Below, one piece after another: positions 1 to 64,000 of a DNA stretch of 64,000 bases. The notes below the pieces were generated by a model that worked only from the letters and a program-made list of their open reading frames with translations, made no database searches and was not told the DNA's origin. The stretch covers positions 1 through 64,000 of the IMG/VR virus record IMGVR_UViG_3300028008_000005; one strand, written 5' to 3'. Source of the stretch: a virus. The translations under genes were made by a program, and so were the position numbers. The number at the start of each line of letters is the position of its first letter. Position 1 is the first letter of the stretch.

Positions 1-33
1 TCCGTATACCCCTATTCTGAAAATAAAATTATA

Positions 34-62
34 TTTACTTTTTCTTTAAAATATGATATAAT
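34..62 (+). promoter_or_regulatory. sigma70-type promoter for gp55
   Basis: TTTACT at 34-39 and TATAAT at 57-62 are separated by 17 nt. The start codon of the late sigma factor follows at 94. Same architecture as the other early/middle promoters of the window. Confidence 0.75.
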
Positions 63-93
63 GTACTTTAGTATAAAAAAATAGGAACTACCT

Positions 94-675
94 ATGTCAG
101 AAATAAAAGTTAAGCCAAAAGATAAACCACACTATGTTAACAACAGGGAATTTTCTCTTTCTATTGTAGACTACGTTAAGAGTGTTAACGAAGCAAAAGA
201 AAAGTGCACTGAAGTACCAATTGTTCCTACATATATTGCTACTTGCTTTTTGAAAATATCTGAAGGACTCGCGCATAAGTCTAACTTTGTTCGATACACC
301 TATCGTGAAGAAATGGTTATGGATGCCGTAGAAAATTGTCTTCGTGCAATAAACAACTATAACATTGAAACAAAAACACGTACAGGTATGCCTAATGCAT
401 TTGCCTATTTTACACAAATATGTTATTATGCATTTCTTAGACGAATAGAAAAAGAAAAGAAGCAGCAGGATGTAAAACTTCGATGGATCGAGAAAGCAGG
501 ATTCGAAGACTTTATGGATGACGATGAAGGAGGTAATCACGAATTCTTTGATGAGCTACGTAATCGTATTGATAGAGTTAAGCAATCTGATAACGAGTTT
601 AAAGAATTCTCTAAGAAAGAAAAACAGAAAGCAAAAATTAAAGCCAACTCTGGCGTTGAATTGTTTATGGGTTAA
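94..675 (+). CDS. 55: late transcription sigma factor gp55
   Basis: Homologue of T4 gp55, the small sigma70-family factor that directs host RNA polymerase to TATAAATA late promoters, working with the sliding clamp and gp33. At 193 aa it is close to T4 gp55 (185 aa). The aromatic-rich middle (residues 90-125, FAYFTQICYYAFLRRIEKEKK) matches the region-2-like core, followed by an acidic linker and a short C-terminal tail. It sits 2 nt ahead of gp47, as in related phages. TATAAATA sites and gp33 elsewhere in the window support the role. Confidence 0.9.
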   Translation: MSEIKVKPKDKPHYVNNREFSLSIVDYVKSVNEAKEKCTEVPIVPTYIATCFLKISEGLAHKSNFVRYTYREEMVMDAVENCLRAINNYNIETKTRTGMPNAFAYFTQICYYAFLRRIEKEKKQQDVKLRWIEKAGFEDFMDDDEGGNHEFFDELRNRIDRVKQSDNEFKEFSKKEKQKAKIKANSGVELFMG

Positions 676-677
676 TA

Positions 678-1739
678 ATGAAGATTGCTATACTAAATGA
701 TACACACGCAGGTATGCGTAACTCGTCTGACATATTCATTGAATACCAAAGGAAGTTTTATGAAGAGGTCTTTTTCCCTTATCTAAAAGAAAATAACATT
801 AAAGACGTAATCCATCTGGGTGATTACTTTGACCATCGTAAGTTTATAAACTTTAAGGCTCAGAACGCTAATCGTAAGATGTTCCTGGATATATTAAAGC
901 GAGATGGTATTACTATGGATATCATCCCGGGCAATCACGACGTATTTTATAAGAATACAAACGATCTTTGCTCACTAAAAGAACTGCTTGGTTACTACAC
1001 TTCAAACGTTAATATTGTTATGAAGCCAAAGGTTATGGATTATGCCGGATGCGCAGTTGCATTAATTCCGTGGATTAATAGTGAGAACTACGTGGAATCA
1101 ATCGATTTTATTAAAAATTGTAAAGCTTCTATCGTTGGCGCACACCTAGAGCTTGTTGGGTTTGATATGATGAAAGGCGTACCAAATGCACATGGTATGA
1201 CTACAGAAATATTTGACCGCTTTGAAATGGTTCTATCTGGTCATTTTCACACTAAGTCTAGTCGTGGCAATATACATTACCTCGGTTCGCAGATGGAATT
1301 TACGTGGGCTGATTCAGAAGATCCTAAATATTTCCATATATTAGATACTGAAACAAGAGAAATTACCCCTGTTAGAAATCCTAACACGATGTTTGAAAAA
1401 GTGGTTTACAACGACGAAAAAATAGATTATAATAGTTATGATACTAATCACTTAAAAGACAAGTTTGTTAAGATTATTGTAGCTAAAAAGACTGATCCAT
1501 TTCTCTTTGATCGATTTGTGGATAAAGTCCAAAGCGAAGATATTCACGAACTTAAAATTGCAGAAACCTTTGAGGAATTCTCTGGAGATAGCGTAAATGA
1601 TGAATCAGTATCTGTGGAAGATACAACACAGCTATTAGATTCATATATTGATGCTGTAGATACAGAATTAGATAAAGATACATTAAAGGGATTAATGAGG
1701 GGTCTTTTTGTTGAAGCCCAGTCATTGGAAATTGTATGA
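678..1739 (+). CDS. 47: recombination endonuclease subunit gp47 (SbcD/Mre11-like)
   Basis: Nuclease subunit of the T4 gp46/gp47 complex (SbcCD/Mre11-Rad50 family), which resects DNA ends for recombination-dependent replication. The metallophosphoesterase motifs are all visible: D8-T-H10 near the N-terminus, then HLGDYFDHR, PGNHD and LSGHFHT. Length 353 aa is typical. The stop codon overlaps the gp46 start (ATGA), indicating translational coupling with its partner. Confidence 0.93.
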   Translation: MKIAILNDTHAGMRNSSDIFIEYQRKFYEEVFFPYLKENNIKDVIHLGDYFDHRKFINFKAQNANRKMFLDILKRDGITMDIIPGNHDVFYKNTNDLCSLKELLGYYTSNVNIVMKPKVMDYAGCAVALIPWINSENYVESIDFIKNCKASIVGAHLELVGFDMMKGVPNAHGMTTEIFDRFEMVLSGHFHTKSSRGNIHYLGSQMEFTWADSEDPKYFHILDTETREITPVRNPNTMFEKVVYNDEKIDYNSYDTNHLKDKFVKIIVAKKTDPFLFDRFVDKVQSEDIHELKIAETFEEFSGDSVNDESVSVEDTTQLLDSYIDAVDTELDKDTLKGLMRGLFVEAQSLEIV

Positions 1740-3463
1740 TAGCTTTTCGTAATATTAAATGGCGTAACTTTCTTTCTACCGGTAATGAAGAAACGCTTAT
1801 TCAGTTAGACCGTAGCCCGACAACTCTTATAGTTGGCCAGAATGGTGCAGGTAAGAGCACATTACTTGATGCTTTATCGTTTGCATTGTTCGGTAAGCCT
1901 CATAGAAATATAAATAAGCCCCAGTTAGTAAATTCAATTAATAATAAGAATTGTGAGGTAGAAGTAGGGTTTGATATAGGTCAGCATAAGTTTGTTGTTA
2001 AGCGTGGTATTAAGCCAGCTAAGTTCGAGATCTGGCAAAACGGTAATATGATTAATCAAAGCTCTGCAGCTAAGGATTATCAGAACTTCTTAGAGCAGAA
2101 TATACTAAAGCTTAATCATAAGTCGTTTCATCAGATTGTGGTTCTTGGGTCTTCTTCTTTTATACCTTTTATGCAGTTACCAACACCTCATCGAAGAGAC
2201 GTAATCGAGGATCTTCTTGATATACAGATATTCTCTAAGATGAGCCAGTTATTAAGAGAGAAAGATTCAAAGCTAAAAGAACAGATAAACGGACTTGCCT
2301 ATGAGCTAGATCTAACCAAAGAAAAGATTACTCTTCAGCAGAAGTATATTCGGGATATAACCGAAATTAACGATGAACAGATCAAAGGCAAGAATAAGGA
2401 AATATCTACAATTGAATCAGAGATAGAATCTCTTAAGAATGACAGCACAGAGTGGAAGGGGTTTATAGATGAAAACCTAGAGTTACTCAATACTAGGTTG
2501 ACTGAATCATCTACCAAGAGAAATCAGTTCCTTAAGTTTGAAGCACAGTTCCAGCAGCAAATCAGTGGCGTAGTAAAAGAAGCTAAGTTCTACGAAGAAA
2601 ATGATAATTGCCCAACGTGCACACAAAAGATTGAACCTGACGTAAAAGATTTAAAGCTGGCAGAGGCTAAAAAGAAAGCAAAGGAGTTAAGTGATGCACT
2701 ATCTTCTGCCAATGGCAAGACTGCAGAGTATGACGCTATTATAGAAGAAGTTAATTCTAGCCTTAGCCATATACAAGATCTGAACAATAATATTTCTGGT
2801 AACACCAAATCTATAAATAAATCCCTAATCAGAATAAAGGCTATTGAAAAAGAGATAGAATCACTTTCTACTACCCATGGAGATTTATCTGAAGCAAATA
2901 GTGAATACAGCAATTTAATAAATTCCAAGGATACATTATCCGAAAACAAGAATCGCATATCATCCGAAAGACTTTATCTATCTGTTGCAGGGGAAATGCT
3001 TAAAGATACTGGTATTAAGACTAAAGTAGTTAAACAATATCTTCCTGTTATGAACACCCTAATTAATAAATACTTACAAGTCTTGGACTTCTTTGTTTCC
3101 TTTAACCTAGATGAAAGTTTCTCAGAGACTATAAAATCCCGTCATCGTGATAACTTTAACTATGCTTCCTTTTCTGAAGGAGAAAAACAAAGGATCGATT
3201 TGGCCTTATTGTTTACCTGGCGTCAGATAGCTAGAATGAAGAACTCTACATCTACCAACTTATTGATATTGGACGAAACCTTTGACTCCTCGCTGGATCA
3301 TGATGGTGTAGAGAACCTTATGAAGATATTGAATACATTGGATAGTAATACCAACGTATTTGTTATATCACATAAAGGGGATTTACTGGATGGTAAGTTC
3401 CGCAATAAGATAACCTTTAAAAAAGAGCATAATTTCTCTAAAATGCTTCTAGCAGGGGATTAA
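1736..3463 (+). CDS. 46: recombination endonuclease subunit gp46 (SbcC/Rad50-like)
   Basis: ATPase partner of gp47. Walker A GQNGAGKST lies at residues 34-42, long coiled coils flank a zinc-hook CPTC at about 292-295, and the C-terminus holds the ABC signature SEGEKQR and Walker B LLILDE. This is the complete Rad50/SbcC domain order in 575 aa, close to T4 gp46 (560 aa). The stop codon lies in the first bases of a regulatory repeat element that feeds the next promoter. Confidence 0.93.
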   Translation: MIAFRNIKWRNFLSTGNEETLIQLDRSPTTLIVGQNGAGKSTLLDALSFALFGKPHRNINKPQLVNSINNKNCEVEVGFDIGQHKFVVKRGIKPAKFEIWQNGNMINQSSAAKDYQNFLEQNILKLNHKSFHQIVVLGSSSFIPFMQLPTPHRRDVIEDLLDIQIFSKMSQLLREKDSKLKEQINGLAYELDLTKEKITLQQKYIRDITEINDEQIKGKNKEISTIESEIESLKNDSTEWKGFIDENLELLNTRLTESSTKRNQFLKFEAQFQQQISGVVKEAKFYEENDNCPTCTQKIEPDVKDLKLAEAKKKAKELSDALSSANGKTAEYDAIIEEVNSSLSHIQDLNNNISGNTKSINKSLIRIKAIEKEIESLSTTHGDLSEANSEYSNLINSKDTLSENKNRISSERLYLSVAGEMLKDTGIKTKVVKQYLPVMNTLINKYLQVLDFFVSFNLDESFSETIKSRHRDNFNYASFSEGEKQRIDLALLFTWRQIARMKNSTSTNLLILDETFDSSLDHDGVENLMKILNTLDSNTNVFVISHKGDLLDGKFRNKITFKKEHNFSKMLLAGD

Positions 3464-3482
3464 ATCGTCATAAATCGTAACG
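3461..3482 (-). repeat. 22-bp promoter-associated direct-repeat element (copy a, inverted)
   Basis: Reverse-complement match of TTACGATTTATGACGATTTA; overlaps the gp46 stop. It ends 5 nt before the -35 box at 3488. This is the only full copy in inverted orientation. Confidence 0.7.
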
Positions 3483-3487
3483 AGGGG

Positions 3488-3516
3488 TATACAATAGCCC
3501 TAGTATACGGTAAAAT
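3488..3516 (+). promoter_or_regulatory. sigma70-type promoter for the CobT-like gene
   Basis: TATACA 3488-3493, 17-nt spacer, TAAAAT 3511-3516. GGAG at 3530 precedes the ATG at 3541. Confidence 0.7.
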
Positions 3517-3540
3517 GTCTCTATCAAATGGAGAAAACAG

Positions 3541-5745
3541 ATGGTTAAACAATCCAAGTCAATCTTAGCTCGCCTTCTTGCCAACGAGAACATTACTGTT
3601 CAACGTGGCAATTATCCTACTGCGTACTTTGATGTCGAAAAGCGTGTACTTGGTCTTCCACTTTGGGAAGACTTTGGTAAAGACGTTGAAGATCTTCTGA
3701 TAGGCCACGAAGTAGGCCACGCACTCTTTACCCCTGCAGACGGTTGGCATGATTCACCTAAAGATCTTAAGATTCCAAGGTCATTCTTAAATGTCGTAGA
3801 AGATATACGCATTGAAAGAAAAATCCAATCTATGTATCCTGGCCTTGTTAATTCTTTTAAGAAAGGCTATAAAGTATTTTCCGATCAGAACTTCTTTAAG
3901 ACAGAAGGTAGAGACTTACAAGAATATTCTTTAATCGATCGAATAAATCTGAAAGCCAAGCTTCGAGACTTAATTAATGTTGACTTCAGCCTTGAAGAAA
4001 AACCATATGTAGACAAAGCTTTTAGTACCGAAACTTGGGAAGATGTTCTAGAAGCTTCTAAGGCTTTGTATGAATTTATGAAGGATCAAGAAGAAGACGA
4101 AATACCTTCACCTGAAGATTCTAGCGATGAAGAATATCAAGATTTTTCTGATGAAGATCACGAGTCTGAATCATCTTCTACTGGGTCTGAGAGTGATGAA
4201 AAAGATACAGAATCCGGCGGTGATGCTCAGTCTTCCAGCGAAGACGATGATGATGATGATAAAGAGGGTGAAGAGGTAAATCAAGATTCTGTCTCTCAAA
4301 CAGATCAAGAGTCTAACCAAGATCCTGTAGAAGAAGAAAAGGCTGCTAGTGACTCTTCGGATGGGGATGATCAAAGCGAAGAATCTGATATTGAATCAGA
4401 AACAGATATGGCTTTTAGAGAAAACGAATCTAAGCTAGAACTTAAAAGCACAACAGGATCTAATCAGCCTAAATATCTTGCTCCTATGTCAAGATTCGTT
4501 GCTAGAAATATTATTGTACCATACCCTAAATTAAAAGAAGCACGAATTAAAGCAAAAGAATATTGGTACAGCCACACAGAAAGAGAACTATCAGAAGCAT
4601 TTAAAGACTTTGAATCCGATACTAAAAAAGTTACATCTTTGTTAGCAAAAGAGTTTGAGATGCGCAAAGCTGCTTTTAGAACTATTCGAGCTTCAGAATC
4701 TAACTCTGGCACAATTAACGTTAACAAGTTACATAGCTACAAATACGAAGAAGATATCTTTCAAAAGGTAACAAACCTTGCTGATGCCCAATCTCACGGT
4801 ATGGTTATGTTAGTAGATTTTTCTGGATCTATGCAGAGCACAATCGGCGATGTTATTAACCAAACTCTAAGCCTAATATCTTTTTGTAAAAAAGTAAACA
4901 TCCCGTTTGAAGTTTATAGTTTTACTACTCGCCAGCAATGGAATTCTGATATAGATTTGTCAGCGCTAAGCTCTGGAGAAATAGATCCTTCTTCGGTTAG
5001 TATGCTACACCTTCTTAGCTCATCATTTGGTAAAACAGATTATCAAGAAGCCTATAGAGAACTTTTCTATACTGGCTATCTGTTTCAAGAAAATAGAAAT
5101 CAGATCTCCCAGTTAGAAAGGTTGGGAGGAACACCTTTATCTGAAGCCCTTATGGTAGCAGACTTAGTTATTTCTGACTTTAAGAGAAAACACGGGATTC
5201 AAAAAACAAATTTAGTAGTTCTGTCTGATGGCGAAGGCTCACCACCAAGAACAGTTTATGAACGATTAGATCCAAATATTTCGGTATCCCATAGTGAATA
5301 TGCTATTGACTTTAATAATAAGATAGTCAACGTTTACCGTCAATTTATATCTAGTCATTTAGTTAAAGAACTTTCTAAGAAAGGGATAAATACAACTTGT
5401 TTCTATATAACCTCTAATAATAGAGATATTAATTCTTGTTCCTATCTAATCTGGACTAATAGCAATAAGAATGATCATCCGAATCGCCTTGGTATTACTG
5501 AAGTAGATGAGGAGATCAGAAAAGGTTATAAGAAAGAAAGATTAGTTTTATATAAGGATACGTGTGGGTATAACCAGTTCTTTGTTATTAAAGCTTCTGG
5601 TAAATCCCTTGAAACCTCTATAGAGACCTTAGAGATTAGCCCCGATGCTTCTAAGTCACAGATCAAAAAGGCCTTCTCTAAGTACTCTAAGTCTAAGAAG
5701 ACTAACCGTGTCCTAGCCACTAAATTTGCGGAGGCAATAGCTTAA
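3541..5745 (+). CDS. CobT-like VWA-domain protein with HEVGH metallopeptidase motif
   Basis: Large (734 aa) partner of the adjacent CobS-like AAA+ ATPase; such CobT-like proteins are common in marine T4-like phages. An N-terminal zinc-peptidase-like motif HEVGH occupies residues 56-60, with a possible third ligand in VVEDIRIE (about 86-92). A very acidic Ser/Asp/Glu-rich linker covers about 185-310. The C-terminal von Willebrand A domain has a MIDAS site: D426-x-S-G-S430, a Thr near 531 (GGTPLSE) and LSDGEG near 562. CobS-CobT resembles a metal chelatase or MoxR-VWA chaperone pair. In phages its substrate is unknown, and cobalt chelation should not be assumed. GGAG lies 7 nt before the ATG. 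Confidence 0.8.
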   Translation: MVKQSKSILARLLANENITVQRGNYPTAYFDVEKRVLGLPLWEDFGKDVEDLLIGHEVGHALFTPADGWHDSPKDLKIPRSFLNVVEDIRIERKIQSMYPGLVNSFKKGYKVFSDQNFFKTEGRDLQEYSLIDRINLKAKLRDLINVDFSLEEKPYVDKAFSTETWEDVLEASKALYEFMKDQEEDEIPSPEDSSDEEYQDFSDEDHESESSSTGSESDEKDTESGGDAQSSSEDDDDDDKEGEEVNQDSVSQTDQESNQDPVEEEKAASDSSDGDDQSEESDIESETDMAFRENESKLELKSTTGSNQPKYLAPMSRFVARNIIVPYPKLKEARIKAKEYWYSHTERELSEAFKDFESDTKKVTSLLAKEFEMRKAAFRTIRASESNSGTINVNKLHSYKYEEDIFQKVTNLADAQSHGMVMLVDFSGSMQSTIGDVINQTLSLISFCKKVNIPFEVYSFTTRQQWNSDIDLSALSSGEIDPSSVSMLHLLSSSFGKTDYQEAYRELFYTGYLFQENRNQISQLERLGGTPLSEALMVADLVISDFKRKHGIQKTNLVVLSDGEGSPPRTVYERLDPNISVSHSEYAIDFNNKIVNVYRQFISSHLVKELSKKGINTTCFYITSNNRDINSCSYLIWTNSNKNDHPNRLGITEVDEEIRKGYKKERLVLYKDTCGYNQFFVIKASGKSLETSIETLEISPDASKSQIKKAFSKYSKSKKTNRVLATKFAEAIA

Positions 5746-5767
5746 CGTTACGATCTATGACGATTTA
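5746..5767 (+). repeat. 22-bp promoter-associated direct-repeat element (copy b)
   Basis: TTACGATCTATGACGATTTA core, immediately after the CobT-like stop and 4-5 nt before the next -35 box. Confidence 0.75.
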
Positions 5768-5791
5768 GGGGGTTACAGACACCCCCTTTTT
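5768..5791 (+). terminator. rho-independent terminator overlapping a promoter
   Basis: GGGGG (5768-5772), 9-nt loop, CCCCC (5782-5786), then TTTTT. The loop contains the -35 box of the downstream promoter, so transcription of the CobT-like gene may end here while the CobS-like transcript starts. Confidence 0.6.
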
Positions 5792-5801
5792 ACGGTATAA
5801 T
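5772..5801 (+). promoter_or_regulatory. sigma70-type promoter for the CobS-like gene
   Basis: GTTACA 5772-5777 and TATAAT 5796-5801 with an 18-nt spacer. The conserved leader ACTCATATAAATT...AAGGACC follows. Confidence 0.75.
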
Positions 5802-5830
5802 ACTCATATAAATTGATAAGGACCTATATT

Positions 5831-6964
5831 ATGTTAAATGAAAAAAACCTACTTAGTGCAATTGCTGAGACTTACCCAGACCGTAACACCGGTGAATTTA
5901 CACCTAAGGAAATACTTTCAGTAGCTAAAACCTTAGGTATTTCCGATGCTCAGGCCAAAAGGTTTACCGAGTCTAACCCTAGGGTTCGCTGGGGCGTATA
6001 CAAGCTAAATGGCTTGGTTATTCCATTCGAGAAAAAAGAAACTATTATGTCAGCAGTTACCTCAATTATGAATGATGAGGTCTTTGTACCTCAGAAAGAT
6101 CCCTCCTTTGTTTCTTGGGGGCACACAAAAGACGTTACTTCGATTGTGCAGTCTAAGATCTTTTATCCAGTATACATTACAGGCTTATCCGGTAACGGTA
6201 AGACTATGATGGTAGAACAAGCGTGCGCTAAAGCTAACCGCGAATACGTGCGTGTCCAAATTACCCCAGAGACAGATGAGGATGATCTGATCGGTGGCTT
6301 CCGCTTGGTGAATGGCGAAACTGTGTTTAATAAAGGCCCAGTCATCAAAGCAATGGAAAAAGGAGCAATCCTACTCATCGATGAAATAGATCGTGGTTCG
6401 AACAAAATCATGTGTCTTCAAGGGGTACTCGAGGGTAAGCCAGTACTCATTAAAAAAACTGGCGAAGTCATTACTCCATTAGATGGCTTTAACGTGATCG
6501 CGACTGCAAACACGAAGGGTAAAGGCTCAGATGATGGTCGCTTTATTGCTGCTACTATTATCGATGAAGCTTTCCTGGAACGTTTCACGATTACCCTCGA
6601 GCAACCATATGCTACATCATCCACGGAACGGAAGATCGTAGTTAACCATATGCACAAGTTTAACTGCTTAGATGAAAGCTTTGCTGATACGCTTACTGTA
6701 TGGTCAGAGACTATTCGAAAGACCTTTGAGGATGGTGGTGTAGACGAAGTAATATCAACACGTCGATTGTGCCATATAGTTCAAAGCTATTCTATCTTTC
6801 AGGATAAGCTTAAGGCTATTAAGCTTTGTGTATCTCGATTTGACGAAGACACCAAAGAGGCTTTCCTTGACCTTTACACGAAGGTGGATGCAAACCCTGA
6901 GACTGTTCTCGAGGACACCTATGATACCAATTCAGCTATTGACAACATTATTGATAACCTATAA
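5831..6964 (+). CDS. CobS-like AAA+ ATPase
   Basis: 377-aa MoxR/CobS-type AAA+ ATPase, expected to remodel or load a client together with the VWA/CobT-like protein just upstream. Walker A GLSGNGKT has its Lys at about residue 124, Walker B ILLIDEID lies near 180-187, and sensor/arginine-finger regions follow. The ATG at 5831 is preceded by AAGGA at 5818-5822. A TTG further upstream would fall too close to the promoter. It is transcribed from its own promoter cassette although adjacent to its partner. Confidence 0.85.
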   Translation: MLNEKNLLSAIAETYPDRNTGEFTPKEILSVAKTLGISDAQAKRFTESNPRVRWGVYKLNGLVIPFEKKETIMSAVTSIMNDEVFVPQKDPSFVSWGHTKDVTSIVQSKIFYPVYITGLSGNGKTMMVEQACAKANREYVRVQITPETDEDDLIGGFRLVNGETVFNKGPVIKAMEKGAILLIDEIDRGSNKIMCLQGVLEGKPVLIKKTGEVITPLDGFNVIATANTKGKGSDDGRFIAATIIDEAFLERFTITLEQPYATSSTERKIVVNHMHKFNCLDESFADTLTVWSETIRKTFEDGGVDEVISTRRLCHIVQSYSIFQDKLKAIKLCVSRFDEDTKEAFLDLYTKVDANPETVLEDTYDTNSAIDNIIDNL

Positions 6965-6973
6965 GGATATATT

Positions 6974-7339
6974 ATGAGTGAAGGTGTTAAGTACGACCAG
7001 GAAAAGCCAGACTATTCTTTAGTCCCATTTGGGGCAATGGATCAAGTAGTTAAGGTACTAACCTATGGTGCTAAAAAGTACGACAGATTTAATTGGGAAA
7101 AGGTCGAATCTCGTCGATACCAAGCTGCAGCGTTACGCCATATCTCTGCATATATGCAAGGTGAAAAGATCGACCCAGAATCAGGGGTTAATCATCTTGC
7201 CCACGCCATTTGCTCTCTCCTCTTCTTAACAGATTTTGATCTAAAAGAATCGGCAGAGGGGGTTACGGATTCAGTAACAGTACGGTATAATGATAGTCTT
7301 AACGTAAAAATAGAAGGAATTGATGATGAAACTAAGTGA
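6974..7339 (+). CDS. DUF5664-type dATP/dGTP diphosphohydrolase-like protein
   Basis: 121-aa protein with the pattern GVKYDQEKPDYSLVPF...LTYGAKKYDRFNW...RRYQAAALRHI...GVNHLAHAICSLLFL, characteristic of the phage DUF5664 family (all-alpha NTP pyrophosphatase-like). Family knowledge suggests hydrolysis of purine dNTPs; the reaction is inferred. Its 3' end overlaps the gp45 start, so it may be coupled to clamp synthesis. Confidence 0.65.
   Translation: MSEGVKYDQEKPDYSLVPFGAMDQVVKVLTYGAKKYDRFNWEKVESRRYQAAALRHISAYMQGEKIDPESGVNHLAHAICSLLFLTDFDLKESAEGVTDSVTVRYNDSLNVKIEGIDDETK
7263..7291 (+). promoter_or_regulatory. probable promoter for gp45 inside the preceding gene
   Basis: TTACGG 7263-7268 (weak -35), 17-nt spacer, TATAAT 7286-7291 inside GGTATAATGAT. 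It lies in the 3' end of the DUF5664 gene, 35 nt before the gp45 start. Confidence 0.55.
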
Positions 7340-8006
7340 AGAAACACTCTCTACCCTAAAGAACTTTGCTAGCATAAACGCTAACATTGTAATGAACCCC
7401 GGTAATATCGTAAAGACTATGTCAGAAAGCAAAACTATTATGGGTCAGGCAACTATTCCTGAATCTATACCTAATCAGTTTGGTATATACGACCTAAACG
7501 AATTCCTCGGTGTAGTTAGTATGTTCGATGATCCTACCTTTGACTTTGACCCTAATATGAAATTTGTTAAGGTCTCAGAGGGTAATCGTTCTGTCAAGTA
7601 CTTCTTTTCAGATGCTTCTATCCTAACAACCCCGACTAAAGATATTACTATGCCACCGTGCGAAGTAACCTTTACACTTACCGCTACGGACATGGCAGAT
7701 ATTCGAAAGGCTTCATCTGCTCTTGGAGTAACGGATCTTGTTGTTCGTATTAATCCAGACGAACCACCAAAACTAGTTGTTACAGATACAGAAGATGCTA
7801 CCTCTAATACCTACGAAGTAGATGTTCCTAATTGTTCGGCCGCTGGCGTAGCGTGTAACCTCGTCTTTAACATTGGCAACTTTAAGTTTGTTAACGATGA
7901 CTACGATGTTTGTATCTCGTCTAAACTACTATCTAGCTTTACGGCTAAAAACAATAACACCCAATACTGGGTAGCTCTAGAAAAGAAATCAACCTTTGGA
8001 GGGTAA
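7326..8006 (+). CDS. 45: DNA polymerase sliding clamp gp45
   Basis: Trimeric clamp of the T4 replisome, also the mobile activator of late transcription through gp55 and gp33. 226 aa, the same length class as T4 gp45 (228 aa). It starts MKLSEETLSTLKNFASIN like other marine T4-like clamps. AAGGA at 7314-7318 gives 7-nt spacing to the ATG at 7326; an ATG at 7323 is too close. It is followed by a small ORF, a dsbA-like gene and the clamp loader, the expected neighbourhood. Confidence 0.9.
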   Translation: MKLSEETLSTLKNFASINANIVMNPGNIVKTMSESKTIMGQATIPESIPNQFGIYDLNEFLGVVSMFDDPTFDFDPNMKFVKVSEGNRSVKYFFSDASILTTPTKDITMPPCEVTFTLTATDMADIRKASSALGVTDLVVRINPDEPPKLVVTDTEDATSNTYEVDVPNCSAAGVACNLVFNIGNFKFVNDDYDVCISSKLLSSFTAKNNNTQYWVALEKKSTFGG

Positions 8007-8007
8007 T

Positions 8008-8235
8008 ATGTCAGAGCAAGAAGATGGTCTATCAGTCGACGACCTAATGAATGTGTTGAGAGTTATTAACACCTCAACAGAACGTGGAGCCTTTAAGGCT
8101 AATGAGTTATCCTTTGTAGGAAATGTATATGACAAGTTCGCAAGATTTATTAAACAAGCGCAGGAATCAGAGAGCGTTACAGAATCTGATGAAGTCCCAT
8201 CAATTGAAGAAGGTGATGCAAATGGTAGTGAATAA
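8008..8235 (+). CDS. small acidic protein of unknown function
   Basis: 75 aa, start fixed by GGAGG at 7998-8002. It has one mixed helix region (DLMNVLRVINTSTERGAFKANELSFVGNVYDKFARFI) and a very acidic C-terminal tail. It sits between gp45 and the dsbA-like gene and overlaps the latter by 14 nt. No function can be assigned. Its place in the replication operon suggests expression with the replisome. Confidence 0.7.
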   Translation: MSEQEDGLSVDDLMNVLRVINTSTERGAFKANELSFVGNVYDKFARFIKQAQESESVTESDEVPSIEEGDANGSE

Positions 8236-8476
8236 TCCAGCGGATCGTACCAAGATTCTAAATGCTATTAAGGAATGGTCTAACTCAGCAACTCGTGCTG
8301 AAGCAGAAAAAGATCTACAAAAAAATATTGTGGGTGATCTTTCTGATGAGGTAGGTATTGATAAAAAGTATATTAATAAGCTTGCTGTTATGTACCATAA
8401 GCAAACCTTTGCCCAGTTCCAGAGCGAAGTAGAAGAAATGGAGGAACTCTACGAATCAGTTACTACTACCACATAG
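8222..8476 (+). CDS. dsbA: DsbA-like double-stranded DNA-binding transcription modulator
   Basis: 84 aa. The C-terminal half (DEVGIDKKYINKLAVMYHKQTFAQFQSEVEEMEELYE) resembles T4 DsbA (ELGVDGKMFNRLLALYHK...EEVVELYD), a small dsDNA-binding protein that modulates late transcription. The in-frame ATG at 8222 gives the T4-like length (T4 DsbA 89 aa); the upstream open frame is the shadow of the previous gene. Overlaps the preceding ORF by 14 nt. Confidence 0.65.
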   Translation: MVVNNPADRTKILNAIKEWSNSATRAEAEKDLQKNIVGDLSDEVGIDKKYINKLAVMYHKQTFAQFQSEVEEMEELYESVTTTT

Positions 8477-8479
8477 TCT

Positions 8480-8508
8480 TTTACTTTCTTGTTAAAATGT
8501 GATATAAT
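8480..8508 (+). promoter_or_regulatory. sigma70-type promoter for gp44
   Basis: TTTACT 8480-8485, 17-nt spacer, TATAAT 8503-8508, just after the dsbA-like stop. Confidence 0.75.
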
Positions 8509-8531
8509 ATACCTTTGTTATGGAGTTCGTT

Positions 8532-9470
8532 ATGAGTAAAGATTTTCTATGGTGTGAAAAGTACAGACCGTCTAAGGTGTCTGAATGTGTTCTCCCAGAT
8601 GGGCTTAAGAGCACATTCAACACCCTAGTCTCTACTGGGGAATTGCCTAATATGCTATTCACTGGTACTGCAGGCGTTGGTAAGACCACAGTTGCTAAAG
8701 CTCTGTGTAAAGAACTGGACCTAGACTATATTGTCGTTAACGGTTCAGAGGAGGGTAACATCGATACACTCCGAAACAAGATTAAGCACTTTGCTTCTAC
8801 AGTCTCTCTTCAAGGAGGCTACAAAGTTGTTATCCTCGACGAAGCAGACTACCTTAATCCGCAATCTACGCAACCCGCTCTCCGTGGGTTCATCGAAGAG
8901 TTTTCTAATAATTGTCGTTTCATTCTAACCTGCAACTTCAAGAATCGAATTATTGAGCCTCTCCACTCTCGATGCTCTGTCTACGAATTCTCTATTCCTA
9001 ACGGAGAAAAGCCTGCTATTGCTGCTGGCTTCTTTGGTCGGGTTATCGATATCCTAAAAAAAGAAAATGTTACGTTTGACCAAAAAGTTGTTGCAACACT
9101 TGTAGAGAAATACTTCCCAGACTTCCGCAGGGTCTTGAACGAACTGCAACGCTATTCTGTATCTGGTACGATCGACTCAGGCTTACTTGTTAACCTAACC
9201 GAAGACAATGTTAAAGTTCTTATATCTTACCTTAAGTCAAAAGACTTCAAGGGTATGCGTAAGTGGGTAGTGGACAATATCGATACAGAGCCTGCAGCTA
9301 TCTTTCGCCAGATATATGATAACCTTAATGCTTACGTTAGTCCCTCTTCTATACCACAAACCGTTCTTATCCTTGCTGACTACCAATATAAGAATGCTTT
9401 CGTTGCAGATCACGAGCTTAATATCGTTGCCTGCATGGTAGAACTAATGGCCAGCGTGGAGTTCTCATAA
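8532..9470 (+). CDS. 44: clamp loader large subunit gp44
   Basis: AAA+ clamp-loader ATPase that opens the gp45 ring with gp62. 312 aa (T4 gp44 319 aa). Walker A GTAGVGKTT, Walker B VVILDEADYL and the CEKYRP start are all present. GGAG at 8522 supports ATG 8532; the ATG at 8520 overlaps that ribosome-binding site. The stop overlaps the gp62 start by 1 nt (TAATG). Confidence 0.92.
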   Translation: MSKDFLWCEKYRPSKVSECVLPDGLKSTFNTLVSTGELPNMLFTGTAGVGKTTVAKALCKELDLDYIVVNGSEEGNIDTLRNKIKHFASTVSLQGGYKVVILDEADYLNPQSTQPALRGFIEEFSNNCRFILTCNFKNRIIEPLHSRCSVYEFSIPNGEKPAIAAGFFGRVIDILKKENVTFDQKVVATLVEKYFPDFRRVLNELQRYSVSGTIDSGLLVNLTEDNVKVLISYLKSKDFKGMRKWVVDNIDTEPAAIFRQIYDNLNAYVSPSSIPQTVLILADYQYKNAFVADHELNIVACMVELMASVEFS

Positions 9471-9844
9471 TGAATCCCTTTGACTACCTTAACAGCATTA
9501 ACTCTACCAAGAAAGATATAATGGTAGATGATGCATCTGAGAAAGGCTATAGCCCTTACATGATTAATCGTGGGCTATCCTACTTTAACGACACCGTTTT
9601 ATATGCTAATGAGATGAACCGCTATCACCACCTTGATAACAAGCTTCAATATCATTTTCTTATAAATAGTATCAGACCTAGAAAAAGATTTTCTAAATGG
9701 TTAAAAAAGTCTGATCCAGGTTCGGTGGAAGTAGTAAAAGAATATTATGGCTATAGTAATGAAAAGGCTCGCCAAGTTCTTTATCTATTATCTGATATGC
9801 AAATTAATGAATTGAAGCAGAGGCTATACAAAGGTGGAAAATAA
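9470..9844 (+). CDS. 62: clamp loader small subunit gp62
   Basis: 124-aa protein positioned as T4 gp62 directly after gp44 with a TAATG overlap. The N-terminal half (MNPFDYLNSIN, GYSPYMINRGLSYF, YHFLINSIRPRKRFSKWLKK) matches short gp62 versions of marine T4-like phages. It is shorter than T4 gp62 (187 aa), apparently lacking the C-terminal part. It carries no ATPase motif and forms the gp44/62 complex. Confidence 0.85.
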   Translation: MNPFDYLNSINSTKKDIMVDDASEKGYSPYMINRGLSYFNDTVLYANEMNRYHHLDNKLQYHFLINSIRPRKRFSKWLKKSDPGSVEVVKEYYGYSNEKARQVLYLLSDMQINELKQRLYKGGK

Positions 9845-10253
9845 TAATATTAGTGAAGTTGTTGATGACTGGACACCAGGATCAATGCTTGAAGTAACAC
9901 TGAACGAACCAGATGATTTCCTAAAGGTACGTGAGACACTAACCCGTATTGGTGTAGCATCTCGTAAAGATCGCAAATTGTATCAATCTTGTCATATACT
10001 ACACAAGCAAGGTAGATACTTTATTACGCACTTTAAGGAACTATTTCTTCTTGACGCTAAGCCGTCTAACCTAACGGTAAACGATATCGAACGCCGTAAT
10101 ACCATTGCTACGCTTCTATCAGATTGGGGTTTAGTTAGTATGGTAAGCTCTGAGAAACTACAAGTCGCACCTCTAAGACAGATTAAAGTTATATCTCACC
10201 AAGATAAAGCGAATTGGGAACTTTGTCCCAAATATAATATCGGGAACAGTTAA
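9834..10253 (+). CDS. regA: RegA translational repressor
   Basis: RNA-binding repressor that blocks ribosomes at start regions of many early phage mRNAs. From residue 18 the sequence MLEVTLNEPDDFLKVRETLTRIG aligns with the first residues of T4 RegA, and from there the protein is 122 aa, exactly the T4 length. The open frame runs back to a GTG at 9834 overlapping gp62, with AGAGG upstream; ATG 9885 (AGGA only 3 nt before) is the alternative start. The gp44-gp62-regA-gp43 neighbourhood follows T4. Confidence 0.88.
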   Translation: MENNNISEVVDDWTPGSMLEVTLNEPDDFLKVRETLTRIGVASRKDRKLYQSCHILHKQGRYFITHFKELFLLDAKPSNLTVNDIERRNTIATLLSDWGLVSMVSSEKLQVAPLRQIKVISHQDKANWELCPKYNIGNS

Positions 10254-10259
10254 TCCCGG

Positions 10260-10267
10260 TATAAATA
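10260..10267 (+). promoter_or_regulatory. T4 late promoter for Hsp20
   Basis: TATAAATA, the T4 late consensus, 70 nt upstream of the Hsp20 start. Confidence 0.7.
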
Positions 10268-10269
10268 AG

Positions 10270-10300
10270 TAATGAGATGCGGAATGGTCCGGTCTCATTA
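10270..10300 (+). other. leader hairpin of the Hsp20 mRNA
   Basis: TAATGAGA (10270-10277) pairs with TCTCATTA (10293-10300), enclosing a CGGA/TCCG inner stem with an ATGG loop. A late transcript started from 10260 would carry this stem at or next to its 5' end. Confidence 0.6.
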
Positions 10301-10337
10301 TACTACTAACCTTGCTATAGAATAGGAGGTCATTCAC

Positions 10338-10811
10338 ATGACACTACAGCACTTTCCCACAATGGGACCATCTTTTATCGGATTCGATCGATTAATTAAC
10401 CAACTCGAAAGATCCGGTAACTATAAAGATACATATCCACCCCACAACTTAATTCGTAAAAGCGAAGATGAATTTTCAATCGAGCTTGCAGTAGCGGGAT
10501 TTAGTTCCAGTGATATTGATATCCAAGTAGCTAATGGGGTATTAACTATATCTTCAGACTCACAAAAAACTGTGAGTAGCCTAGACAATCAGCCAGACTA
10601 TATCCACAAAGGTATATCGAATAAGCAGTTTCGTCGAAGCTTTAATTTAGCTGAATATATAGAAGTAAAGCAAGCTGGATATCAAGACGGTATTCTGACG
10701 GTAGATTTAATCAGGGTAATACCTGAAGAAAAGAAGCCTAAGAAAATCCCCATTGATACCTACGTAAGTCTTGCGAACTCTGCAGCAGCGGAGTTACTAA
10801 CTGAGAGTTAA
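10338..10811 (+). CDS. hsp20: small heat-shock protein Hsp20
   Basis: 157-aa alpha-crystallin-domain chaperone, common in T4-like phages of marine bacteria. The middle region (PHNLIRKSEDEFSIELAVAGF...GVLTISS...GISNKQFRRSFNLAEYIEVKQAGYQDGILTVDL) follows the IbpA pattern. It has an excellent AGGAGGT ribosome-binding site, a late promoter and a hairpin leader. Its role in capsid or host protein folding is unproven in such phages. Confidence 0.9.
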   Translation: MTLQHFPTMGPSFIGFDRLINQLERSGNYKDTYPPHNLIRKSEDEFSIELAVAGFSSSDIDIQVANGVLTISSDSQKTVSSLDNQPDYIHKGISNKQFRRSFNLAEYIEVKQAGYQDGILTVDLIRVIPEEKKPKKIPIDTYVSLANSAAAELLTES

Positions 10812-10817
10812 TATATT

Positions 10818-11141
10818 ATGAGCAAAAAACCCCGGTATCGCTTTCCCAATCATCCGCAAGGATCAATTGCAGAAAAGATTAAGAGAAGGCGTTTGCAGAT
10901 ACTAATTCACTCGTGTATATATTATGTGCTAGATGATAATATTATTGCTGATGATACATTTGACACATGGAGTAAAGAATTAGTAAAACTAATGAAAGAA
11001 AACCCAGACGCATACTCCGATCGGTTTGATAAGGAATTCAAGGATTGGGATGGCGCTACCGGGTACGATTTACGACTAAGAGACCCGTGGGTAATAAGTA
11101 CTGCCCAATATATACTAAACCTAGAGAGAAATAAAAAATGA
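10818..11141 (+). CDS. small protein resembling domain Ia of NAD-dependent DNA ligase
   Basis: 107 aa. Residues about 34-57 (YYVLDDNIIADDTFDTWSKELVKL) resemble the NMN-binding motif of NAD-dependent DNA ligase domain Ia (YYxxDxPxISDxEYDxLxxEL). No adenylation domain is present, so it cannot be a ligase by itself. It may bind a nicotinamide nucleotide or be a structural relic. Very basic N-terminus. Ends overlapping the next ORF by 4 nt. Confidence 0.5.
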   Translation: MSKKPRYRFPNHPQGSIAEKIKRRRLQILIHSCIYYVLDDNIIADDTFDTWSKELVKLMKENPDAYSDRFDKEFKDWDGATGYDLRLRDPWVISTAQYILNLERNKK

Positions 11142-11422
11142 ATGATGTGAAAGTTATACGATTGTTTTCAGGCGAAGAAGTAATCTGTTTTGGAAAAGAA
11201 GTTGATGGAGGTTGGTCAATAGAAAAGCCTGGTATGCTAGTTCCAACAGAAAAGGGAGTTGGTATTATGGGTATGATGCCCTATACTACAATAGAGGAAG
11301 AAACTACTTTTATTAAAGATTCAATGATCGGCTTTGTAACAAACCCCGTATCAGGCCTTGAGGAACAGTTCCGATCGATTAATCAAACTATTATTGCCCC
11401 CGAGAAAAAGATATTATTATAG
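11138..11422 (+). CDS. conserved small beta-rich protein, possibly Sm-like
   Basis: 94 aa, starting MNDVKVIRLFSGEEVICFGKEV. The pattern 'hxhxxxxGEEhhh' followed by beta-prone segments is like Sm/LSm-fold proteins. Similar small proteins flank gp43 in marine T4-like phages. The fold and any RNA-binding role are inference. ATGA overlap with the previous gene indicates co-translation. Confidence 0.55.
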   Translation: MNDVKVIRLFSGEEVICFGKEVDGGWSIEKPGMLVPTEKGVGIMGMMPYTTIEEETTFIKDSMIGFVTNPVSGLEEQFRSINQTIIAPEKKILL

Positions 11423-11451
11423 TTTACATCTCCTTAGAATTGTGGTATAAT
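11423..11451 (+). promoter_or_regulatory. sigma70-type promoter for DNA polymerase
   Basis: TTTACA 11423-11428, 17-nt spacer, TATAAT 11446-11451. Confidence 0.8.
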
Positions 11452-11481
11452 AGTATATATTATTAAGAATGGAGATACACT

Positions 11482-13977
11482 TTGAGCTTTTACACCTCAG
11501 TTGCACGGTACGGGAATTCTCTCCTGTATCGTGGCTATAATGATTCTGGACGTCGTGTCCAAAAGAAAGTAAAGTTTAAGCCTACGCTTTACATCCCATC
11601 AAATAAAGAACTTGGCTGGAAGTCCATAGACGGTCGCGATGTGGCTCCTATGGTTTTCGACTCTATGCGTGACGCTAAAGAGTTTTCAGACCGATATAAA
11701 GACGTCTCTGACTTTAAGGTATATGGTACACAAAACTATATTCACCAATATATTACTGAGACCTTTCCCGATGAATTGGTATTCAATCGCGCCTTTATAA
11801 ACGTTTGCTCTATCGATATAGAGGTAGAGTCAGACGACGGCTTCCCCTATCCGGAAGATGCCTTAAAGCCAATTAATGCTATTTGCGTAAAGAATAACGT
11901 AGACAACATATACCACGTATGGGGTTTAGGTAAATATTCTGTCTCTGAATCAGAGCACGGTGATAAGATTAAGATTAGTTATACAGAATGTGCTTCAGAA
12001 CGTGAACTACTAACTAACTACCTTAATTGGTGGTCTCGCGAAGAAAACTGCCCAGACGTAGTAACAGGTTGGAATTCCAGGCTATTCGATATACCTTACA
12101 TTGTTAATCGTATCGGTCGGGTCTTTGGTGAGGATACTGCTAAGCAACTAAGCCCTTGGGGATTAGTCCAATATAAGCAGATCGCTATCAAAGGTAAGCA
12201 GATGGACACCTACGATATATCTGGCGTTCAGCAGATGGATTACCTTGATCTATTCCAAAAGTTTGGCTATTCGTACGGTGCTCAAGAATCCTATAAGCTT
12301 GATCATATTGCCCACGTAGTTCTTGGGGAACGTAAAGTCGACTACTCAGAATACGGTTCGCTATACACTTTATATAAAGAAGACCACCAAAAGTTTATTG
12401 ACTATAACATTAAAGACGTAGAGCTCATCGATCGCTTTGAAGAAAAGATGGGTCTAATTACTTTGGCTATGACCATAGCATATAAGGGTGGCGTAAACTA
12501 CTCCGACACTATGGGGACAACTGCTATATGGGATTCAATTGTATTCCGTGAGCTCAAGCGTCGTAAGGTAGTACCGCCACCTATGGAACCTAAGCAAACC
12601 AGATCCTTTGCGGGCGGTTATGTTAAAGCTCCACACATTGGACTACATGATTGGGTGGTTTCCTTTGACCTTGCATCCCTGTATCCTAACCTAATCGTAC
12701 AGTACAATATGTCTCCAGAAACTCTACAGCAAGAAACTGTAGAAGGCGGTGTAGACCACTATCTAGAAAAAACCGAAAGAGTGGAATCGCAGCATTCTGT
12801 TGCAGCTAATGGATCTACATATACTAAATCCCAGCAAGGCGTATTACCAAACATTATTGTTAATTACTACGATGAACGTAAACAAGTAAAAAACGAAATG
12901 CTTGCTGCAAAACAGGAATATGAAAAGAATCCATCGATTAAGTTAGAACGCCAGATTAATCAATTAGAAAATCGCCAGATGGCTATTAAGATTCTACTTA
13001 ACAGTCTCTATGGCGCTATCGGTAATGCTTACTTCCGATACTTCGATCTTAGAATAGCGGAAGGTATTACCCTGACCGGGCAACTGGCTATTCGGTGGGC
13101 AGAAAAAGCTGTTAACAAAGAAATGAATAAAATACTTGGAACCGAGGACGCTGATTATGTTATTGCCATCGATACTGATTCTGTTTATGTTAACTTTGGA
13201 AAGCTTGTTAACAAATTTAACCCCGTTGACCCAGTTGCATTCTTGGATAAGATCTGCTCTGATCACTTCGAACCAGTATTCGAACGATCCTATGGTAGCC
13301 TTGCTGAGATAACAAACGCCTATGATAACCGTATGGTTATGGATCGTGAAGCTATAGCCGATATCGGTATATGGCAGGCTAAGAAACGCTACATCCTTAA
13401 CGTACACAATAACGAAGGTGTACAATATGCTGAACCTAAGCTTAAGATTATGGGCATCGAAGCTATTAAGTCTTCAACCCCTGCAGAAGTTCGTAAAGCT
13501 CTAAAGGATATATTCAAAGTAATTGTAACTGGATCGGAACCTGCTACCCAAAAAGCTATAGCAGACTTTAAAGACTACTTCCTTACCCTACCTCCAGAAG
13601 AGGTATCTTTTCCTCGCGGGGTTAACGATATAACTAAGTGGAAGAGTAACACCACGGTCTATACCAAAGGATGTCCTATCCATGTTCGTGGCAGTCTCCT
13701 ATATAATAAGTGTGTTAAAGAAAAAGGTTTGGAGAAGAAATACGAACTTATCAAGAGCGGGGAAAAGATTAAGTTTTGCTATCTTAAGACCCCAAACACC
13801 CTTAGAGAAAACGTTATCTCTTTCCCCATGTACTTCCCGCCAGAACTGCAGCTCACCCAATATATAGACTACAACAAACAATTCGAAAAAACATTTCTGG
13901 ATCCAATTATACCTATTCTCGAGTCTATTGGCTGGACTCATGAAGAAGTTAACACCCTTGAATCCTTCTTTAGCTAA
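11482..13977 (+). CDS. 43: DNA polymerase gp43 (family B)
   Basis: Replicative polymerase with 3'-5' proofreading. Exonuclease motifs: SIDIE (D112/E114), TGWNSRLFD and YNIKDVELID. Polymerase motif A is DLASLYP (396-402), motif B KILLNSLYG (503-511), motif C DTDS (564-567). 831 aa against 898 in T4. The start is TTG at 11482 with GGAG at 11471 (7-nt spacing), and the N-terminus aligns with T4 gp43 there. A weak start codon on the polymerase may limit its synthesis or be part of RegA-type translational control. Confidence 0.95.
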   Translation: MSFYTSVARYGNSLLYRGYNDSGRRVQKKVKFKPTLYIPSNKELGWKSIDGRDVAPMVFDSMRDAKEFSDRYKDVSDFKVYGTQNYIHQYITETFPDELVFNRAFINVCSIDIEVESDDGFPYPEDALKPINAICVKNNVDNIYHVWGLGKYSVSESEHGDKIKISYTECASERELLTNYLNWWSREENCPDVVTGWNSRLFDIPYIVNRIGRVFGEDTAKQLSPWGLVQYKQIAIKGKQMDTYDISGVQQMDYLDLFQKFGYSYGAQESYKLDHIAHVVLGERKVDYSEYGSLYTLYKEDHQKFIDYNIKDVELIDRFEEKMGLITLAMTIAYKGGVNYSDTMGTTAIWDSIVFRELKRRKVVPPPMEPKQTRSFAGGYVKAPHIGLHDWVVSFDLASLYPNLIVQYNMSPETLQQETVEGGVDHYLEKTERVESQHSVAANGSTYTKSQQGVLPNIIVNYYDERKQVKNEMLAAKQEYEKNPSIKLERQINQLENRQMAIKILLNSLYGAIGNAYFRYFDLRIAEGITLTGQLAIRWAEKAVNKEMNKILGTEDADYVIAIDTDSVYVNFGKLVNKFNPVDPVAFLDKICSDHFEPVFERSYGSLAEITNAYDNRMVMDREAIADIGIWQAKKRYILNVHNNEGVQYAEPKLKIMGIEAIKSSTPAEVRKALKDIFKVIVTGSEPATQKAIADFKDYFLTLPPEEVSFPRGVNDITKWKSNTTVYTKGCPIHVRGSLLYNKCVKEKGLEKKYELIKSGEKIKFCYLKTPNTLRENVISFPMYFPPELQLTQYIDYNKQFEKTFLDPIIPILESIGWTHEEVNTLESFFS

Positions 13978-13980
13978 GGG

Positions 13981-14009
13981 TTTACATTTTTATGGTATTA
14001 TGGTATAAT
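13981..14009 (+). promoter_or_regulatory. sigma70-type promoter for the MazG-like gene
   Basis: TTTACA 13981-13986, 17-nt spacer, TATAAT 14004-14009. Confidence 0.8.
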
Positions 14010-14032
14010 AGATCTATTCAAAGGAGATATAA

Positions 14033-14452
14033 ATGACAACAGAATGGGTACAAGATATTAATGATATGCACCGTAAGTATGGTGTACACGGATGGGTAAG
14101 CAAGAAGCTTGTTACTAAAGACAAAGAATCCCTTCGTAAGTTTCTGGAATTTCGAATTAACTTCCTAGTAGAAGAACTACAAGAAACCCAGAAAGCTTTC
14201 TCAGAGGGTGATTCAGAAGAAGTTGTAGATGGGCTTATTGACCTATGCGTTGTAGCTATAGGCACACTTGACGCCTTCGGGATCGATGCTGATAAAGCTT
14301 GGAATAAAGTTCATTGTGCTAATATGAACAAACTCATCGGTATTAAGGAAAGCAGACCTAACCCGCTAGGACTTCCAGATCTTATTAAGCCCGATGGTTG
14401 GAAAGCACCAGACCATAAAGATAATCACGGATATTTAAAAGAAACCTTTTAA
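14033..14452 (+). CDS. MazG-like nucleoside triphosphate pyrophosphohydrolase
   Basis: 139 aa all-alpha NTP pyrophosphatase. The EExxE...DxxxD metal-binding signature appears as LVEELQETQKAFSEGD followed by EEVVDGLIDLCVVAIGTLDAFG. The C-terminal extension rich in Pro/Asp (RPNPLGLPDLIKPDGW) is typical of the phage subgroup. Such enzymes are thought to clean non-canonical nucleotides or affect host (p)ppGpp; the substrate here is unknown. ATG overlaps the next gene's start region (TAATG). Confidence 0.8.
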   Translation: MTTEWVQDINDMHRKYGVHGWVSKKLVTKDKESLRKFLEFRINFLVEELQETQKAFSEGDSEEVVDGLIDLCVVAIGTLDAFGIDADKAWNKVHCANMNKLIGIKESRPNPLGLPDLIKPDGWKAPDHKDNHGYLKETF

Positions 14453-15384
14453 TGGATATTTCTCTTACACTCTTTAGCTCTGTCTGGGACAACAAGACCC
14501 ACAGGCAAATGGATCTAAGTAGCTTCGACGAATTTGAAAAGCTATTATATGATTTGTCTAAGGTAGAGCTCAAAGACAAAAAATCTGCACAGCTAATCTC
14601 TCCAGCTTCCTATACAGATGGAACAACCAGATCGAATAAAAATGTTGAGGAGTGGTCAGGTTGGGCAGCTGTAGATGTAGATGATCTAGATTGCACAATG
14701 GAAACCCTAAATGATATACTTGATGAGCGCGTTGGTCTTTGGAAATATGTTTGTTATTCTACAGCAAGCTCGAAACCTGATCACCCAAAATTTCGTCTTG
14801 TCTTCGAACTTGACCGCCATATTAAGGCAGACAAGATCGGACATTTCTGGCATGCCCTCAACGCTGAGCTTGGATCAATCGGGGATAAACAAACTAAAGA
14901 CCTATCAAGAATGTACTATATCCCTGCGAAATATGCTAATAGTAACAACTTTATCTTCACTCATCATGGGGATGTTATCAATGTATCTGATTTACTTGCT
15001 AAGCACCCCTATGTAAGTAAGAAGAGTTCTAATACCCTCTTCGACAGTCTTCCTGAAGAAATGCAAAAAAAGATTATACAGCATCGTAAGGAACAGATGG
15101 TTAACACCGATATCAAATGGAACTCGTATCACGACTGCCCGTTTGTTAACAAAAGACTTATTGCTGAATATAAAACCATATCTGAAACCGGTTGGTATCA
15201 CAAGATGTACCAGCTTATGGTATCCATATCAGCTAATGCACTTAAGAAAGAATACCCTATTACTGTACAAGAGGTTGCTACACTTTGCAAAGAGCTAGAT
15301 CTTGAGACTGGTAATTGGTATGCAAATCGACCACTTGATAAAGAGGCAGAGAGAGCTATAGAGTTCGTCTATGGGAATATGTAA
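14452..15384 (+). CDS. primase-like protein with archaeo-eukaryotic-primase-type motifs
   Basis: 310 aa. The stretch WSGWAAVDVDDLD has the hhDhD pattern of AEP primase motif I. It is followed by CYSTASSKPDHPKFRLVFEL (like the S-x-H motif II region) and DLSRMYYIPAKY, patterns found in plasmid and phage primase-helicase N-termini. The C-terminal part (200-310) is helical, without helicase motifs. Priming activity is inferred. The gene could supply primers for gp41/gp43 since no DnaG-type gp61 is seen in this window. Confidence 0.5.
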   Translation: MDISLTLFSSVWDNKTHRQMDLSSFDEFEKLLYDLSKVELKDKKSAQLISPASYTDGTTRSNKNVEEWSGWAAVDVDDLDCTMETLNDILDERVGLWKYVCYSTASSKPDHPKFRLVFELDRHIKADKIGHFWHALNAELGSIGDKQTKDLSRMYYIPAKYANSNNFIFTHHGDVINVSDLLAKHPYVSKKSSNTLFDSLPEEMQKKIIQHRKEQMVNTDIKWNSYHDCPFVNKRLIAEYKTISETGWYHKMYQLMVSISANALKKEYPITVQEVATLCKELDLETGNWYANRPLDKEAERAIEFVYGNM

Positions 15385-15848
15385 TGAAAGACTTTAATAT
15401 AAGAGATATTGATCCCGAATTATTAAGAAGTAGAGCAATTGCAGAAGGTAATAAGATCTACCAAGGAAGTACTCGCGGTAATAGAGATTTGCAAGAGGTT
15501 CTTACCACCTGCATGCACGGCCAAGCTGCAGAGATTTTCTTAATGAACCAGGGGTTTATTGACGACGATCGGGAATATAAAGATCTATTTGAACCTATCC
15601 GCCTAGGTGGGAATTCTATAGAGGTAAAGGTAACCTCTTTTGAAAACTATATTCCCTTTGTATTAAAGCGATGTGCATATAAGATACAATACAAAAACAT
15701 AAACCACCCTAAAAGAGTTTATCTTTTTATAAACGATAAAAAAAGTCCAACCTATTTCTTTAACGGAATATACGATTGGAACGATAGGGATTTACAATTC
15801 TTTAAAAATATGGTACAATATAACATTGTTACAGAGGAATCCTCATGA
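15384..15848 (+). CDS. putative PD-(D/E)XK-type nuclease
   Basis: 154 aa. The order HGQAAEIFLMNQGFIDDD...YKDLF...NSIEVKVTSFE resembles the E...D...ExK core of small restriction-endonuclease-fold proteins. DNA cleavage is inferred from this motif alone. Overlaps the preceding gene by 1 nt and the next by 4 nt. A promoter for the downstream gene lies in its 3' end. Confidence 0.5.
   Translation: MKDFNIRDIDPELLRSRAIAEGNKIYQGSTRGNRDLQEVLTTCMHGQAAEIFLMNQGFIDDDREYKDLFEPIRLGGNSIEVKVTSFENYIPFVLKRCAYKIQYKNINHPKRVYLFINDKKSPTYFFNGIYDWNDRDLQFFKNMVQYNIVTEESS
15791..15819 (+). promoter_or_regulatory. probable promoter inside the nuclease gene
   Basis: TTTACA 15791-15796, 17-nt spacer, TACAAT 15814-15819, ahead of the gene at 15845. 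Confidence 0.55.
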
Positions 15849-16201
15849 AAGAATCGCTTAAGGTACTACAAGAATGTGCCGAAATCCAAGCTAAGAAGTC
15901 TAACGACTACCAGAACCCAAACTCACGTATAGTTCAAGCCGACTACTATCCCCGTGGTGTATCGACTATTCTCGATATTATTCACGGCAAGGTGCTTCGG
16001 CTACGATCTGTTACTGAAGCCATGGAATTGGATCCTTCATATACTCCCAATTACGAATCCGTAGAAGATTCGGCTAAAGACCTAATTAACTATGCATCCT
16101 TTCTAGTTGCTTATTCTAGGGGTCAAATCCCTGGTCAAGACCCCTCCAATGACTTCCTAAATCGTCCGCTACAGCAAGTTAACACATCTCCTGAAGATTA
16201 G
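15845..16201 (+). CDS. DUF1599-like (nucleotide-modification-associated) protein
   Basis: 118 aa. The pattern 'QAKKSNDYQNPNSR...YPRGVSTILDIIHGKVLRLRSV...NYESVEDSAKDLINYASFLVAYS' is like the DUF1599 family often found near nucleotide-modifying enzymes in phages. The exact function is unknown. Its stop is followed by a copy of the promoter-associated repeat. Confidence 0.5.
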   Translation: MKESLKVLQECAEIQAKKSNDYQNPNSRIVQADYYPRGVSTILDIIHGKVLRLRSVTEAMELDPSYTPNYESVEDSAKDLINYASFLVAYSRGQIPGQDPSNDFLNRPLQQVNTSPED

Positions 16202-16214
16202 TCAGAGCCCTAAG

Positions 16215-16236
16215 CGTTACGATTTATGACGATTTA
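16215..16236 (+). repeat. 22-bp promoter-associated direct-repeat element (copy c)
   Basis: TTACGATTTATGACGATTTA core, 4 nt before the -35 box. Best match to the consensus. Confidence 0.8.
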
Positions 16237-16240
16237 GGGG

Positions 16241-16269
16241 TATACATCAGGTCTATTATAGGGTATAAT
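16241..16269 (+). promoter_or_regulatory. sigma70-type promoter of the cassette type
   Basis: TATACA 16241-16246, 17-nt spacer, TATAAT 16264-16269, then the conserved leader AAATTAAACAAAGGACCAA that supplies the ribosome-binding site. Confidence 0.8.
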
Positions 16270-16300
16270 ACTCATATAAATTAAACAAAGGACCAAATTT

Positions 16301-16831
16301 ATGGCTATAGATCGAATAGAGTATGACAAAGCTTCTAGACTCCGTAACTTTTACTACGGTGATGAAGACTATAAGCTTATCGGGTCTATTAACAAGATCC
16401 AGTGCTTTGTCTCTGTTCAGGACGAGGTCATGATGGACGTGACCTTTGTCTCTCCCAAAAATTCTAAGTGTGGTTACACCGTTTGTGAAATCGGTCTAAC
16501 TCGGGGAAACGACGAAAACCCAGTTTGGGGAATAGATATTACCCGTGTGGATTCACGTTTTCAGGGACACGGTCTTGCTCCTAAGTTCTATAAGTTCTTA
16601 ATCTCTAAGCTTGGTATTACACTTAAAGCTGGATCTATGCAGTCACCCGGTGGACGAATTATTTGGACTCAGCTATCTAACCTAAACAATGTAACAGTCT
16701 ATGCTAAGACTAAAAATGGCAAACCCTATCATGTAGATTCAAACGACGAAGGAACAGAATTAGTCTCTTCCGGTCGTTACCAGATCTATGATGGGAAATC
16801 TGAAACTGAGCTATTCGCCTTCGCGGCTTAA
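16301..16831 (+). CDS. GNAT-like acetyltransferase
   Basis: 176 aa. The segment VWGIDITRVDSRFQGHGLAPKFYKFLISKLGITLKAGSMQSPGG resembles the GNAT acetyl-CoA pyrophosphate loop (R/Q-x-x-G-x-G/A) followed by helix alpha3. The substrate is unknown. It starts 7 nt after AAGGACC of the cassette leader, making it an early gene under a cassette promoter. Confidence 0.6.
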   Translation: MAIDRIEYDKASRLRNFYYGDEDYKLIGSINKIQCFVSVQDEVMMDVTFVSPKNSKCGYTVCEIGLTRGNDENPVWGIDITRVDSRFQGHGLAPKFYKFLISKLGITLKAGSMQSPGGRIIWTQLSNLNNVTVYAKTKNGKPYHVDSNDEGTELVSSGRYQIYDGKSETELFAFAA

Positions 16832-16844
16832 AGGAAATTATATT

Positions 16845-17030
16845 ATGAATGATTATTTTGAAAAATGTATGCAAGCAGATCGACACGTTGTTAGCGGTAA
16901 GCAAATTATGGAATGGGTTACAGAGTCTCTTAAGAGCAAGCCTATGCTAAGCAGCTTAGATGAGGTTAACCTAAAAATGGCTATTGATTGGATTGAAGGA
17001 GCGCAGGAATACCTTGACTCTACCAGTTAA
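16845..17030 (+). CDS. small hypothetical protein
   Basis: 61 aa, ATG fixed by AAGGA at 16831-16835. Helical, slightly acidic (YFEKCMQADRHVV, LDEVNLKMAIDWIEGAQEYL). No recognisable family. Follows the GNAT-like gene in the same transcription unit. Confidence 0.65.
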   Translation: MNDYFEKCMQADRHVVSGKQIMEWVTESLKSKPMLSSLDEVNLKMAIDWIEGAQEYLDSTS

Positions 17031-17063
17031 GTTGTTTTTAAAAGTATTACGGTGGATAGAATA

Positions 17064-17222
17064 ATGGAAAGAGAATTGATGGAAGTCTTAGCAGGAGGAC
17101 TCTTTATATTGTCTTGCTGCTACATGGGGTTTGCTCTTACGATGTACTATAAAGCCTCTAAAAATAATAGGAAGCTTTATGATAAAAGCAATGTTAAATA
17201 TCGTGATGGAGACAACACATGA
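17064..17222 (+). CDS. small single-pass membrane protein
   Basis: 52 aa. Hydrophobic segment from about residue 7 to 29 (VLAGGLFILSCCYMGFALTMYY) followed by a Lys/Asn-rich cytoplasmic-type tail. The stop overlaps the next ATG (ATGA). No family recognised; many T4-like early regions hold such small host-takeover membrane proteins. Confidence 0.6.
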   Translation: MERELMEVLAGGLFILSCCYMGFALTMYYKASKNNRKLYDKSNVKYRDGDNT

Positions 17223-17500
17223 AGCATAAAGTAAAAGGTAACAGAGACTACGCTGCTCAAGCTAACAAGCTAATAAGAAACCTTAATTTTAATAAAAAAT
17301 ACGAACTCTATGAAATCGTAACTTCTAAGCTTAAGTATCCTATGCATCTTGATGATGTGCGTCTATGTGAGCTTGAAGCAGTTAAGATAGCAATAGAGGA
17401 ATCAAAGAATATTGATTCAGATCGATTAGCTGGTATTGTTCGCGGTTACGGCACTATGGCTACAGAGGGTAAGCCGGGGAAAGCTCGGTACGGTGAATGA
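17219..17500 (+). CDS. hypothetical protein
   Basis: 93 aa, basic N-terminus (MKHKVKGNRDYAAQANKLIRNL), helical middle and a Gly-rich basic C-terminus (GKPGKARYGE). ATGA overlaps on both sides show it is part of a tightly coupled string of small genes. No function assigned. Confidence 0.65.
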   Translation: MKHKVKGNRDYAAQANKLIRNLNFNKKYELYEIVTSKLKYPMHLDDVRLCELEAVKIAIEESKNIDSDRLAGIVRGYGTMATEGKPGKARYGE

Positions 17501-17595
17501 AAATAAAAATAGAAGTTGAAATAGATACCACAGAGGATCGTGACGAGATATTATATTTAATTGAACTGCTTAAAGATATTAAAGAGGCACAATAA
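17497..17595 (+). CDS. 32-residue hypothetical protein
   Basis: Begins MKIKIEVEIDTTEDRDEIL. The start overlaps the previous stop (ATGA) and the stop overlaps the next start (TAATG). Position and spacing, rather than any recognised family, support it. Confidence 0.5.
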   Translation: MKIKIEVEIDTTEDRDEILYLIELLKDIKEAQ

Positions 17596-17777
17596 TGAAT
17601 TATCCAACATTCCAAAAGGTTATTGACGACCTAGACAAGTCTTATAAGGCGAATCAAGGATTTGCTAATAGATGGAATCCTTACGATCTTGGTAAGTTTA
17701 CTGTAACTTGGGAAGATGCTGGTTTATCCTATGAAGGTACTATACAGATATGCACGAAGCTTTCGTTAAAAGATTAA
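17595..17777 (+). CDS. hypothetical protein
   Basis: 60 aa; aromatic-rich (NRWNPYDLGKFTVTWEDAGLSYEGTIQICT). The 3' end overlaps the next ORF by 28 nt. No family recognised. Confidence 0.55.
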   Translation: MNYPTFQKVIDDLDKSYKANQGFANRWNPYDLGKFTVTWEDAGLSYEGTIQICTKLSLKD

Positions 17778-17959
17778 TTAATAATTTCGATGGTAAGCGT
17801 TATATTGCTTTAACGATTGCCTATCAAGAATTCGATCTACCAGATACTTTCTGGAAGTCGATAATTCAGGATGACTTTGGAATGGCTGCAACAATCCTTC
17901 TAAATAAGTATCCTGGATATAAAGCAAACTTTATAGCTGAAACATTATGGGAAGGCTAA
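17750..17959 (+). CDS. hypothetical protein
   Basis: 69 aa, mixed alpha (MHEAFVKRLINNFDGKRYIALTIAYQEF...MAATILLNKYPGYKANFIAETLW). Last gene of the small-ORF string before the promoter of the HTH gene. No family recognised. Confidence 0.55.
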   Translation: MHEAFVKRLINNFDGKRYIALTIAYQEFDLPDTFWKSIIQDDFGMAATILLNKYPGYKANFIAETLWEG

Positions 17960-17966
17960 AAAGTTG

Positions 17967-17995
17967 TTTACATTATACCAAAAGTATGGTATAAT
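17967..17995 (+). promoter_or_regulatory. sigma70-type promoter for the winged-helix gene
   Basis: TTTACA 17967-17972, 17-nt spacer, TATAAT 17990-17995. Confidence 0.8.
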
Positions 17996-18054
17996 AAACT
18001 TATCTTACAAAATAAAGTAAGATTTTTAATATTAATATATAAGGTAAAAATGAT

Positions 18055-18333
18055 ATGAGTAAAGTAACAAAAGAGTCAAAAGTACTAGCAGCACTTCAAG
18101 CGAATACAGCTAAGGGCATAACAGCCGCTCAGATGACTTCACGCTTCGGTGTAGCAAATCCTACTGCAACAGTCACTGCCCTTCGACAGAAAGGCTTTGC
18201 AATCTACGCTAATAGCCGTACTAACAAAGGTGGAGAGACACGTACTTTCTATCGATTAGGTACACCATCAAAAGCAGTGGTAGCTGCTGGCTATAAAGCT
18301 CGCGCAGCAGGCGCTTTTTTCTCTGTTAGTTAA
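18055..18333 (+). CDS. winged-helix DNA-binding protein
   Basis: 92 aa. ESKVLAALQANTAKGITAAQMTSRFGVANPTATVTALRQKGFAIYA is a classic helix-turn-helix with a following wing (TRTFYRLGTP). It is a candidate regulator; the repeated operator-like element upstream of cassette promoters is one possible target, which is speculation. Monocistronic: its own promoter upstream and a strong terminator downstream. Confidence 0.75.
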   Translation: MSKVTKESKVLAALQANTAKGITAAQMTSRFGVANPTATVTALRQKGFAIYANSRTNKGGETRTFYRLGTPSKAVVAAGYKARAAGAFFSVS

Positions 18334-18348
18334 AAGCTAAACTCGGAG

Positions 18349-18380
18349 GGGGTTGGGGCTTATGCTCCAATCCCTTTTTT
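18349..18380 (+). terminator. rho-independent terminator
   Basis: GGGGTTGGGGC (18349-18359) pairs with GCTCCAATCCC (18364-18374) over 11 bp with two G-T wobbles, loop TTAT, then six T. Confidence 0.9.
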
Positions 18381-18397
18381 GGTGTAAGGAGATTATT

Positions 18398-19132
18398 ATG
18401 AATAGAGTATCCGGGCGTACATTAAACGAAGGCTTAAGATCATTAAGATTACTCCTTCTTAACCAAGGATATGAAATAGCTACAGAAAGATGGCAAGGTA
18501 AAGAACAACCTCCTACCTTCTTAGAAATACTACACGCTGATCTTGTTGCTCCTATGTATATTTCACAGGGCCAAGCATCTGAAGGATGTCGTGCTACACA
18601 GCCTTGGGCAGATATACATTTCGAAGAACGCGTATCTGGTATACCCCACAATCCCCCACCGTCACATAAAATGTGGCTTAAAGATACAGAAGATTACCTA
18701 CAAGATAAAGCCTTCTCGCATTCCTATCCTGAGCGTATGTGGTGTAATACAGATACGAATGGTATTCGATTTAAGTACGGTAATCTTAACACAGCAGTAG
18801 AGCTACTCAAGAAAGAACCTAACACTCGACAGTGTTATATCCCTATGTGGTTTCCCGAAGATATTACAGCAGCAGCTCAAGGTGAACGAGTACCTTGTAC
18901 CCTTGGATGGCACTTCATGCTTCGTGGAGAAGAATTACATTGCTCTTATCATATGCGCTCTTGCGATGTAGCACGCCATTTACACAATGACTTATTCTTT
19001 GCAAACGCTTTATGTTTATGGCTTATAGATAAGTCTGGTATCCAAGCAAAGCCAGGCTATCTTCACTTCTCAGCCACTTCATTACATTGCTTTGCCAACG
19101 ATCGTTACGCATTGGAGAAACTAACTAAATAA
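18398..19132 (+). CDS. thymidylate-synthase-fold pyrimidine methylase/hydroxymethylase-like enzyme
   Basis: 244 aa. The catalytic Cys is C167 (ERVPCTLGWHF), and R187-S-C-D190 matches the TS phosphate/pyrimidine motif RSxD. The residue aligned with TS Asn177 (eight after the motif Asp) is Asp198 in HLHNDLFFA. In T4 dCMP hydroxymethylase this Asn-to-Asp change switches preference from dUMP to dCMP. Since ThyX supplies dTMP elsewhere in the window, this enzyme more likely makes a modified cytosine or uracil nucleotide. The next gene is an AsnB-like amidotransferase (TAATG overlap), then dCMP deaminase. AAGGA at 18386 sets the ATG. The exact product is unproven. Confidence 0.7.
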   Translation: MNRVSGRTLNEGLRSLRLLLLNQGYEIATERWQGKEQPPTFLEILHADLVAPMYISQGQASEGCRATQPWADIHFEERVSGIPHNPPPSHKMWLKDTEDYLQDKAFSHSYPERMWCNTDTNGIRFKYGNLNTAVELLKKEPNTRQCYIPMWFPEDITAAAQGERVPCTLGWHFMLRGEELHCSYHMRSCDVARHLHNDLFFANALCLWLIDKSGIQAKPGYLHFSATSLHCFANDRYALEKLTK

Positions 19133-20448
19133 TGTGCGGATTTATTGCTTCCCAAAATTCAGACGTAGACCTAAAAAAACTTATAAACAATATGGCTTAT
19201 CGAGGCATCCTTGGTTATAAGGGTTATCACGAAGAACCATTCTATAAGATAAAACTTTGTCATTATAGCTTACCCTTTGTTAATTTAGATCCAGATGTTG
19301 CTATTCAACCTGTTACGGTTAGCAATCGTAAATCATTATTTGTAGGGGAAATCTTTAACTACAAAGAGCTAGGTGCTGAAACAGACGGTATATGCATATC
19401 AGATGCATTCCACAACACTCTTAATTGGGTAGAAGAATTCCATAAGTTCGATGGCTTTTGGTCATTCGTTACAGAATATGAAGGTAGTCTAATTGCTATT
19501 ACTGATTACCTAGCTCAAAAGCCAATATATTATCGTACAGATATCGAAGCCTTTGCTTCTGAAATCGATGTACTAAAAGAATTTGGCCCTGTAACAAGAG
19601 ACGAGCTATTTCACTCTAACACTATGAAATGGGGATATGATCCTACAGGGTTAACACCTTGGAATGAGATTAAGCAGATCCCACCAGGATGCTACTACCA
19701 CAAAGGTAACATCCATTCGTATTGGGATTGGTCAAAGGTTACCCGATCTGATTCTCTAGTAGATGATCTTCGTAAAGCTACTGAACTCCGGTTAGGTGGT
19801 GAACGCGAGGTGTCTATACTACTATCTGGTGGATTAGATTCGTCTATAGTCTACGGTCTAATCAAAGAACTTGGCCGTGATGTTAAAGCTATTCATGTAG
19901 AGAATCACGAAAAAGACTTTGCATCCCTTATGACCAAGGACCTTATTGAGGTAACACTCGATTCTGTATCAGATGAAGATTCAGTTAGAATACACCAAAG
20001 CCCAGTAGATCTTGGTTCGGTTAAGCCTCAGTTAGCTATGGGTAAGAAGCTTAAACAATTAGGCTTTAACGCTGTTATGACAGGCGATGGTGCAGACGAA
20101 CTTTTTGGTGGTTACAGACGAGCAGAACAATATGATTCGCAGTATTCAGACGTATTCTGCGAACTTCCCTACTATCACCTTCCTAAGCTAGATCGAACAA
20201 TGATGTATTATACAATCGAGCTTAGAACTCCCTTCCTCGCTCCTAGCGTTATTAAGCATGCTCTTGAATTACCATATGAAATGCGTATGGGTAAAAAGCA
20301 AAAGCTTATCGACGAATTCGCTTACTTACTCCCAAAAGAAATTTTAGAAAGACAGAAACATCCGCTTAAAACAGATTCAATTCGTAATGACCCTATGAAG
20401 CAAAGGACGATTAACAACGAAATATGGAGTAAATTATATGGAAGATAA
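19132..20448 (+). CDS. asparagine-synthetase-like glutamine amidotransferase
   Basis: 438 aa, shorter than AsnB (about 550). The N-terminal Ntn-type glutaminase starts MCGF, so Cys2 becomes the N-terminal nucleophile. The synthetase domain has the PP-loop SGGLDSS (232-238) and TGDGADELFGGYRR. Activity would be ATP-dependent transfer of glutamine nitrogen to a carboxylate via an adenylate. It is coupled to the TS-like gene upstream and overlaps the deaminase by 11 nt. The substrate may be Asp or a modified-nucleotide intermediate. Confidence 0.8.
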   Translation: MCGFIASQNSDVDLKKLINNMAYRGILGYKGYHEEPFYKIKLCHYSLPFVNLDPDVAIQPVTVSNRKSLFVGEIFNYKELGAETDGICISDAFHNTLNWVEEFHKFDGFWSFVTEYEGSLIAITDYLAQKPIYYRTDIEAFASEIDVLKEFGPVTRDELFHSNTMKWGYDPTGLTPWNEIKQIPPGCYYHKGNIHSYWDWSKVTRSDSLVDDLRKATELRLGGEREVSILLSGGLDSSIVYGLIKELGRDVKAIHVENHEKDFASLMTKDLIEVTLDSVSDEDSVRIHQSPVDLGSVKPQLAMGKKLKQLGFNAVMTGDGADELFGGYRRAEQYDSQYSDVFCELPYYHLPKLDRTMMYYTIELRTPFLAPSVIKHALELPYEMRMGKKQKLIDEFAYLLPKEILERQKHPLKTDSIRNDPMKQRTINNEIWSKLYGR

Positions 20449-20878
20449 ACTATGGGATAAGCGCTATCTTAATTTAGCTAAAGAGGTAGCACTGTGGTCA
20501 AAAGATCCTTCTTCAAAGATTGGATCTGTTGCTATTGGCGGTCAAGGCCAAGTCCTTGCTCAGGGTTACAACGGCTTTCCTCGTGGTGTAGACGATAGCG
20601 TAGAAAGATATAGCGATAGAGAAACAAAGTACAAGTATGTAGTTCATTCTGAAATGAATGTTATATACAATGCTTCATATAATGGGGTATCACTCAAAGG
20701 ATCAACCTTATATGTTTATGGCCTACCAGTATGCTCAGAATGTGCTAAAGGTATAATACAAACTGGAATTTCTCGTATTGTAATGGGTAGTGAATCGTTA
20801 CCTGAGAGATGGATGGAATCGTTTGAAACAACTAAGATCCTATTTGATGAAGCTGGCGTCAAATGGGAATTCATATAA
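20438..20878 (+). CDS. cd: deoxycytidylate deaminase
   Basis: 146-aa zinc-dependent cytidine/dCMP deaminase. HSEMN supplies the zinc His and catalytic Glu, and PVCSECAKGI supplies the two Cys ligands. It converts dCMP to dUMP, feeding thymidylate synthesis, and could also act on a modified dCMP. It overlaps the AsnB-like gene and is followed by the uvsX promoter. Confidence 0.88.
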   Translation: MEDKLWDKRYLNLAKEVALWSKDPSSKIGSVAIGGQGQVLAQGYNGFPRGVDDSVERYSDRETKYKYVVHSEMNVIYNASYNGVSLKGSTLYVYGLPVCSECAKGIIQTGISRIVMGSESLPERWMESFETTKILFDEAGVKWEFI

Positions 20879-20883
20879 AAGAG

Positions 20884-20912
20884 TATACAAAATTGCAATA
20901 CTATGGTATAAT
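20884..20912 (+). promoter_or_regulatory. sigma70-type promoter for uvsX
   Basis: TATACA 20884-20889, 17-nt spacer, TATAAT 20907-20912. Confidence 0.8.
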
Positions 20913-20939
20913 AGTAGACTATATTAAAGAGGTAACACT

Positions 20940-22010
20940 ATGTCGATAATGGATAAACTAAAAAAGAACTCTAAGCTTAAGCATACCCAAATCTTAAGCA
21001 AATCAAAGTTCTTTACTGATAAGGATATGGTACCAACAGACGTACCAATGATTAACGTAGCACTTTCTGGGTCTATAGATGGTGGGCTTAGTCCTGGACT
21101 AACAGTTCTTGCTGGTCCATCTAAGCACTTTAAGACCTCATTTGCCCTAGTTATGGCTTCTGCTTATATGCGAAAATATCCAGAAGCTGTTATGCTGTTT
21201 TACGATTCAGAGTTTGGATCACCACAATCTTACTTTGAGTCTTTCGATGTTGATCCCGGCCGTGTACTCCACACTCCCGTTACTAACGTTGAAGAGCTTA
21301 AGTTCGATCTAATCAATCAACTAGAGTCTATTGAGCGTGGTGATAAGGTCATTATCGTTATTGACTCAATCGGTAACCTAGCATCAAAGAAAGAATTAGA
21401 CGATGCTATAAACGAAAAATCAGTTGCTGATATGTCTCGTGCTAAAGCTCTGAAGGGTCTATTCCGTATGTCAACACCTTACTTGACTATGAAAGATATC
21501 CCAATGCTTGCTGTTAATCATACCTATCAAGAAATGGGTCTATTCCCTAAAGCTATCGTCTCTGGCGGTACTGGCATCTATTACTCTGCAGACAATATCT
21601 GGATTATTGGTCGTCGTCAGAATAAGAAAGGTACAGACGTTGTTGGATATGACTTTGTGGTTAACGTAGATAAGTCTCGTTATGTTAAAGAGAAATCTAA
21701 GGTACCAATTACAGTTTCTTGGGATGGTGGTATTGAAAAGTATTCTGGCCTACTTGAAGTTGCTCTTGCTGGCGGCTTTGTTGCTAAGCCAAGTAATGGA
21801 TGGTATTGCCGTGTAGATAAGTCCACTGGGGAAATGGTAGAACCAAAGGTACGAGAAGCCCAAACTCTTCAAGCTGAGTTCTGGGAGCCTATCCTAGAAG
21901 AAAAAGATGGATTCAAAGAGTTTGTTAAGGAGCACTATACAATTGGATATCGCTCTCAAATACCAGACACAGTATTAGAGGATTTACTTTTGGAGGAAAA
22001 TGGTGTATAA
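20940..22010 (+). CDS. uvsX: UvsX RecA-like recombinase
   Basis: 356-aa strand-exchange ATPase that forms presynaptic filaments for recombination-dependent replication. The Walker A region is LAGPSKHFKTS (as in other UvsX, G-P-S-x-x-x-K-T/S), Walker B is VIIVIDSIGNL, and the N-terminus MDKLKKNSKLKHTQIL matches the family. T4 UvsX is 391 aa; marine versions are shorter. AGAGG precedes the ATG. Its 3' end overlaps the next ORF and contains a promoter. Confidence 0.92.
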   Translation: MSIMDKLKKNSKLKHTQILSKSKFFTDKDMVPTDVPMINVALSGSIDGGLSPGLTVLAGPSKHFKTSFALVMASAYMRKYPEAVMLFYDSEFGSPQSYFESFDVDPGRVLHTPVTNVEELKFDLINQLESIERGDKVIIVIDSIGNLASKKELDDAINEKSVADMSRAKALKGLFRMSTPYLTMKDIPMLAVNHTYQEMGLFPKAIVSGGTGIYYSADNIWIIGRRQNKKGTDVVGYDFVVNVDKSRYVKEKSKVPITVSWDGGIEKYSGLLEVALAGGFVAKPSNGWYCRVDKSTGEMVEPKVREAQTLQAEFWEPILEEKDGFKEFVKEHYTIGYRSQIPDTVLEDLLLEENGV

Positions 22011-22011
22011 T
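21983..22011 (+). promoter_or_regulatory. promoter embedded at the end of uvsX
   Basis: TTTACT 21983-21988, 17-nt spacer, TATAAT 22006-22011. It overlaps the start of the next ORF, so its transcript would serve gp41 rather than that ORF. Confidence 0.6.
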
Positions 22012-22350
22012 AGTATAACGAAATATGATTACGAGCGTATATCATATATTGAAAATTCTGACCACGATTCGTTTAAGATACTAAATGGGAAATATTCTGG
22101 TACAATTTTAACATACGGTAAAATTGCTTTAACAGAACCAACTACCAAAGATTCAGATGAGGCAACACTTTCATATGAATTCAATATTAATGAAACACCG
22201 TTAGACGGTGATCTTTCAGAATCGGTAGAGTTTCAGAACTATGCCGGTGACATGCTTCAAGTAATAATAGAAGAAGCCTTAGAAGAAAAACACCACATTG
22301 GAGAAAAGCCCGTTGATACAAACAGTCATTTTGAGAAATCTTATAACTAA
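22000..22350 (+). CDS. hypothetical protein between uvsX and gp41
   Basis: 116 aa, acidic, beta-rich N-terminal half (DSFKILNGKYSGTILTYGKIAL) and acidic helical C-terminus (MLQVIIEEALEEK). GGAGG lies close to the ATG; the second codon GTG is better spaced. A protein of this kind often sits at this place in marine T4-like genomes. No sign of being UvsY. Confidence 0.6.
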   Translation: MVYNSITKYDYERISYIENSDHDSFKILNGKYSGTILTYGKIALTEPTTKDSDEATLSYEFNINETPLDGDLSESVEFQNYAGDMLQVIIEEALEEKHHIGEKPVDTNSHFEKSYN

Positions 22351-23674
22351 TGATGACTTTACTCGTAAGGTTATCCCCTTCTTACGAAAAGAATACTTCG
22401 AAGGTTCACACCGAGTAGTATTTGATAAGATTCTTGAGTTTGTTGGTAAGTATAACAAGCTGCCAACTCAAGAATCCCTAAATGTTGATTTAGATGAATC
22501 CTTCCTTAACGATCAGCAGTTCTCTGATGCTGCTGACGTTATTCGGGAAATCTCTTCCCCTGCTGAAAACCCAGACGCTGATTGGCTACTAGAACATACA
22601 GAAAAGTGGTGTCAGGATCGTGCAATACATCTTGCTATTATGAAGTCTATCTCTATCATCGACGGCAAAGACCCAGATATGACTAAGAATGCTTTGCCAG
22701 AGTTACTCTCAGAAGCTTTATCTGTAGGCTTTGATACAAACGTTGGTCACGACTATCTTGCCAATGGCGAAGAAAGATATGAATTCTATCATCAGGTAGA
22801 AGATAAGATCCCATTTGACCTTGATCGATTCAACGAAATAACCAAAGGTGGCTTACCTAAGAAAACTCTTAATATTGCTCTTGCCGGTACTGGCGTTGGT
22901 AAGTCTTTGTTCATGTGTCACGTTGCTGGTTCAGTCTTGGCACAGGGTAAAAACGCTCTTTATATTACTATGGAAATGGCAGAAGAAAAGATTGCAGAAC
23001 GTATCGATGCTAATCTAATGAATGTAGCTATTGACCAGCTTGGTAATCTTTCCAAAGATATGTTTACATCCAAGGTAAAAAATATAGGGGATAGGTATCA
23101 GGGTCAACTACTGATCAAGGAATACCCAACTGGCAATGCTCATGTTGGTCACTTTCGTGCACTGCTTAAAGAGCTCAAGCTTAAGAAAAACTTTATGCCA
23201 GATATAATCTTTATTGACTATTTGAATATCTGCGCATCATCTCGTATGAAAGGTATGGGCGGTGCAATTAACTCTTATTCCTATATCAAAGCAATTGCAG
23301 AAGAGATTCGTGGTCTTGCCGTAGAGTTTAACGTTCCCATTATGTCAGCTACACAAACTACACGATCCGGTTTTGCCAACTCCGACGTGGGGCTTGAAGA
23401 TACCTCGGAATCATTTGGTCTACCTGCAACAGCAGACTTAATGTTTGCACTTATCTCAAACGAAGAGCTAGACAATCTTGGTCAGATAATGGTCAAGCAA
23501 TTAAAAAATCGATATAACGATCCTGGTACAAATAAGCGATTTGTTATCGGTGTAGATAGAAGTAAGATGAAGCTATTTGACGTAGAGCAGTCAGCACAAC
23601 TTGGATTAACAGATACTGGCGTAACTACAAATACTAATTATGGTGCTAAAAAATACGAAGGATTTAAGGTATGA
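22313..23674 (+). CDS. 41: replicative DNA helicase gp41 (DnaB family)
   Basis: Hexameric 5'-3' helicase of the replisome. TTG at 22313 with GGAG at 22300 gives an N-terminus (MIQTVILRNLITNDDF) that aligns with T4 gp41 (MVEIILSHLIFDQAYF); a more upstream TTG at 22298 lacks this fit. Walker A ALAGTGVGKS, Walker B PDIIFIDYLN, and downstream Q/R motifs (SATQTTRSG) are seen. 453 aa against 475 in T4. The 5' end overlaps the preceding ORF by 38 nt; ATGA overlap with thyX. Confidence 0.92.
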   Translation: MIQTVILRNLITNDDFTRKVIPFLRKEYFEGSHRVVFDKILEFVGKYNKLPTQESLNVDLDESFLNDQQFSDAADVIREISSPAENPDADWLLEHTEKWCQDRAIHLAIMKSISIIDGKDPDMTKNALPELLSEALSVGFDTNVGHDYLANGEERYEFYHQVEDKIPFDLDRFNEITKGGLPKKTLNIALAGTGVGKSLFMCHVAGSVLAQGKNALYITMEMAEEKIAERIDANLMNVAIDQLGNLSKDMFTSKVKNIGDRYQGQLLIKEYPTGNAHVGHFRALLKELKLKKNFMPDIIFIDYLNICASSRMKGMGGAINSYSYIKAIAEEIRGLAVEFNVPIMSATQTTRSGFANSDVGLEDTSESFGLPATADLMFALISNEELDNLGQIMVKQLKNRYNDPGTNKRFVIGVDRSKMKLFDVEQSAQLGLTDTGVTTNTNYGAKKYEGFKV

Positions 23675-24354
23675 TGGTAAAGCTATTAAGCTACTCTAAA
23701 GCTACTGGAGAATACGAGTTCGGGGACAAGACCGAATTACAAGATATTATAGCATACTGTGCTAGAGTATCTAACCCTGCTAATCAGAGCAATACAAAGA
23801 CAAATGAAAAGCTTCTTAGTTATCTTGCTAAGCACAAGCATTGGTCACCCTTTGAAATGGTATCAGTGTGTATGGAAATTGAAACAACTCGAGATATAGC
23901 TCGGCAAATACTTCGTCATAGATCGTTTAGCTTTCAGGAGTTTAGCCAGAGATATGCAGATCCAACAGAAGATCTAGACTTTGTATTGCGAGAAGCTCGA
24001 TTACAGGATACTAAGAATCGACAAAACTCTATAGAGATCGATGAACTCTCAGGTCCTGAGGGACAGCAACTACAAAAAGATTGGGCAGCAATTCAGTATC
24101 AGGTTATTCACGAAGCAAAGATGGCTTATCGATGGGCTATTCAGAATGGTATTGCTAAAGAGCAAGCCCGTGCAGTACTGCCTGAAGGTAATACAGTCTC
24201 TCGACTATACATGAATGGTACTCTTCGTTCTTGGCTTCATTATATAGAGTTAAGGTCGGAAAACGGGACACAGAAAGAGCATATTGAAGTAGCTAAAGAA
24301 TGTGGTAATCAAATAGCAAAGGTATTCCCTTCAATTTTAGAGATGGTAAACTAA
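23671..24354 (+). CDS. thyX: flavin-dependent thymidylate synthase ThyX
   Basis: 227 aa; motif RHRSFSFQEFSQRY matches the ThyX signature RHRxxSxxxxSxRY. Makes dTMP from dUMP with FAD, NADPH and methylene-tetrahydrofolate. Works with dCMP deaminase and ribonucleotide reductase of the window. Start is the ATG at 23671 overlapping the gp41 stop, or the next ATG at 23674. Confidence 0.92.
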   Translation: MMVKLLSYSKATGEYEFGDKTELQDIIAYCARVSNPANQSNTKTNEKLLSYLAKHKHWSPFEMVSVCMEIETTRDIARQILRHRSFSFQEFSQRYADPTEDLDFVLREARLQDTKNRQNSIEIDELSGPEGQQLQKDWAAIQYQVIHEAKMAYRWAIQNGIAKEQARAVLPEGNTVSRLYMNGTLRSWLHYIELRSENGTQKEHIEVAKECGNQIAKVFPSILEMVN

Positions 24355-24554
24355 TGGAACTTATATCAACATATTGGCGTGACTCAGATAATTCTACTGC
24401 AAAGGTATATAAGAAGGTAGATGAAAAATGTACTATTCAATATTATAGCAATCTTGGAGTTCTATTGGGCAGTGAATCCTTCCCTGATAAGACATTGCGC
24501 TATCATGAGGATGCAGCAGAGAATTGGGCATTAGGTATTAAACTGACACCTTAG
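24354..24554 (+). CDS. hypothetical protein
   Basis: 66 aa (MELISTYWRDSDNSTAKVYKKVDEKCTIQYYSNLG...HEDAAENWALGIK), probably a small alpha/beta fold. Its start overlaps the thyX stop (TAATG). No function assigned. Confidence 0.65.
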   Translation: MELISTYWRDSDNSTAKVYKKVDEKCTIQYYSNLGVLLGSESFPDKTLRYHEDAAENWALGIKLTP

Positions 24555-24565
24555 GAGGAATTATT

Positions 24566-25051
24566 ATGCTAAACCTTCATAGAATAACTTGGCCAGATGG
24601 ACATACTTACGATGGTCAAGCGATGGGTCTTTTAGAAGAAGATCCGGTCAGACCTCATATTCCTAAATTAGATAGAGTTATAAAGAATCGCGAGGTCCTT
24701 TATCTTTTGTCTAATAGCGGTAAAATTAATGCTATAGTGTGTATATCAATTAATGATAAGCAGGCTATATCAGAAGAAGACCTATCCTCCTGGAGATATG
24801 GGGAAAAGAAAGATGTAGAAAATATGTTTGCTCATCTCTATACCGTATGGAGTTATAGCAAAGGTGCTGGAAGAGATATTGCCTTTGCAGCAATTGAATA
24901 TATAAAGTATACGTATCCGAATGTAAAAAGAATTCTTACTCTATCCCCTAAAACGGAAATGGCTAAAAAATTCCATCTTAAAAATGGAGCAATTGAATTA
25001 CAGGTTAATGAAGATACAGTTAACTTTGAATATAAAATTAAGGAAATATAA
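24566..25051 (+). CDS. GNAT-like acetyltransferase
   Basis: 161 aa. NAIVCISI, then FAHLYTVWSYSKGAGRDIAFAAIEYIKYTYPNVKRILTLSPKTEMAKKFHLKNGA follows GNAT layout: acetyl-CoA loop with GAGRD, helix, then the beta strand and 'A..F..k.GA' end. AGGAGG precedes the ATG. Substrate unknown; second GNAT-like gene of the window. Confidence 0.6.
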   Translation: MLNLHRITWPDGHTYDGQAMGLLEEDPVRPHIPKLDRVIKNREVLYLLSNSGKINAIVCISINDKQAISEEDLSSWRYGEKKDVENMFAHLYTVWSYSKGAGRDIAFAAIEYIKYTYPNVKRILTLSPKTEMAKKFHLKNGAIELQVNEDTVNFEYKIKEI

Positions 25052-25281
25052 TGTATTTAGAACCGTGGATGCTTGGTGGCTTATTCGTTTGGTGGCTCGC
25101 TTCTGTTTATGCGATATCAAAAAAAGAGAGGGAAAAATCATTTGCCGTAGGATTAAGTCTTGGTGTTAAATACACCATAACAGGATATGTGAAAGACAGG
25201 ACTATTAGCTATAAGAGAGTTTGTGCGTCTCTTATAGATGACTTAAATTCAGGAGCTGTACAAATAGAGGACTATGAATAG
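25051..25281 (+). CDS. small membrane protein
   Basis: 76 aa with an N-terminal transmembrane helix (residues 7-22, MLGGLFVWWLASVYAI) followed by a soluble domain. TAATG overlap with the previous gene and TAGTG overlap with the next. Function unknown. Confidence 0.6.
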   Translation: MYLEPWMLGGLFVWWLASVYAISKKEREKSFAVGLSLGVKYTITGYVKDRTISYKRVCASLIDDLNSGAVQIEDYE

Positions 25282-25751
25282 TGTATGAATATAAAGCAAA
25301 AGTAATAAAGGTAATAGATGGAGACACCGCAGATGTAGACATTGATCTTGGCTTTGATATAATACTGTCTAACCAAAGAATTCGTTTTATGGGTGTTGAT
25401 ACACCAGAATCCAGGACTTCCGATAAAGAAGAAAAGGTATATGGCCTATTAGCGAAGGACTTCGTTCAATCCCATCTTGTAAAGGGTGATTATGTTACTC
25501 TGCAGACATTTAAGGACGATCGGGGTAAATTCGGTAGGGTTCTAGGCGATTTTAAAGTATACGACACCAATAATGATCGATGGACTACTCTTTGTAGGCT
25601 GCTAATTGAAAATAACTTAGGTGTAGCATATCACGGTCAAAGCAAAGACGATATTAAAGAAGAGCACCTTAGAAACAGACAGATTCTTTCTGAAAAAGTA
25701 AATCTTAGGGTTAAAATTGAAAAAGTAAATCTTAGGGTTAAAATTCCGTAA
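25281..25751 (+). CDS. staphylococcal-nuclease-family endonuclease
   Basis: 156 aa. VIKVIDGDTADVDIDLGFD...QRIRFMGVDTPESR is the SNase/TNase core; the calcium Asp and catalytic Arg/Glu regions are present (RGKFGRVLGDF). GTG start overlapping the upstream TAG. The C-terminus carries a tandem duplication EKVNLRVKI-EKVNLRVKI from a perfect 27-bp DNA repeat, probably recent. No signal peptide, so it would act in the cytoplasm. Confidence 0.85.
   Translation: MYEYKAKVIKVIDGDTADVDIDLGFDIILSNQRIRFMGVDTPESRTSDKEEKVYGLLAKDFVQSHLVKGDYVTLQTFKDDRGKFGRVLGDFKVYDTNNDRWTTLCRLLIENNLGVAYHGQSKDDIKEEHLRNRQILSEKVNLRVKIEKVNLRVKIP
25692..25745 (+). repeat. 27-bp perfect tandem duplication in the nuclease 3' end
   Basis: Two identical 27-nt units at 25692-25718 and 25719-25745, in frame, adding nine residues to the C-terminus. 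Confidence 0.9.
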
Positions 25752-25772
25752 AGTTACGATCTGTGACGATCT
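25752..25772 (+). repeat. 22-bp direct-repeat element (copy d)
   Basis: TTACGATCTGTGACGATCT core directly after the nuclease stop. Unlike most copies it lies about 85 nt from its promoter, separated by a stem-loop. Confidence 0.7.
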
Positions 25773-25789
25773 TTTTTCTTTAATAAAAT

Positions 25790-25828
25790 CAATGGCTTAT
25801 GAGATTGTTTTTCATAAGCCATTGTTTT
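25790..25828. terminator. stem-loop terminator
   Basis: CAATGGCTTATGA (25790-25802) pairs perfectly with TCATAAGCCATTG (25812-25824), followed by TTTTAT; A-rich sequence on the left could make it bidirectional. It sits between repeat copy d and the next promoter. Confidence 0.8.
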
Positions 25829-25856
25829 ATATAGAGTTTTTATTTTGGTCATATTA

Positions 25857-25885
25857 TTTACAAAGGGCCCGTACTACGGTATAAT
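25857..25885 (+). promoter_or_regulatory. sigma70-type cassette promoter
   Basis: TTTACA 25857-25862, 17-nt spacer, TATAAT 25880-25885, leader AAATTAAACAAAGGACCAAG then ATG. Confidence 0.8.
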
Positions 25886-25916
25886 ACTCTCGTAAATTAA
25901 ACAAAGGACCAAGATT

Positions 25917-26225
25917 ATGCTAGTTACTGTCTTCCATAAAGAATACGATCAAAACGATAACAAAGTGTTTAATAAGATGTGTGTTGTTAAAGCTCCATTT
26001 GAATCAGTTGACGAAAACCTTGAGTATGCTTGGCGTTACACTAATAACATCAACGGCTCATGGTCACGTAACGACATTGGAGACAACGCTGATTGGAACG
26101 AAGACGTTATAGAAATTGCTCCTCTAGAGAATGGATATGGCCATCGTTCATCAATGGTTCGTGATCGTTTCGAAGTTAACAATGAAACATATGAAGTTGA
26201 TGTGTTCGGTTTCTCTAAGATCTAA
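25917..26225 (+). CDS. conserved hypothetical early protein
   Basis: 102 aa (VTVFHKEYDQNDNKVFNKMCVV...LEYAWRYTNNINGSWSR...GYGHRSSMVRDRFEVNNETYEVDVFGF). It resembles a hypothetical family I know from marine T4-like phages; no biochemical role known. Under a cassette promoter with its own terminator-separated unit. Confidence 0.65.
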   Translation: MLVTVFHKEYDQNDNKVFNKMCVVKAPFESVDENLEYAWRYTNNINGSWSRNDIGDNADWNEDVIEIAPLENGYGHRSSMVRDRFEVNNETYEVDVFGFSKI

Positions 26226-26236
26226 AAGGAAAAATA

Positions 26237-26338
26237 ATGAACGACGATGAACATGATGAGGGTAAAGCTATTATGGGATTACTGCTTATACCCTCCCTTA
26301 TCTTATTTTATATAATAAGCCAATCAGGAATTCTATGA
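26237..26338 (+). CDS. 33-residue membrane protein
   Basis: Acidic N-terminus (MNDDEHDEGK) followed by a hydrophobic helix (IMGLLLIPSLILFYII). AAAGGA lies 7-8 nt upstream and the stop overlaps the next ATG (ATGA). Function unknown. Confidence 0.55.
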   Translation: MNDDEHDEGKAIMGLLLIPSLILFYIISQSGIL

Positions 26339-26820
26339 TTATTACCCAATATGAAGGACGCACTAATAAAGAAGAGCGCGAGATGATTGACGAGCTAAGT
26401 CTCTTTATTTCTGAAAAATACTTTCCTAAGCATAAGGTACAGGTTACTTATAAGATAATGCGTTGCCTTGAAAAGAATGAAGGTATCCAAGGTGATACAA
26501 TTTGGGAAGATAATACAAAGGATGAAAACGACGTATTCCCAATATCATCTTGTGCTAGACCTCGCTGCTTTACTATTCGAATGCAGAAAGGGTACGATAC
26601 TAAAACTTTTCTAACTCTTATCGCTCACGAGATGGTTCATGTAAAACAATATGTTCTCGGGGAGATGACCAACAGATACGATGCTAAGAATACTGTTTAT
26701 CGTACTAAGTGGAAAGGTAAAGATGTAACTAATTGGTCTTACATGCGTCAGCCATTTGAAAAAGAAGCCTATAGATTACAGGAAAAACTCTTACTTCAGT
26801 TTATGAAATCATATAAATAG
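26335..26820 (+). CDS. SprT-like zinc metalloprotein
   Basis: 161 aa. LIAHEMVHVKQY is the HExxH zinc site, with a later acidic residue (PFEKEAYRLQE) as possible third ligand. The arrangement resembles the SprT-like domain of phage proteins. Its target is unknown; it could process virion or host proteins. It precedes the late promoter of the capsid-cargo block. Confidence 0.65.
   Translation: MIITQYEGRTNKEEREMIDELSLFISEKYFPKHKVQVTYKIMRCLEKNEGIQGDTIWEDNTKDENDVFPISSCARPRCFTIRMQKGYDTKTFLTLIAHEMVHVKQYVLGEMTNRYDAKNTVYRTKWKGKDVTNWSYMRQPFEKEAYRLQEKLLLQFMKSYK
26812..26819 (+). promoter_or_regulatory. T4 late promoter for the 26.8-36.6 kb block
   Basis: TATAAATA over the last codons of the SprT-like gene, 27 nt before the GTG start of the next gene. 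Confidence 0.8.
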
Positions 26821-26846
26821 TACTATCTAAAGAGAAGAGGTACAGC

Positions 26847-28217
26847 GTGAAAAAATTTAAAAGCTTTGTCGTTGAAGACATGAGACCGCTTACCCCTGCT
26901 GAATTTCAAAAGCCGAATTCCCAAACTGGTGAGCCAAGACTAGAGCTACTTGTTAAAGCAATTATATCAGGTACTCCTCTCCCAACGGTTGATAAAAAAA
27001 CCGTATTTCTAGCTAATGATCCTGAAAACCTTAAAGCTGTAGATCAGTTTAAAAAAGAAACAAAGCCCAAACCGATGTCTCTCAAAACAAAAGAAGGGGA
27101 TAGCATATCTTCTTCTAAACTCGGTAAGTCTGCTTATTTCGGTGGTGGCAAGGGTGCTGGCGGTGGAACCGATAATACTGCAGTAGTTGAGTCTGCTCAA
27201 TGCCTGTGGCTTGCTGCTATGCTTAAGCACGGGGCTAATCAGCCAATCGAATATTACACCCCTGAGGTTCTTAAGTCTTTTATGGGCAAGGTTTCAGTGG
27301 GTAAGACATCATTTGATGATATGATCTCGATTGATCCAACGTGGGCTTACTCGTCATACTACTCTGCTAAAAAATTAATAGCAGAAAGATATGTTAATAG
27401 TAATCACATCTTTCATCGCGATTCAAAGGAAATGAAATTTATATACGATGCAAAGAAGACAGCATTAAAAAATAGTGGACTCGGCTCTATGTCAGACGAC
27501 AAGTGGAATCCAGGAGATATCTGGGCCATAGAGTCTGGTGTAAACCTATCAAAGGAATTAGATATTAGTTCTATCTCTTCTTTAAATAGTTCATTGCTCA
27601 AACTCTTTACGTCTCGTAAGGTTATTGGTATCTCTCTTAAGCAAGTTAAAAAAGATCCTGCAAAGATCAAAGAGTACAACTTCGAATCTGCCCCTTCATC
27701 TCACAAATTTATTTCTGCTAAGACTAAATCTAACCGTGGAGACTTCTTTTCCAACAAAGGCGGATTCATAGAATTTAGCTCTGGCCTAATGGACATACGA
27801 CCTAATAGCTATATGGGTACAAATAAGATTGAGATCCGCGGAACTAATTCTCGTGGCGGTGGAGCTGGATGGCAAACTGTAGTATATTCTGCTAAAAAAT
27901 ATATGAATGTAAAGGTTCGTACCCACGCAGAGACCAAAAAACTGGCTAATAAGATATTAAAGGGTGATAAAAGAGCAATACAAATATTCTTTCTTAGATC
28001 CAAGATCTGCGATTCGTCCTTGACCTATGACTATTTTGCTGAGCAAATAAAAGAAAAAGATGGTGGCTGGATTACAGCTAAGATTGGTGCAGTAGATGTA
28101 TGTAGTGTTCTTATTCAAAAGAAAGGCACAAAGTCTGACGCCTTTATTAATTCTATTGTAAACTATGCTGCATCAACTTCCGAAGAATCGTCAGTATTCA
28201 TAAAGGTATCCCAATAA
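26847..28217 (+). CDS. putative virion internal protein with capsid-targeting-like N-terminus
   Basis: 456 aa, GTG start with AGAGG at 26836-26840. The N-terminus MKKFKSFVVED resembles T4 internal-protein capsid-targeting sequences (MKTYQEFIAEA, cut by gp21 after Glu). The rest is a soluble alpha/beta protein with a Gly-rich stretch (YFGGGKGAGGGTDN, about 97-110) and no motif I can name. First gene after a late promoter and translationally coupled to the ligase-like gene. Function unknown; packaging into the head is inference. Confidence 0.6.
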   Translation: MKKFKSFVVEDMRPLTPAEFQKPNSQTGEPRLELLVKAIISGTPLPTVDKKTVFLANDPENLKAVDQFKKETKPKPMSLKTKEGDSISSSKLGKSAYFGGGKGAGGGTDNTAVVESAQCLWLAAMLKHGANQPIEYYTPEVLKSFMGKVSVGKTSFDDMISIDPTWAYSSYYSAKKLIAERYVNSNHIFHRDSKEMKFIYDAKKTALKNSGLGSMSDDKWNPGDIWAIESGVNLSKELDISSISSLNSSLLKLFTSRKVIGISLKQVKKDPAKIKEYNFESAPSSHKFISAKTKSNRGDFFSNKGGFIEFSSGLMDIRPNSYMGTNKIEIRGTNSRGGGAGWQTVVYSAKKYMNVKVRTHAETKKLANKILKGDKRAIQIFFLRSKICDSSLTYDYFAEQIKEKDGGWITAKIGAVDVCSVLIQKKGTKSDAFINSIVNYAASTSEESSVFIKVSQ

Positions 28218-29455
28218 TGATTTCGTTTGGAACGTATATTACCGAACAAAAAAACACTCACATGACCCACCTTGAAGATCAGGTGATATATGGTGGAGTT
28301 AAAGGAGCGCGTGATGCTATCCTTGCTCTTCGTGCACTGAGAGATATGCTAGCTGGTAATGCTAGCAGTGGTGTAGATGTTACTGTTAAATGGGATGGTG
28401 CTCCAGCTGTGTTTGCTGGTATTGATCCCTCTGATGGTCAATTCTTTGTTGCCAAAAAGGGTATCTTTAATAAGAATCCTATGGTCTATAAAAGCCACGA
28501 GGATATCGACGCTGATACTTCTGGTGACCTAAATGCTAAGCTTAAGATTGCTTTTACTGAAATGAGCAAGCTAGGTATTACAGACGTTGTACAGGGAGAC
28601 ATTATGTTCTCTGGTAACGACGTTAAAAATGAAACAATCGACGGTAAGAAGTATATTACCTTCCACCCAAATACTATACTATATGCTATTAACGCTGATT
28701 CGGAAGAAGCGAAAGTAATTAAGAAAGCTAAGATTGGTATTGTATTCCATACTTCTTACTCCGGTGGATCCTTTGAAACAATGACAGCATCATATGGTGT
28801 TGATGTATCTAAGTTTAATAAAGTTTCTACAATCTGGGCACAAGACGCTGAGCTTCGTGACCTTTCTGGCAATGCTACTCTTACAAAGAAAGATACAGCA
28901 GAAGTTACAGCAGCATTATCTAATTCTGGTAAGATATTTCAAAAGATTGCTGGGTCTACACTCAAAGAGATAGAGACTAATCAGGAATTTGCTAGGATAA
29001 TTGAGACGTATAATAATAGCTTCCTACGAAGTAAAAAGCCTATAGGTAATACTGCTAAGCACGTAGAGGGGCTTATCCAGTATGTTAGGGATAAGTTTCA
29101 GAAAGAAGCTGATAAGCGTAGTTCAGACAAGGGTAAGAAAGCCCAATATGCCAAAAGAGACGATATTCTTAAGTTTTTTGATCCCAAGAATAAAAAGAAT
29201 CTAAAATTAATCTTCGATTTGCAACAATCTATCGCACAAGCTAAGCTAATCATTATAAATAAGCTTGATAAGTTAAATAATATAAATACATTTGTTAAAA
29301 CAAAAAATGGGTTTAAAGTAACCGGCCACGAAGGCTTTGTTGCTATAGACCGCATTGGCGGTGGAGCTGTTAAGCTAGTAGATCGTTTAGAATTCTCTAC
29401 TAACAACTTCGATCCAAATATTATAAAAGGCTGGGACTCACCGTCTCGAGGCTAA
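28217..29455 (+). CDS. ligase-like nucleotidyltransferase with capsid-targeting-like N-terminus
   Basis: 412 aa. N-terminus MISFGTYITEQ has the ITE|Q type of possible prohead-protease site. V-x-V-K-W-D-G-A-P-A (about residue 57) matches motif I (KxDG) of DNA/RNA ligases and capping enzymes, where Lys takes the AMP. HEGFVAIDR and VKLVDR near the C-terminus fit motifs IV (EG-hydrophobic) and V (K-x-x/K). It belongs to a family of T4-like marine phage proteins lacking an assigned role (DUF6267-like). Nucleic acid or protein adenylylation are both possible. Confidence 0.55.
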   Translation: MISFGTYITEQKNTHMTHLEDQVIYGGVKGARDAILALRALRDMLAGNASSGVDVTVKWDGAPAVFAGIDPSDGQFFVAKKGIFNKNPMVYKSHEDIDADTSGDLNAKLKIAFTEMSKLGITDVVQGDIMFSGNDVKNETIDGKKYITFHPNTILYAINADSEEAKVIKKAKIGIVFHTSYSGGSFETMTASYGVDVSKFNKVSTIWAQDAELRDLSGNATLTKKDTAEVTAALSNSGKIFQKIAGSTLKEIETNQEFARIIETYNNSFLRSKKPIGNTAKHVEGLIQYVRDKFQKEADKRSSDKGKKAQYAKRDDILKFFDPKNKKNLKLIFDLQQSIAQAKLIIINKLDKLNNINTFVKTKNGFKVTGHEGFVAIDRIGGGAVKLVDRLEFSTNNFDPNIIKGWDSPSRG

Positions 29456-29466
29456 TGGGAAAATAT

Positions 29467-29847
29467 ATGTACTCCTTTAAAGACTACCTGACAGTAGACG
29501 AGGACGTTGATGTTGGCGAAGCGCTAACGAATATGCAACGCCAAAAAGCAAAGCAAACCTTCCGTAAGAATAAAGCTAAAATTGCCTTAGGAAAAAAGAA
29601 AGCAGCTAAAAAAGTAGCTTCTCCTGAGCAACTAAAGAAAAGAGCAGAAAAAGCAGCTCGCAATATACTCATTAAGAAAATAACAAAAGACAAAGATAAA
29701 TCTGATCTTTCTTTTGCTCAAAGAACTAATATAGAAAAACAGCTAGAAAAAAAGAAAGGGGCTATTAAAAAAATAGCTAAAAAACTTCTCCCGCAGCTAA
29801 GAAAAGATGACAGAGAAAAGAAAGCTGCAGCAAGAGGGAAGAGCTAA
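29467..29847 (+). CDS. highly basic Lys/Ala-rich protein with capsid-targeting-like N-terminus
   Basis: 126 aa from ATG 29467 (MYSFKDYLTVDE); an ATG 12 nt upstream overlaps the previous stop. After the acidic N-terminus it is almost entirely Lys, Ala and Arg-rich helix (KNKAKIALGKKKAAKKV...KKIAKKLLPQLRKDDREKKAAARGK). Likely to bind packaged DNA in the head, like T4 internal proteins; this is inference from composition and context. Confidence 0.6.
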   Translation: MYSFKDYLTVDEDVDVGEALTNMQRQKAKQTFRKNKAKIALGKKKAAKKVASPEQLKKRAEKAARNILIKKITKDKDKSDLSFAQRTNIEKQLEKKKGAIKKIAKKLLPQLRKDDREKKAAARGKS

Positions 29848-31373
29848 TGTTTAAGTCTTTTTCAGACTACATTGTAGAAGAAACAAAAGAAGTAGTTTTT
29901 ACATTCGGTCGGTTTAATCCTCCAACAACAGGCCACGAAAAGTTACTAGCTAAAGTAGCTTCTATTGCGTCAGGCAATAACTACCGAGTCTATGCTTCCC
30001 AATCCTCCGATCCCAAAAAGAATCCCCTCGATTATACAACTAAAATTAAGACCATGCGCAAAATGTTTCCAAAGCATGGCCGAAATATTATTCTAGATAA
30101 GAATGTTAAGAATGCCCTAGAGGTATTAACCCAGCTATACGATCAAGGGTTTACTAAGGTAACAATGGTTGTTGGGTCTGATCGAGTAAACGAGTTCTCG
30201 GCATTAGCCAATAAGTATAATGGTGCAAAGCTTCGTCATGGATTTTATAACTTTGAAGGTGGGGTAAACGTTGTATCTGCAGGCGAAAGAGATCCTGATG
30301 CAGAAGGTGTCGAAGGTATGTCAGCCTCTAAGATGCGTCAAGCAGCAGTAGATAATGACTTTACTTCTTTCTCTAAAGGCTTACCTACCTCTTTTAAAGG
30401 CGGTAAAGATCTATTTAATACCATTCGTAAAGGAATGGGTATTAAAGAAGCAGCAGATTATCAAAGGCATATTCAACTAGAAACCGTTTCAGAAGAGCGC
30501 GAAGCATACGTTAAAGGCGATCTTTTTGCAGTTGGTGATTCAGTTATTATTACTGAATCAGATGAGGTTGGCGAAATAACAGTCCTTGGCGCTAACTACG
30601 TTATTGTAGAAATGGCAAATGGCAAAAAACTACGCAAATGGTTATCTTCTGTAGACCTTATTGAATCAGCCCAGACGGATATAGATGAAGACTGGTTTAC
30701 TACCTTAATCGGCAAATACACAAATGCTAAAGGTTATAAGATAGCATCAGAGATCCTCCAAAAAATTGTCGACCGCAAGAAAAAAGAAGGGCCACTTCGA
30801 CACGATATTAACTGGTACGCTGCTAAGGTAGCTGATCAGGTTAGCGGTGTAGATGCTCGTACTCTTGGTAAGATGGTTACTGAAAAGACTCGTAAGGTTA
30901 TCCAAGATCCTGATATCGAAGATCGGGAGGGGTCACAGACTAAGAGATTCTTTACAGGACTAAAAAAATCTACAAAGGTTGATCGTGACAGGGAATTCCA
31001 AAAAAGAAAAGATCTAGATGACGATGATCCAGCTGGATATAAACCAATTCCTGGAGATGCCAAATCCAAGACTAAACCTTCTCAGCATACCAAAAAGTTT
31101 AAAGATATGTTTGGAGAAGATAGCATTGAAGAAAAAAGCTCTGTAGAAACTACCCTACGTAAAAAAGCAGACCAGTCTGGTATGCCATATGGTATTCTTA
31201 AGCAAGTATACAATCGTGGCTTAGCAGCATGGAAGGTAGGACATAGACCAGGAGCAACCCCAGCACAATGGGGAATGGCTCGAGTAAACGCATTTGCAAC
31301 CAAAGGGGAAAAGACTTGGGGCAAGTATGATTCAGATCTAGCAGATAAAGTGAGGCAAGGAAAAAGCAAATGA
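29847..31373 (+). CDS. nucleotidyltransferase-domain protein with DUF5824-like C-terminus
   Basis: 508 aa. N-terminus MFKSFSDYIVEETKE is capsid-targeting-like. Residues about 16-190 form a cytidylyltransferase/NMNAT-type Rossmann domain: FTFGRFNPPTTGH (HxGH-like site), VVGSDR, and SASKMRQA (like ISSTxIR). A middle beta segment (GDSVIITESDEVGEITVLGANYVIVEM) looks KOW/SH3-like. The C-terminal 75 residues (GMPYGILKQVYNRGLAAWKVGHRPGATPAQWGMARVNAF) match the DUF5824-type domain. Substrate unknown. Confidence 0.7.
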   Translation: MFKSFSDYIVEETKEVVFTFGRFNPPTTGHEKLLAKVASIASGNNYRVYASQSSDPKKNPLDYTTKIKTMRKMFPKHGRNIILDKNVKNALEVLTQLYDQGFTKVTMVVGSDRVNEFSALANKYNGAKLRHGFYNFEGGVNVVSAGERDPDAEGVEGMSASKMRQAAVDNDFTSFSKGLPTSFKGGKDLFNTIRKGMGIKEAADYQRHIQLETVSEEREAYVKGDLFAVGDSVIITESDEVGEITVLGANYVIVEMANGKKLRKWLSSVDLIESAQTDIDEDWFTTLIGKYTNAKGYKIASEILQKIVDRKKKEGPLRHDINWYAAKVADQVSGVDARTLGKMVTEKTRKVIQDPDIEDREGSQTKRFFTGLKKSTKVDRDREFQKRKDLDDDDPAGYKPIPGDAKSKTKPSQHTKKFKDMFGEDSIEEKSSVETTLRKKADQSGMPYGILKQVYNRGLAAWKVGHRPGATPAQWGMARVNAFATKGEKTWGKYDSDLADKVRQGKSK

Positions 31374-32680
31374 AGCACCTTAACGATTTAAGAGAAGCAG
31401 TTAAGCCTGAAGATCAAGGCGAATACGACAACGAAGGTGGTATGGCTAAGACACAGCTTCGTGGTATTCTTCGAGATGCTGGTCATATGGTTGAAATGTT
31501 CTCAGACGAACAGAATCTACCAGAATGGGTTCAGAATAAGATTACTAAGTCTGCAGATTATCTTCAATCGGCACATGCCTATATGATGAATAAGGATGAT
31601 GAATCTGTTGCTGAATCGTTTAAGCCTCACATGATGTATGATCCAGAAACTGGTAAAGCATATAAGGCTGAAAAAGAAGAAGATCATCTTCGAATGAAAA
31701 AGATGGGTTATACCCATGAAAAGCCCGAAGTTAAAGAAGCTGCTCCCAAAGTAAAGGCAAGAAGCTTTACTCCTGGCATGTACAAAGTAAAATTTAACGG
31801 TGACGTTACTACTGTTAAAGCTAAAGATTCAGATGATGCTCTTAAGAAGGCCATGAAAGATCTTGGTATTTCTTCTTTTAACAAGAGCAAGTACATGAAG
31901 ACCGCTTCTGCTATTGAGGAGTCTCTTGACGAAGCAAGTCTCAGAACAAAGATTGCTAAGAGCGGTGGTGTTGCTGATAAGATCCGTGACTATGGTCGCA
32001 AGAGTGGTGGAATAGATAAAGCAGCATTTCTTAAGATTGCTGCTATGATCGATGGTTCTGAATCAAATGCAAAGATTCAATCTGCTCTACAGAAGATGGA
32101 TACAGATCCAAGAGATTGGGTTATTAAAACTCTAGACGACAGCGGATTCATTAAAGGCGGTAAAGTTCGAGTAACAGAGTCAGCAGACCTAGACGAAGAT
32201 GTGGATTTCCATGTTCGTATGGATTACCTAAAAGATGCAGATGCAAAGAAAGTTGCTGCTGTCTTACAAAAAGCAGTAAAAGGTAAAACTATCCAGTTTA
32301 AAAACGAAACAGATAAAGGAGCAACGTTTTCTGCTAAATCAAGCTCTGACGTTACAAGAATTACTAAAGATATAGCTAAGATATCAAGAGCAGCTAATAT
32401 AGAGATCATGGAGAAATTAGAAGTTTCAGATGGTCTCGATGCATGGGTCAAAGAATTCCAGGCGTCAGATGCACCACAGTTTCAAGATCAAGACAAAGAA
32501 GAAATTCGCAATATGGCAATTGCAGCTTACCTAGCAGCTAAGCGTAGAGCAAAGGGTAGCACTGATACTAAGGAGTCTACTAAAGCTTACGGTAAGTCTA
32601 TGGATGATATTAAAAAGAAAAACATCTCAAAAAAAGATAAAGACAAGCTGAAGAAATTAGCGGACCTAATGAAAAAATAA
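31370..32680 (+). CDS. putative head core / internal protein
   Basis: 436 aa, charged and Lys/Glu/Ala-rich. The segment GGMAKTQLRGILRDAGHMVEMF...LPEWVQNKITKSADYLQSAHAYM occurs in many phage virion-associated proteins. Several Ile/Leu-x-Glu sites followed by small or acidic residues (IEESLDEA, VTESADLDE) look like prohead-protease targets. ATGA overlap with the previous gene. Likely part of the prohead interior; not proven. Confidence 0.55.
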   Translation: MKHLNDLREAVKPEDQGEYDNEGGMAKTQLRGILRDAGHMVEMFSDEQNLPEWVQNKITKSADYLQSAHAYMMNKDDESVAESFKPHMMYDPETGKAYKAEKEEDHLRMKKMGYTHEKPEVKEAAPKVKARSFTPGMYKVKFNGDVTTVKAKDSDDALKKAMKDLGISSFNKSKYMKTASAIEESLDEASLRTKIAKSGGVADKIRDYGRKSGGIDKAAFLKIAAMIDGSESNAKIQSALQKMDTDPRDWVIKTLDDSGFIKGGKVRVTESADLDEDVDFHVRMDYLKDADAKKVAAVLQKAVKGKTIQFKNETDKGATFSAKSSSDVTRITKDIAKISRAANIEIMEKLEVSDGLDAWVKEFQASDAPQFQDQDKEEIRNMAIAAYLAAKRRAKGSTDTKESTKAYGKSMDDIKKKNISKKDKDKLKKLADLMKK

Positions 32681-33213
32681 TGATATCATTTAATCAGTAC
32701 CAAAAAGACCCTGTTGTTAATTTAGACTACCATCTAGACAACAATATACCTTTGCATGAAAACGTATTTCGTGTAGGATCCGAATCATACTATGACCTTT
32801 TTAATGAAGCTCGTCGACGAGCGGCAACAGGCACATATTTGCCTGAGGGTATCGATAAGGTATTGTTAGAGACAGATATTGGGCAGTATGACATGTATGA
32901 GGGTAATCATATACCCCTAGACTGCCCAATGATAGAAGAAGAAAAAGATGTAGAGCTTAACCAGCCTAAAAGAGGCGGTAGTAAAAAGTTCTATGTCTAT
33001 GTAAAGAATGATAAAGGCAATGTTATTAAGGTTTCTTTTGGTCAACCTGGTATGTCTGTTAATATAGATGATCCTGATGCTAGGAAATCTTTTGCAGCTA
33101 GACATCAGTGTGACCAGAAAAAAGATAAGACCAAGGCCGGTTATTGGTCTTGTAGATTACCATATTATGCTAAGCAACTCGGTTTATCAGGAGGTGGAAA
33201 TTTCTTTTGGTAA
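32680..33213 (+). CDS. conserved virion-associated protein with Cys/His domain
   Basis: 177 aa. N-terminus MISFNQYQKD. The C-terminal domain KKFYVYVKNDKGNVIKVSFGQPGMSVNIDDPDARKSFAARHQC...GYWSCRLPYYAKQLG is a recurrent T4-like phage domain (DUF5872-like) with conserved His/Cys residues that might bind metal. Function unknown. Confidence 0.6.
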   Translation: MISFNQYQKDPVVNLDYHLDNNIPLHENVFRVGSESYYDLFNEARRRAATGTYLPEGIDKVLLETDIGQYDMYEGNHIPLDCPMIEEEKDVELNQPKRGGSKKFYVYVKNDKGNVIKVSFGQPGMSVNIDDPDARKSFAARHQCDQKKDKTKAGYWSCRLPYYAKQLGLSGGGNFFW

Positions 33214-33458
33214 AACCATATAAGCAGAATGGTGACATTAGAACTTTTTCCTCTAAAATATCTGAATCTGAGCTAGTTTGGCACAGGGACAAAGAAGATA
33301 GATTAGTGGAGGTACTAGAAGGGTTCGGATGGAAATTCCAATATGATGACTGTTTACCATTTGAGTTAGTTTTAAATGATAAAGTACTCATTGAAAAAAT
33401 GAGATATCACAGAATACTGAAAGGTATTACTGACTTAAAAATTAAAATAGTAAGGTAG
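33207..33458 (+). CDS. small cupin-like protein
   Basis: 83 aa, TTG start with AGGAGG at 33189-33194. VWHRDKEDRLVEVLEGFGWKFQYDDCLPFEL...IEKMRYHRILKGITDLKIKI has the two-box beta pattern of small cupin folds found in many T4-like phages. Overlaps the preceding gene by 7 nt. No function known. Confidence 0.65.
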   Translation: MVKPYKQNGDIRTFSSKISESELVWHRDKEDRLVEVLEGFGWKFQYDDCLPFELVLNDKVLIEKMRYHRILKGITDLKIKIVR

Positions 33459-33467
33459 GGTATTGGA

Positions 33468-33794
33468 ATGGCAGCAAGAAAACCCACAGCTGATTTACAG
33501 TTGAAAGAACATATTGCTAACGAAAGTAGTAGACTAGATCGTATAGAAAGCAAGATTGATAAGCTTGCCGAAACAATGATTTCTTTGGCAAGAGCAGAGG
33601 AAAAACTCATTAGCTTAGATTCAGATCGCTTTCAGATGAACGAAAGACTCAATAGGCATTCAGAAAAGCTTGATACAGTCGAAGTAAAAGTAGAAAAAAA
33701 TACTATTACCTTATCTGTTATAACTAAGATATTCTGGATAAGTCTTACAGCAATTGCCGGCGCTGCAGCTGTGCAATATTTAATGGTAGGTTAA
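33468..33794 (+). CDS. coiled-coil protein with C-terminal membrane anchor
   Basis: 108 aa. Residues 12-75 form a charged coiled coil (SRLDRIESKIDKLAETMISLARAEEKL...), followed by a C-terminal transmembrane helix (ITKIFWISLTAIAGAAAVQYLMV). Similar to haemolysin XhlA-like and phage membrane proteins, so a lysis or membrane role is possible, but unproven. Confidence 0.65.
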   Translation: MAARKPTADLQLKEHIANESSRLDRIESKIDKLAETMISLARAEEKLISLDSDRFQMNERLNRHSEKLDTVEVKVEKNTITLSVITKIFWISLTAIAGAAAVQYLMVG

Positions 33795-33803
33795 GGAGAT
33801 AAA

Positions 33804-34424
33804 ATGAACAATTATAAAGATAATCCAATAGCTGCAGCATACGTAGCTATGAATGAAAAGAAAGTAGTAGAGCGCGCATCTTGGGTACCTGAAGAGATTA
33901 CTGATGAGGGTGCTGCTGAGTTTATGGGTGCTGCTGCAAACGCTGCTAAAAAAGGCGACAAGACCTTTAAGTTTGGCGATAAAGAATATAAGGTCACTAT
34001 GAAGAAAGACACCGTTGATGCTATTACTAAGAAAGAATCAGTAGAAGAAGTAGAAGAAGTAGCTGAGCCAGAAGCAAAGGGTGAAAAAGACTTTAAAGAT
34101 ATGCATACAAAGAACACCAAGAAGTCTGGCGAAAAAGACGACGGTACAGTTGTTAAAGAAGATGGAGAAGTTAGCGAAGTCTCCAGTAAAACCCTAGCAA
34201 ATTATATTAAAAAATCAAGTAAAGACGCTGACGTACAAGATAGAAGATCCCGCGGATCGCATAGCATGCCTGATGTCAATAAAGACGCTAAGCGGCGGGG
34301 CTCTTCGCGAAGAGCGGGTATGAATGTGGCAATTAAAAAGCTTGTCAATAAAGAAGCAGACAAGAATATTGAAAAAAAGAGAGTTAAAAGACCTTCTAGC
34401 TATCCTAAAGAAGAAACTAAGTAG
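33804..34424 (+). CDS. charged head-internal-type protein
   Basis: 206 aa. Starts MNNYKDNPIAAAYVAMNEKK; then an acidic EVEEVEEVAEPE stretch, VSEVSSKTLANYIKKSSKDA (a motif seen in T4-like internal/core proteins) and a basic C-terminal tail (RRGSSRRAGMNVAIKKLVNK, KKRVKRP). Probably virion-associated; function unknown. Confidence 0.5.
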   Translation: MNNYKDNPIAAAYVAMNEKKVVERASWVPEEITDEGAAEFMGAAANAAKKGDKTFKFGDKEYKVTMKKDTVDAITKKESVEEVEEVAEPEAKGEKDFKDMHTKNTKKSGEKDDGTVVKEDGEVSEVSSKTLANYIKKSSKDADVQDRRSRGSHSMPDVNKDAKRRGSSRRAGMNVAIKKLVNKEADKNIEKKRVKRPSSYPKEETK

Positions 34425-34441
34425 GTAATAAGGAGTAACAA

Positions 34442-34660
34442 ATGAAAAAGACAGGTTATTTAAAAGATTCAATTGCAAAGGCAGATGGTTATTTCTCTGC
34501 TAAAGGCGAAAAGCTAAAGGGTGGAACACTTACTCAAGCTCAGCAAGATGCCTGGAACGGTGTTGTTAAGAAAAAAGAAGTAAAGGTCGAAGTCGAAGAA
34601 GTTGTTGAAACGGTCGCCGAAGAGCCTGAAGTTTCTTTTTTTAAGAAAAAGAAGAAGTAA
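34442..34660 (+). CDS. small charged protein
   Basis: 72 aa; an acidic Val/Glu stretch (KVEVEEVVETVAEEPE) ends in a lysine tail (FFKKKKK). Good ATG after AAGGAG. Probably virion-associated by context only. Confidence 0.6.
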   Translation: MKKTGYLKDSIAKADGYFSAKGEKLKGGTLTQAQQDAWNGVVKKKEVKVEVEEVVETVAEEPEVSFFKKKKK

Positions 34661-34665
34661 TATCT

Positions 34666-34701
34666 TTAATAAATAAAGTTAATAATACTTTATTTTATTA
34701 A
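34666..34701 (+). other. AT-rich hairpin between genes
   Basis: TTAATAAATAAAG (34666-34678) pairs with CTTTATTTTATTAA (34688-34701) with one bulged base; it contains an AATAAATA late-promoter-like octamer and the AAGGA ribosome-binding site follows its 3' arm. Confidence 0.45.
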
Positions 34702-34709
34702 GGATAACC

Positions 34710-35078
34710 ATGAAGCTTTTTGAAACTTTGAATGATGATAATTTTCTTCTGTATGCTGCACACAATTATACCAATAACCAATGTGTAGATGCAGAAGAAT
34801 TTTATGATGACCTAAATAGGTTTAAGTATATTAAAAGGCTTATAAGCCGATATGAGCAAACAGGTGATATTCAGGAAAGATTACTTATTAATCACATTGT
34901 AATTATCTTTAACCTGTTTGGTATTGAAGCAGCTAAAAGAATGATGTGGTATAAGATTAAAGAAGATCATTGGGATATTATTAAGCCAGTACTTCTTTAT
35001 CTAAATTATATAACAGAATCAGAAAAAATAGAAATAGGACTAGATCCTTTAATTGTTGAGAGACTGAGAAACGTATGA
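34710..35078 (+). CDS. conserved T4-like hypothetical protein
   Basis: 122 aa. NDDNFLLYAAHNYTNNQCVDAEEFYDDLNRFKYIKRLISRY and INHIVIIFNLFGIEAAKRMMWYKI recur in a conserved protein family of marine T4-like phages, usually next to the gene that follows here. All-helical. Function unknown. ATGA overlap downstream. Confidence 0.7.
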   Translation: MKLFETLNDDNFLLYAAHNYTNNQCVDAEEFYDDLNRFKYIKRLISRYEQTGDIQERLLINHIVIIFNLFGIEAAKRMMWYKIKEDHWDIIKPVLLYLNYITESEKIEIGLDPLIVERLRNV

Positions 35079-35659
35079 GCATTATATCAAGAACAGGTGA
35101 TTTGTTTTATGCTTATAGATTCATTAAGCTTCTTGTTACCTCGTGGGAAAAGACCGACGCATTTAAGCTTGGTATTGTTGACGAAGACGGTAAAATACTT
35201 AAAAAATCGTCCCAGCTTAAAACCTCTGACGAAAAGTCTGCATATACTGTATTCCATCGTCTCGTGTTTAATATTAAACGTCTGCTTAATAAACTTCCAT
35301 TCGGAAAAAGCAAATTAGCATCTTGGGCAACTGCTCTTTTCTTAATTAAAGAAGAGACTGGTATGTCAGAAGAAGCTATGAAAAAAGTACTAAAGAAGAT
35401 GGATGTTGATTTTGACGATACACTGTTTGAATCAACTTGGTACATGGAAAACACTGTATTACACCCTGGCGTATACACTCTTCAATACGAAGCTATATCT
35501 CCTAAGACCGGAGAGATAATCGGCTCAAAGAATAGCAAGATTTTAGTTCACGAGAACTGCACCCCTGTTGGGGAAGTCATAGGCTCACCTATATACGAAG
35601 TAACACATGTAAAGACAAAGCAAAAGATATTCGTAAATCCCGGAGAAATAAAAAGATGA
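35075..35659 (+). CDS. conserved T4-like virion-type protein
   Basis: 194 aa. FYAYRFIKLLVTSWEKTDAFKLGIVDEDGK...TVFHRLVFNIKRLLNKLPFGKSKLASWATALFLIKEE is highly typical of a conserved T4-like family, with a beta-rich C-terminus. It is coupled to both neighbours. Role unknown, probably structural. Confidence 0.7.
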   Translation: MSIISRTGDLFYAYRFIKLLVTSWEKTDAFKLGIVDEDGKILKKSSQLKTSDEKSAYTVFHRLVFNIKRLLNKLPFGKSKLASWATALFLIKEETGMSEEAMKKVLKKMDVDFDDTLFESTWYMENTVLHPGVYTLQYEAISPKTGEIIGSKNSKILVHENCTPVGEVIGSPIYEVTHVKTKQKIFVNPGEIKR

Positions 35660-35853
35660 TCCCCTTTAAGGATTACGTAGAAGAAGAGGTTGCTGCTAAC
35701 TCTGTTGCTGGAGGTGGTGTAGATCTTAGCCCGAACGGCATGCCTAAAAACGATAAAAGAAAAAAGAATAGCATTACGGCAATGTACCGTAGATCCTTAG
35801 GTCTTGGCCATATTAATGGCATTATAGAAAGGAGAAAAAAAGCTAGTGCTTAA
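35656..35853 (+). CDS. small basic protein with capsid-targeting-like N-terminus
   Basis: 65 aa, MIPFKDYVEEEVAANSVAGGGVDLSPNG, then basic (KNDKRKKNS, IERRKKA). The VEE|E/V site fits a gp21-type cleavage. AVAGGGV pattern recurs in phage proteins of this kind. Packaging in the head is inferred. Confidence 0.6.
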   Translation: MIPFKDYVEEEVAANSVAGGGVDLSPNGMPKNDKRKKNSITAMYRRSLGLGHINGIIERRKKASA

Positions 35854-36262
35854 ACTTTACGCATTTCTTTTTATCTTTGGTATTATAGGTGGTGCTATCT
35901 TTGGGGCTAAGTACTATTATGATTCCACCCAAGCTACCATCCAAAGGTTATCAGCAGAAAAAGCAATACTGGATACTGCATTAGAGCAACAGACAGCTTC
36001 TATAAACGCAATGCAGGAACAGATGGAGAGACAGAACGAATTGAACACTGAGCTTCAGGCAAATCTTCAAGAAGCGAATTCAGGATTAAATGAGATGAGA
36101 AGCAAGTTTGCTCGTCATGATTTAACAAGATTAGCTATAGCAAAGCCTGGATTAATACAGACAAGAATAAACAATGGTACTGATGAGGTATTTAGAGAAA
36201 TTGAAGAAAATACAAACAATAAGCCTGTTAATACTATCGAGCCTGTTGCTGAGCAGCTGTAG
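35846..36262 (+). CDS. Rz: i-spanin (Rz-like)
   Basis: 138 aa, GTG start with AAGGAG upstream. An N-terminal transmembrane helix (LYAFLFIFGIIGGAIFGAKYYY) is followed by a long periplasmic coiled coil (ATIQRLSAEKAILDTALEQQTASINAMQEQMERQ). This is the inner-membrane spanin design, and its 3' end overlaps a lipoprotein gene in another frame, as in lambda Rz/Rz1. It acts in the last lysis step by fusing inner and outer membranes. Confidence 0.8.
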   Translation: MLKLYAFLFIFGIIGGAIFGAKYYYDSTQATIQRLSAEKAILDTALEQQTASINAMQEQMERQNELNTELQANLQEANSGLNEMRSKFARHDLTRLAIAKPGLIQTRINNGTDEVFREIEENTNNKPVNTIEPVAEQL

Positions 36263-36599
36263 TCTACTTGGATTTAACAAACCTGATCCAGAACCACGTA
36301 TAGTAACAGTTACAAAGATTGAATATCCAATCATTAATACCCCAGCTCGTCCTGAGCCAGTAGGACTAGACGACGTTAAGTTCTATGTTGTTACCCCAGA
36401 TACTTTAGACGAATTTCTAGAAGAATTCGAAAAAGACAATGGTCAAATTGTCTTTGTTGCTACAAGTGTACCAAGCTACGAAAATCTATCTATAAACCTA
36501 CAAGAGTTACGTAGGTATATATTACAGCAAAAGGAAATTATTCTATATTATGAAAAAGCTGTAGACTTTGAAAAAAAAGATGAATTACCTGCAGAATAG
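36174..36599 (+). CDS. Rz1: o-spanin (Rz1-like lipoprotein)
   Basis: 141 aa, overlapping the i-spanin by 89 nt in another frame. The signal sequence ends in a lipobox LLLSSC, followed by Pro-rich GFNKPDPEPRIVTVTKIEYP. The start may be ATG 36174 or 36183. Expected outer-membrane partner of the Rz-like protein. A hairpin and the nrdA promoter follow its stop. Confidence 0.75.
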   Translation: MVLMRYLEKLKKIQTISLLILSSLLLSSCSLLGFNKPDPEPRIVTVTKIEYPIINTPARPEPVGLDDVKFYVVTPDTLDEFLEEFEKDNGQIVFVATSVPSYENLSINLQELRRYILQQKEIILYYEKAVDFEKKDELPAE

Positions 36600-36632
36600 G
36601 GGTTTACGAAACCCCCGATTATAATATATAAT
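36599..36632 (+). promoter_or_regulatory. promoter for nrdA overlapping a GC hairpin
   Basis: TTTACG 36603-36608, 18-nt spacer, TATAAT 36627-36632. GGGGTTT (36599-36605) and AAACCCC (36609-36615) form a stem that includes the -35 box. Confidence 0.65.
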
Positions 36633-36668
36633 AGTACTCTATTAAAAAAACATGAGCGGGATATACGA

Positions 36669-38471
36669 ATGGCAAAAACAGAATACATGGGTATTCAGAT
36701 AGATTACTCGCGCGACGAACTATTTGATAAGTTAGGTAAGCAAAGACTACAAGAAAGTTACATGAAGGAGGATGAAGAATCACCGCAAGAACGCTTTGCA
36801 TTTGTTAGCTCTGCATTCGCATCTAATCCAGAACACGCTCAAAGATTATACGATTATTCAAGCAAGCATTGGCTATCATATTCTACGCCAATACTATCTT
36901 TTGGTCGCTCATCTAAAGGTATGCCTATATCCTGTTTTCTTAACTATATTAACGATACAGCAGAGGGATTAGTTGAAAACTTATCTGAAACAAATTGGCT
37001 TTCTATGCTTGGCGGTGGCGTTGGGATTGGTTTTGGTATCCGTTCCTCTGATGATAAGTCTGTGGGTGTTATGCCTCATCTCAAGACTTACGATTCATCG
37101 TGCCTCGCATATCGCCAAGGTCGCACTCGACGGGGCTCTTACGCTACTTATCTTGACATATCTCACCCAGACGTGGTAATGTTCCTTGAGATGCGAAAGC
37201 CTACTGGTGATCCAAACGTTCGTTGTTTGAATCTGCATCACGGCATTAACATCTCTGACAGGTTTATGGAAATTGTTGAGCGAGCCATGACAGATCCGGA
37301 GGCTGACGATGGTTGGAATCTGGTTGATCCGCACTCTGGCCAGATTAAAGATACCGTATCAGCTAAAGCTTTGTGGCAAAAGATTATTGAATTGCGTATG
37401 GAAACTGGCGAACCATATATTCATTATATCGATACTTCTAATCGCCATCTTCCGCAATTCCAAAAGGATATGGGACTTAAGGTTCATCAGTCTAATCTTT
37501 GTTCAGAAATCATACTTGCCACAAACGAAGAAAGAACCGCTGTTTGTTGTCTGTCTTCCGTAAACCTAGAGCATTATGATTCCTGGAGTAAGAATGGATT
37601 ATTCCTTAAAGATATGGCAGAAATGCTTGATAATGTTCTTCAGTACTTTATAGATAATGCACCTGATCAGGTATCCCGCGCTAAGTTCTCTGCTTCGAGA
37701 GAAAGAAGTATTGGTGTTGGAGCCTTAGGCTTCCATGCATACCTACAAAGTAAAAACATGCCATGGGAAAGTGCCATGGCAACCGGTGCTAACATAAGAA
37801 TGTTTAAGCACATTAGGAGTAAATTAGATGAAGCAAATCTCGAAATTGGTAAAGCCCGTGGAGAAGCACCAGACGCAGCCGGAACAGGACAGAGATTTAG
37901 CCACGTTATGGCTGTTGCTCCTAATGCCTCTAGCTCTATTATCATGGGGAACACTAGTCCTTCTATTGAGCCTTTTCGAGCTAACGCGTATCGGCAAGAT
38001 ACGCTATCTGGATCCCATCTTAACAAAAATAAACACCTGGTTAGAGTCTTAGAGGGTAAGATCGAAGATAAGAAAACAAAGTTAAGTATGGATGAGATCT
38101 GGTCTTCGATCATTTCAAGTGATGGATCAGTTCAGCATCTAACTTTTTTAGACCAATGGGAAAAGGACGTATTTAAGACTGCTATGGAAATTGATCAAAG
38201 ATGGATAATCGATCATGCTTCTAAGCGCCAGGAATATATTGATCAGGCACAATCCTTAAATTTATTCTTTCGACCTGATTCTAACATTAAGTATATCCAT
38301 GCAGCTCATTATCTTGCATGGAAGCAGGGGCTTAAATCGTTATACTATTGCAGATCTGAAAAGCTAGGTAAAGCGGATAGAGTATCAAACAAAATAGAAA
38401 GACAGATTATTAAGGAACTAGATATGACAGCATTAGTAAACGACGAGCCTTGTCTCGCTTGTGAGGGTTAA
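36669..38471 (+). CDS. nrdA: ribonucleotide reductase large subunit NrdA
   Basis: 600-aa class Ia alpha subunit reducing NDPs to dNDPs. No N-terminal ATP-cone activity domain, so probably not shut off by dATP, common in phages. Substrate-site Cys in MPISCFLNY, radical-site region NLCSEI, conserved PNASSSIIMGNTSPSIEP, and C-terminal redox pair CLACEG are present. Its partner NrdB follows 3 nt downstream. Confidence 0.93.
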   Translation: MAKTEYMGIQIDYSRDELFDKLGKQRLQESYMKEDEESPQERFAFVSSAFASNPEHAQRLYDYSSKHWLSYSTPILSFGRSSKGMPISCFLNYINDTAEGLVENLSETNWLSMLGGGVGIGFGIRSSDDKSVGVMPHLKTYDSSCLAYRQGRTRRGSYATYLDISHPDVVMFLEMRKPTGDPNVRCLNLHHGINISDRFMEIVERAMTDPEADDGWNLVDPHSGQIKDTVSAKALWQKIIELRMETGEPYIHYIDTSNRHLPQFQKDMGLKVHQSNLCSEIILATNEERTAVCCLSSVNLEHYDSWSKNGLFLKDMAEMLDNVLQYFIDNAPDQVSRAKFSASRERSIGVGALGFHAYLQSKNMPWESAMATGANIRMFKHIRSKLDEANLEIGKARGEAPDAAGTGQRFSHVMAVAPNASSSIIMGNTSPSIEPFRANAYRQDTLSGSHLNKNKHLVRVLEGKIEDKKTKLSMDEIWSSIISSDGSVQHLTFLDQWEKDVFKTAMEIDQRWIIDHASKRQEYIDQAQSLNLFFRPDSNIKYIHAAHYLAWKQGLKSLYYCRSEKLGKADRVSNKIERQIIKELDMTALVNDEPCLACEG

Positions 38472-38474
38472 TAG

Positions 38475-39458
38475 ATGTCACCCAAAACAAAGATAACCGA
38501 CGAGCGCGCTTACTTTAAACCATTTAACTATGCTTGGGCATATGACGCATGGCTTAAGCATGAGCAAAGCCATTGGTTACATACAGAAGTACCTATGTCA
38601 GAAGACGTTAAAGACTGGCAGACAAAGGTGAGTGATGGAGAGAAAGGATTCTTAACAAACATCTTTCGTTTCTTTACACAGGGTGATATTGATGTAGCTG
38701 GTGGCTATGTTAACAACTACCTCCCGCACTTTCCCCAGCCAGAAGTACGCATGATGCTAATGGGGTTTGCAGCCCGTGAGGCGCTCCATGTGGCCGCCTA
38801 CAGCCATTTAATTGAAACTTTGGGTATGCCTGAGTCTACATACAACGAGTTCCTAGAATACGAAGCTATGGCCAATAAGCATGAGTACTTCTTGAACCTA
38901 TCTAACGATACACAAGACAAGGGTACAATTGCTACTAACATTGCAGCCTTCTCAGCATTTACCGAAGGCATGCAACTGTTCTCTTCTTTTATTATGCTGC
39001 TTAACTTCCCCCGACATGGCAAGATGAAGGGTATGGGCCAGATCGTTACTTGGTCGATTGTTGATGAGACTATGCATGCCGAGAACATGATTAAGCTATT
39101 CCGAACCTATGTTGAGGAGAATCTGGAATTGTGGAATGACGATCTTAAAGGCAAGATCTATACCATTGCAGAAAGAATGGTAGAGCTTGAAGACAAGTTT
39201 ATTGACCTTTCTTTTGCTATGGGAGATATGGAAAATCTAACACCTGAAGACGTTAAAAAGTATATTCGATACATCTGTGATCGACGTCTAATTAGCTTAG
39301 GTCTAAAAGGCATATTCAAGATTAAAAAGAACCCATTACTTTGGGTAGAAGAAATGATTAACGCTCCTACACATACTAACTTCTTTGAGAACAGAGCAAC
39401 TGATTATGCCCGCGGGGCTACAACTGGAGATTGGAAAGATATTTGGGGGAGTGCATAG
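38475..39458 (+). CDS. nrdB: ribonucleotide reductase small subunit NrdB
   Basis: 327-aa ferritin-like beta subunit. Diiron ligands: Asp in TQGD (31 residues before the next ligand, as Asp84 in E. coli), Glu and His in REALHVAAY, and ETMHAEN. The radical Tyr is at the HVAAY position, so a canonical tyrosyl-radical class Ia enzyme is likely. Ends overlapping the zinc-ribbon ORF by 1 nt. Confidence 0.93.
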   Translation: MSPKTKITDERAYFKPFNYAWAYDAWLKHEQSHWLHTEVPMSEDVKDWQTKVSDGEKGFLTNIFRFFTQGDIDVAGGYVNNYLPHFPQPEVRMMLMGFAAREALHVAAYSHLIETLGMPESTYNEFLEYEAMANKHEYFLNLSNDTQDKGTIATNIAAFSAFTEGMQLFSSFIMLLNFPRHGKMKGMGQIVTWSIVDETMHAENMIKLFRTYVEENLELWNDDLKGKIYTIAERMVELEDKFIDLSFAMGDMENLTPEDVKKYIRYICDRRLISLGLKGIFKIKKNPLLWVEEMINAPTHTNFFENRATDYARGATTGDWKDIWGSA

Positions 39459-39595
39459 TGAAGATTACCTGTAGTTCGTGTAATTTAACATATAGAGTGA
39501 TATCAGACGAGGCGGAATATGATGGTATTGATCCTGAATTCTGCCCATTTTGTTCAGAAGAAGTTTCAGAAGATCTAGATTTTAACGAGGAATAA
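39458..39595 (+). CDS. 45-residue zinc-ribbon protein
   Basis: GTG start overlapping the nrdB stop (TAGTG). Two CxxC pairs (ITCSSC and EFCPFC) separated by about 21 residues, then an acidic tail. Probably binds zinc or acts in redox. Coupling to NrdB hints at a role in ribonucleotide reduction, but this is only context. Confidence 0.65.
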   Translation: MKITCSSCNLTYRVISDEAEYDGIDPEFCPFCSEEVSEDLDFNEE

Positions 39596-39600
39596 TGTTC

Positions 39601-39608
39601 TATAAATA
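39601..39608 (+). promoter_or_regulatory. T4 late promoter
   Basis: TATAAATA, 29 nt before the start of the GIY-YIG-like gene. Confidence 0.75.
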
Positions 39609-39636
39609 GTTCATATAACACCTATATGAGCTAATT

Positions 39637-40080
39637 ATGAACCAGTGGTTAATAGAAGAAAAGATATCAGGCTTACCGCCTAGGACAATATCATACGAAC
39701 CGGAAGATTTAGATCCAAAGGTAATTTACGGTTTTGTATATTTAATTGAGAATCTAGAGACCGGAAGGAAGTACGTTGGTAAAAAGTTCTTCTGGTCAAT
39801 GAAGTCCAAACAGGTAAAAGGAAAAAGGAAAAAATATAAAGCTGAATCAGATTGGAAAAAATATCACGGATCTTCTGGAGAGCTAACAGAAGACTTGGAA
39901 AAATACGGTAAAGATAAATTTAAAAGAACTATTCTACACCTCTGTAAAACAAAAGCTGAATGCGCATATATGGAGTTAAAAGAACAGATTGAAAGAGATG
40001 CTCTTCTTCGCGAAGACTATTATAATGGATGGATCCAAGTCCGTGTTCGTAAAGCCCACTTAAAGCATATACACAAATGA
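39637..40080 (+). CDS. GIY-YIG-like endonuclease
   Basis: 147 aa. GFVYLIENLETGRKYVGKKFF is a variant GIY-YIG core (Y-V-Y-L, then Y-V-G), followed by KKYHGSSGELTEDLEKYGKDKFKRTILHLC and a Glu in AECAYMELKEQIERDAL. Such proteins are frequent in T4-like phages as free-standing nucleases or late DNA-processing enzymes. A late promoter precedes it. ATGA overlap with the next ORF. Confidence 0.7.
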   Translation: MNQWLIEEKISGLPPRTISYEPEDLDPKVIYGFVYLIENLETGRKYVGKKFFWSMKSKQVKGKRKKYKAESDWKKYHGSSGELTEDLEKYGKDKFKRTILHLCKTKAECAYMELKEQIERDALLREDYYNGWIQVRVRKAHLKHIHK

Positions 40081-40427
40081 CCGATAATGTTATACAGTTT
40101 CCGAAGCCTAAGCCTAAAAAAGAAACAAGAAGAGGCATAGCAACTGATATAGATGAAAATCTTTCAGGCCTTATGTCTGTTTCGGCAGATGCTCTTGATA
40201 TGCTTGTTGCTTCTCTAGTAGAAGAAGGCTACGATCCTCTTAAAAGCCCTGAAATGATTATGGACCTAGGTATAATACTTAATGCCACTTATGCTATGCT
40301 TTTAAGGGATCAGGGAATATATCATGTTCTTCATGATCATATGGAAGAGATGCAAGGTACCCTAGAGGAACTAACCCGGATGATGAAAGCAAACAAAGAT
40401 ATATTCGATCCTGATGGGGAAAGATAA
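40077..40427 (+). CDS. conserved hypothetical protein
   Basis: 116 aa. Starts with NVIQFPKPKPKK (a Pro/Lys-rich lead), then an all-helical region (LSGLMSVSADALDMLVASLVEEGY...MIMDLGIILNATYAMLLRD). Such proteins occur near RNase H in marine T4-like phages. No function known. Confidence 0.65.
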   Translation: MTDNVIQFPKPKPKKETRRGIATDIDENLSGLMSVSADALDMLVASLVEEGYDPLKSPEMIMDLGIILNATYAMLLRDQGIYHVLHDHMEEMQGTLEELTRMMKANKDIFDPDGER

Positions 40428-40675
40428 TGGGCATAAGAAATTGGTGGTATACCCTAATAAAAGAAGAATGGGAGCTTAAGATATCCGTTCCTGCCGCAGA
40501 GATAGAAATACTTGTAGACGGTACTCGTATTCAGCACACCATAGAAAAAACTTTTATGGTTAAAAAGATTATAAAAATAAAGCCTACCCAATTCATCTTT
40601 GTAGATACCGAAGACCACCGACAAGAAATTAACCTAATATCTCCCGTTTCATATAGCATAAAGAAAATCTATTAG
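40427..40675 (+). CDS. hypothetical protein
   Basis: 82 aa, beta-rich (WELKISVPAAEIEILVDGTRIQHTIEKTFMVKKIIKIKPTQFIFV). TAATG overlap upstream. Resembles small phage proteins of unknown role; the RNase H promoter follows. Confidence 0.6.
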   Translation: MGIRNWWYTLIKEEWELKISVPAAEIEILVDGTRIQHTIEKTFMVKKIIKIKPTQFIFVDTEDHRQEINLISPVSYSIKKIY

Positions 40676-40678
40676 GGG

Positions 40679-40707
40679 TTTACAACTCGTAATAAGTGTG
40701 ATATAAT
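40679..40707 (+). promoter_or_regulatory. sigma70-type promoter for RNase H
   Basis: TTTACA 40679-40684, 17-nt spacer, TATAAT 40702-40707. Confidence 0.8.
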
Positions 40708-40738
40708 GTATTATTAAATCGTTAAAAGTGAGTGACAG

Positions 40739-41587
40739 ATGATTATCCTAGATTATAATGCTATTGCCATAGCTAACATTGTTGTACAAAGAATAGAGAT
40801 TACAGAAGATATGATTCGTCATATGATACTTAATTCTATTCGGATGTATAATAAAAAGTTCCGTGACGAATACGGTCAAATGGTTATAGCAAATGACTCC
40901 TCTAATTGGCGCAAAGAAGCCTTTCCCCAATATAAAGCAGCCCGTAAAAGTAACAGAGAAGATTCTCCCCTCGATTGGCAAGAAATATTTAGAATCATTA
41001 ATTTAGTCTTTGAAGAGATCGGGGATAACCTACCATACAAAACAGTTCGTGTAGAAGGCTGTGAAGCAGATGACGTCATAGGCCAATTAGTAGAAATGAC
41101 CCAGGAATTTGGTCAGCATGACGAAGTTATGATTGTATCTGCAGATAAAGACTTTATCCAATTACAAAAGTATAACAACGTTAAGCAATTCTCCCCTATG
41201 ACTAAGAAGTTTATTACCGATCCCAATCCTACCAATTATCTCTTTGAGCATATTCTCAAAGGTGATTCCGGAGATGGAGTACCTAATGTTCTTAGCCCTG
41301 ATAATACTTTTACTGATAGTATTAGGCAATCGCCAATGACCAAGAAAAAGATTGCTGAATTCTCTGTGCCAGAAGAACAGCTTCCAGAGGTTATGGGAGA
41401 GGAGATATATAGAAACTACTGCCGTAATAAAACAATGATTGACCTAAACAATACTCCTACGGGATTAAAAGAAACAATCATTGATACTTACAATAAGCAA
41501 AAAACGGCACATCCATCTAAGGTACTAAACTACCTAATTAAAAAGCGTTGTAAGATGCTAATTGAATCAGCAGGGGAATTCCTATAA
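40739..41587 (+). CDS. rnh: RNase H / 5'-3' flap exonuclease
   Basis: 282-aa T4 RNase H/FEN-1 family nuclease removing Okazaki RNA primers. Metal-binding acidic residues appear in ILDYNAIA, VEGCEADDVIGQL, VSADKDFIQL and LKGDSGDGVPNV, the expected order of FEN motifs. T4 RNase H is 305 aa. TAATG overlap with the next gene. Confidence 0.9.
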   Translation: MIILDYNAIAIANIVVQRIEITEDMIRHMILNSIRMYNKKFRDEYGQMVIANDSSNWRKEAFPQYKAARKSNREDSPLDWQEIFRIINLVFEEIGDNLPYKTVRVEGCEADDVIGQLVEMTQEFGQHDEVMIVSADKDFIQLQKYNNVKQFSPMTKKFITDPNPTNYLFEHILKGDSGDGVPNVLSPDNTFTDSIRQSPMTKKKIAEFSVPEEQLPEVMGEEIYRNYCRNKTMIDLNNTPTGLKETIIDTYNKQKTAHPSKVLNYLIKKRCKMLIESAGEFL

Positions 41588-42036
41588 TGGCTGCATATGT
41601 TTACGAAATATTAGAGAAAGCCTCAACGGCTAAAACAAAAGAGGAAAAGGTCCAGATCCTTAAGGATGGAAACTCTTTTGCTTTGCGAACAGTATTACAA
41701 GGTGGCATGGATTCTTCAATTGAATTCATTCTTCCTGAAGGTGCACCACCATATAGTTCAGAGGATGCTGGTAAGTGGGGATATACCCCTTCTTCTATAC
41801 AAAGAGCAGCTAAGAAATTTAGATTCTTTGTTAAAGGAGGCCCTGGTGAAAAAATGAAAGCCGTTAAGCGGGAAAAGATGTTTATTGATCTGCTAGAGAC
41901 CATGCATCCAAAAGAAGCTGAGCTACTGGTTCTAATGAAAGATAAAGGACTTATTAAAAAGACTGGAACAGCCCACTATAAGGGTGTTACTAAACAACTA
42001 GTCCTTGTGGCATTTCCGGACCTAATTAAAGAGTAA
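41587..42036 (+). CDS. conserved T4-like protein (DUF6433-like)
   Basis: 149 aa. KTKEEKVQILKDGNSFALRTVLQGGMDSSIEFILPEGAPPYSSEDAGKWGYTPSSIQRAAKKFRFFVKGGPGEKMKAVKREKMFIDLLETMHPKEAELLVLMKDKGL is a very conserved pattern in marine T4-like phages. Coupled to RNase H; a replication role is possible but unknown. A CATAAATA (weak late-type) octamer and a terminator follow. Confidence 0.65.
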   Translation: MAAYVYEILEKASTAKTKEEKVQILKDGNSFALRTVLQGGMDSSIEFILPEGAPPYSSEDAGKWGYTPSSIQRAAKKFRFFVKGGPGEKMKAVKREKMFIDLLETMHPKEAELLVLMKDKGLIKKTGTAHYKGVTKQLVLVAFPDLIKE

Positions 42037-42082
42037 ATTTTCATAAATATTATTATGAGTACAACATTTATCTCATAAACCG

Positions 42083-42118
42083 AAGGATCTAGTTTCTCTG
42101 AAGCTATGATCCTTTTTT
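42083..42118 (+). terminator. rho-independent terminator
   Basis: AAGGATC (42083-42089) pairs with GATCCTT (42108-42114), and the T-run continues to 42118. Confidence 0.8.
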
Positions 42119-42194
42119 ACTTTTAAAACTACCAAAAGGAGAAATCTGAAAAAAACTTTCATCCAATTATAAACAAGCAATTAGAGGTACATCT

Positions 42195-42371
42195 ATGTCT
42201 TATGGCCCACAAGTTGAGCGTTTGAAAAAAGATTCGAGAGAATTGGGATATTTTATGAGAAAGTTACAGAAATCCGGAAATACACAAAAGGCATATATTA
42301 TACAAAAAAAGATGGAGTATTTAGACAGTAAAATCCAAGAGATGAAAGAGGATCTTCTTACCTTACACTAA
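42195..42371 (+). CDS. 58-residue coiled-coil protein
   Basis: AGAGG 7 nt before ATG. Charged helical sequence (VERLKKDSRELGYFMRKLQKSGNTQKAYIIQKKMEYLDSKIQEMKEDLL). It lies alone between two hairpins in an otherwise non-coding 540-nt stretch. Function unknown. Confidence 0.6.
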   Translation: MSYGPQVERLKKDSRELGYFMRKLQKSGNTQKAYIIQKKMEYLDSKIQEMKEDLLTLH

Positions 42372-42386
42372 GATAAGACGCTTTCC

Positions 42387-42412
42387 GAGGGGGATGGTGA
42401 TCCCACCCCCTC
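42387..42412 (+). terminator. GC-rich hairpin, possible terminator
   Basis: GAGGGGG (42387-42393) pairs with CCCCCTC (42406-42412); alternative inner stem GGGAT/ATCCC. No clear T-run follows, so terminator function is uncertain. Confidence 0.5.
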
Positions 42413-42417
42413 ATTTA

Positions 42418-42437
42418 TTACGATTTGTTACGATTTA
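42418..42437 (+). repeat. direct-repeat element (copy e)
   Basis: TTACGATTTGTTACGATTTA, a near-perfect tandem of TTACGATTT. As for copy d it lies about 85 nt from its promoter with an intervening stem-loop-like region sharing TAGAGTTTTTATTT with the copy-d module. Confidence 0.7.
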
Positions 42438-42521
42438 GTTTTCCTATATAAATCAATCACTTATAACCCCCGAAGCTATAACCCCTTGTTTTTATTAGAG
42501 TTTTTATTTGTGCCTAAGGGG

Positions 42522-42550
42522 TTTACAAGACCCTGATATAGCGGTATAAT
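42522..42550 (+). promoter_or_regulatory. sigma70-type cassette promoter
   Basis: TTTACA 42522-42527, 17-nt spacer, TATAAT 42545-42550, leader AAATTAAACAAAGGGCTAAG. Confidence 0.8.
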
Positions 42551-42581
42551 ACTCGCATAAATTAAACAAAGGGCTAAGATT

Positions 42582-42905
42582 ATGAACTACCAAGAAGCTA
42601 TGACAGACCTTATATCTCATATTAAAGAAGATTTTGAATCAAATGGTTACACCCACCTTTTAGTAGAAGATATTGATATTGAGGTATTATCTGGCTCTAA
42701 GTACGACAAGATTATCGAGAACGGTAGACACGGTGGACGCGTTATTGGGTTTGTGTGCAAAAAGGACAATCCTAAAAAAGGGTTCAATATTGGTGATATC
42801 TTAATGGCAGCAAGCTACAATGCTCCCTCTACTAATTTTGCTCGAGGCTCAATCTTTGACCCACAAACATACCGTGCACGAGTTCGCTTCCACGGTATAG
42901 TTTAA
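42582..42905 (+). CDS. hypothetical early protein
   Basis: 107 aa, alpha/beta (EAMTDLISHIKEDFESNGYTHLLVEDIDIEVLSGSKYDKIIENGRHGGRVIGFVCKKDN...ILMAASYNAPS). ATG placed 5 nt behind the cassette leader. No family recognised. Confidence 0.65.
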   Translation: MNYQEAMTDLISHIKEDFESNGYTHLLVEDIDIEVLSGSKYDKIIENGRHGGRVIGFVCKKDNPKKGFNIGDILMAASYNAPSTNFARGSIFDPQTYRARVRFHGIV

Positions 42906-42919
42906 TAAAGGAAAAAAAT

Positions 42920-43111
42920 ATGAAGATTACACGTACTAATATTCTCAACGGCGAGGTTAACACCCTGGATCTGGATATTACTCCAGACCAGGTTTCTACG
43001 TATGAAGCTGGTGCTTTGCTTCAAGACGCATTTCCCCAGCTAAGCGTAGACGATCGCGAGTTTTTCAAGACTGGCATTACCGCTAAAAGCTGGGAAATGC
43101 TCGTAACGTAA
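42920..43111 (+). CDS. small conserved phage protein
   Basis: 63 aa. KITRTNILNGEVNTLDLDITPDQVSTYEAGALLQDAFPQLSVDDREFFKTGITAKSWE is a pattern that recurs in many T4-like and other phages, of unknown function. Its end overlaps half-sites of the direct-repeat element. Confidence 0.7.
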   Translation: MKITRTNILNGEVNTLDLDITPDQVSTYEAGALLQDAFPQLSVDDREFFKTGITAKSWEMLVT

Positions 43112-43123
43112 TATTACGAATTA
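43101..43123. repeat. divergent copy of the promoter element (copy f)
   Basis: Contains TCGTAACG and TTACGAATTA around the palindrome CGTAATATTACG, ending 4 nt before the -35 box. Degenerate relative to other copies. Confidence 0.5.
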
Positions 43124-43127
43124 GGGG

Positions 43128-43157
43128 TTTACATACCCCCAGCCTATATGGTATAAT
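43128..43157 (+). promoter_or_regulatory. sigma70-type promoter for the HAD gene
   Basis: TTTACA 43128-43133, 18-nt spacer, TATAAT 43152-43157; GGGG...CCCC flank the -35 box. Confidence 0.75.
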
Positions 43158-43180
43158 GATTAAACAAATTGGAGATTAAA

Positions 43181-43759
43181 TTGAAAGAAAAAGTTATATT
43201 AGTTGACTGCGATGGCGTCCTACTCGACTGGGAGTACCACTTCCACCGTTGGATGGCAAACAAAGGATTTATTAGAAGTAGCGTAATTAGCTACAATGTT
43301 GCAGAGGTATACAACCTAGAAAAAACAGAAGCTAAGCACATTATTAAGCATTTTAACGAAAGCGCACAAATCGCTTTTCTATCACCTCTTCGTGATGCTG
43401 TTAAGTACGTTCGTAAGCTTCAAGAAGAACACGGTTACGTGTTCCATTGCATTACTTCGCTTAGTAATGATCCTGCTGCTCAAGAGCTTCGAAAGAAGAA
43501 CCTAGAAACTGTGTTTGGTAAAACCATCTTTGAAGATTTTATTATTCTTGGATGTGGATATGATAAAGACGAAGCTCTTGAGCCTTACCGTGATACTGGC
43601 TGCTTTTGGGTAGAGGATAAAATCGAAAATGCTGAGCTCGGTCTAGAACTTGGACTAAGCTCTATTCTTATTGCTCATAACCATAACAGTCATTATGATG
43701 GTAAAGTAAAAAGAATTAGCAACTGGAAAGAAATCTACAATGAAATTACTGGAGTATAA
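43181..43759 (+). CDS. HAD-family phosphatase-like protein
   Basis: 192 aa. VDCDGVLLDW is HAD motif I (DxD), HCITSLS motif II, and VEDKIENAELGLELG the motif IV/cap region. TTG start at 43181 with GGAG at 43171; an earlier TTG would overlap that site. Resembles phage 5'-nucleotidase-like HAD proteins. Substrate unknown, possibly a nucleotide. Confidence 0.7.
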   Translation: MKEKVILVDCDGVLLDWEYHFHRWMANKGFIRSSVISYNVAEVYNLEKTEAKHIIKHFNESAQIAFLSPLRDAVKYVRKLQEEHGYVFHCITSLSNDPAAQELRKKNLETVFGKTIFEDFIILGCGYDKDEALEPYRDTGCFWVEDKIENAELGLELGLSSILIAHNHNSHYDGKVKRISNWKEIYNEITGV

Positions 43760-43761
43760 TT

Positions 43762-43965
43762 ATGCTTATTGAAAATGGTAAAATCGATCCACGCGTTCAC
43801 AATTTACTTAGGAGCATGCTTAATCCTGAAAAATATGGCAACTCAGTAAGCCCTGAGATTCGCGATGAAGTACGGGCATTGCTTGGTATGAATCGAGTAG
43901 AGCAAAGACTATATGCTCCTAATATTAAAAACGTAAAGATAGATCAATTTGGTAATTATTGCTAA
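43762..43965 (+). CDS. hypothetical protein
   Basis: 67 aa (IDPRVHNLLRSMLNPEKYGNSVSPEIRDEVRALLGMNRVEQRLYAPN). Follows the HAD gene by 2 nt. No family recognised. Confidence 0.6.
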   Translation: MLIENGKIDPRVHNLLRSMLNPEKYGNSVSPEIRDEVRALLGMNRVEQRLYAPNIKNVKIDQFGNYC

Positions 43966-44032
43966 CATATTACCAAATATCATAATGTTACATAAGGTAA
44001 CACGTATATATAGTATCGTTAAAGGAAAAAAT

Positions 44033-44416
44033 ATGAAAAAGCTTCTTTTTATAGCTTCATTGTTACCGGGTATTGCTTTAGCTGATGTGGTTGTTGTTGG
44101 TACTACACCGCGTTATGTTACGATATACCAAAAACAATGTGAGGTAAAAGATATCTTTATTCAGAAATCTTCTTCCTCCACCTTAGTTGGCGGGGTGATT
44201 GGTGGTTTGTTAGGACATCAAGTTGGTAACGGATCTGGTAAAACTGCAGCTACAATTGCTGGAGCTATTATAGGTTCTGATATAGCAAATAAGAATTCTG
44301 AACCAAAGCTAATTCAAAGAGAATATTGTACTGAAGTACCTATTCAAGTACAAAAAGGTGAAACAGTTACCTTTGAGTATAAGGGTAGAATATTTAGACA
44401 AACCTTTGACAACTAA
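44033..44416 (+). CDS. secreted glycine-zipper protein
   Basis: 127 aa. Signal peptide MKKLLFIASLLPGIALA followed by a mature domain with a glycine-zipper (LVGGVIGGLLGHQVGNGSGKTAATIAGAIIGSDIAN), as in the 17-kDa surface antigen/SlyB-type family of proteobacterial outer-membrane proteins. No lipobox Cys. AAAGGA sets the ATG at 44033. Probably acquired from a host; could change the envelope of the infected cell or block superinfection, which is inference. Confidence 0.7.
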   Translation: MKKLLFIASLLPGIALADVVVVGTTPRYVTIYQKQCEVKDIFIQKSSSSTLVGGVIGGLLGHQVGNGSGKTAATIAGAIIGSDIANKNSEPKLIQREYCTEVPIQVQKGETVTFEYKGRIFRQTFDN

Positions 44417-44423
44417 GAATTCG

Positions 44424-44478
44424 TTGAAGCATGTAATAGGAAGTTTGGACTCGGGTGCAAATCCCGATAGCTCCACCA
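44424..44478 (+). ncRNA. ssrA: permuted tmRNA, acceptor piece
   Basis: 3' part of a tmRNA located upstream of its 5' part. It contains GAAGCATGT (P2 3' strand), a T-arm TCGGG-TGCAAAT-CCCGA, the acceptor strand TAGCTCC, discriminator A and encoded CCA (476-478). TAGCTCC pairs with GGGGCTA of the coding piece (44560-44566), giving the G3-U70 wobble that alanyl-tRNA synthetase recognises. The 5' end is approximate. Confidence 0.88.
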
Positions 44479-44559
44479 AAAGAACACTGTCGGTGCTGTT
44501 GGGAAGCGCAGATGGACAACACTAGGACGCCGTTCGAATCGGAGCAGTGTTCTTCTGAT
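44479..44559 (+). ncRNA. intervening segment of the permuted tmRNA with tRNA-like minihelix
   Basis: 81 nt between the CCA and the first G of the coding piece. A perfect 10-bp stem joins 44480-44489 to 44545-44554. Inside it a T-arm with a canonical TTCGAAT loop (44533-44539; stem CGCCG/CGGAG, one mismatch) abuts the 7-bp acceptor-like AACACTG/CAGTGTT. A D-arm-like GTGC-TGTTGGGAA-GCGC (44493-44509) is possible. No proper anticodon arm folds, so this is a tRNA-like element, not a tRNA gene. It may guide RNase P/Z cleavage. Confidence 0.65.
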
Positions 44560-44775
44560 GGGGCTATTCATAGATTCGACAGACAACTGAAAGCATGTGG
44601 AGAATAGGTGCGGGAGCTACCTTAAATGCAACAAACTCTATAAATGCAAACGATGAAGCATTTGCTCTAGCCGCATAGGTTAGATGAGGTATGGGCACCG
44701 CCTTATAATCAAACGGGCCTAAAATTCTCACATCAGAGAAACCAAAACTAAATATCCTCACAAGGGATTAATCGG
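44560..44775 (+). ncRNA. ssrA: permuted tmRNA, coding piece with tag ANDEAFALAA
   Basis: 5' part of the tmRNA: acceptor GGGGCTA, then the conserved TAGATTCGACAGAC D-region, AGCATGT (P2), an AGGT/ACCT stem with a GAG/CTC pseudoknot option, and the tag frame. The resume codon is GCA 44646; the tag reads A-N-D-E-A-F-A-L-A-A and ends at TAG 44676-44678. The C-terminal ALAA matches ClpXP/ClpAP degrons. Downstream hairpins (TTCTC/GAGAA, ATCC/GGAT) suggest the 3' end near 44775; this end is approximate. Confidence 0.88.
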
Positions 44776-44791
44776 AGATATAAGAAAGCTA

Positions 44792-44899
44792 ATGAACAAA
44801 AGAGAACTTACCTTTGAGGTAATATGTAATTTATTATTACCTGTAACAACCATGGCATTGATCGTTGTTTTGCCATTTATTACTAGTGGATTAATCTAG
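44792..44899 (+). CDS. 35-residue membrane peptide
   Basis: Starts MNKRELTFEV, then a hydrophobic helix (ICNLLLPVTTMALIVVLPFI). No strong ribosome-binding site, so translation is uncertain. It lies right after the tmRNA and its stop abuts the next -35 box. Confidence 0.4.
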   Translation: MNKRELTFEVICNLLLPVTTMALIVVLPFITSGLI

Positions 44900-44928
44900 T
44901 ATACAATCTAACTGAAATGCGGTATAAT
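44900..44928 (+). promoter_or_regulatory. sigma70-type promoter with ATG at the expected start site
   Basis: TATACA 44900-44905, 17-nt spacer, TATAAT 44923-44928. The downstream ATG is at 44936, about where transcription should begin, implying a leaderless mRNA. Confidence 0.7.
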
Positions 44929-44935
44929 ATATATT

Positions 44936-45502
44936 ATGAATTTATTTGTATTAGACGAAAGCCCAGTCGTGTCAGCTCAACAACAGTGCGATAAGCACGT
45001 AGTAAAAATGATCGTTGAGTCTGCACAGATGCTCTCAACTGCCCATCGATACCTAGACGGGCAGTTAACCTCTATCCCCTCAAAGTCAGGCAAGACCAAT
45101 GTTAAGTATTGGAAGCTTGATGATTATAGAGAACCGTACTTATATAAGCCGGTTCATGTAAACCATCCTTGTACAATATGGACAAGAGAAAGTGTTGCTA
45201 ATTATATGTGGCACTATCGACACTTCTTAGCCCTATGCTACGAATATCGATATCGATATGGCAGAATGCATAAGACTGAAGAGGTACTATCAGACGTCTT
45301 GTCCTTTCTCCCATATAACATTCCCGCCGGTAAACTAACACCATTTCGATTAGCTATGGGTTCTAATCCAGAATGTATAGATAATAATGACGTAGTAGGA
45401 TCATATAGAAAATACTACAAAAGCAAGCAGTCCCAGTTTAATATGAGATGGACTAAAAGACAAACACCATCTTGGTTTAGCGAGGTAATAGGCAATGCAT
45501 GA
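44936..45502 (+). CDS. pyrimidine-dimer-glycosylase-like phage protein
   Basis: 188 aa. MNLFVLDESPVVSAQQQCDKHVVKMIVESAQMLSTAHR...HPCTIWTRESVANYMWHYRHFLALCYEYRYRYGRMHKT is a widespread phage family that is usually annotated as pyrimidine dimer DNA glycosylase/endonuclease V-like. The repair function is not evident from the sequence. The conserved N-terminus supports the leaderless ATG. Confidence 0.6.
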   Translation: MNLFVLDESPVVSAQQQCDKHVVKMIVESAQMLSTAHRYLDGQLTSIPSKSGKTNVKYWKLDDYREPYLYKPVHVNHPCTIWTRESVANYMWHYRHFLALCYEYRYRYGRMHKTEEVLSDVLSFLPYNIPAGKLTPFRLAMGSNPECIDNNDVVGSYRKYYKSKQSQFNMRWTKRQTPSWFSEVIGNA

Positions 45503-45596
45503 GGGTCAATTCTGGTGTCCATTCCGTCAAGCTTTCTTTCAGTGGGATGAATTTATTTCCTATTATAGAGAGAAAGATAAAGAGAATGCAATGTGA
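45495..45596 (+). CDS. 33-residue hypothetical protein
   Basis: Aromatic-rich (GQFWCPFRQAFFQWDEFISYYREKDKE). Overlaps both neighbours by a few bases, with GAGGTAATAGG upstream as a possible ribosome-binding site. No family recognised. Confidence 0.45.
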   Translation: MHEGQFWCPFRQAFFQWDEFISYYREKDKENAM

Positions 45597-45796
45597 GTAT
45601 ACCAGCAAAGATAAAAGAACGTATGGATAACCTCCAGAATATGATGGAAAGCAACAATCATATAGATAATAAGAATAACGCTTTAGATGCGGTATCTCTT
45701 ATTACTAAATTCTGGCAAGCACTAAGCGAAGAAGATAAGGATTACGTTCAGGTAGCTCAGCATGCTATTGAAGAACAAACCCCCTGGAATATATAA
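45593..45796 (+). CDS. hypothetical protein
   Basis: 67 aa, GTG start overlapping the previous TGA. Helical (AKIKERMDNLQNMMESNNH...LDAVSLITKFWQALSEEDKDYVQVAQHAIEEQTPW). TAATG overlap with the zinc-ribbon gene. No function assigned. Confidence 0.65.
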   Translation: MSIPAKIKERMDNLQNMMESNNHIDNKNNALDAVSLITKFWQALSEEDKDYVQVAQHAIEEQTPWNI

Positions 45797-46050
45797 TGCC
45801 TACATATGACTACCACTGTAAATCCTGTGGGAATACGTTTACAAAATTATTAAAAATAGCTGATAGGAATTCCCCATCAGAAGTACCGTGTGAAGAGTGT
45901 GGTAATCTTGAAGTAGCTCAGAAGATTAGCGCACCTTTAATATCATATCAAGTTGGCGGGATATTGTCTAAGACTGATGGTGGTTGGAATGATACCCTTA
46001 AGAAAATAAAAGACGGAGCGGGACGGAATAATACAATTAATGTCAAATAG
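45796..46050 (+). CDS. FmdB-type zinc-ribbon protein
   Basis: 84 aa. MPTYDYHCKSCGNTFTK...PSEVPCEECG is the FmdB/CxxC-CxxC zinc-ribbon family start. Common in marine T4-like phages next to PhoH or UvsW-type genes, possibly a transcription or assembly factor; unproven. It overlaps phoH by 11 nt. Confidence 0.8.
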   Translation: MPTYDYHCKSCGNTFTKLLKIADRNSPSEVPCEECGNLEVAQKISAPLISYQVGGILSKTDGGWNDTLKKIKDGAGRNNTINVK

Positions 46051-46759
46051 CAACCAGCGCAATATGAAGACACTTAAGTTAAAGCTAGAAAATCTCCGAG
46101 AGCTGGAGCCAATAACAAAAAATCAAGAGAGGGTTTTTAAATCATATGAGGAAGGATTTAATCTTTGTTTATCTGGTTCAGCTGGATCTGGAAAGACTTT
46201 CTTGGCATTGTATCTTGCTCTAGAGGATGTGCTATCAAAGGAAACACCATATGAAAGGGTTGTTATTATTCGATCTGTAGTACCTACTCGCGACATCGGC
46301 TTTCTTCCTGGCAATGAAGATGAAAAGCTAGATGCCTATGCAGGACCTTATAAAGGTATTACCTCTGAGCTATTTGCGGACTCACAAGCCTGGGAAAAGC
46401 TGGGTAATCAAAGCCTAATTGAATTTACGTCTACCTCCTTTATTCGTGGTATAACTATTTCAAATGCTATTGTAGTGGTTGACGAAATGCAGAATCTTAA
46501 TTTCCACGAACTTGATTCTGTTATAACACGACTTGGCGAAGGCACAAAACTATTATTATGCGGAGACTATTACCAATCTGATTTTGATAAAGAAAGGGAT
46601 AGATCAGGCATTCTTAATTTCCTAAATATTGTTCAGAATATGAAGTACTTTGATCATATCGAATTTTCTTGGGAAGATATTGTTCGTAGCGGACTTGTTC
46701 GTGAGTATATTATGACTAAGGAGCAGATGGTAGAAGATGGCCAAGTTCAAAAGATTTGA
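46040..46759 (+). CDS. phoH: PhoH-like P-loop ATPase
   Basis: 239 aa. Walker A LSGSAGSGKTFLAL, Walker B AIVVVDEMQNL and GDYYQSD fit the PhoH/PhoL family, a frequent marine phage gene. Its physiological role in phages is uncertain (RNA-associated helicase/ATPase-like). It is overlapped at its 3' end by a small basic ORF. Confidence 0.88.
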   Translation: MSNSNQRNMKTLKLKLENLRELEPITKNQERVFKSYEEGFNLCLSGSAGSGKTFLALYLALEDVLSKETPYERVVIIRSVVPTRDIGFLPGNEDEKLDAYAGPYKGITSELFADSQAWEKLGNQSLIEFTSTSFIRGITISNAIVVVDEMQNLNFHELDSVITRLGEGTKLLLCGDYYQSDFDKERDRSGILNFLNIVQNMKYFDHIEFSWEDIVRSGLVREYIMTKEQMVEDGQVQKI

Positions 46760-46862
46760 TCCTAGAAATAAAAAGGCAAATAAAAGCAAATCTTCTACAA
46801 AGCAAGATACCGACAAGCGTAAGCAACGTATTGTCAAACAGGGGTATACAAACGATCCCTAA
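46737..46862 (+). CDS. 41-residue basic protein
   Basis: Starts AKFKRFDPRNKKANKSK, very Lys/Arg-rich. The RFDPRNKKA pattern recurs in small phage proteins after phoH. It overlaps the phoH end and contains the promoter of the next gene. Confidence 0.55.
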   Translation: MAKFKRFDPRNKKANKSKSSTKQDTDKRKQRIVKQGYTNDP

Positions 46863-46873
46863 TGTGGTATAAT
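46845..46873 (+). promoter_or_regulatory. sigma70-type promoter for the exonuclease gene
   Basis: TATACA 46845-46850, 17-nt spacer, TATAAT 46868-46873, over the 3' end of the small basic ORF. Confidence 0.75.
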
Positions 46874-46899
46874 ATTTAATTATAATTGAAAAAGAGCTT

Positions 46900-47577
46900 A
46901 TGATGTTTCAACACGCTGACTTTAAACTAGACTATGATGACCTTACAGCTAAATCTGTTAAGAACGAACGTCGTTATGAAACCCCTGATGGTAAGTCCTA
47001 TCCTTCCGTTACTACAGTACTATCCATTCTTTCAGAAGACTTTATTCGAAAGTGGCGAAAAAGGGTAGGAGAAGATGAAGCAAATAAGGTTTCACATCGT
47101 GCATCTACACGCGGCACTGCAGTACATTCTATTATAGAAAAATACATCGACAACGATGAAAACTTCACAGAAGGTTTTATGCCTAATATTGTGGACAACT
47201 TTCTTGCTGTTCAAAAGGTACTAGATAATGGTATTGGCAAGGTATACTCTCAAGAAGCAGCTTTATATTCTCACCATCTAGGATTAGCAGGTCGTGTTGA
47301 CTGCGTTGCAGAATGGAATGGTAAGCTATCAATCATTGACTTTAAAACATCTAAAAAACTTAAAAAGAAGGAGTGGGTAGAGAACTACTTTATACAGGAA
47401 TCAGCATATGCTATTATGTGGGAAGAAAGAACTGGCATGCCTATTACCCAGCTAGTTACTATTATTGCAGTAGATAACGAAGAACCACAGGTGTTTATAG
47501 AACATCGTGACAATCACACAGAAAAGCTTTTAGCTACAATTAAAGAATATAATCGCCGTAAGATGTTCGGCAGATAA
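46900..47577 (+). CDS. PD-(D/E)XK exonuclease (RecB/Cas4-like)
   Basis: 225 aa. The nuclease core reads HSIIEKYI (His-Glu region), GLAGRVDCVAEWNGKLSIIDFKTSKK (D...DxK) and QESAYAIMWEE (motif Q-x-x-x-Y), as in RecB-family and MGME1-like single-strand exonucleases. Likely processes DNA ends during replication, recombination or host DNA breakdown. Start is ATG 46900 or 46903. Confidence 0.8.
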   Translation: MMFQHADFKLDYDDLTAKSVKNERRYETPDGKSYPSVTTVLSILSEDFIRKWRKRVGEDEANKVSHRASTRGTAVHSIIEKYIDNDENFTEGFMPNIVDNFLAVQKVLDNGIGKVYSQEAALYSHHLGLAGRVDCVAEWNGKLSIIDFKTSKKLKKKEWVENYFIQESAYAIMWEERTGMPITQLVTIIAVDNEEPQVFIEHRDNHTEKLLATIKEYNRRKMFGR

Positions 47578-47586
47578 GGATTTAAC

Positions 47587-48171
47587 ATGGCAGAATTAAC
47601 AGATCTATTTAGGAATAAAGAGAGTTTTACTGATAAGCCATTAAGTAGAATGTCAGACTATTATCTGTCTGGCCATTTAGATCGTCCAGAGGAATACATT
47701 GAATGGTTTGATCAAATTCGAAATGCGGGTGCTAACGATGTTATTGTTTTGCACATTAATTGCTTCGGTGGAGATCTTTATACGGCAATCCAATTTATTC
47801 GTGTATTGCAAGAATGCCAAGGTATTGTTGTAGCATCTGTAGAAGGTGCTTGCATGTCAGCTGCGACAATGATCTTTCTACAAGCTGATGAGGTAGAGAT
47901 ATCAAATCACTCTGCGTTTATGTTCCACAACTACTCTGGCGGAACAATCGGCAAGGGCGGGGAAATGATCGATCAGTTAACCTACGAGAGATCATGGTCA
48001 GAGAAACTTCTTAAAGAGGTTTATGCTGACTTTCTAAATGAAAAAGAAATAGAATCAATTCTTAATGGTAAAGATCTTTGGATGTCATCAGATGAGGTTA
48101 CAAAGAGAATGGACAGTAAAGCTAAAAAGATTAATAAGGAAATTTCTAAGAAAAGTAAGGCTATAAAATAG
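47587..48171 (+). CDS. ClpP-like serine protease
   Basis: 194 aa. ClpP/crotonase-like fold: INCFGGDLYTAIQF (the oxyanion GG), catalytic Ser91 in GACMSAATMIF and His114 in SAFMFHNYSGG. The acid residue is not certain. No Clp ATPase is seen in the window, so it may join a host ClpX/ClpA or act alone. A phage tmRNA with an ALAA tag lies 3 kb upstream, and a functional link is possible. The lysine-rich C-terminus is unusual. Confidence 0.8.
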   Translation: MAELTDLFRNKESFTDKPLSRMSDYYLSGHLDRPEEYIEWFDQIRNAGANDVIVLHINCFGGDLYTAIQFIRVLQECQGIVVASVEGACMSAATMIFLQADEVEISNHSAFMFHNYSGGTIGKGGEMIDQLTYERSWSEKLLKEVYADFLNEKEIESILNGKDLWMSSDEVTKRMDSKAKKINKEISKKSKAIK

Positions 48172-48179
48172 TATAAATA
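48172..48179 (+). promoter_or_regulatory. T4 late promoter for the 48.2-53.8 kb block
   Basis: TATAAATA directly after the ClpP-like stop and 29 nt before the kinase-like gene. No other promoter is seen before 53.8 kb. Confidence 0.75.
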
Positions 48180-48207
48180 GTATTATATCAACTTGGTAGA
48201 GAATACT

Positions 48208-48876
48208 ATGCTATCTTTCAGCGATTATATTACCGAGGGTGTTAATGATCCTTCTATCTTTAAAGCTGTTTTCCTAGCCGGCGGACCAGGTTCTGGTAAG
48301 TCCTTTATGGTTGGGAAAACAGCTTTAACTGCTTTAGGCTTTAAGCTGATCAACTCTGATCCAGCATTTGAAGCTGCTCTTAAAAAAGCTGGCTTAACTA
48401 CTTCTGCAGACGATATTGCTTCTCCAAAAGGACAAGAACTCCGCGGCAAATCAAAGGTTTTGGTTGGTAAGCAATTAGATCTAGCCATTGATGGCAGGCT
48501 TGGATTAGTAATAGACGGTACAGGCAAAGACTTCGGTAAGATTAAACAGCAGGGAGATGCTCTAAGAGCTATCGGTTATTCTGTTGCTATGATCTTTGTT
48601 AATACTGATCTGGAAACTGCTCTTGCAAGAAACTCTAATCGAGATCGATCATTACCAGACGACATGGTAAGTAAGATGTGGAAAGATGTTCAGAATAACA
48701 TCGGCAAATTTTCTAATTACTTTGGTACTACCTTTATAGTTCTAGATAACTCTGATGGTTCTAATGCAGAAGGTGCAGCAATGGGAGCATATAAGAAGAT
48801 TAAAGCTTGGGCTAAGAAGACGCCTACAGAGAATCCGCGAGTTAAAAAATGGATTGATCGACAAAGAGGTTTATAA
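48208..48876 (+). CDS. P-loop kinase-like protein with capsid-targeting-like N-terminus
   Basis: 222 aa. MLSFSDYITEGVNDP resembles a capsid-targeting sequence with an ITE|G cleavage site. FLAGGPGSGKSFMV is a Walker A, VIDGTGKDF a following Asp motif, and RDRSLPD a lid-like Arg region, as in zeta-toxin/polynucleotide-kinase-like enzymes. A late promoter precedes it. It could be packaged and injected; substrate unknown. Confidence 0.7.
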   Translation: MLSFSDYITEGVNDPSIFKAVFLAGGPGSGKSFMVGKTALTALGFKLINSDPAFEAALKKAGLTTSADDIASPKGQELRGKSKVLVGKQLDLAIDGRLGLVIDGTGKDFGKIKQQGDALRAIGYSVAMIFVNTDLETALARNSNRDRSLPDDMVSKMWKDVQNNIGKFSNYFGTTFIVLDNSDGSNAEGAAMGAYKKIKAWAKKTPTENPRVKKWIDRQRGL

Positions 48877-49136
48877 TGGACGATATATTTGATTTTGGTT
48901 TTACCGCCGTAGACGAAGCAGAACTTGAAGCAGTACAACAAGCATCCTCACAGCTGCAACAAACTTCCTCAGATGTGCAAGTCCTACAGGCTAAGATAGA
49001 TAAGCTATATAATTCTATTACGCCGCTTTTAACAAACCTAAAGAATAACCCAGAAAAAGAGTACATCCTCTGGCCGAAAAGACTAGAAAAAGTTGAGCAG
49101 TTTGAAACACATTTGCAAAAAATATATATGGAATGA
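48876..49136 (+). CDS. coiled-coil hypothetical protein
   Basis: 86 aa, acidic start MDDIFDFGFTAVDEAELE and a long coiled coil (VQQASSQLQQTSSDVQVLQAKIDKLYNSITPLLTNL) ending KEYILWPKRLEKVEQFE. A family I associate with T4-like marine phages. Role unknown. Confidence 0.65.
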   Translation: MDDIFDFGFTAVDEAELEAVQQASSQLQQTSSDVQVLQAKIDKLYNSITPLLTNLKNNPEKEYILWPKRLEKVEQFETHLQKIYME

Positions 49137-49138
49137 TT

Positions 49139-49402
49139 ATGACTAATCAGTGGCATGGTGGTAAAGGCGATAAAGTACGTAAGGTAAATCAAGCTAAATT
49201 TGATTCTAACTGGGATGCTATTTTTGGAAAGAAAGAAGATAAAAACTTTAAAAGAACCCAGCAAGACCTAACAGAATTAAATGGAGATGGTAATCGTCAA
49301 CGAGGTCATTACGGTGAAGACGAAAGCAACCCCGATGAAGATAAAGATCTTAAGTTTATGACAGCTAAAGACTATGTTAGTGGAACAGATAAAGATGAAT
49401 AG
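49139..49402 (+). CDS. conserved small phage protein
   Basis: 87 aa. NQWHGGKGDKVRKVNQAKFDSNWDAIFGKK is a widespread phage pattern of unknown role; the C-terminus is acidic. ATG 49139 is favoured over 49133 by this N-terminus. Overlaps the endolysin start by 8 nt. Confidence 0.7.
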   Translation: MTNQWHGGKGDKVRKVNQAKFDSNWDAIFGKKEDKNFKRTQQDLTELNGDGNRQRGHYGEDESNPDEDKDLKFMTAKDYVSGTDKDE

Positions 49403-49856
49403 AGAAGCTGTCTACGAACAACTAAAAATTGATGAGGGAGTAGTATATGACATCTATCTCGACCATCTCGGCTATCCAACCTTCGGAGTTGGTCATCTTA
49501 TCCGAGAAAGTGATGAGGAATTCGGCAGGGGAGTTGGTACTGGAGTCAGTGAAGAACGAGTCAGGGCGTGTTTCGAACGTGACCTTGACATTGCAATCAG
49601 CGAATGCTGCACTCTATACGGCGAAGGGAGCTTTGGAGCATATCGAGATGAGGTCCAGCAGGTTCTGGTCAACATGATGTTTAACATGGGCCGACCGAGA
49701 CTCAGTAAATTTAAGAAATTCAATGCTGCTATTGCTAAAGGTGATTGGTTAGAAGCAGCAAAGGAAGGTAGAGACTCACGGTGGTATAATCAAGTTACTA
49801 ATCGTGCAGAAAGATTAATGATAAAACTTGAAATTTTAGAGAGTTTAGATAGATAA
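49395..49856 (+). CDS. e: T4-type endolysin (GH24 lysozyme)
   Basis: 153 aa against 164 in T4 lysozyme. The catalytic triad is conserved: Glu in LKIDEGVVYDIY, Asp in YLDHLGYPTFGVGH and Thr in YPTFG. VNMMFNMG and SRWYNQVTNRAERL match the C-terminal lobe. No signal peptide, so it needs a holin. Late gene in the 48.2-kb transcript. A second hydrolase (SleB-like) is at 61.3 kb. Confidence 0.92.
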   Translation: MNREAVYEQLKIDEGVVYDIYLDHLGYPTFGVGHLIRESDEEFGRGVGTGVSEERVRACFERDLDIAISECCTLYGEGSFGAYRDEVQQVLVNMMFNMGRPRLSKFKKFNAAIAKGDWLEAAKEGRDSRWYNQVTNRAERLMIKLEILESLDR

Positions 49857-49872
49857 TAATTGGAGAATAATA

Positions 49873-50352
49873 ATGGCTAAATTTAATAGATTGCTTGACG
49901 CAGACTTTCAACCACCAAGGACTTGGATTCTTGATCTATCTCTATCTTATGATTCAGATTGTCTAAGCGAAAACGAAGCGAGTTCGCTTAAAGCAGTTGG
50001 TGTAAAAATTAACAAGAATATGAAGATTACCGTACCAAAGAAGTTTAAGACTGATTTGGCCTCTGTTCCCCGTTTCGGATGGATTTTTGTTGCCCCTTTT
50101 GATATTGCCAGAGCAGGTGTAGTACATGATTATATGTATTATTGCATTCGACAATATCGATCTAGTATGGATGAAGCTGGCATTCCAGAAGATCCTTATT
50201 TAATCTCAGAAGCCAAAACTGTTGCTGATAAGGTATTTAAAGAAGCAATGGACGTTTCAGCAGATCATGTTTCTGGCTGGAAAAAATGGGTAGCTTGGAA
50301 AACAGTATCATTGTTTGGATGGAGCTCAATTGTTCCAAGAGACGAACTATAG
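49873..50352 (+). CDS. DUF1353-like protein
   Basis: 159 aa. KKFKTDLASVPRFGWIFVAPF...ARAGVVHDYMYYC matches the DUF1353 phage family (T-D-x-A-S-x-P...A-x-x-H-D). Often near lysis or tail genes; function unknown. Stop overlaps the next GTG (TAGTG). Confidence 0.75.
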   Translation: MAKFNRLLDADFQPPRTWILDLSLSYDSDCLSENEASSLKAVGVKINKNMKITVPKKFKTDLASVPRFGWIFVAPFDIARAGVVHDYMYYCIRQYRSSMDEAGIPEDPYLISEAKTVADKVFKEAMDVSADHVSGWKKWVAWKTVSLFGWSSIVPRDEL

Positions 50353-50669
50353 TGTGGATACTGCTAATTAGAGCAGCCATTACCGGCATATTTGGTTCTG
50401 CATTTGGTAAATGGTTTCTTTCTACCCGCATGGGAATGTGGTTTCAAAAGAAACTAAATGCCTTTATGGAATATCTTGCAGTCAAGTATGATATACAGAT
50501 TGCTAAGAAAGAAGCTAAATGGCGTTCTGATTACCCTCTTTTAGCAGAAAGAATTGATAAGCTTGAAGCTTGGACGCATCCTCCAGTAGCACCCGGTGGA
50601 GCAACAGAATTAGTTAAAGAGATAGAAACTCTAAAAAAAGAAATAGATTTATTAAAACGAAAGAAATAA
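50352..50669 (+). CDS. membrane-anchored coiled-coil protein
   Basis: 105 aa, GTG start overlapping the upstream TAG. Hydrophobic N-terminus (WILLIRAAITGIFGSAFGKWFL), then a charged helix and C-terminal coiled coil (ELVKEIETLKKEIDLLKRKK). Position after the endolysin suggests a lysis role, but no holin family is evident. Confidence 0.6.
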   Translation: MWILLIRAAITGIFGSAFGKWFLSTRMGMWFQKKLNAFMEYLAVKYDIQIAKKEAKWRSDYPLLAERIDKLEAWTHPPVAPGGATELVKEIETLKKEIDLLKRKK

Positions 50670-50680
50670 AGGAGGATGTT

Positions 50681-51976
50681 ATGAGAAAGTTACTTACAAT
50701 GATTACATTTTTTCTTGTTGGCTTTGTTGCTGGCGGAGTTAATGGTCAAACATATACAGAAGAAGTAGCAAGCATTATTAACGAAAACTGCGTGGTCTGT
50801 CACAGAGCAGGCGGCATTGGACCTATGAGCTTTGAAACATATGAGCAAGTAAGACCATGGGCACCACTTATCCAAATGAGAGTGGCTAACCGTGAAATGC
50901 CTCCCTATGCATACGATCATGGAATTGGTATTCAAGACTTGCAAGGTGACTGGCGACTATCACAGGATGACATAGACACTGTTGTTGCGTGGGTCAATGA
51001 AGGATCTCAATACGGCAATCCAGACACAGTATTACAGTCAGTTGACCTAGGCGATCCAGAAGCATGGAGCTTCGAAGGAGACTTTGGAGTACCAGATGCA
51101 ATCATACCAAGTGTAGCAATCGATATTCCGGCAAACGGTAACGACCTATGGCATAAGCATTTAGTACCTACAGGCCTTACTGAAGATCGCTGCATTAAAG
51201 CAGTACAGGTAAAGCCTCGTGGTGATGCAAAAGCAGTAGTGCATCACGCTAACTCCAATGTTGTTATTGACGGAGGTCGTGAAGGTATGCTCACGGAGTA
51301 TGCTATGGGAAAGTGGGGAGAGATCGTCCCAGAGGGAGTATGCAGGCTACTTCCAGGAAACGCAGAAATCAGATGGGATATTCACATGTTCCCGGGTGGA
51401 CTTGGAGCAATGGCACCCGGATCAGTTATCAAAGACAACGTGGTAGAGATTGGTCTTTGGTTATATACCGAAGAGGAAAGCCAAGGATTGAAATACAAAC
51501 AAGATTTGAGTCTGTATCGCCTAGGCAACCAGGACGATATTACGATACCCCCAAATGGTTACTACATGACTCAAGGTTTACACAGTTTTGATCATCCAGT
51601 TAGACTAGATAGTTTTCAACCACATGGACACTTGCGTATGAACGCAGCAAGTTTGGAAATATTCTATCCAGAGACAGGACGCACAGAACAGATTAGCCAA
51701 GTAAGTAATTGGAGTGCAACATGGCATCACAGTCATTTATATGACCCAGATGTAGCACCACTCTTACCAGCAGGCGCAGTGATTGTTCTGAAGCAATGGT
51801 ACGATAACACATCAGACAATCCAAATAACCCAGATCCAGATATGTGGGTAATGGGTGGCTCAAGAACAGGCGATGAGATGACGCACGCGTGGCTTGCTAT
51901 TACGCATCTAGATGACGAAGGATATAATAGGCTAAAAGATGAAAGAAATGAAAGAGTTGAGCTTGCTAATAGATAA
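50681..51976 (+). CDS. secreted cytochrome c / copper type II monooxygenase-like protein (first copy)
   Basis: 431 aa, AGGAGG upstream. Signal peptide ends near NGQ (residues 21-23). The haem-binding site is C37-V-V-C-H41 with a possible axial Met in REMPP (M73). The downstream PHM-like region holds the pattern of copper ligands: H188-H189 and H235 (CuH site), H315-x-H317 and a late Met (CuM site), as in peptidylglycine monooxygenase. Predicted periplasmic redox enzyme; substrate unknown. Extremely unusual for a phage. Its DNA looks more G+C-rich than neighbouring genes. Confidence 0.78.
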   Translation: MRKLLTMITFFLVGFVAGGVNGQTYTEEVASIINENCVVCHRAGGIGPMSFETYEQVRPWAPLIQMRVANREMPPYAYDHGIGIQDLQGDWRLSQDDIDTVVAWVNEGSQYGNPDTVLQSVDLGDPEAWSFEGDFGVPDAIIPSVAIDIPANGNDLWHKHLVPTGLTEDRCIKAVQVKPRGDAKAVVHHANSNVVIDGGREGMLTEYAMGKWGEIVPEGVCRLLPGNAEIRWDIHMFPGGLGAMAPGSVIKDNVVEIGLWLYTEEESQGLKYKQDLSLYRLGNQDDITIPPNGYYMTQGLHSFDHPVRLDSFQPHGHLRMNAASLEIFYPETGRTEQISQVSNWSATWHHSHLYDPDVAPLLPAGAVIVLKQWYDNTSDNPNNPDPDMWVMGGSRTGDEMTHAWLAITHLDDEGYNRLKDERNERVELANR

Positions 51977-52097
51977 TCGCAATAGGTTAGATATAGATAG
52001 GGATTGGGAAGAATACCAAGAACTAACTGAAGAGATCCAACTTTTACAAAATGATTTAGTAACACTATCAATTATGGGAGAAGATTTAAATGAATAA
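51948..52097 (+). CDS. 49-residue acidic coiled-coil protein
   Basis: ATG inside the previous gene's end, stop inside the next gene's start (8-nt overlap). Helical, charged (LLIDNRNRLDIDRDWEEYQELTEEIQLLQNDLVTL). No family recognised; its overlaps suggest a real coupled ORF in the redox cassette. Confidence 0.5.
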   Translation: MKELSLLIDNRNRLDIDRDWEEYQELTEEIQLLQNDLVTLSIMGEDLNE

Positions 52098-53334
52098 AAT
52101 AAACGCTGCGGCAGGAACATTAGGTGTTCTATTGCTAATGCTTGGACTTAGAGCAGAAGCGCATGACGATGTAAAGATCGACTACGCAGAGAACGTAGCC
52201 CCTATCTTTGTAGAACAATGTCAAAGCTGCCACCGTGAAGGTGGTATTGCACCGTGGGCAATGAGTGACTTTAGAATGTTGCAAGCATTCGCCCCTGCAA
52301 TCCGTGAAGCAGTTACAACATTAGAAATGCCACCCGGGCAGATTGATCGCAAATATGCAAAGGATATTATCAATCATCGCACACTCAGTCATACAGAAAT
52401 GGAGACTATTGTACAGTGGATTGATGCAGGCGCTCCTGTCGAAGGTGACAGAGATCCGCTAACAGAAACTGTATACTCAACATCAGAGTGGGTACACGGT
52501 GAGCCTGATATGATTGTCTATGTACCAGCACAAGAAATTCCTGCTGGTCCTTCTGCGATTCCATATCGTTATGTTGGTGTAGACTTAGGACTAACTGAAG
52601 ACAAATGGCTTCGTGGTTCAGAGTTTTTGCCTTCAGAGCCTACAGTAATGCATCACATGCTAAACTCAGTAAGTGTACCGGGAGAGCGTAATGGCAACAT
52701 CTTAGGCACACAAGGTGGCGGACAAGAAGAAATGAACTACGCTAGTGTGAGTGCATATGTACCAGGAGGCGATCCAGAATTTTATGACGAGAACACTGGT
52801 GGTTTGTTAAGAGCAGGTTCAACAGTAAACTTACAGTTACACTACACACCAGACGGCAGAGCAAGAACTGACGAAGCAAGAATTGGTTTGTACTTTCACG
52901 ATGAAGGTGTAGTACCAGAAGAGAGAATGGCAGGCGACTGTGCTTGTATCTTCCCTAACAACTGGACAACTATCCCTGCATTTGATCCTAACTTTGTACA
53001 AACAGCAGAAGTAGTTCTAAAGCAAGATGTAATGCTGCACACATTCTTACCACACATGCACTTCCGTGGCAAGAGTATGAAAGCAACTGCATTCTATCCA
53101 GACGGCACTGTAGAAGAACTAATTGATGTACCAAGATATGAATATGCTTGGCAACTATCATACACGTGGAGAGAGCCTAAGTTCTTACCTGTAGGTACAA
53201 GACTGTTTGTAGAGGGAGCATTTGACAACTCAGCAGAGAATAAAATGAATCCCGATCCTAGCAGAGACGTACCGTGGGGTCAGATGAGCGAAGATGAAAT
53301 GTTCTTTGGAGCATTTACTTGGAAAAACCTATAA
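52090..53334 (+). CDS. secreted cytochrome c / copper type II monooxygenase-like protein (second copy)
   Basis: 414 aa paralogue of the 50.7-kb gene. Signal peptide ends near AEA (residues 22-24). Haem site C44-Q-S-C-H48 with Met80 in LEMPP as likely axial ligand. Copper ligands: H188-H189, H251 (LQLHY), H322-M-H324 and a Met in the [15 protein letters not shown] region. The haem site and HH pair have the same spacing as in its paralogue, but overall similarity is low, so the two may act on different substrates or as a redox pair. Followed 10 nt later by the PqqA-like peptide. Confidence 0.78.
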
Positions 53335-53344
53335 GGGGACTAAT

Positions 53345-53416
53345 ATGTGGACTAAACCAGCTTATGAAAATATAAGACTTGGATTTGAAATCACTATGTA
53401 TTTTAGTGTTAGATAA
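53345..53416 (+). CDS. pqqA: PqqA-like PQQ precursor peptide
   Basis: 23 residues, the classic PqqA length. Starts [18 protein letters not shown] and ends YFSVR. Identical to Klebsiella PqqA (MWKKPAFIDLRLGLEVTL...) at 13 of 23 positions from memory, including the key Glu15 and Tyr19 (E-x-x-x-Y) that are crosslinked to form PQQ. AGGGG at 53334-53338 gives 6-nt spacing. No pqqB, C, D or E is in the window, so the host must provide them. Confidence 0.85.
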
Positions 53417-53445
53417 TCTATAACTTGTCAAACTAGGAAAAATAA

Positions 53446-53775
53446 ATGTCAGAAGCAGAAATAAAAAAATCTGGTCATCATCCTGCCGATACAAATGGTG
53501 ATGGTAAAGTAAGCCCTAAAGAACAAGATATGTACATGGAATTTAGGCGTAAAGAGCTTGAAGACCAAGATGCAATGCGGGATGCACAAAGGAAGATGGC
53601 ATGGTTTGCTTTAGGTGGTATGCTTCTTTATCCTTTTGCAGTTGTAGTCGCATCCATTGCAGGATTAGACCAAGCTCAGGCAACTCTCGGTGATATGGCA
53701 CCTACATATTTTGTTGCTGTTGCTGGTATTGTTGCTGCCTTTTTTGGGGCTCAGGCATTTGCTAAGAAACCATAA
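53446..53775 (+). CDS. EF-hand membrane protein, holin-like
   Basis: 109 aa. DTNGDGKVSPKE is a perfect EF-hand calcium loop, followed by a charged helix and two transmembrane helices (MAWFALGGMLLYPFAVVVASIAG and YFVAVAGIVAAFFGAQAF). This family is frequent in marine T4-like phages, sometimes called holin. AGGAAAAATAA upstream supports the ATG. A 16-bp stem terminator follows. Confidence 0.7.
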   Translation: MSEAEIKKSGHHPADTNGDGKVSPKEQDMYMEFRRKELEDQDAMRDAQRKMAWFALGGMLLYPFAVVVASIAGLDQAQATLGDMAPTYFVAVAGIVAAFFGAQAFAKKP

Positions 53776-53779
53776 TAAG

Positions 53780-53820
53780 ATTAATACGGGTAGATTTGCC
53801 TTGAATCTACCCGTATTAAT
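53780..53820. terminator. strong bidirectional terminator between convergent genes
   Basis: TTAATACGGGTAGATT (53781-53796) pairs perfectly with AATCTACCCGTATTAA (53804-53819), loop TGCCTTG; A780-T820 extends it to 17 bp. It separates the plus-strand late block from the minus-strand island. Confidence 0.85.
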
Positions 53821-53850
53821 AATTAACGGGTGATTTTCTTATGTTTTTCC

Positions 53851-54327
53851 CTAAGGGGTGTTAGACACTAGTAAGCCAATCATAACCGCGATTATCATAG
53901 TTCCTATTATACAAACTGCCCCTATAGTAATTACATCGGACCAGAACTTTTTATTTTCTGCTTCCGCCTTTGCTTTCGCTGCTCGTGCATTCATAATTCT
54001 TCTACGCTCCGCCATCATATCTTCATAAAATGCACCCTGTCCTGACCATATCAAATATTCTCGCAATTCTTTTTCAAGTTGCATGATTTTATGTTTTGCG
54101 GCTGTTGCTTCAAGTGCTTGTGCTTCGACACTAGTACCAGAAAGAAGTTTAGATGCAATTGGCGCATTTTGACTCAGATGGTTGGCTTTAATAATATTAT
54201 CTTTGGCATCAAAAAACTTGCCAAACATCTGCGCCATGTCTTGCGCTTCTTTTCCGGCATCCATTGCCTTTCTAATGGTTTTATAGGCACCGTTTGCTAT
54301 AGAGACTGCTGCTGCGATTTCTATCAT
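53851..54327 (-). CDS. helical membrane-anchored protein
   Basis: 158 aa. IEIAAAVSIANGAYKTIRKAMDAGKEAQDMAQMFGKFFDA, helical stretches and a C-terminal transmembrane helix (VITIGAVCIIGTMIIAVMIGLLV). A family I associate with marine T4-like phages. Own late promoter upstream at 54412-54419. Function unknown, possibly virion or envelope. Confidence 0.7.
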   Translation of the reverse strand: MIEIAAAVSIANGAYKTIRKAMDAGKEAQDMAQMFGKFFDAKDNIIKANHLSQNAPIASKLLSGTSVEAQALEATAAKHKIMQLEKELREYLIWSGQGAFYEDMMAERRRIMNARAAKAKAEAENKKFWSDVITIGAVCIIGTMIIAVMIGLLVSNTP

Positions 54328-54411
54328 AAACGATCCATTTGAACTGATAGCATAACAAAGAGATATAGGCGTTTCATTTGCTACTCCCTTATAAGGTAAG
54401 AACTATATCTT

Positions 54412-54419
54412 TATTTATA
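54412..54419 (-). promoter_or_regulatory. T4 late promoter (minus strand)
   Basis: TATTTATA on the plus strand, TATAAATA on the minus strand, 85 nt upstream of the 54327 start. Confidence 0.75.
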
Positions 54420-54422
54420 TAA

Positions 54423-54926
54423 TTACTCTGAGTCGTTCAGGGGGTTATCGAGTATACGCTCGATTTTATCTTCTAGTTCATCACGCATTTCTCGCAACTC
54501 TTCATCTAGATCTCTCAGACGATCATTTAACTCTGTCTCCATACCATAAACATCGTTGCGTAAGTCTCTTTGTGTCTCATTTGTAGACTCGTCAATTGTT
54601 CTTACGAATGTATCCATCTCGTCTACGTCTTCACGAACACGGTCTATGTCTTCTGCTATACTTTCAAATAAGGTTGTTACAGTATTAAACTGCTGAGATA
54701 TATCTTCTTGCAGCGAACCGACTGTCTCTGCCTGTACTGCTAACTGCTGATTAATACCAGACATATCAGGAGCAACATATTCTGTTACCGCTTGTTCTGC
54801 ATCGAGCAATCTCTGATACAGTTCAAAGCCTCCCCACATGCCACCAAGTATAGTGCCTAGTAATGGGATAAGAATTAGTGCCTTTCCGCCTGATACTTTC
54901 ATTTGTCCTATTTCTACTTCAGCCAT
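54423..54926 (-). CDS. membrane-anchored coiled-coil protein
   Basis: 167 aa: N-terminal transmembrane helix (ALILIPLLGTILGGMWGGFELY), then a long acidic coiled coil (VGSLQEDISQQFNTVTTLFESIAEDIDRVREDVDEM...RDLDEELREMRDELEDKIERIL). Overlaps the upstream gene of the island by 8 nt. Function unknown; could span the periplasm. Confidence 0.65.
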   Translation of the reverse strand: MAEVEIGQMKVSGGKALILIPLLGTILGGMWGGFELYQRLLDAEQAVTEYVAPDMSGINQQLAVQAETVGSLQEDISQQFNTVTTLFESIAEDIDRVREDVDEMDTFVRTIDESTNETQRDLRNDVYGMETELNDRLRDLDEELREMRDELEDKIERILDNPLNDSE

Positions 54927-55191
54927 TTGAAAATTTCCTTTGAATCCATTTAAATGTGTAGTAAATTGTAAGACCGTAACAAGCCAATACGCTCATAGGC
55001 ATCGCTATGTATATTAGCTCCCACGGGGATAAGAATAATATTTCCCATGTAAAGTTTGCTACTGCTTCAGCATCGCCTATAGGATGTTTAGGTATAAAGG
55101 CTTCTGCATCGTCAAATTCAACGTAGTTATGGAACTCTATCCATTCGTTATTTGTAAAACATATTTCAAATTCTTCTGGACACTCTGTCAT
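54919..55191 (-). CDS. small membrane protein
   Basis: 90 aa, acidic N-terminus with Cys pair (ECPEEFEICFTN) and two hydrophobic segments (NFTWEILFLSPWELIYIAMPMSVLACYGLTIYY). Third gene of the minus-strand island. Function unknown. Confidence 0.6.
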   Translation of the reverse strand: MTECPEEFEICFTNNEWIEFHNYVEFDDAEAFIPKHPIGDAEAVANFTWEILFLSPWELIYIAMPMSVLACYGLTIYYTFKWIQRKFSNG

Positions 55192-55193
55192 AA

Positions 55194-57290
55194 TTATCTC
55201 CCGTATTGTAAGGATATTAATTCTTTGTATTTCTTATCTGTGCCAATCATTCGCAGCATAGAGTTTCTATCATTCTGTACACTGCTCGTCGGCATACCTC
55301 TGTCAGTGTAAAAGCTAACATCTTGTAGTTGTCCGCTGTATTGTGAAAACGCACTGTTACGACCCATTAAGAATACAGTCAAGCTTTGATCTGTGAATCC
55401 GCCAGAGTCTTGCATGTTACTAGCAAACTCGTCCAAGTTTTGTTCTAGTTGTTCGTCAGACATATTTTCAGCTTGTGCGTTTGCTTTGTCTGTAGTCTCC
55501 TGTTCTTCTTGACTTGGTGGCGCAACATTAAAACGTGAGAAATCAGGTGGTGCTGTTGAAGTTAGAGCATCGCTTATCGATCCACCACTAGAGAAGGCTT
55601 GATTAGTTTGACTACCAAAGTTCTGGTCTGAAGTTGTTACACCAGATGACGATAAAGTGTCTGTGAAATCTTGGGTATCAGACTGTTGATTAGTTGCCTC
55701 AATTGATAGTGCTGAAAATATTATAGAAGGCCCTCCAAAGCTAAAATCAAGGTTAGTCTCTTCGCCGAAAGATTGTTTCCCGCCGTTAAAAGTTTGACCG
55801 CTATCTCCCATGCCCATACTACCTGAGTTTTGTTCTATTAAGTCTTCAACAATGCTTTCTTCGGTTATTTCACTAAAGCTTTGAATTTGGGATTGTTGCT
55901 GTGCCTGTGTTATGCTGTTTAAAGCGAACTTGTTGCTTGATGTTATCGATGACTGAACTAAGTTTGCACTAGATTGTATCTGGTTCATAGCAATGGCCAC
56001 AGCGTCTACTCTTCTAGCTGCGTTTTGCCTTGTTGCTACTGGACCAGATCGACTATTAACAGGTGCTGCTTTGACTACAGCGACTTCAATCATGTCTTCT
56101 CTTATGAGTAAATTGTCATCAGAATTACTCATAACTTCGGGTTGCGTGTAATTTTCTTCTTTTTTTACATCTACAATTTGCTTTTCTATTTCAGGTGTAA
56201 ATTCTTCATATGTTTCCTCTATCTCTGGTACAACTACCTCATCGAACTCTTGCTCCATCATGTCTAGTTCTGGTCCACCACCAAAGTCATCCAGAGAAGA
56301 ACCACCATTAAAAAGATCAGGTGTTGATCCATCAAATGTATCAGCTACCATTCCGTTAAAGTCATCCAGAGAAGAACCACCAAAAAACTCCTCTTGAGTT
56401 TGACCAGCTGTCAATGTATCTTGATATGTATCAAAAGGATCCGGGCCGAAATTAAGTGAAGGATCATCAACAAAATCAAATACATTATCACCAAAGACTT
56501 CAGTACCATCAAAGGATCCTACAGGATCAAAAATGCCACACGACTGTGGATTGTCGTCACATTCATCTACAGCTACGTAATTAGATAGAGTGGAGTTTAC
56601 AGTATCTAATACTGAATCAACACCGCTCGCATTCTCATACGCACCTGTTACTGTATTAAACTGCATTGTAAATGGAATATTAGAAACCCATTTATTCTTT
56701 TTATATTCAAGAACATTATATTGACCAATACTCAAATCACCTGCTGTACCTACCGTAGTGTTGTGCGACTTTATCTTTATTTTATCGTATCTAAATTTAA
56801 TATCACCTGTGTCAAAAATCTTTACTTCAAAGCTATTTAATCTATTAACATTATAATATTCTGGTATATCGTACCAGCCAAACGTGGCAGTATTGCTTGT
56901 TGTTTTATACCAAGGGTTAGGATTATATTCTACTGCTAAGTCTGTCCAAAGACCGAAAATAGAATAACTCAATGCATCCGCTTTGCTACCGTTTCTCCAT
57001 TGCTCGGTATTGTACATTTCAGCTTCTAAGTCGTATCCACTACAACAAAAAGTATGTCCCTTAACACCATTATCTTGGAAGTTCACTACACCGTTGTAAG
57101 TGACCCATGCTTTGTCGTATGTGTTATCATAGAAAGGAAAGTCAAACCCTAGATCAACTTGAGCTTGTTGGAGGTCATCGATATCAAGCTTTACTGCTGA
57201 GTTATCATTTCTTAAGTCTACAAGCACAGACGGATATTGCCCATAAGCAATTCCGCTCAATAGCATTAAGGCTATAAATAACTTTTTCAT
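55194..57290 (-). CDS. secreted NIDO-like domain protein
   Basis: 698 aa. Signal peptide MKKLFIALMLLSGIAYG. An N-terminal globular domain of about 220 residues (KAWVTYNGVVNF...FGLWTDLAVEYN...GWYDIPEYYNVNRLNSFEVKIFDTGDIKFRYDKI) resembles the NIDO extracellular domain. Then an acidic, repeat-containing region (GGSSLDDFNG twice), a Gln/Ser-rich region and a C-terminal helical part. Likely a secreted or virion-surface protein. Coupled to the N/T-rich gene upstream. Confidence 0.65.
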   Translation of the reverse strand: MKKLFIALMLLSGIAYGQYPSVLVDLRNDNSAVKLDIDDLQQAQVDLGFDFPFYDNTYDKAWVTYNGVVNFQDNGVKGHTFCCSGYDLEAEMYNTEQWRNGSKADALSYSIFGLWTDLAVEYNPNPWYKTTSNTATFGWYDIPEYYNVNRLNSFEVKIFDTGDIKFRYDKIKIKSHNTTVGTAGDLSIGQYNVLEYKKNKWVSNIPFTMQFNTVTGAYENASGVDSVLDTVNSTLSNYVAVDECDDNPQSCGIFDPVGSFDGTEVFGDNVFDFVDDPSLNFGPDPFDTYQDTLTAGQTQEEFFGGSSLDDFNGMVADTFDGSTPDLFNGGSSLDDFGGGPELDMMEQEFDEVVVPEIEETYEEFTPEIEKQIVDVKKEENYTQPEVMSNSDDNLLIREDMIEVAVVKAAPVNSRSGPVATRQNAARRVDAVAIAMNQIQSSANLVQSSITSSNKFALNSITQAQQQSQIQSFSEITEESIVEDLIEQNSGSMGMGDSGQTFNGGKQSFGEETNLDFSFGGPSIIFSALSIEATNQQSDTQDFTDTLSSSGVTTSDQNFGSQTNQAFSSGGSISDALTSTAPPDFSRFNVAPPSQEEQETTDKANAQAENMSDEQLEQNLDEFASNMQDSGGFTDQSLTVFLMGRNSAFSQYSGQLQDVSFYTDRGMPTSSVQNDRNSMLRMIGTDKKYKELISLQYGR

Positions 57291-58324
57291 TAATTAGGCA
57301 TGTTAGGTGAGGAGGTCATTTTCCTAACACTGCGTTTGGTTACACCAGGCACATCTATAAGATTCTCTTCCCATGCAACGCCCGCCTCTTCGCCAATCAA
57401 ACCTTGGTAAGGGCATGGAGTTCCTGCCATCTTCATAGCAGTCCATACACGCTCATCTTGACACATTAAAGATACAGCAGCAACTCTCATACCCATATCG
57501 TATATTGTCTTAGCAAGTTTAATTCGTTCACAGTTTGTATCTGTAACCGACTTGCCTGCCGACAAACCAAATATTTGAGTTTGAACAGCACCTGCTACAC
57601 CTGTAGTACACAAGTCTTGTGAGAATGAAGCACCTATAGAAGGAGCAATAGCAGATGGCGGAGGTGACTCTATTTTCTGAGTCACGGTTTGAGTTGATTG
57701 TGATTGATTAATGTTCTGGTTTACATTATTGTTTGTGTTATCAGTTGTTACCTCACTAACGCTGTTGTTATTATTAGATGACGAAGATGTAGAAACGTTG
57801 ACGTTTGTATTGTCACTAGTTGATGATGACACATTGGTGTTATTACTAGTACTAGAATTGTTACTGGTAGAAGTATTAACATTGGTGTTGCTATTTGTAT
57901 TGGTGTTTGTGTTGGTATTCACATTGGTATTACTGTTTGTATTGTTACTTGTATTGTTGCTTGTATTATTTGAGGTATTGATATTAGTATTCACATTAGT
58001 ATTACTAGTGCCACCACTCATCACGTTATTGTTAGTATTAACATTAGTGTTGCTACTTGTGCTAGTACTGGTATTTGTATTGTTGTTAGTATTTGTGTTT
58101 GTATTATTATTGGTAGCAGTACTAGTGTTGGTATTTGTATTGTTGTTAGTATTTGTGGTAGTTGCAGTCGAGGTCGATGTTGAAGTCGACGTGATATCAG
58201 TTTCCGCAGTGGATCCTTCGCAGTATTGGGTTCCAGCAGTACAAGTGCCAGTTGCTTGTGCCAATACAGGGTTAGACAATATAGGAGTCATCAAAAGCAT
58301 AGCAAAGAGATATAAACGTTTCAT
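57290..58324 (-). CDS. secreted Asn/Thr/Ser-repeat protein
   Basis: 344 aa. Signal peptide MKRLYLFAMLLMTPILSNPVLAQA, Cys pair CTAGTQYC, then about 170 residues of almost pure Asn, Thr and Ser in NTN/TNT units, and a C-terminal globular domain with four or more Cys (LCTTGV, NCERIKL, LMCQDERVWTAMKMAGTPC). The DNA repeat is imperfect. This design suggests an extended stalk displaying a small domain. A minus-strand late promoter precedes it. Confidence 0.7.
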   Translation of the reverse strand: MKRLYLFAMLLMTPILSNPVLAQATGTCTAGTQYCEGSTAETDITSTSTSTSTATTTNTNNNTNTNTSTATNNNTNTNTNNNTNTSTSTSSNTNVNTNNNVMSGGTSNTNVNTNINTSNNTSNNTSNNTNSNTNVNTNTNTNTNSNTNVNTSTSNNSSTSNNTNVSSSTSDNTNVNVSTSSSSNNNNSVSEVTTDNTNNNVNQNINQSQSTQTVTQKIESPPPSAIAPSIGASFSQDLCTTGVAGAVQTQIFGLSAGKSVTDTNCERIKLAKTIYDMGMRVAAVSLMCQDERVWTAMKMAGTPCPYQGLIGEEAGVAWEENLIDVPGVTKRSVRKMTSSPNMPN

Positions 58325-58360
58325 AGTTAATTCTCTTTAGGGGGATAGTTATTGCCTATC

Positions 58361-58368
58361 TATTTATA
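58361..58368 (-). promoter_or_regulatory. T4 late promoter (minus strand)
   Basis: TATTTATA on the plus strand, TATAAATA on the minus strand, 37 nt upstream of the 58324 start. It lies back to back with a plus-strand cassette promoter. Confidence 0.75.
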
Positions 58369-58376
58369 ATAATTTA

Positions 58377-58398
58377 CGTTACGAACTATGACGATTTG
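58377..58398 (+). repeat. 22-bp promoter-associated direct-repeat element (copy g)
   Basis: TTACGAACTATGACGATTTG core, 4 nt before the -35 box. Confidence 0.75.
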
Positions 58399-58402
58399 GG
58401 GG

Positions 58403-58431
58403 TTCACAAAAGGTATTTTTTAGGGTATAAT
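58403..58431 (+). promoter_or_regulatory. sigma70-type cassette promoter
   Basis: TTCACA 58403-58408, 17-nt spacer, TATAAT 58426-58431, leader AAATTAAATAAAGGACCAAA. Confidence 0.8.
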
Positions 58432-58462
58432 ACTCACATAAATTAAATAAAGGACCAAACCT

Positions 58463-58648
58463 ATGTCAAAGATGGGCCAGTACATCCAAGAGTTTAATGA
58501 CGACCTAATTAATATGTCGTTCCACGATTTTTGTTTAAAGCATGCCAACGACTATCCAAATAAGGCTAAGGACGAGAACAAGCTAAAGGAGCTCAAGGAT
58601 GAGTACAACTCTATGAAAGATGATTTGCTAACAAGTTACGAACTGTGA
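58463..58648 (+). CDS. small acidic/basic helical protein
   Basis: 61 aa (MGQYIQEFNDDLINMSFHDFCLKHANDYPNKAKDENKLKELKDEYNSMKDDLL). Its last codons lie within repeat copy h. No family recognised. Confidence 0.6.
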   Translation: MSKMGQYIQEFNDDLINMSFHDFCLKHANDYPNKAKDENKLKELKDEYNSMKDDLLTSYEL

Positions 58649-58655
58649 CGAATTA
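58634..58655 (+). repeat. 22-bp promoter-associated direct-repeat element (copy h)
   Basis: TTACGAACTGTGACGAATTA core, overlapping the 3' end of the preceding ORF and 4 nt before the -35 box. Confidence 0.75.
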
Positions 58656-58659
58656 ATTG

Positions 58660-58689
58660 TTTACAAGACCCCCTGTTCTAGTGTATAAT
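58660..58689 (+). promoter_or_regulatory. sigma70-type cassette promoter
   Basis: TTTACA 58660-58665, 18-nt spacer, TATAAT 58684-58689, leader with AAAAGGACAAAG. Confidence 0.8.
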
Positions 58690-58720
58690 ACTCACGTAAA
58701 TTAGGAAAAGGACAAAGATT

Positions 58721-58810
58721 ATGGAAAAGGTTAAATACGTACTTACTGAAATAGCTATTGCAGGTTCGGTTGGTTTGGTTATGGGAATTATTTTTGGATT
58801 AGGGGTTTAA
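58721..58810 (+). CDS. 29-residue membrane peptide
   Basis: Starts MEKVKYVLTE then a Gly-rich hydrophobic helix (IAIAGSVGLVMGIIFGLGV). AAGGAC in the cassette leader serves as ribosome-binding site, the strongest support for translation. Function unknown. Confidence 0.6.
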   Translation: MEKVKYVLTEIAIAGSVGLVMGIIFGLGV

Positions 58811-58812
58811 TT

Positions 58813-59001
58813 ATGAATATTGATAAGAAAATGGTTACAGATATAAACGTTGCTTATAAGCAGTTCTTAAATCTTGTCGAAGAAGGTGCGGGTGATTTCA
58901 CAACCCATAAAGCACTGTGCAATATGATAGATTACGCACACTCTCTTCAAATGGAAATAGATCCAGACCCTCGAGCCATTTGCCGGAGGGAGGGGCGATA
59001 A
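58813..59001 (+). CDS. hypothetical protein
   Basis: 62 aa (KMVTDINVAYKQFLNLVEEGAGDFTTHKALCNMIDYAHSLQMEIDPDPRAICRREGR). One base overlap (TAATG) with the next ORF. No family recognised. Confidence 0.6.
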   Translation: MNIDKKMVTDINVAYKQFLNLVEEGAGDFTTHKALCNMIDYAHSLQMEIDPDPRAICRREGR

Positions 59002-59279
59002 TGAATAGGATCGAAATGATTAAGAATGCGGTTCATAAGATTCAGGGCAATCCAGAATTTAAGTCTACTATGCAAAAGGCTAACGCTAGGTTTATTAAAG
59101 ATTGCCAAAAGAAGATCGATCGCATTCGAGCTAAGCAAGAGCGTCAGGCAGAGAAAGAGATACAGGAGCTTGACGAAAACTATAACCATCTTGAACCAAA
59201 GGTTGCTCGCCAAATCGCAGATTCTGTTGTTGGTGAGATATATCGCGAAACTACTAGATTTGATAATGAGTGGAATTAA
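59001..59279 (+). CDS. coiled-coil hypothetical protein
   Basis: 92 aa; ATG 59001 after GAGGGAGGGG. Basic, with a coiled coil (CQKKIDRIRAKQERQAEKEIQELDENYNHLE). No function assigned. Confidence 0.65.
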   Translation: MNRIEMIKNAVHKIQGNPEFKSTMQKANARFIKDCQKKIDRIRAKQERQAEKEIQELDENYNHLEPKVARQIADSVVGEIYRETTRFDNEWN

Positions 59280-59280
59280 T

Positions 59281-59643
59281 ATGGAAACATTTGTTGTAAC
59301 AACACAGATCCTTGAAAACTACGGATCGCATACCACCGACGGGGAATTCTCTTCGGGCAATGCCTACTGGAAGTTTAAGGGTGGATCAACGTATATCGTT
59401 AAAGGATTATCCCGTAGCCAGGACGCTATGGCTTATGTTGCTGGACCTAATATCGAGAATACCGTTAACTGGAAAGAGTTTCCTATTGAGGTTATGACCA
59501 TGGATGAATTTGAATCTAGGTTTCCAGAAGCTTCTGATCTCCTAGATTTTGAATTGAGAGAAGCTATTACTTTAGATGCTAGCGTTGAGATACCTACTAA
59601 GCCCAAAGGCAGATTTCATCTGCGTGGGTCCTTGGGACTATAA
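59281..59643 (+). CDS. hypothetical protein
   Basis: 120 aa (METFVVTTQILENYGSHTTDGEFSSGNAYWKFKGGSTYIVKGL...AMAYVAGPNIENTVNWKEFPIEVMTMDEFE). A pattern found in several T4-like phage early proteins; role unknown. The upstream extension of its frame is non-coding shadow. Confidence 0.65.
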   Translation: METFVVTTQILENYGSHTTDGEFSSGNAYWKFKGGSTYIVKGLSRSQDAMAYVAGPNIENTVNWKEFPIEVMTMDEFESRFPEASDLLDFELREAITLDASVEIPTKPKGRFHLRGSLGL

Positions 59644-59975
59644 TGTCTACACCTCGTCGCTTAAAAGAAGCAAGAATGGAAGCTCACCGCCAAGAAAAGA
59701 TTGAGAAGGAACGTAAGAAGTTGTTTACGGTTAATTCAAATAAGAAGGAGTTTATACCCTATGTCCCGAAACCGATTTATCGCAAGGAGGAACAGAAGTA
59801 TGAAAGTGCAGTCAGCAGCAAACTCGAACATTCGGCGGCAGCAACAGCAAAGCCAAGAAGAACAGAGTACTCCGGTGACTACGTCACAGGAATCGCAACA
59901 ATGCACAAATCAAATCTCGTCCCTGTCGGAAGGGGAGATAATCCGCAAGATTATGCAACAATGAGGAGAAGTTAA
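59643..59975 (+). CDS. conserved phage protein
   Basis: 110 aa. A charged N-terminal helix (RLKEARMEAHRQEKIEKERKK) and the conserved end YVTGIATMHKSNLVPVGRGDNPQDYATMRRS, which recurs in many T4-like phages. Function unknown. Confidence 0.7.
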   Translation: MSTPRRLKEARMEAHRQEKIEKERKKLFTVNSNKKEFIPYVPKPIYRKEEQKYESAVSSKLEHSAAATAKPRRTEYSGDYVTGIATMHKSNLVPVGRGDNPQDYATMRRS

Positions 59976-60223
59976 TGAACCGCAATAAAATGATTGAAAT
60001 GCTACGTGATCAGGTGTGCGTAGTTAAGTTTACTAAGGTAAACGGGGAATCTCGCGAAATGGCATGCACTTTAAATGAGAATGCTATTCCAGATACAATG
60101 AAGCCTAAGGATTCATCTACAGCTTGGCCGGAAGAAGTTATTCGGGTCTTTGATGTAAACAAATCCGGTTGGCGTTCTTTTAAGGTTGATTCAGTTCAGA
60201 CGTTTGATTTTCTACTTCCATAA
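59975..60223 (+). CDS. DUF2693-like SH3-fold protein
   Basis: 82 aa. MLRDQVCVVKFTKVNGESREMACTLNEN...EVIRVFDVNKSGWRSFKVDSV matches the DUF2693 family seen in T4-like phages (small beta-barrel). Function unknown. Confidence 0.7.
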   Translation: MNRNKMIEMLRDQVCVVKFTKVNGESREMACTLNENAIPDTMKPKDSSTAWPEEVIRVFDVNKSGWRSFKVDSVQTFDFLLP

Positions 60224-60228
60224 ATATG

Positions 60229-60257
60229 TTTACTTTTTTAGAAAAGTGTGATATAAT
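60229..60257 (+). promoter_or_regulatory. sigma70-type promoter
   Basis: TTTACT 60229-60234, 17-nt spacer, TATAAT 60252-60257, before the gene at 60287. Confidence 0.8.
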
Positions 60258-60286
60258 GATTTTATTATTAACAAAAGGAGGTTATT

Positions 60287-61420
60287 ATGGCAATAGGTAG
60301 AAAGCAATTAAAGAAGACAGTCAGGGTAAGACCTAAGACTGGAATCCATGCTGCTGAGACCATTGTTGATTTCTATAAGCTTAAGTGGTACTTCCACTAT
60401 GAAATAGAAGTAAAAGAAATATCTTCTGTTGTTAAGCCCTGGATCAAAGAAACCTTTTCTAAAGAAGAAGCAAAGGCTATTCTAGCTAATCCCGAATATC
60501 ACTTTACGATGTATCCACACTTTGCATCGTGTATATTTTGGGCTAAGAAGAATATGCCTTATCCTGAACCATATGCTAATTGGTTTAATATTGTTAAGGA
60601 TTACTATACCAGCATTATTGAAATCGGTCAATCTATTGTTAAGGAAAAAGCTGAGAACAAAGATAATGCTGGAACAAACGTAGTAACACTCAGTCCTCAG
60701 CAAAGACTAATCAATAAGATTAACGATACAGTTATGCAGGATATTCTTGATCTTGAAGATAAGTGGATAGATGGTGACAATAAAGCTACTATCGATCTCT
60801 ATACCCAGTTTAAGGTACACGGCCTATCTGGCTCTGCTGCTGATCACGTTCGTAAGGTCCTTAGTGTATGGTTGGATGAGTACACAGAAGCTTATAGCGG
60901 AACGTGTGAGCAGCTTAGCGAGGCGTATTCACATGTCTCTAAGCCTAATCTTAAGCAAAGGATTAAGACCTGCGAAGCTATGCTATCTGATCTTGATAAG
61001 ATTAAGAGTGCAGCTAAGGCAGTTCGTAAGACTCGTATTAAGAAACCTAGAGCTGCTGATAAGCAAGTAAGTAAGTTAAACTACTGCAAAGAGAATAATG
61101 AATTTAAAATTGTTTCAATATTCCCTATACAGATTGTTGGCTCTATGAGGTTATATGTATTTAATGTTAAAACCAGAGAGTTAACTGAATTCATAAGTGA
61201 ATCGGTTAATGGCTTTGAAGTGAAAGGGACTTCATTGCAAAACTTCGCGGGAGGATCACGTAAGGTTAGATTACGTAAACCAGACGAGTTCCTATCAATT
61301 GTACAGTCTAAAACACCGAGGCAAATTGATAACGAATGGCAAAAATTAACTACAAAGACAAGCGAACCCAACGGGCGAATCAACAAGGACTGTGTCTTGT
61401 TACGTGTATCGGACTCTTAG
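60287..61420 (+). CDS. conserved T4-like protein of unknown function
   Basis: 377 aa, AAAGGAGG ribosome-binding site. Basic N-terminus (RKQLKKTVRVRPKTG), DFYKLKWYFHYEIEVKEISSVVKPWIKETFSKEEAKAILANPEYHF and KVHGLSGSAADHVRKVLSVWLDEY; the basic middle (AVRKTRIKKPRAADKQ) may bind nucleic acid. A similar protein occurs upstream of the gp33-59-32 cluster in marine T4-like phages. No motif assigned. Confidence 0.7.
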   Translation: MAIGRKQLKKTVRVRPKTGIHAAETIVDFYKLKWYFHYEIEVKEISSVVKPWIKETFSKEEAKAILANPEYHFTMYPHFASCIFWAKKNMPYPEPYANWFNIVKDYYTSIIEIGQSIVKEKAENKDNAGTNVVTLSPQQRLINKINDTVMQDILDLEDKWIDGDNKATIDLYTQFKVHGLSGSAADHVRKVLSVWLDEYTEAYSGTCEQLSEAYSHVSKPNLKQRIKTCEAMLSDLDKIKSAAKAVRKTRIKKPRAADKQVSKLNYCKENNEFKIVSIFPIQIVGSMRLYVFNVKTRELTEFISESVNGFEVKGTSLQNFAGGSRKVRLRKPDEFLSIVQSKTPRQIDNEWQKLTTKTSEPNGRINKDCVLLRVSDS

Positions 61421-61950
61421 CAGTTGTAGCTCGATGGGATTATTCAACCCCTGTAAAAGCTGAGCCAATTGTAATTCCTGAGGTAGTAGAAAAACACACA
61501 CCTTATGAAACTGTCTATGCTACTGATATATTCGTAGAGAAAGACTTTGAATGCTTAGTTTTAAATAGCTATTATGAAGCTAGGAATCAGAACGAAGATG
61601 CTATTATGGCAGTTGCCATGGTTACTTTAAATAGAACCCAAGATAGTCGTTATCCTTCTACAATATGCGAGGTTATTAAGCAAACTAAGTATGATAGACT
61701 GGGTAGGATACTGCTTAACCAATGCCAGTTCTCTTGGTATTGCGACGGTAAGTCCGATAGACCCAAAGATAGAAAGGCATATAAGTATGTACAGTATATA
61801 ACAGAGAAAGCTATTGTTCTCTGGTATACTAATCAGGACATTACAAAAGGTGCAACACACTATCATGCACGCTATGTAAAACCTGATTGGGCATCATCAC
61901 TCGCTTACATTGATGATATAGGCGATCATAGATTTTATAAATGGAACTAA
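61336..61950 (+). CDS. SleB-like cell-wall hydrolase with N-terminal membrane anchor
   Basis: 204 aa. Starts inside the previous gene (85-nt overlap), giving a short basic lead and a hydrophobic helix (GLCLVTCIGLLAVVA). The Hydrolase_2/SleB core LVLNSYYEARNQNEDAIMAVAMVTLNR (catalytic Glu in YYEAR), CQFSWYCDG and HYHARYVKPDWA is complete. Expected to cut peptidoglycan, perhaps as a virion- or membrane-bound lysin distinct from the T4-type endolysin. Confidence 0.8.
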   Translation: MAKINYKDKRTQRANQQGLCLVTCIGLLAVVARWDYSTPVKAEPIVIPEVVEKHTPYETVYATDIFVEKDFECLVLNSYYEARNQNEDAIMAVAMVTLNRTQDSRYPSTICEVIKQTKYDRLGRILLNQCQFSWYCDGKSDRPKDRKAYKYVQYITEKAIVLWYTNQDITKGATHYHARYVKPDWASSLAYIDDIGDHRFYKWN

Positions 61951-61968
61951 TGACTGAGGAGTATAGCT

Positions 61969-62148
61969 ATGCCAACGAAGTTTAAACCGTCTACATATAA
62001 GAGGGTTGGGGGTGTTAAAGTAGGATCTCATACCTACATGTCCGGGGTATCTGTTAAAGCCCTGCAAGACGTATTAGAGTCTAATTCAGCAAAGCCTAAG
62101 ATGAAGAATAAGGTTCGAAAAGAGCTTGTCCGACGAGGCGTTGTATGA
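61969..62148 (+). CDS. 59-residue basic protein
   Basis: GAGGAG upstream. PTKFKPSTYKRVGGVKVGSHTYMSGVSVKALQDVLESNSAKPKMKNKVRKELVRRG; strongly basic, with an ATGA overlap with gp33. Such a protein is often found before gp33 in marine T4-like phages. Function unknown. Confidence 0.7.
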   Translation: MPTKFKPSTYKRVGGVKVGSHTYMSGVSVKALQDVLESNSAKPKMKNKVRKELVRRGVV

Positions 62149-62387
62149 TAGAACCTAAAATCTTAACTAAGAAAAGGTTTTCAGAGGAAGTAGAAAACAG
62201 GATGGCAAAAGGCTTAGAGAGTAGCTACATTGACGCCTGTGTTCAAGTCTGTGAGAACCACCAATTCCCTCCAGAAGAAGCTGGTCGGCTTATCTCTCCC
62301 TCTTTATACTCTAAGATTGAGGCAGAAGCTGCTAGGGTAAATTTAGTAAAGGTTCCCTCTCATAATACAACCATGCTTCCTATATGA
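62145..62387 (+). CDS. 33: late promoter transcription accessory protein gp33
   Basis: 80 aa; shorter than T4 gp33 (112 aa) but alignable in the core (FSEEVENRMAKGLESSYIDACVQVCENHQFPPEEAGRLISPSLYSKIEAEAARVNLV), and located 33-59-32 as in T4. Bridges host RNA polymerase and the gp45 clamp to co-activate gp55-dependent late transcription. Ends with a short LPI tail like the clamp-binding end of T4 gp33. ATGA overlap with gp59. Confidence 0.8.
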   Translation: MIEPKILTKKRFSEEVENRMAKGLESSYIDACVQVCENHQFPPEEAGRLISPSLYSKIEAEAARVNLVKVPSHNTTMLPI

Positions 62388-62974
62388 GACAAATGGAACC
62401 TTTCCAAGCCTTCAGTCTATATCAAGCTATTAAGCTACACTTCGAAAGTGATAGCTACGATGCAGTAAAGTATAACTACAAAACGTCTGCTAAGCCACAG
62501 TCTTTCTGGAAAAGAAAGGATAAGTATTTCTTTGCTAAAGTTGGTAAAAGGTTTGAAACAGCAGAGCAGTTAAAGTTCTATTACATCTCCCACTTCATTA
62601 AAGACAATAAGTGGATAGGTGATATGATCTCAAACGAAGGTCCTTATGATGACTGGATTAGGATAAACGAAAGTCTTGGCTATATCTTTGAGCAAGACCT
62701 ATATAAACTATCAGAGGAGATAAGCTCGTTTGACGACTTGTTTAAGATTGATGTACATCCTAAGATTGTAGAAAAATACATGCAGGATGAGATATCATTA
62801 GAAACAGTTGTTATAATAAATAAATTAGTCGGCTTTATGAATAAGGCTGATAAAGAAATTACGGAAACTATCGTGTGGCCTGACATCTCACGAAAGATTC
62901 GTAAGTATACCCCTTTTGTTATGGCGAACCCTGAAAGAATGAAAAAAATTATTCTTAAGGTGTTTACATCATAG
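62384..62974 (+). CDS. 59: helicase loader gp59
   Basis: 196 aa (T4 gp59 217 aa). Loads gp41 onto gp32-coated forks. PFQAFSLYQAIKLHFESDSYDAVKYNYKTSAKPQSFWKRKDKYFFAKVGKRF is characteristic. Adjacent to gp33 and gp32 as in T4. Confidence 0.88.
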   Translation: MRQMEPFQAFSLYQAIKLHFESDSYDAVKYNYKTSAKPQSFWKRKDKYFFAKVGKRFETAEQLKFYYISHFIKDNKWIGDMISNEGPYDDWIRINESLGYIFEQDLYKLSEEISSFDDLFKIDVHPKIVEKYMQDEISLETVVIINKLVGFMNKADKEITETIVWPDISRKIRKYTPFVMANPERMKKIILKVFTS

Positions 62975-62991
62975 CAAAAGTATGGTATAAT
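62963..62991 (+). promoter_or_regulatory. sigma70-type promoter for gp32
   Basis: TTTACA 62963-62968, 17-nt spacer, TATAAT 62986-62991. Confidence 0.8.
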
Positions 62992-63056
62992 GTAGTCTAT
63001 ATTATGGGAAAGTGGATAATTCAGTAATACTAATACAAACTATATGGAGTAATAAT

Positions 63057-63968
63057 ATGTCATTCGCAGACCTCAAGCGTAACCGTTCATCAGCAATCTC
63101 AGCTCTTACTGCAGCAGCAGAATCAGCTGGATCTGGTCAACAACAAACTAAAAGCTATGTAGACGATCGATTCTGGAAGCCAACATCTGATAAAGCAGGT
63201 AATGGTTATGCAGTAATTCGATTCTTACCTGCCCCATCCGGTGAAGAACTCCCTTGGGTTCGTTACTGGGATCACGGCTTCCAAGGTCCTGGTGGTCTTT
63301 GGTACATCGAAAGCTCACTCACCTCGATCGGACAACAAGATCCAGTATCTGAAATGAATACTGTACTTTGGAATACCGGCAGGGATGAGGATAAGCAGAT
63401 CGCTCGCGATCGTAAGCGTCGTCTACATTATGTAGCGAATATTCAAGTTATCTCAGATCCTTCTAAGCCAGAAAACGAAGGTAAAGTATTCCTTTACAAG
63501 TTTGGCAAAAAGATCTTTGATAAAGTTATGGATGTTATGCAACCTCAGTTTGCAGACGAGCAACCAGTTAATCCTTTTGATTTCTGGGAAGGTGCAAACT
63601 TTAAGATTAAGATTCGTAAGGTAGATGGTTGGGTTAACTATGACAAGTCAGAATTTGATGGCATGTCAGCAATCTCTCAAGATGAAACTGAAATCGAAGC
63701 AATCTATAATAAGCTATATAGTCTACAGGATTTTATGGATCCTAAGAACTATAAGACCTATGAAGAACTTAAGCAACGCCTAAACAAAGTATTGGGTGAA
63801 GCACAAGTTATGACTACTGCAGAATCTATCTCATTGGACGAATCTTCTGATTCAATCCCATGGTCAGCAGAACCGGCTCCAGTTCCAGCTCCGGTTCAGG
63901 CTTCTGTTGATAATGATGACACAGAGGATACATTAAGTTACTTTCAGAAGTTAGCAACGCAAGGGTAA
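63057..63968 (+). CDS. 32: single-stranded DNA-binding protein gp32
   Basis: 303 aa (T4 gp32 301 aa). ATG 63057 with GGAG 7 nt upstream. An N-terminal LAST-like basic motif (LKRNRSSAISAL) for cooperativity, the OB-fold core (GYAVIRFLPAP, GKVFLYKFGKKIFDK, FDFWEGANFKIKIRK) and an acidic C-terminal tail for protein contacts are present. The zinc-binding Cys/His set of T4 gp32 is absent, as in other marine T4-like phages. The stop is followed by a UUCG hairpin at the window end. Confidence 0.93.
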   Translation: MSFADLKRNRSSAISALTAAAESAGSGQQQTKSYVDDRFWKPTSDKAGNGYAVIRFLPAPSGEELPWVRYWDHGFQGPGGLWYIESSLTSIGQQDPVSEMNTVLWNTGRDEDKQIARDRKRRLHYVANIQVISDPSKPENEGKVFLYKFGKKIFDKVMDVMQPQFADEQPVNPFDFWEGANFKIKIRKVDGWVNYDKSEFDGMSAISQDETEIEAIYNKLYSLQDFMDPKNYKTYEELKQRLNKVLGEAQVMTTAESISLDESSDSIPWSAEPAPVPAPVQASVDNDDTEDTLSYFQKLATQG

Positions 63969-63986
63969 GAACTTAGCGTTTTTTGG

Positions 63987-64000
63987 GAGACTTCGGTCTC
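63987..64000 (+). terminator. UUCG-loop hairpin after gp32 (cut by the window end)
   Basis: GAGAC-TTCG-GTCTC. This stable tetraloop hairpin is typical of T4-like terminators; the T-run would lie beyond the window. Confidence 0.65.

Follow-up and report, generated by a model that had tools for sequence, protein, structure and literature searches.

A circularly permuted two-piece tmRNA gene in a marine T4-like phage, with a conserved spacer hairpin and a putative nested micropeptide gene in its relatives

Background

The locus described here raises the question of whether a phage carries a working two-piece tmRNA gene of its own, and what is contained in the segment that separates the two pieces. 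It lies in the window, i.e., the whole stretch of viral DNA analysed (64,000 nt), where a first-pass annotation had placed a circularly permuted tmRNA gene. Two-piece tmRNAs were reported in 2022 in the OM43 phage Melnitz, in Mosig and in dozens of mostly aquatic phages (Buchholz et al., PMC9004378). That study classed 53 of 133 phage tmRNA structures as two-piece, and 50 of the 53 came from marine or aquatic phages; the roles proposed were upkeep of the hijacked machinery or the tagging of host proteins (PMC9004378). The tmRNA database holds 79 unique phage sequences (PMC11915505). A review covers the mechanism of two-piece tmRNAs, including RNase P, tRNase Z and the function in Caulobacter (PMC3985003). 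The occurrence of such an RNA in a phage had thus already been published, and the window gene is a further case of the known phage-borne permuted tmRNA. What is new here is the viral subfamily to which it belongs, a conserved spacer hairpin with exchangeable contents, and a nested micropeptide gene, probable from the sequences, in relatives.

The tmRNA gene and its parts

The only gene called by ARAGORN in the window is a permuted tmRNA (tmRNA*), which extends over positions 44386–44769 and has the tag ANDEAFALAA. The Rfam model RF04321 (tmRNA_permuted) is aligned over its whole length at positions 44419–44678 by cmscan, with 97.3 bits (E 1e-17), which is twice the family cut-off of 47. The 3' acceptor half is upstream of the 5' coding half in the sequence itself and in both computed results. 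Direct reading of the letters shows that all 7 acceptor pairs are formed, with G3-U70 among them, and the encoded CCA, the D-region and the tag noted in the first-pass annotation are also present (Table 1). The same gene is found on a second, independent metagenome contig (L002/L084). A chance match is excluded, since RF04321, ARAGORN and direct reading agree and the gene recurs on this other contig. An Infernal search with Rfam models had been suggested at the outset as a check on a circularly permuted two-piece gene, and with the match to the permuted model that identification stands. The proposed 5' bound of 44424 was nearly right but slightly short, as the P2 strand begins at 44419. From the sequence, gene order, covariation, tag frame and spacer hairpin we infer processing, charging, use of SmpB and a benefit to the phage, and the locus is very probably a functional phage-borne permuted tmRNA gene.

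Table 1. Positions of the tmRNA gene parts, neighbouring genes and nested micropeptide loci (window positions unless a contig is named)
Feature	Position	Strand	Basis
CDS with glycine-zipper 2TM domain, ending 2 nt before the tmRNA	43949–44416	+	PF05433
Acceptor piece, 5' part; strand pairing with the coding piece (P2)	44419–44446	+	RF04321 alignment; P2 covariation
tRNA-like 3' half (GGAC, T-arm, acceptor 3' strand, A73, CCA)	44447–44478	+	letters; RF04321
GGAC	44447–44450	+	letters
T-arm	44451–44467	+	letters; stem covaries in relatives
Acceptor 3' strand, UAGCUCC	44468–44474	+	letters
A73	44475	+	letters
Encoded CCA	44476–44478	+	letters
Intervening segment (IVS), 81 nt, noncoding, predicted absent from mature tmRNA	44479–44559	+	no nested ORF
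IVS closing stem, 5' strand, AAGAACACTG	44480–44489	+	pair probabilities 0.87–1.0; covariation in viral IVSs
IVS closing stem, 3' strand, CAGTGTTCTT	44545–44554	+	pair probabilities; covariation
UGAU, opposite ACCA in the precursor; predicted RNase P site behind it	44556–44559	+	UGAU in 32/40 viral IVSs
Acceptor 5' strand, GGGGCUA (G3 with U70); predicted 5' end of the coding piece	44560–44566	+	letters; relatives
D-region motif, GATTCGAC	44573–44580	+	letters; TTCGAC belongs to the tmRNA_permuted consensus
P2 strand of the coding piece (TCGACAG...GAGAAT)	44576–44605	+	P2 pattern matches; covariation
Tag frame, ANDEAFALAA	44646–44675	+	ARAGORN; AND...LAA kept in relatives
Stop codon TAG	44676–44678	+	ARAGORN
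Coding piece, 3' part; pseudoknot region per beta_tmRNA model	44679–44730	+	RF01850 alignment, below its cut-off
ORF, 35 aa, single membrane span, directly downstream of the tmRNA	44792–44899	+	counterparts in L003, L004, L005, L006
ClpP-like protease ORF, 3 kb downstream of the tmRNA	47587–48168		PF00574; phrog_1827, ATP-dependent protease
Nested micropeptide loci in relatives (tmRNA IVS)	L150:659–1129; also L197, L206, L228, L321–L436 and others	- (L150)	

The phage and the neighbouring genes

The window comes from a virus record that is 114,689 bases long and has T4-like genes. Functions of this type in the window are an SbcC/SbcD-like nuclease, a DNA polymerase, a ribonucleotide reductase, PhoH and a single-strand binding protein. 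The nearest DNA polymerase among phage records is from Phage C48C1 (Kyanoviridae), with 55% identity, and cyanophages come next. The phage is a marine T4-like phage, and the location of the gene in a phage genome is confirmed by the virus record and its T4-like replication genes. A megablast search of 10 kb against GenBank gave no match; in a distant GenBank search, the tmRNA matched only a Klebsiella phage, over a short stretch.

The region between position 44014 and the tmRNA gene contains no promoter-like and no terminator-like site. Cotranscription with the upstream CDS is likely, as this CDS ends at 44416 and no promoter-like site follows 44014. The small ORF downstream of the tmRNA has no Pfam match and no PHROG match. 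Two large secreted-looking proteins are encoded further downstream (50681–51976 and 52090–53334); they carry CxxCH motifs close to the N-terminus, match nothing in Pfam or PHROGs, and may be host-derived c-type cytochrome-like proteins.

SmpB was not found in the 114.7-kb record, which may be incomplete; of 14 control genomes, 10 gave a positive result in the same search. The ClpP-like ORF raises the possibility that tagging serves mainly for degradation of host proteins, perhaps through the phage's own ClpP-like protein. The tag ends in LAA, and a proteolytic role has been proposed for the Melnitz tmRNA (PMC9004378). Against this, the PHROG matches of the ClpP-like protein include several head maturation proteases, and tagging offers no choice of target, since a stalled ribosome is required. 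We assign only a very slight probability to a device of this kind, as compared with a tmRNA that functions in ribosome rescue.

Affiliation of the gene

The first-pass annotation considered the tag more beta/gamma-like than alpha-like. The beta model does score higher than the alpha model, but below its own cut-off: RF01850 (beta_tmRNA) gives 69.2 bits against a cut-off of 84 in an end-to-end alignment that reaches 44730, and RF01849 (alpha_tmRNA) gives 50.3 bits against a cut-off of 50, over model positions 40–269 of 355 only. The members of the subfamily are also split, with L257 and L258 passing the beta cut-off and L004 and L262 passing the alpha cut-off. A beta or gamma origin is therefore not established by these scores. 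No match to the standard one-piece model RF00023 is seen in the window, where one best match per clan was kept, and the order of the gene is permuted. A permuted tmRNA of the same subfamily in L257 (about 1104–1322) has ACCG in place of the encoded ACCA.

Cellular genomes were searched with the exact P2 pattern, using one genome per species for 84,980 species. The sole match is a contig from a Halieaceae MAG (L250). This contig and the IMG/VR contig L269 are both 7,902 bases long and have the same match position; the MAG bin has probably taken up a contig of viral origin. When 399 genomes of the MAG's phylum were searched by BLAST with the coding piece, that contig was found again, and otherwise short conserved stretches only. 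The pattern demands an exact P2 match, so that more distant cellular relatives would escape it. In view of the alpha/beta split of its members and of the lack of a cellular source beyond the MAG contig, the window gene is termed a member of a viral subfamily. That no cellular counterpart was found for this subfamily points to phages that maintain trans-translation genes for themselves, beyond acquiring them from the current host.

Conservation of the RNA in relatives

A 30-base P2 pattern matches 26 viral contigs, which gave 15 distinct sequences after removal of duplicates and broken copies. Full 7/7 acceptor pairing was the selection criterion of the script; pairing in the T-arm and in P2 was not selected. 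G3-U70 is invariant in all 15, for which acceptor pairing had been required. Acceptor positions 4–7 vary as pairs in this pairing-selected set (GC/CG, CG/GC/AT, CG/TA/TG and GC/AT, respectively), and here only the pair diversity is informative, because full pairing was required by the script. The stems of the T-arm show paired substitutions across the 15 sequences. The five-pair P2 helix GCATG/CATGT is paired in every one, and in two of them there is a two-sided change to GTAAG/CTTAT. The tags have a constant AND...LAA and a variable middle (ANDEAFALAA, ANDNVYALAA, ANDSVYSLAA, ANDDYYEGLRLAA).

Comparison of L085 with positions 44419–44560 of the window shows an acceptor piece and spacer in common, with only 2 differences in the 81 nt of the IVS, next to a different tag and 3' half. 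This is a sign of recombination of tmRNA halves between phages. L087, L113 and L130 have one spacer in common and different bodies.

Two other readings of the gene bear on these data. The gene may be a decaying passenger captured from a host, its function lost. Fast turnover of IVSs and tags would fit such a passenger, as would the sign of recombination in L085, but the paired substitutions in several helices, the invariant G3-U70 and the intact tag among the 15 distinct relatives argue against it, as does the lack of a close cellular source for the subfamily in the P2 scan and BLAST. We consider it highly improbable. Alternatively, the phage RNA may act as a decoy, occupying host SmpB or the ribosome and so preventing trans-translation by the host. 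A precedent is mycobacteriophage DS6A, which encodes little beyond the tRNA-like domain, and tmRNA is inhibited by a molecule similar to it (PMC4131195, PMC11915505); the lack of a found SmpB in the record would also be compatible with this. A decoy, however, has no need for a tag, whereas the window gene and its relatives retain an LAA-ending tag frame, a stop codon and the tRNA-like domain, and it is very unlikely that the RNA acts in this way. A functional tmRNA remains the preferred reading.

The spacer hairpin

In 95 distinct spacers of viral permuted tmRNAs, a set deliberately enriched for one class, lengths vary between 10 and 256 nt. A pattern for spacers of 5–35 nt gave 16 matches on viral contigs, with no ARAGORN call among them. 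The closing stem was examined in 40 distinct noncoding viral IVSs of at least 25 nt, in the register with four free bases at the 3' end. Over nine positions 91% of the pairs are standard. With the partners shuffled the figure is 63%, and the highest value among 10,000 shuffles is 73%; no other register exceeds 64%. The four unpaired 3' bases are UGAU in 32 of the 40 and UAAU in 6. Pair probabilities of the closing stem in the window precursor are given in Table 1. As judged from these sequences, a covarying stem that opposes ACCA to UGAU appears nearly always to begin the viral spacers. Since the four bases face ACCA, the precursor would fold into a single extended hairpin, in which a small internal loop coincides with both processing sites. 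In a sample of one phylum, the permuted tmRNAs of bacteria have the same type of hairpin, with spacers mostly of 10–47 nt, and the spacer hairpin is thus a general property. An unusually long spacer of 115 nt is present in one bacterial permuted tmRNA (L298). Long spacer contents are common in phages.

The frames of the window IVS were read, and no ORF with a start, ribosome-binding site and stop was found, nor a micropeptide ORF. In other viral IVSs two features were seen. The 84-nt IVS of L254 has a possible H-type pseudoknot, GGGGCA/TGCCCC with ACTTCC/GGGAAGT, identified by eye only. One frame of the 98-nt IVS shared by L004, L255 and L273 reads as a zinc-ribbon-like RKCIGCGKDFVLVLDLPQVTHCSYKCLV, with no clear start or stop in the spacer.

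The window IVS was also considered as a tRNA-like RNA or the relic of a tRNA gene, a reading that concerns the spacer alone. By eye, a D-arm-like GTGC-TGTTGGGAA-GCGC is followed by a T-arm-like GCCG-TTCGAAT-CGG in the correct order, an arrangement found in 5 of 60,000 shuffles, and a tRNA-Ala gene has been reported in the IVS of one permuted tmRNA (PMC11915505). RF00005, however, has no match in the window IVS even at E 10, and a purpose-built tRNA model without the anticodon arm scores 7.4 bits, from the T-loop only, against 25–37 bits for real tRNAs in control loci. In energy, a cloverleaf-like fold lies 10 kcal/mol above the best one. The candidate was dropped on the results of RF00005, the fold energies and the purpose-built model, and we regard a tRNA origin of the spacer as unlikely.

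A nested micropeptide gene in the spacers of relatives

The spacers of L150, L197 and L228, loci found without reference to any protein, are 159–177 nt long and have open frames. When the peptide core WSxCADI is searched for as a DNA pattern, at least 120 places match. Among the matches listed (at least 120), 86 are inside a detected permuted tmRNA spacer and represent 50 distinct spacers; nine further listed matches look nested, as judged from their rows, and are at contig ends or have changed flanks. The micropeptide is encoded by the second nested ORF, which reads MKNPLVREVSKWMFKAYILWSICADITLLAGIIYLVFF or a variant among the matches listed and is a membrane micropeptide of 38–47 aa. It is preceded in the spacer by an overlapping mini-ORF, whose ribosome-binding site is within the closing stem. 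AAAGGAG is the 5' strand of this stem and opens the spacer in 84 of the 86 listed cases. In all 86 of the listed cases the stop of the micropeptide ends exactly one base before the coding piece.

The dN/dS of the micropeptide is about 0.09, as determined for 33 distinct ORFs among the matches listed and for the part beyond the overlap with the first mini-ORF. This value implies that the micropeptide is under selection. The surrounding tmRNA was confirmed with Infernal in L150 and L197. No counterpart of the micropeptide was found in PHROGs or in GenBank phages, and in a literature search no description came to light of an ORF that is nested or intervening in a tmRNA. The sequences thus provide good support for the nested micropeptide gene being real.

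In L359, L379, L380, L391 and L377 the ORF pair is directly upstream of the tmRNA, and the spacers there (10–128 nt) are without it. It follows from this position that the pair has moved, either into the spacer or out of it. The IVS of L174 (111 nt) has a different membrane ORF, MKYIFIVIILFGLSLMLIPMIGIIIGVLKSLF, whose stop is the same UGA before the coding piece. In Melnitz (L437, about position 800) a 142-nt spacer has an unannotated frame, MFKWLSKTRLVVITRDYFRERNRK..., which follows GGAG and continues into the coding piece.

One possible interpretation, offered tentatively and with less than even confidence, is that the phage spacer is an exchangeable cargo slot, and that in the nested mini-genes of a large group of viral contigs with Melnitz-like tmRNAs translation competes with excision of the tmRNA from the same transcript. 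The competition is suggested by the ribosome-binding site in the processing helix and by the micropeptide stop one base before the coding piece; at the nested gene it is a guess. The window spacer is a noncoding example of the cargo-slot idea.

Proposed mechanism

For the functional tmRNA, the following course of events is proposed. The upstream gene and the tmRNA would be transcribed as a single precursor, in which stacking of the acceptor stem (44560–44566/44468–44474), the ACCA/UGAU internal loop and the 10-bp closing stem yields a single extended hairpin. The 5' end at G44560 would arise by cleavage behind UGAU, carried out by host RNase P. Another host nuclease would free the CCA end at 44478, the 81-nt spacer would be discarded, and the two pieces would be held together by the acceptor stem and P2. 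The host alanyl-tRNA synthetase would then charge the RNA with alanine by way of G3-U70, and host SmpB, which would be needed given that none was found in the phage record, would deliver it to stalled ribosomes. Rescued peptides would carry A+ANDEAFALAA and be directed to a ClpXP-type protease. The likely benefit is the recycling of ribosomes during destruction of host transcripts by the phage. A putative role in host takeover is plausible.

In the precursor the spacer would thus combine a conserved stem with freely swapped contents, and in the relatives a probable protein-coding gene is situated inside the gene for a ribosome-rescue RNA. Both the role of the spacer and the coupling of translation and RNA processing in it become testable questions.

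Comparison with known systems

The cultured phages Melnitz (Methylophilales), Mosig and HTVC008M (Pelagibacter) are, like the window phage, T4-like marine myophages with a permuted tmRNA and a precursor layout that contains an IVS. Their tags and IVSs differ from those of the window. The genes of Melnitz and HTVC008M fit the alpha model, whereas the window gene fits the beta model better, below its cut-off. The Melnitz gene (L437) is followed by a glutamine riboswitch, and the window gene is not. In the viral tmRNAs that have the nested gene, a Shine-Dalgarno sequence at the IVS start is followed by the conserved membrane ORF that ends in the UGA before the coding piece; the window IVS has no ORF of this type.

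Among more distant systems, the tmRNA genes carried by Bxz1-type mycobacteriophages and by Bacillus phage G are, unlike the window gene, not known to be permuted. They are like it in being phage-borne ssrA genes (PMC4131195). The tmRNA of mycobacteriophage DS6A consists of the tRNA-like domain only; it resembles the window gene in that this domain is phage-borne and differs from it in having no tag. With respect to the permuted family RF04321 (Sandia tmRNA database, PMC11915505), the window gene is set apart by an IVS of 81 nt, compared with 10–47 nt in most of the bacterial permuted tmRNAs examined, one of which has 115 nt.

Follow-up and report, generated by a model that had tools for sequence, protein, structure and literature searches.

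Does a 72-bp open reading frame (ORF) in a viral genome encode a genuine PqqA, the precursor peptide of the cofactor PQQ, and what would a phage gain from carrying it? The locus that raises this question lies in a 64,000-nucleotide stretch (hereafter the window) that comprises positions 1 to 64,000 of IMG/VR record IMGVR_UViG_3300028008_000005. The complete record is a virus of 114,689 bases with T4-like genes throughout, on both sides of pqqA; pqqA has phage genes around it and does not lie in host DNA or at the margin of a prophage. A first-pass annotation, prepared from the sequence alone, had proposed that the ORF is a phage-encoded PqqA overlooked by standard gene calling, and had added that no phage pqqA was known. 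Features of the locus are compiled in Table 1.

Identity and conservation of the window ORF

Table 1. Features of the pqqA locus, with positions given in window coordinates.
Feature	Position	Strand	Basis or remark
mo1, distant mo2 paralogue	50681..51976	+	CxxCH and PHM-like domain; directly upstream of mo2
mo2, 414 aa, exported	52090..53334	+	CxxCH heme motif and PHM/dopamine beta-hydroxylase-like copper monooxygenase fold (predicted)
Shine-Dalgarno-like AAGGGGA	53333..53339	+	5 nt before the pqqA ATG; AAGGAG(A) in close relatives
pqqA, PQQ precursor peptide	53345..53416	+	Profile matches, conservation in relatives
Glu15 codon	53387-53389	+	Within pqqA
Tyr19 codon	53399-53401	+	Within pqqA
EF-hand-like small protein	53446..53775	+	Downstream neighbour; kin of Melnitz and HTVC008M ORFs; context only
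Permuted (two-piece) tmRNA, tag ANDEAFALAA	44386-44769	+	Rfam RF04321, 97.3 bits

Inspection of the ORF reveals 23 codons followed by TAA in an intact frame, where the start codon lies 10 nt 3' of the mo2 stop and the next ORF begins 29 nt 3' of pqqA. The good ribosome-binding site credited to it by the first-pass annotation is present, with spacing as listed in Table 1. The Pfam search proposed at that time as a check (PF08042) returned 41.2 bits (E=1.5e-10) against a cut-off of 21.1, and the NCBIfam equivalog TIGR02107 returned 49.1 bits (E=3.4e-13) against a cut-off of 20, such that both scores are about twice their curated cut-offs. This peptide is the single PqqA match across the whole 114,689-base record. 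Its length, W-x-K-P start, R-x-G-x-E-x-T-x-Y core and terminal Arg are those of bacterial PqqA as described by the two profiles. Bacterial PqqA is usually encoded beside pqqBCDE, with orphan copies known from a methylotroph (PMC9851590), whereas the window copy lies in a phage record.

Relatives were collected with mo2 as an independent bait, where the best 80 of 114 viral stretches were kept and loci were chosen by mo2, not by the peptide. A PqqA peptide lies behind mo2 in 18 of these 80 loci, corresponding to ~7 independent versions after near-identical copies are merged; the gap between the two genes is 1-12 nt in most loci and 138 nt in one. The identical peptide occurs in a 99.87%-identical contig, L002, and diverged pqqA genes occupy this position in six or more further phage lineages, all of which keep Glu15 and Tyr19. 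Every mo2-anchored peptide retains Trp, Lys, Pro, Arg, Gly, Glu, Thr and Tyr, and the Glu-x3-Tyr pair is invariant in 23 window-type copies. No decayed pqqA was seen in the mo2 slot of relatives. Pooled pN/pS is 0.22 in the window type and 0.066 in the methylotroph type, and a Shine-Dalgarno sequence is present at 23/23 window-type loci and 117/119 loci of the second set. By these sequence measures, pqqA is under purifying selection and the window ORF is a genuine PqqA that displays every testable feature of membership. The proposed identity has withstood each comparison, namely profile scores, conservation of Glu15 and Tyr19, and intactness in related phage contigs, among which no broken or decayed copies were seen. 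One candidate for decay, MCYLGFAITLYISRKK in L183 and L208, was rejected as the tails of unrelated single-helix proteins.

When mo2-bearing virus records were searched whole, PqqA was found in 10 of 45; most mo2 phages are without pqqA. Because those phages hold different small genes behind mo2, we regard this place as a variable cargo slot.

Distribution, setting and ancestry of phage pqqA

To extend the comparison beyond mo2, a back-translated pattern, KPAxxxxRxGxExTxY, was searched in IMG/VR and matched at least 120 stretches, while a narrower KPA[YF] pattern gave 19 matches. With mo2-anchored loci included, 154 loci were collected, which reduce to 120 at 95% identity. Matching stretches are mostly of Methylophilaceae type and most loci encode one 23-residue peptide or close variants; one identical methylotroph-type peptide is encoded by 69 loci through 58 different DNA sequences. 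Pattern residues are fixed by design in loci selected in this way, so their invariance is not evidence, while synonymous variation and the mo2-anchored set do count.

Two groups of candidates were set aside. Loci encoding MWKKPAFIDMRLGLEVTLYISNR (L058, L072, L123, L125, L127, L130-132, L135) lie mostly at contig edges; we read them as bacterial pqqA beside prophages and left them out of the phage count. The MWKKPAFIDMRLGLEVTLYISNR peptide is an enterobacterial-type PqqA, and in many 'viral' contigs its gene lies within a few hundred bases of the contig end; this suggests either that prophages insert next to a bacterial pqq locus or that binning has spilled over. 'Acinetobacter phage MD-2021a' (L229, CAKLQF020000010.1 105210-111263), which carries ppk, pqqB, pqqC, pqqD and a radical SAM gene, appears to be a bacterial chromosome under a phage name and was rejected as a phage with pqq genes.

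Methylotroph-type pqqA occurs in many unrelated phage backbones that lack mo1 and mo2. In ~26 non-redundant loci, a major head protein gene (phrog_371) lies 139-281 nt upstream, and the encoded proteins are 65-73% identical to annotated capsid proteins; elsewhere the upstream gene encodes a T4-type single-strand DNA-binding protein (three loci) or the RegA translation repressor (six). Downstream of pqqA, 65% of 99 loci have a hairpin-plus-T terminator, versus 11% in shuffles. Upstream, the element CATG[A/G]TTTT, mostly 80-100 nt from the gene, is present in 31/101 loci versus ~0.7 expected from the background rate. The leader element TCATGGTTTT, of this CATGRTTTT type, lies 60-110 nt upstream in L004, L016, L028, L038, L042, L060, L069 and others; it is common to different backbones, and a TATAAT-like box and a small hairpin come after it. 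No Rfam family covers the element in the loci scanned, and consensus sigma-70 promoters upstream of methylotroph-type pqqA show no excess over shuffles. The element is possibly a methylotroph promoter carried with pqqA, and judging from these flanking signals the methylotroph-type gene looks like a portable transcription unit. These copies are often equipped with a terminator and leader element of their own, whereas the window copy lies behind mo1-mo2. A sigma-70 and terminator scan of window positions 50200-53900 gave nothing above shuffles, and pqqA there seems to be the last cistron behind the pair. Separately, a ROSE_3 heat-shock thermoregulator (Rfam RF02523, 54.3 bits) was observed at L018:1445-1510 (+), in a pqqA-bearing phage contig.

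A tblastn search of 50,697 phage records with the methylotroph-type peptide matched nine named Methylophilales/Methylophilaceae isolates: Venkman, P19250A, MEP301, MEP401, MEP402 and four Melnitz strains. That is to say, pqqA is present in 6/6 of the cultured OM43/LD28 phage kinds that the search surfaced, where isolates without the gene may exist. It is never annotated as such in the six: no feature is placed at pqqA in Venkman, P19250A, MEP301 or MEP402, and an opposite-strand ORF is called over it in Melnitz, as in the uncultured podovirus MW202481. The suggestion that gene calling misses this ORF is borne out by cultured phages as well as by the window. None of the papers that describe Melnitz, MEP401/402, MEP301 and Venkman mentions a pqq gene. 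As in the window phage, pqqA stands alone in the cultured phages, and Melnitz is likewise T4-like. Their peptides are 55-63% identical to that of the window over the aligned part and, unlike the window gene, their pqqA does not lie behind a monooxygenase.

Indications of ancestry and host diverge. The DNA polymerase of the window record shares ~50-55% identity with its counterparts in marine T4-like phages, most of which infect cyanobacteria. The window PqqA looks gamma/betaproteobacterial. In sampled Gammaproteobacteria (392 and 274 genomes), searches found neither a PqqA of its exact subtype nor any of the methylotroph subtype. For the permuted tmRNA the indicated ancestry is alphaproteobacterial, at odds with the look of the peptide; permuted tmRNAs also occur in two further phage records with mo2 and pqqA (G046, G048), and none was found in seven long mo2 records without pqqA, a comparison of small numbers and fragments. 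The Melnitz tmRNA is permuted and of alphaproteobacterial type, which has been taken to indicate that this phage descends from SAR11 myophages (PMC9004378). A Pseudomonadales MAG contig (L216, JALRBG010000283.1) was rejected as host evidence, as it is chimeric: cellular DNA of 63% GC and phage DNA of 41% GC meet near base 4,750.

Elsewhere in this phage, genes for a heme oxygenase (PF01126; L222:3572-4129, record bases about 107,572-108,129) and a carbamoyltransferase (PF02543/PF16861; L222:1215-3008, record bases about 105,215-107,008) are present. Window positions 57290-58324 (-) encode a low-complexity Asn/Thr/Ser repeat protein (NTNTNSNTNV...) of 344 aa with a signal-like N-terminus.

The copper-monooxygenase-like neighbours

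Each of mo1 and mo2 has a signal-like N-terminus and a CxxCH motif. AlphaFold models of the two are of low confidence (mean pLDDT 64.5 for mo2 and 66.5 for mo1), and Foldseek returned PHM and dopamine beta-hydroxylase (DBH) as best matches, with E-values of 8e-9 for mo2 versus PHM and about 2e-11 for mo1 versus PHM/DBH. Candidate copper ligands are invariant in the family alignments, namely H188, H189, H251, H322, H324 and M404 in mo2 and H188, H189, H235, H315, H317 and M400 in mo1; their correspondence to PHM (CuH His-His, His; CuM His-x-His, Met) was set by motif and order. The Pfam Cu2_monoox_C profile matches only weakly, in relatives. Taken together, mo1 and mo2 are predicted to adopt a PHM/DBH-type copper monooxygenase fold with both ligand sets. 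They differ from PHM/DBH in the addition of an N-terminal c-type heme motif and share 12-16% identity with them. Among cellular proteins, the closest found, at ~48% identity, are redoxin-cytochrome-PHM fusions from gammaproteobacterial MAGs.

Within IMG/VR, mo2 is present in 114 viral stretches and the mo1-mo2 pair (window 50681-53334) is phage-conserved in more than 100 contigs; the pair was not found among INPHARED phages. A literature search returned no paper that couples the name of this monooxygenase with phage auxiliary metabolic genes. The association of pqqA with two PHM-like copper monooxygenases that bear heme motifs seems not to have been described before, and the family, with its more than 100 viral contigs, represents a second oxidative module that is apparently undescribed.

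Proposed function and its alternatives

In PQQ synthesis, PqqE acts with PqqD to join the Glu and the Tyr of PqqA by a cross-link, and the cofactor is finished by later enzymes (PMC10906245). PqqE was found in none of 10 pqqA records (the window record included), a PQQ_2 repeat domain in none of 14 and a PQQ alcohol dehydrogenase (TIGR03075) in none of 50. On this basis the phage seems to contribute nothing but the substrate, although the absence of PQQ enzymes is only suggestive, as many records are fragments. Stand-alone pqqA is a known arrangement, as a Hyphomicrobium strain holds five copies, three of which lie outside pqq operons (PMC9851590). Peptide supply is not always limiting: in Acetobacter, overexpression of pqqAB raised PQQ by only 29%, versus eightfold for the full cluster (PMC7936290).

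We consider it likely that phage pqqA is a functional auxiliary metabolic gene whose sole contribution is the consumed substrate, and the phage most likely relies on host PqqBCDE. In the model that we propose, the peptide would be translated from the monooxygenase transcript during infection, host PqqD would bind it, host PqqE would cross-link Glu15 and Tyr19, and a host protease, PqqB and PqqC would complete PQQ. The phage gene would in this way replenish the substrate for as long as host enzymes last. Because each PQQ costs one PqqA whereas the enzymes are reused, a 72-bp gene would be the cheapest upkeep of PQQ synthesis after host shutdown. The cofactor would then serve host periplasmic quinoprotein dehydrogenases, which would pass electrons to c-type cytochromes. 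Whether the exported heme/copper proteins mo1 and mo2 act in the same periplasmic oxidation route is doubtful and constitutes the weakest step of the model. Carriage of pqqA by phages of methylotrophs for which PQQ is relevant, including the six cultured kinds surfaced, supports the PQQ-supply reading.

Alternative accounts of the gene were weighed against the same evidence. With only 23 codons and no annotation in cultured phages, the ORF could resemble PqqA by chance or as a decayed relic; the probability of this is negligible, as it is refuted by profile scores at twice the cut-offs and by conservation, where ~7 diverged syntenic versions are intact with pN/pS of 0.22 and no broken copies were seen. 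A neutral passenger, taken from a cell together with the monooxygenase pair and riding in the variable cargo slot without benefit, would fit the turnover of small genes behind mo2 and the many phages that have no pqqA there. We hold this to be unlikely in view of purifying selection, retention of the Shine-Dalgarno sequence and the separate occurrence of pqqA in many unrelated backbones without mo1/mo2.

The remaining alternatives accept a selected peptide and assign it another role. Since PqqA, PqqD and PqqE form a 1:1:1 complex (PMC10906245), surplus peptide could compete within it, such that the phage product would act as a decoy or regulator that titrates PqqD/PqqE, or would yield a different modified peptide rather than PQQ. 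Nothing would oblige a decoy to retain the Glu and Tyr that are cross-linked, yet these residues and the whole core are kept, which renders this reading very unlikely. Even less probable is superinfection control, in which extra PQQ would fill a surface PQQ receptor of the PqqU type used by rival phages. PQQ does block a PqqU-targeting E. coli phage (PMC12124388), but that case concerns PQQ importers, whereas the link here is to PQQ-using methylotrophs and oxidative genes. Supply of substrate to host PQQ synthesis remains our preferred reading.

The claim that no phage pqqA was known does not stand. Coutinho et al. reported in 2020 PqqA and methanol dehydrogenase in the Lake Baikal Methylophilaceae phage population VP_266 (PMC7678222), and a 2026 paper includes viral pqqA, pqqD and pqqE in its list of phosphorus genes (PMC13188868). 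VP_266 resembles the window phage as a T4-like phage with PqqA, there proposed to boost host PQQ. It is a phage of freshwater methylotrophs in which pqqA accompanies a phage methanol dehydrogenase, in contrast to the window phage with its two PHM-like copper monooxygenases, no PQQ dehydrogenase found in the record, and another peptide subtype. From the loci collected here, phage pqqA is not new, yet it is far commoner than the literature found would indicate, and the monooxygenase-linked, marine T4-like setting is a new form of this barely noticed gene.

Phage pqqA looks like a common viral way of keeping a host cofactor supplied during infection. In the broadest form that we would put forward, pqqA is an overlooked gene, near-universal in phages of PQQ-dependent methylotrophs and carried across unrelated backbones as a self-contained cassette of leader, gene and terminator, often behind the major capsid gene; its presence is largely shown and its function is a proposal. 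In a marine T4-like lineage it would further be joined to an exported heme/copper monooxygenase pair, such that the phage provides one oxidation step and also supplies the cofactor for the step that follows. This combined picture is plausible, although we stop short of calling it probable. Cultured pairs for direct study already exist, namely OM43 H5P1 with Venkman and FZCC0133 with MEP401/402. Because standard annotation misses the gene, any effect of phage pqqA on methanol and C1 oxidation in oceans and lakes has gone uncounted. If the proposal is true, many phages would control a host redox cofactor through its consumed peptide precursor alone, at the unusually cheap cost of ~70 bp.
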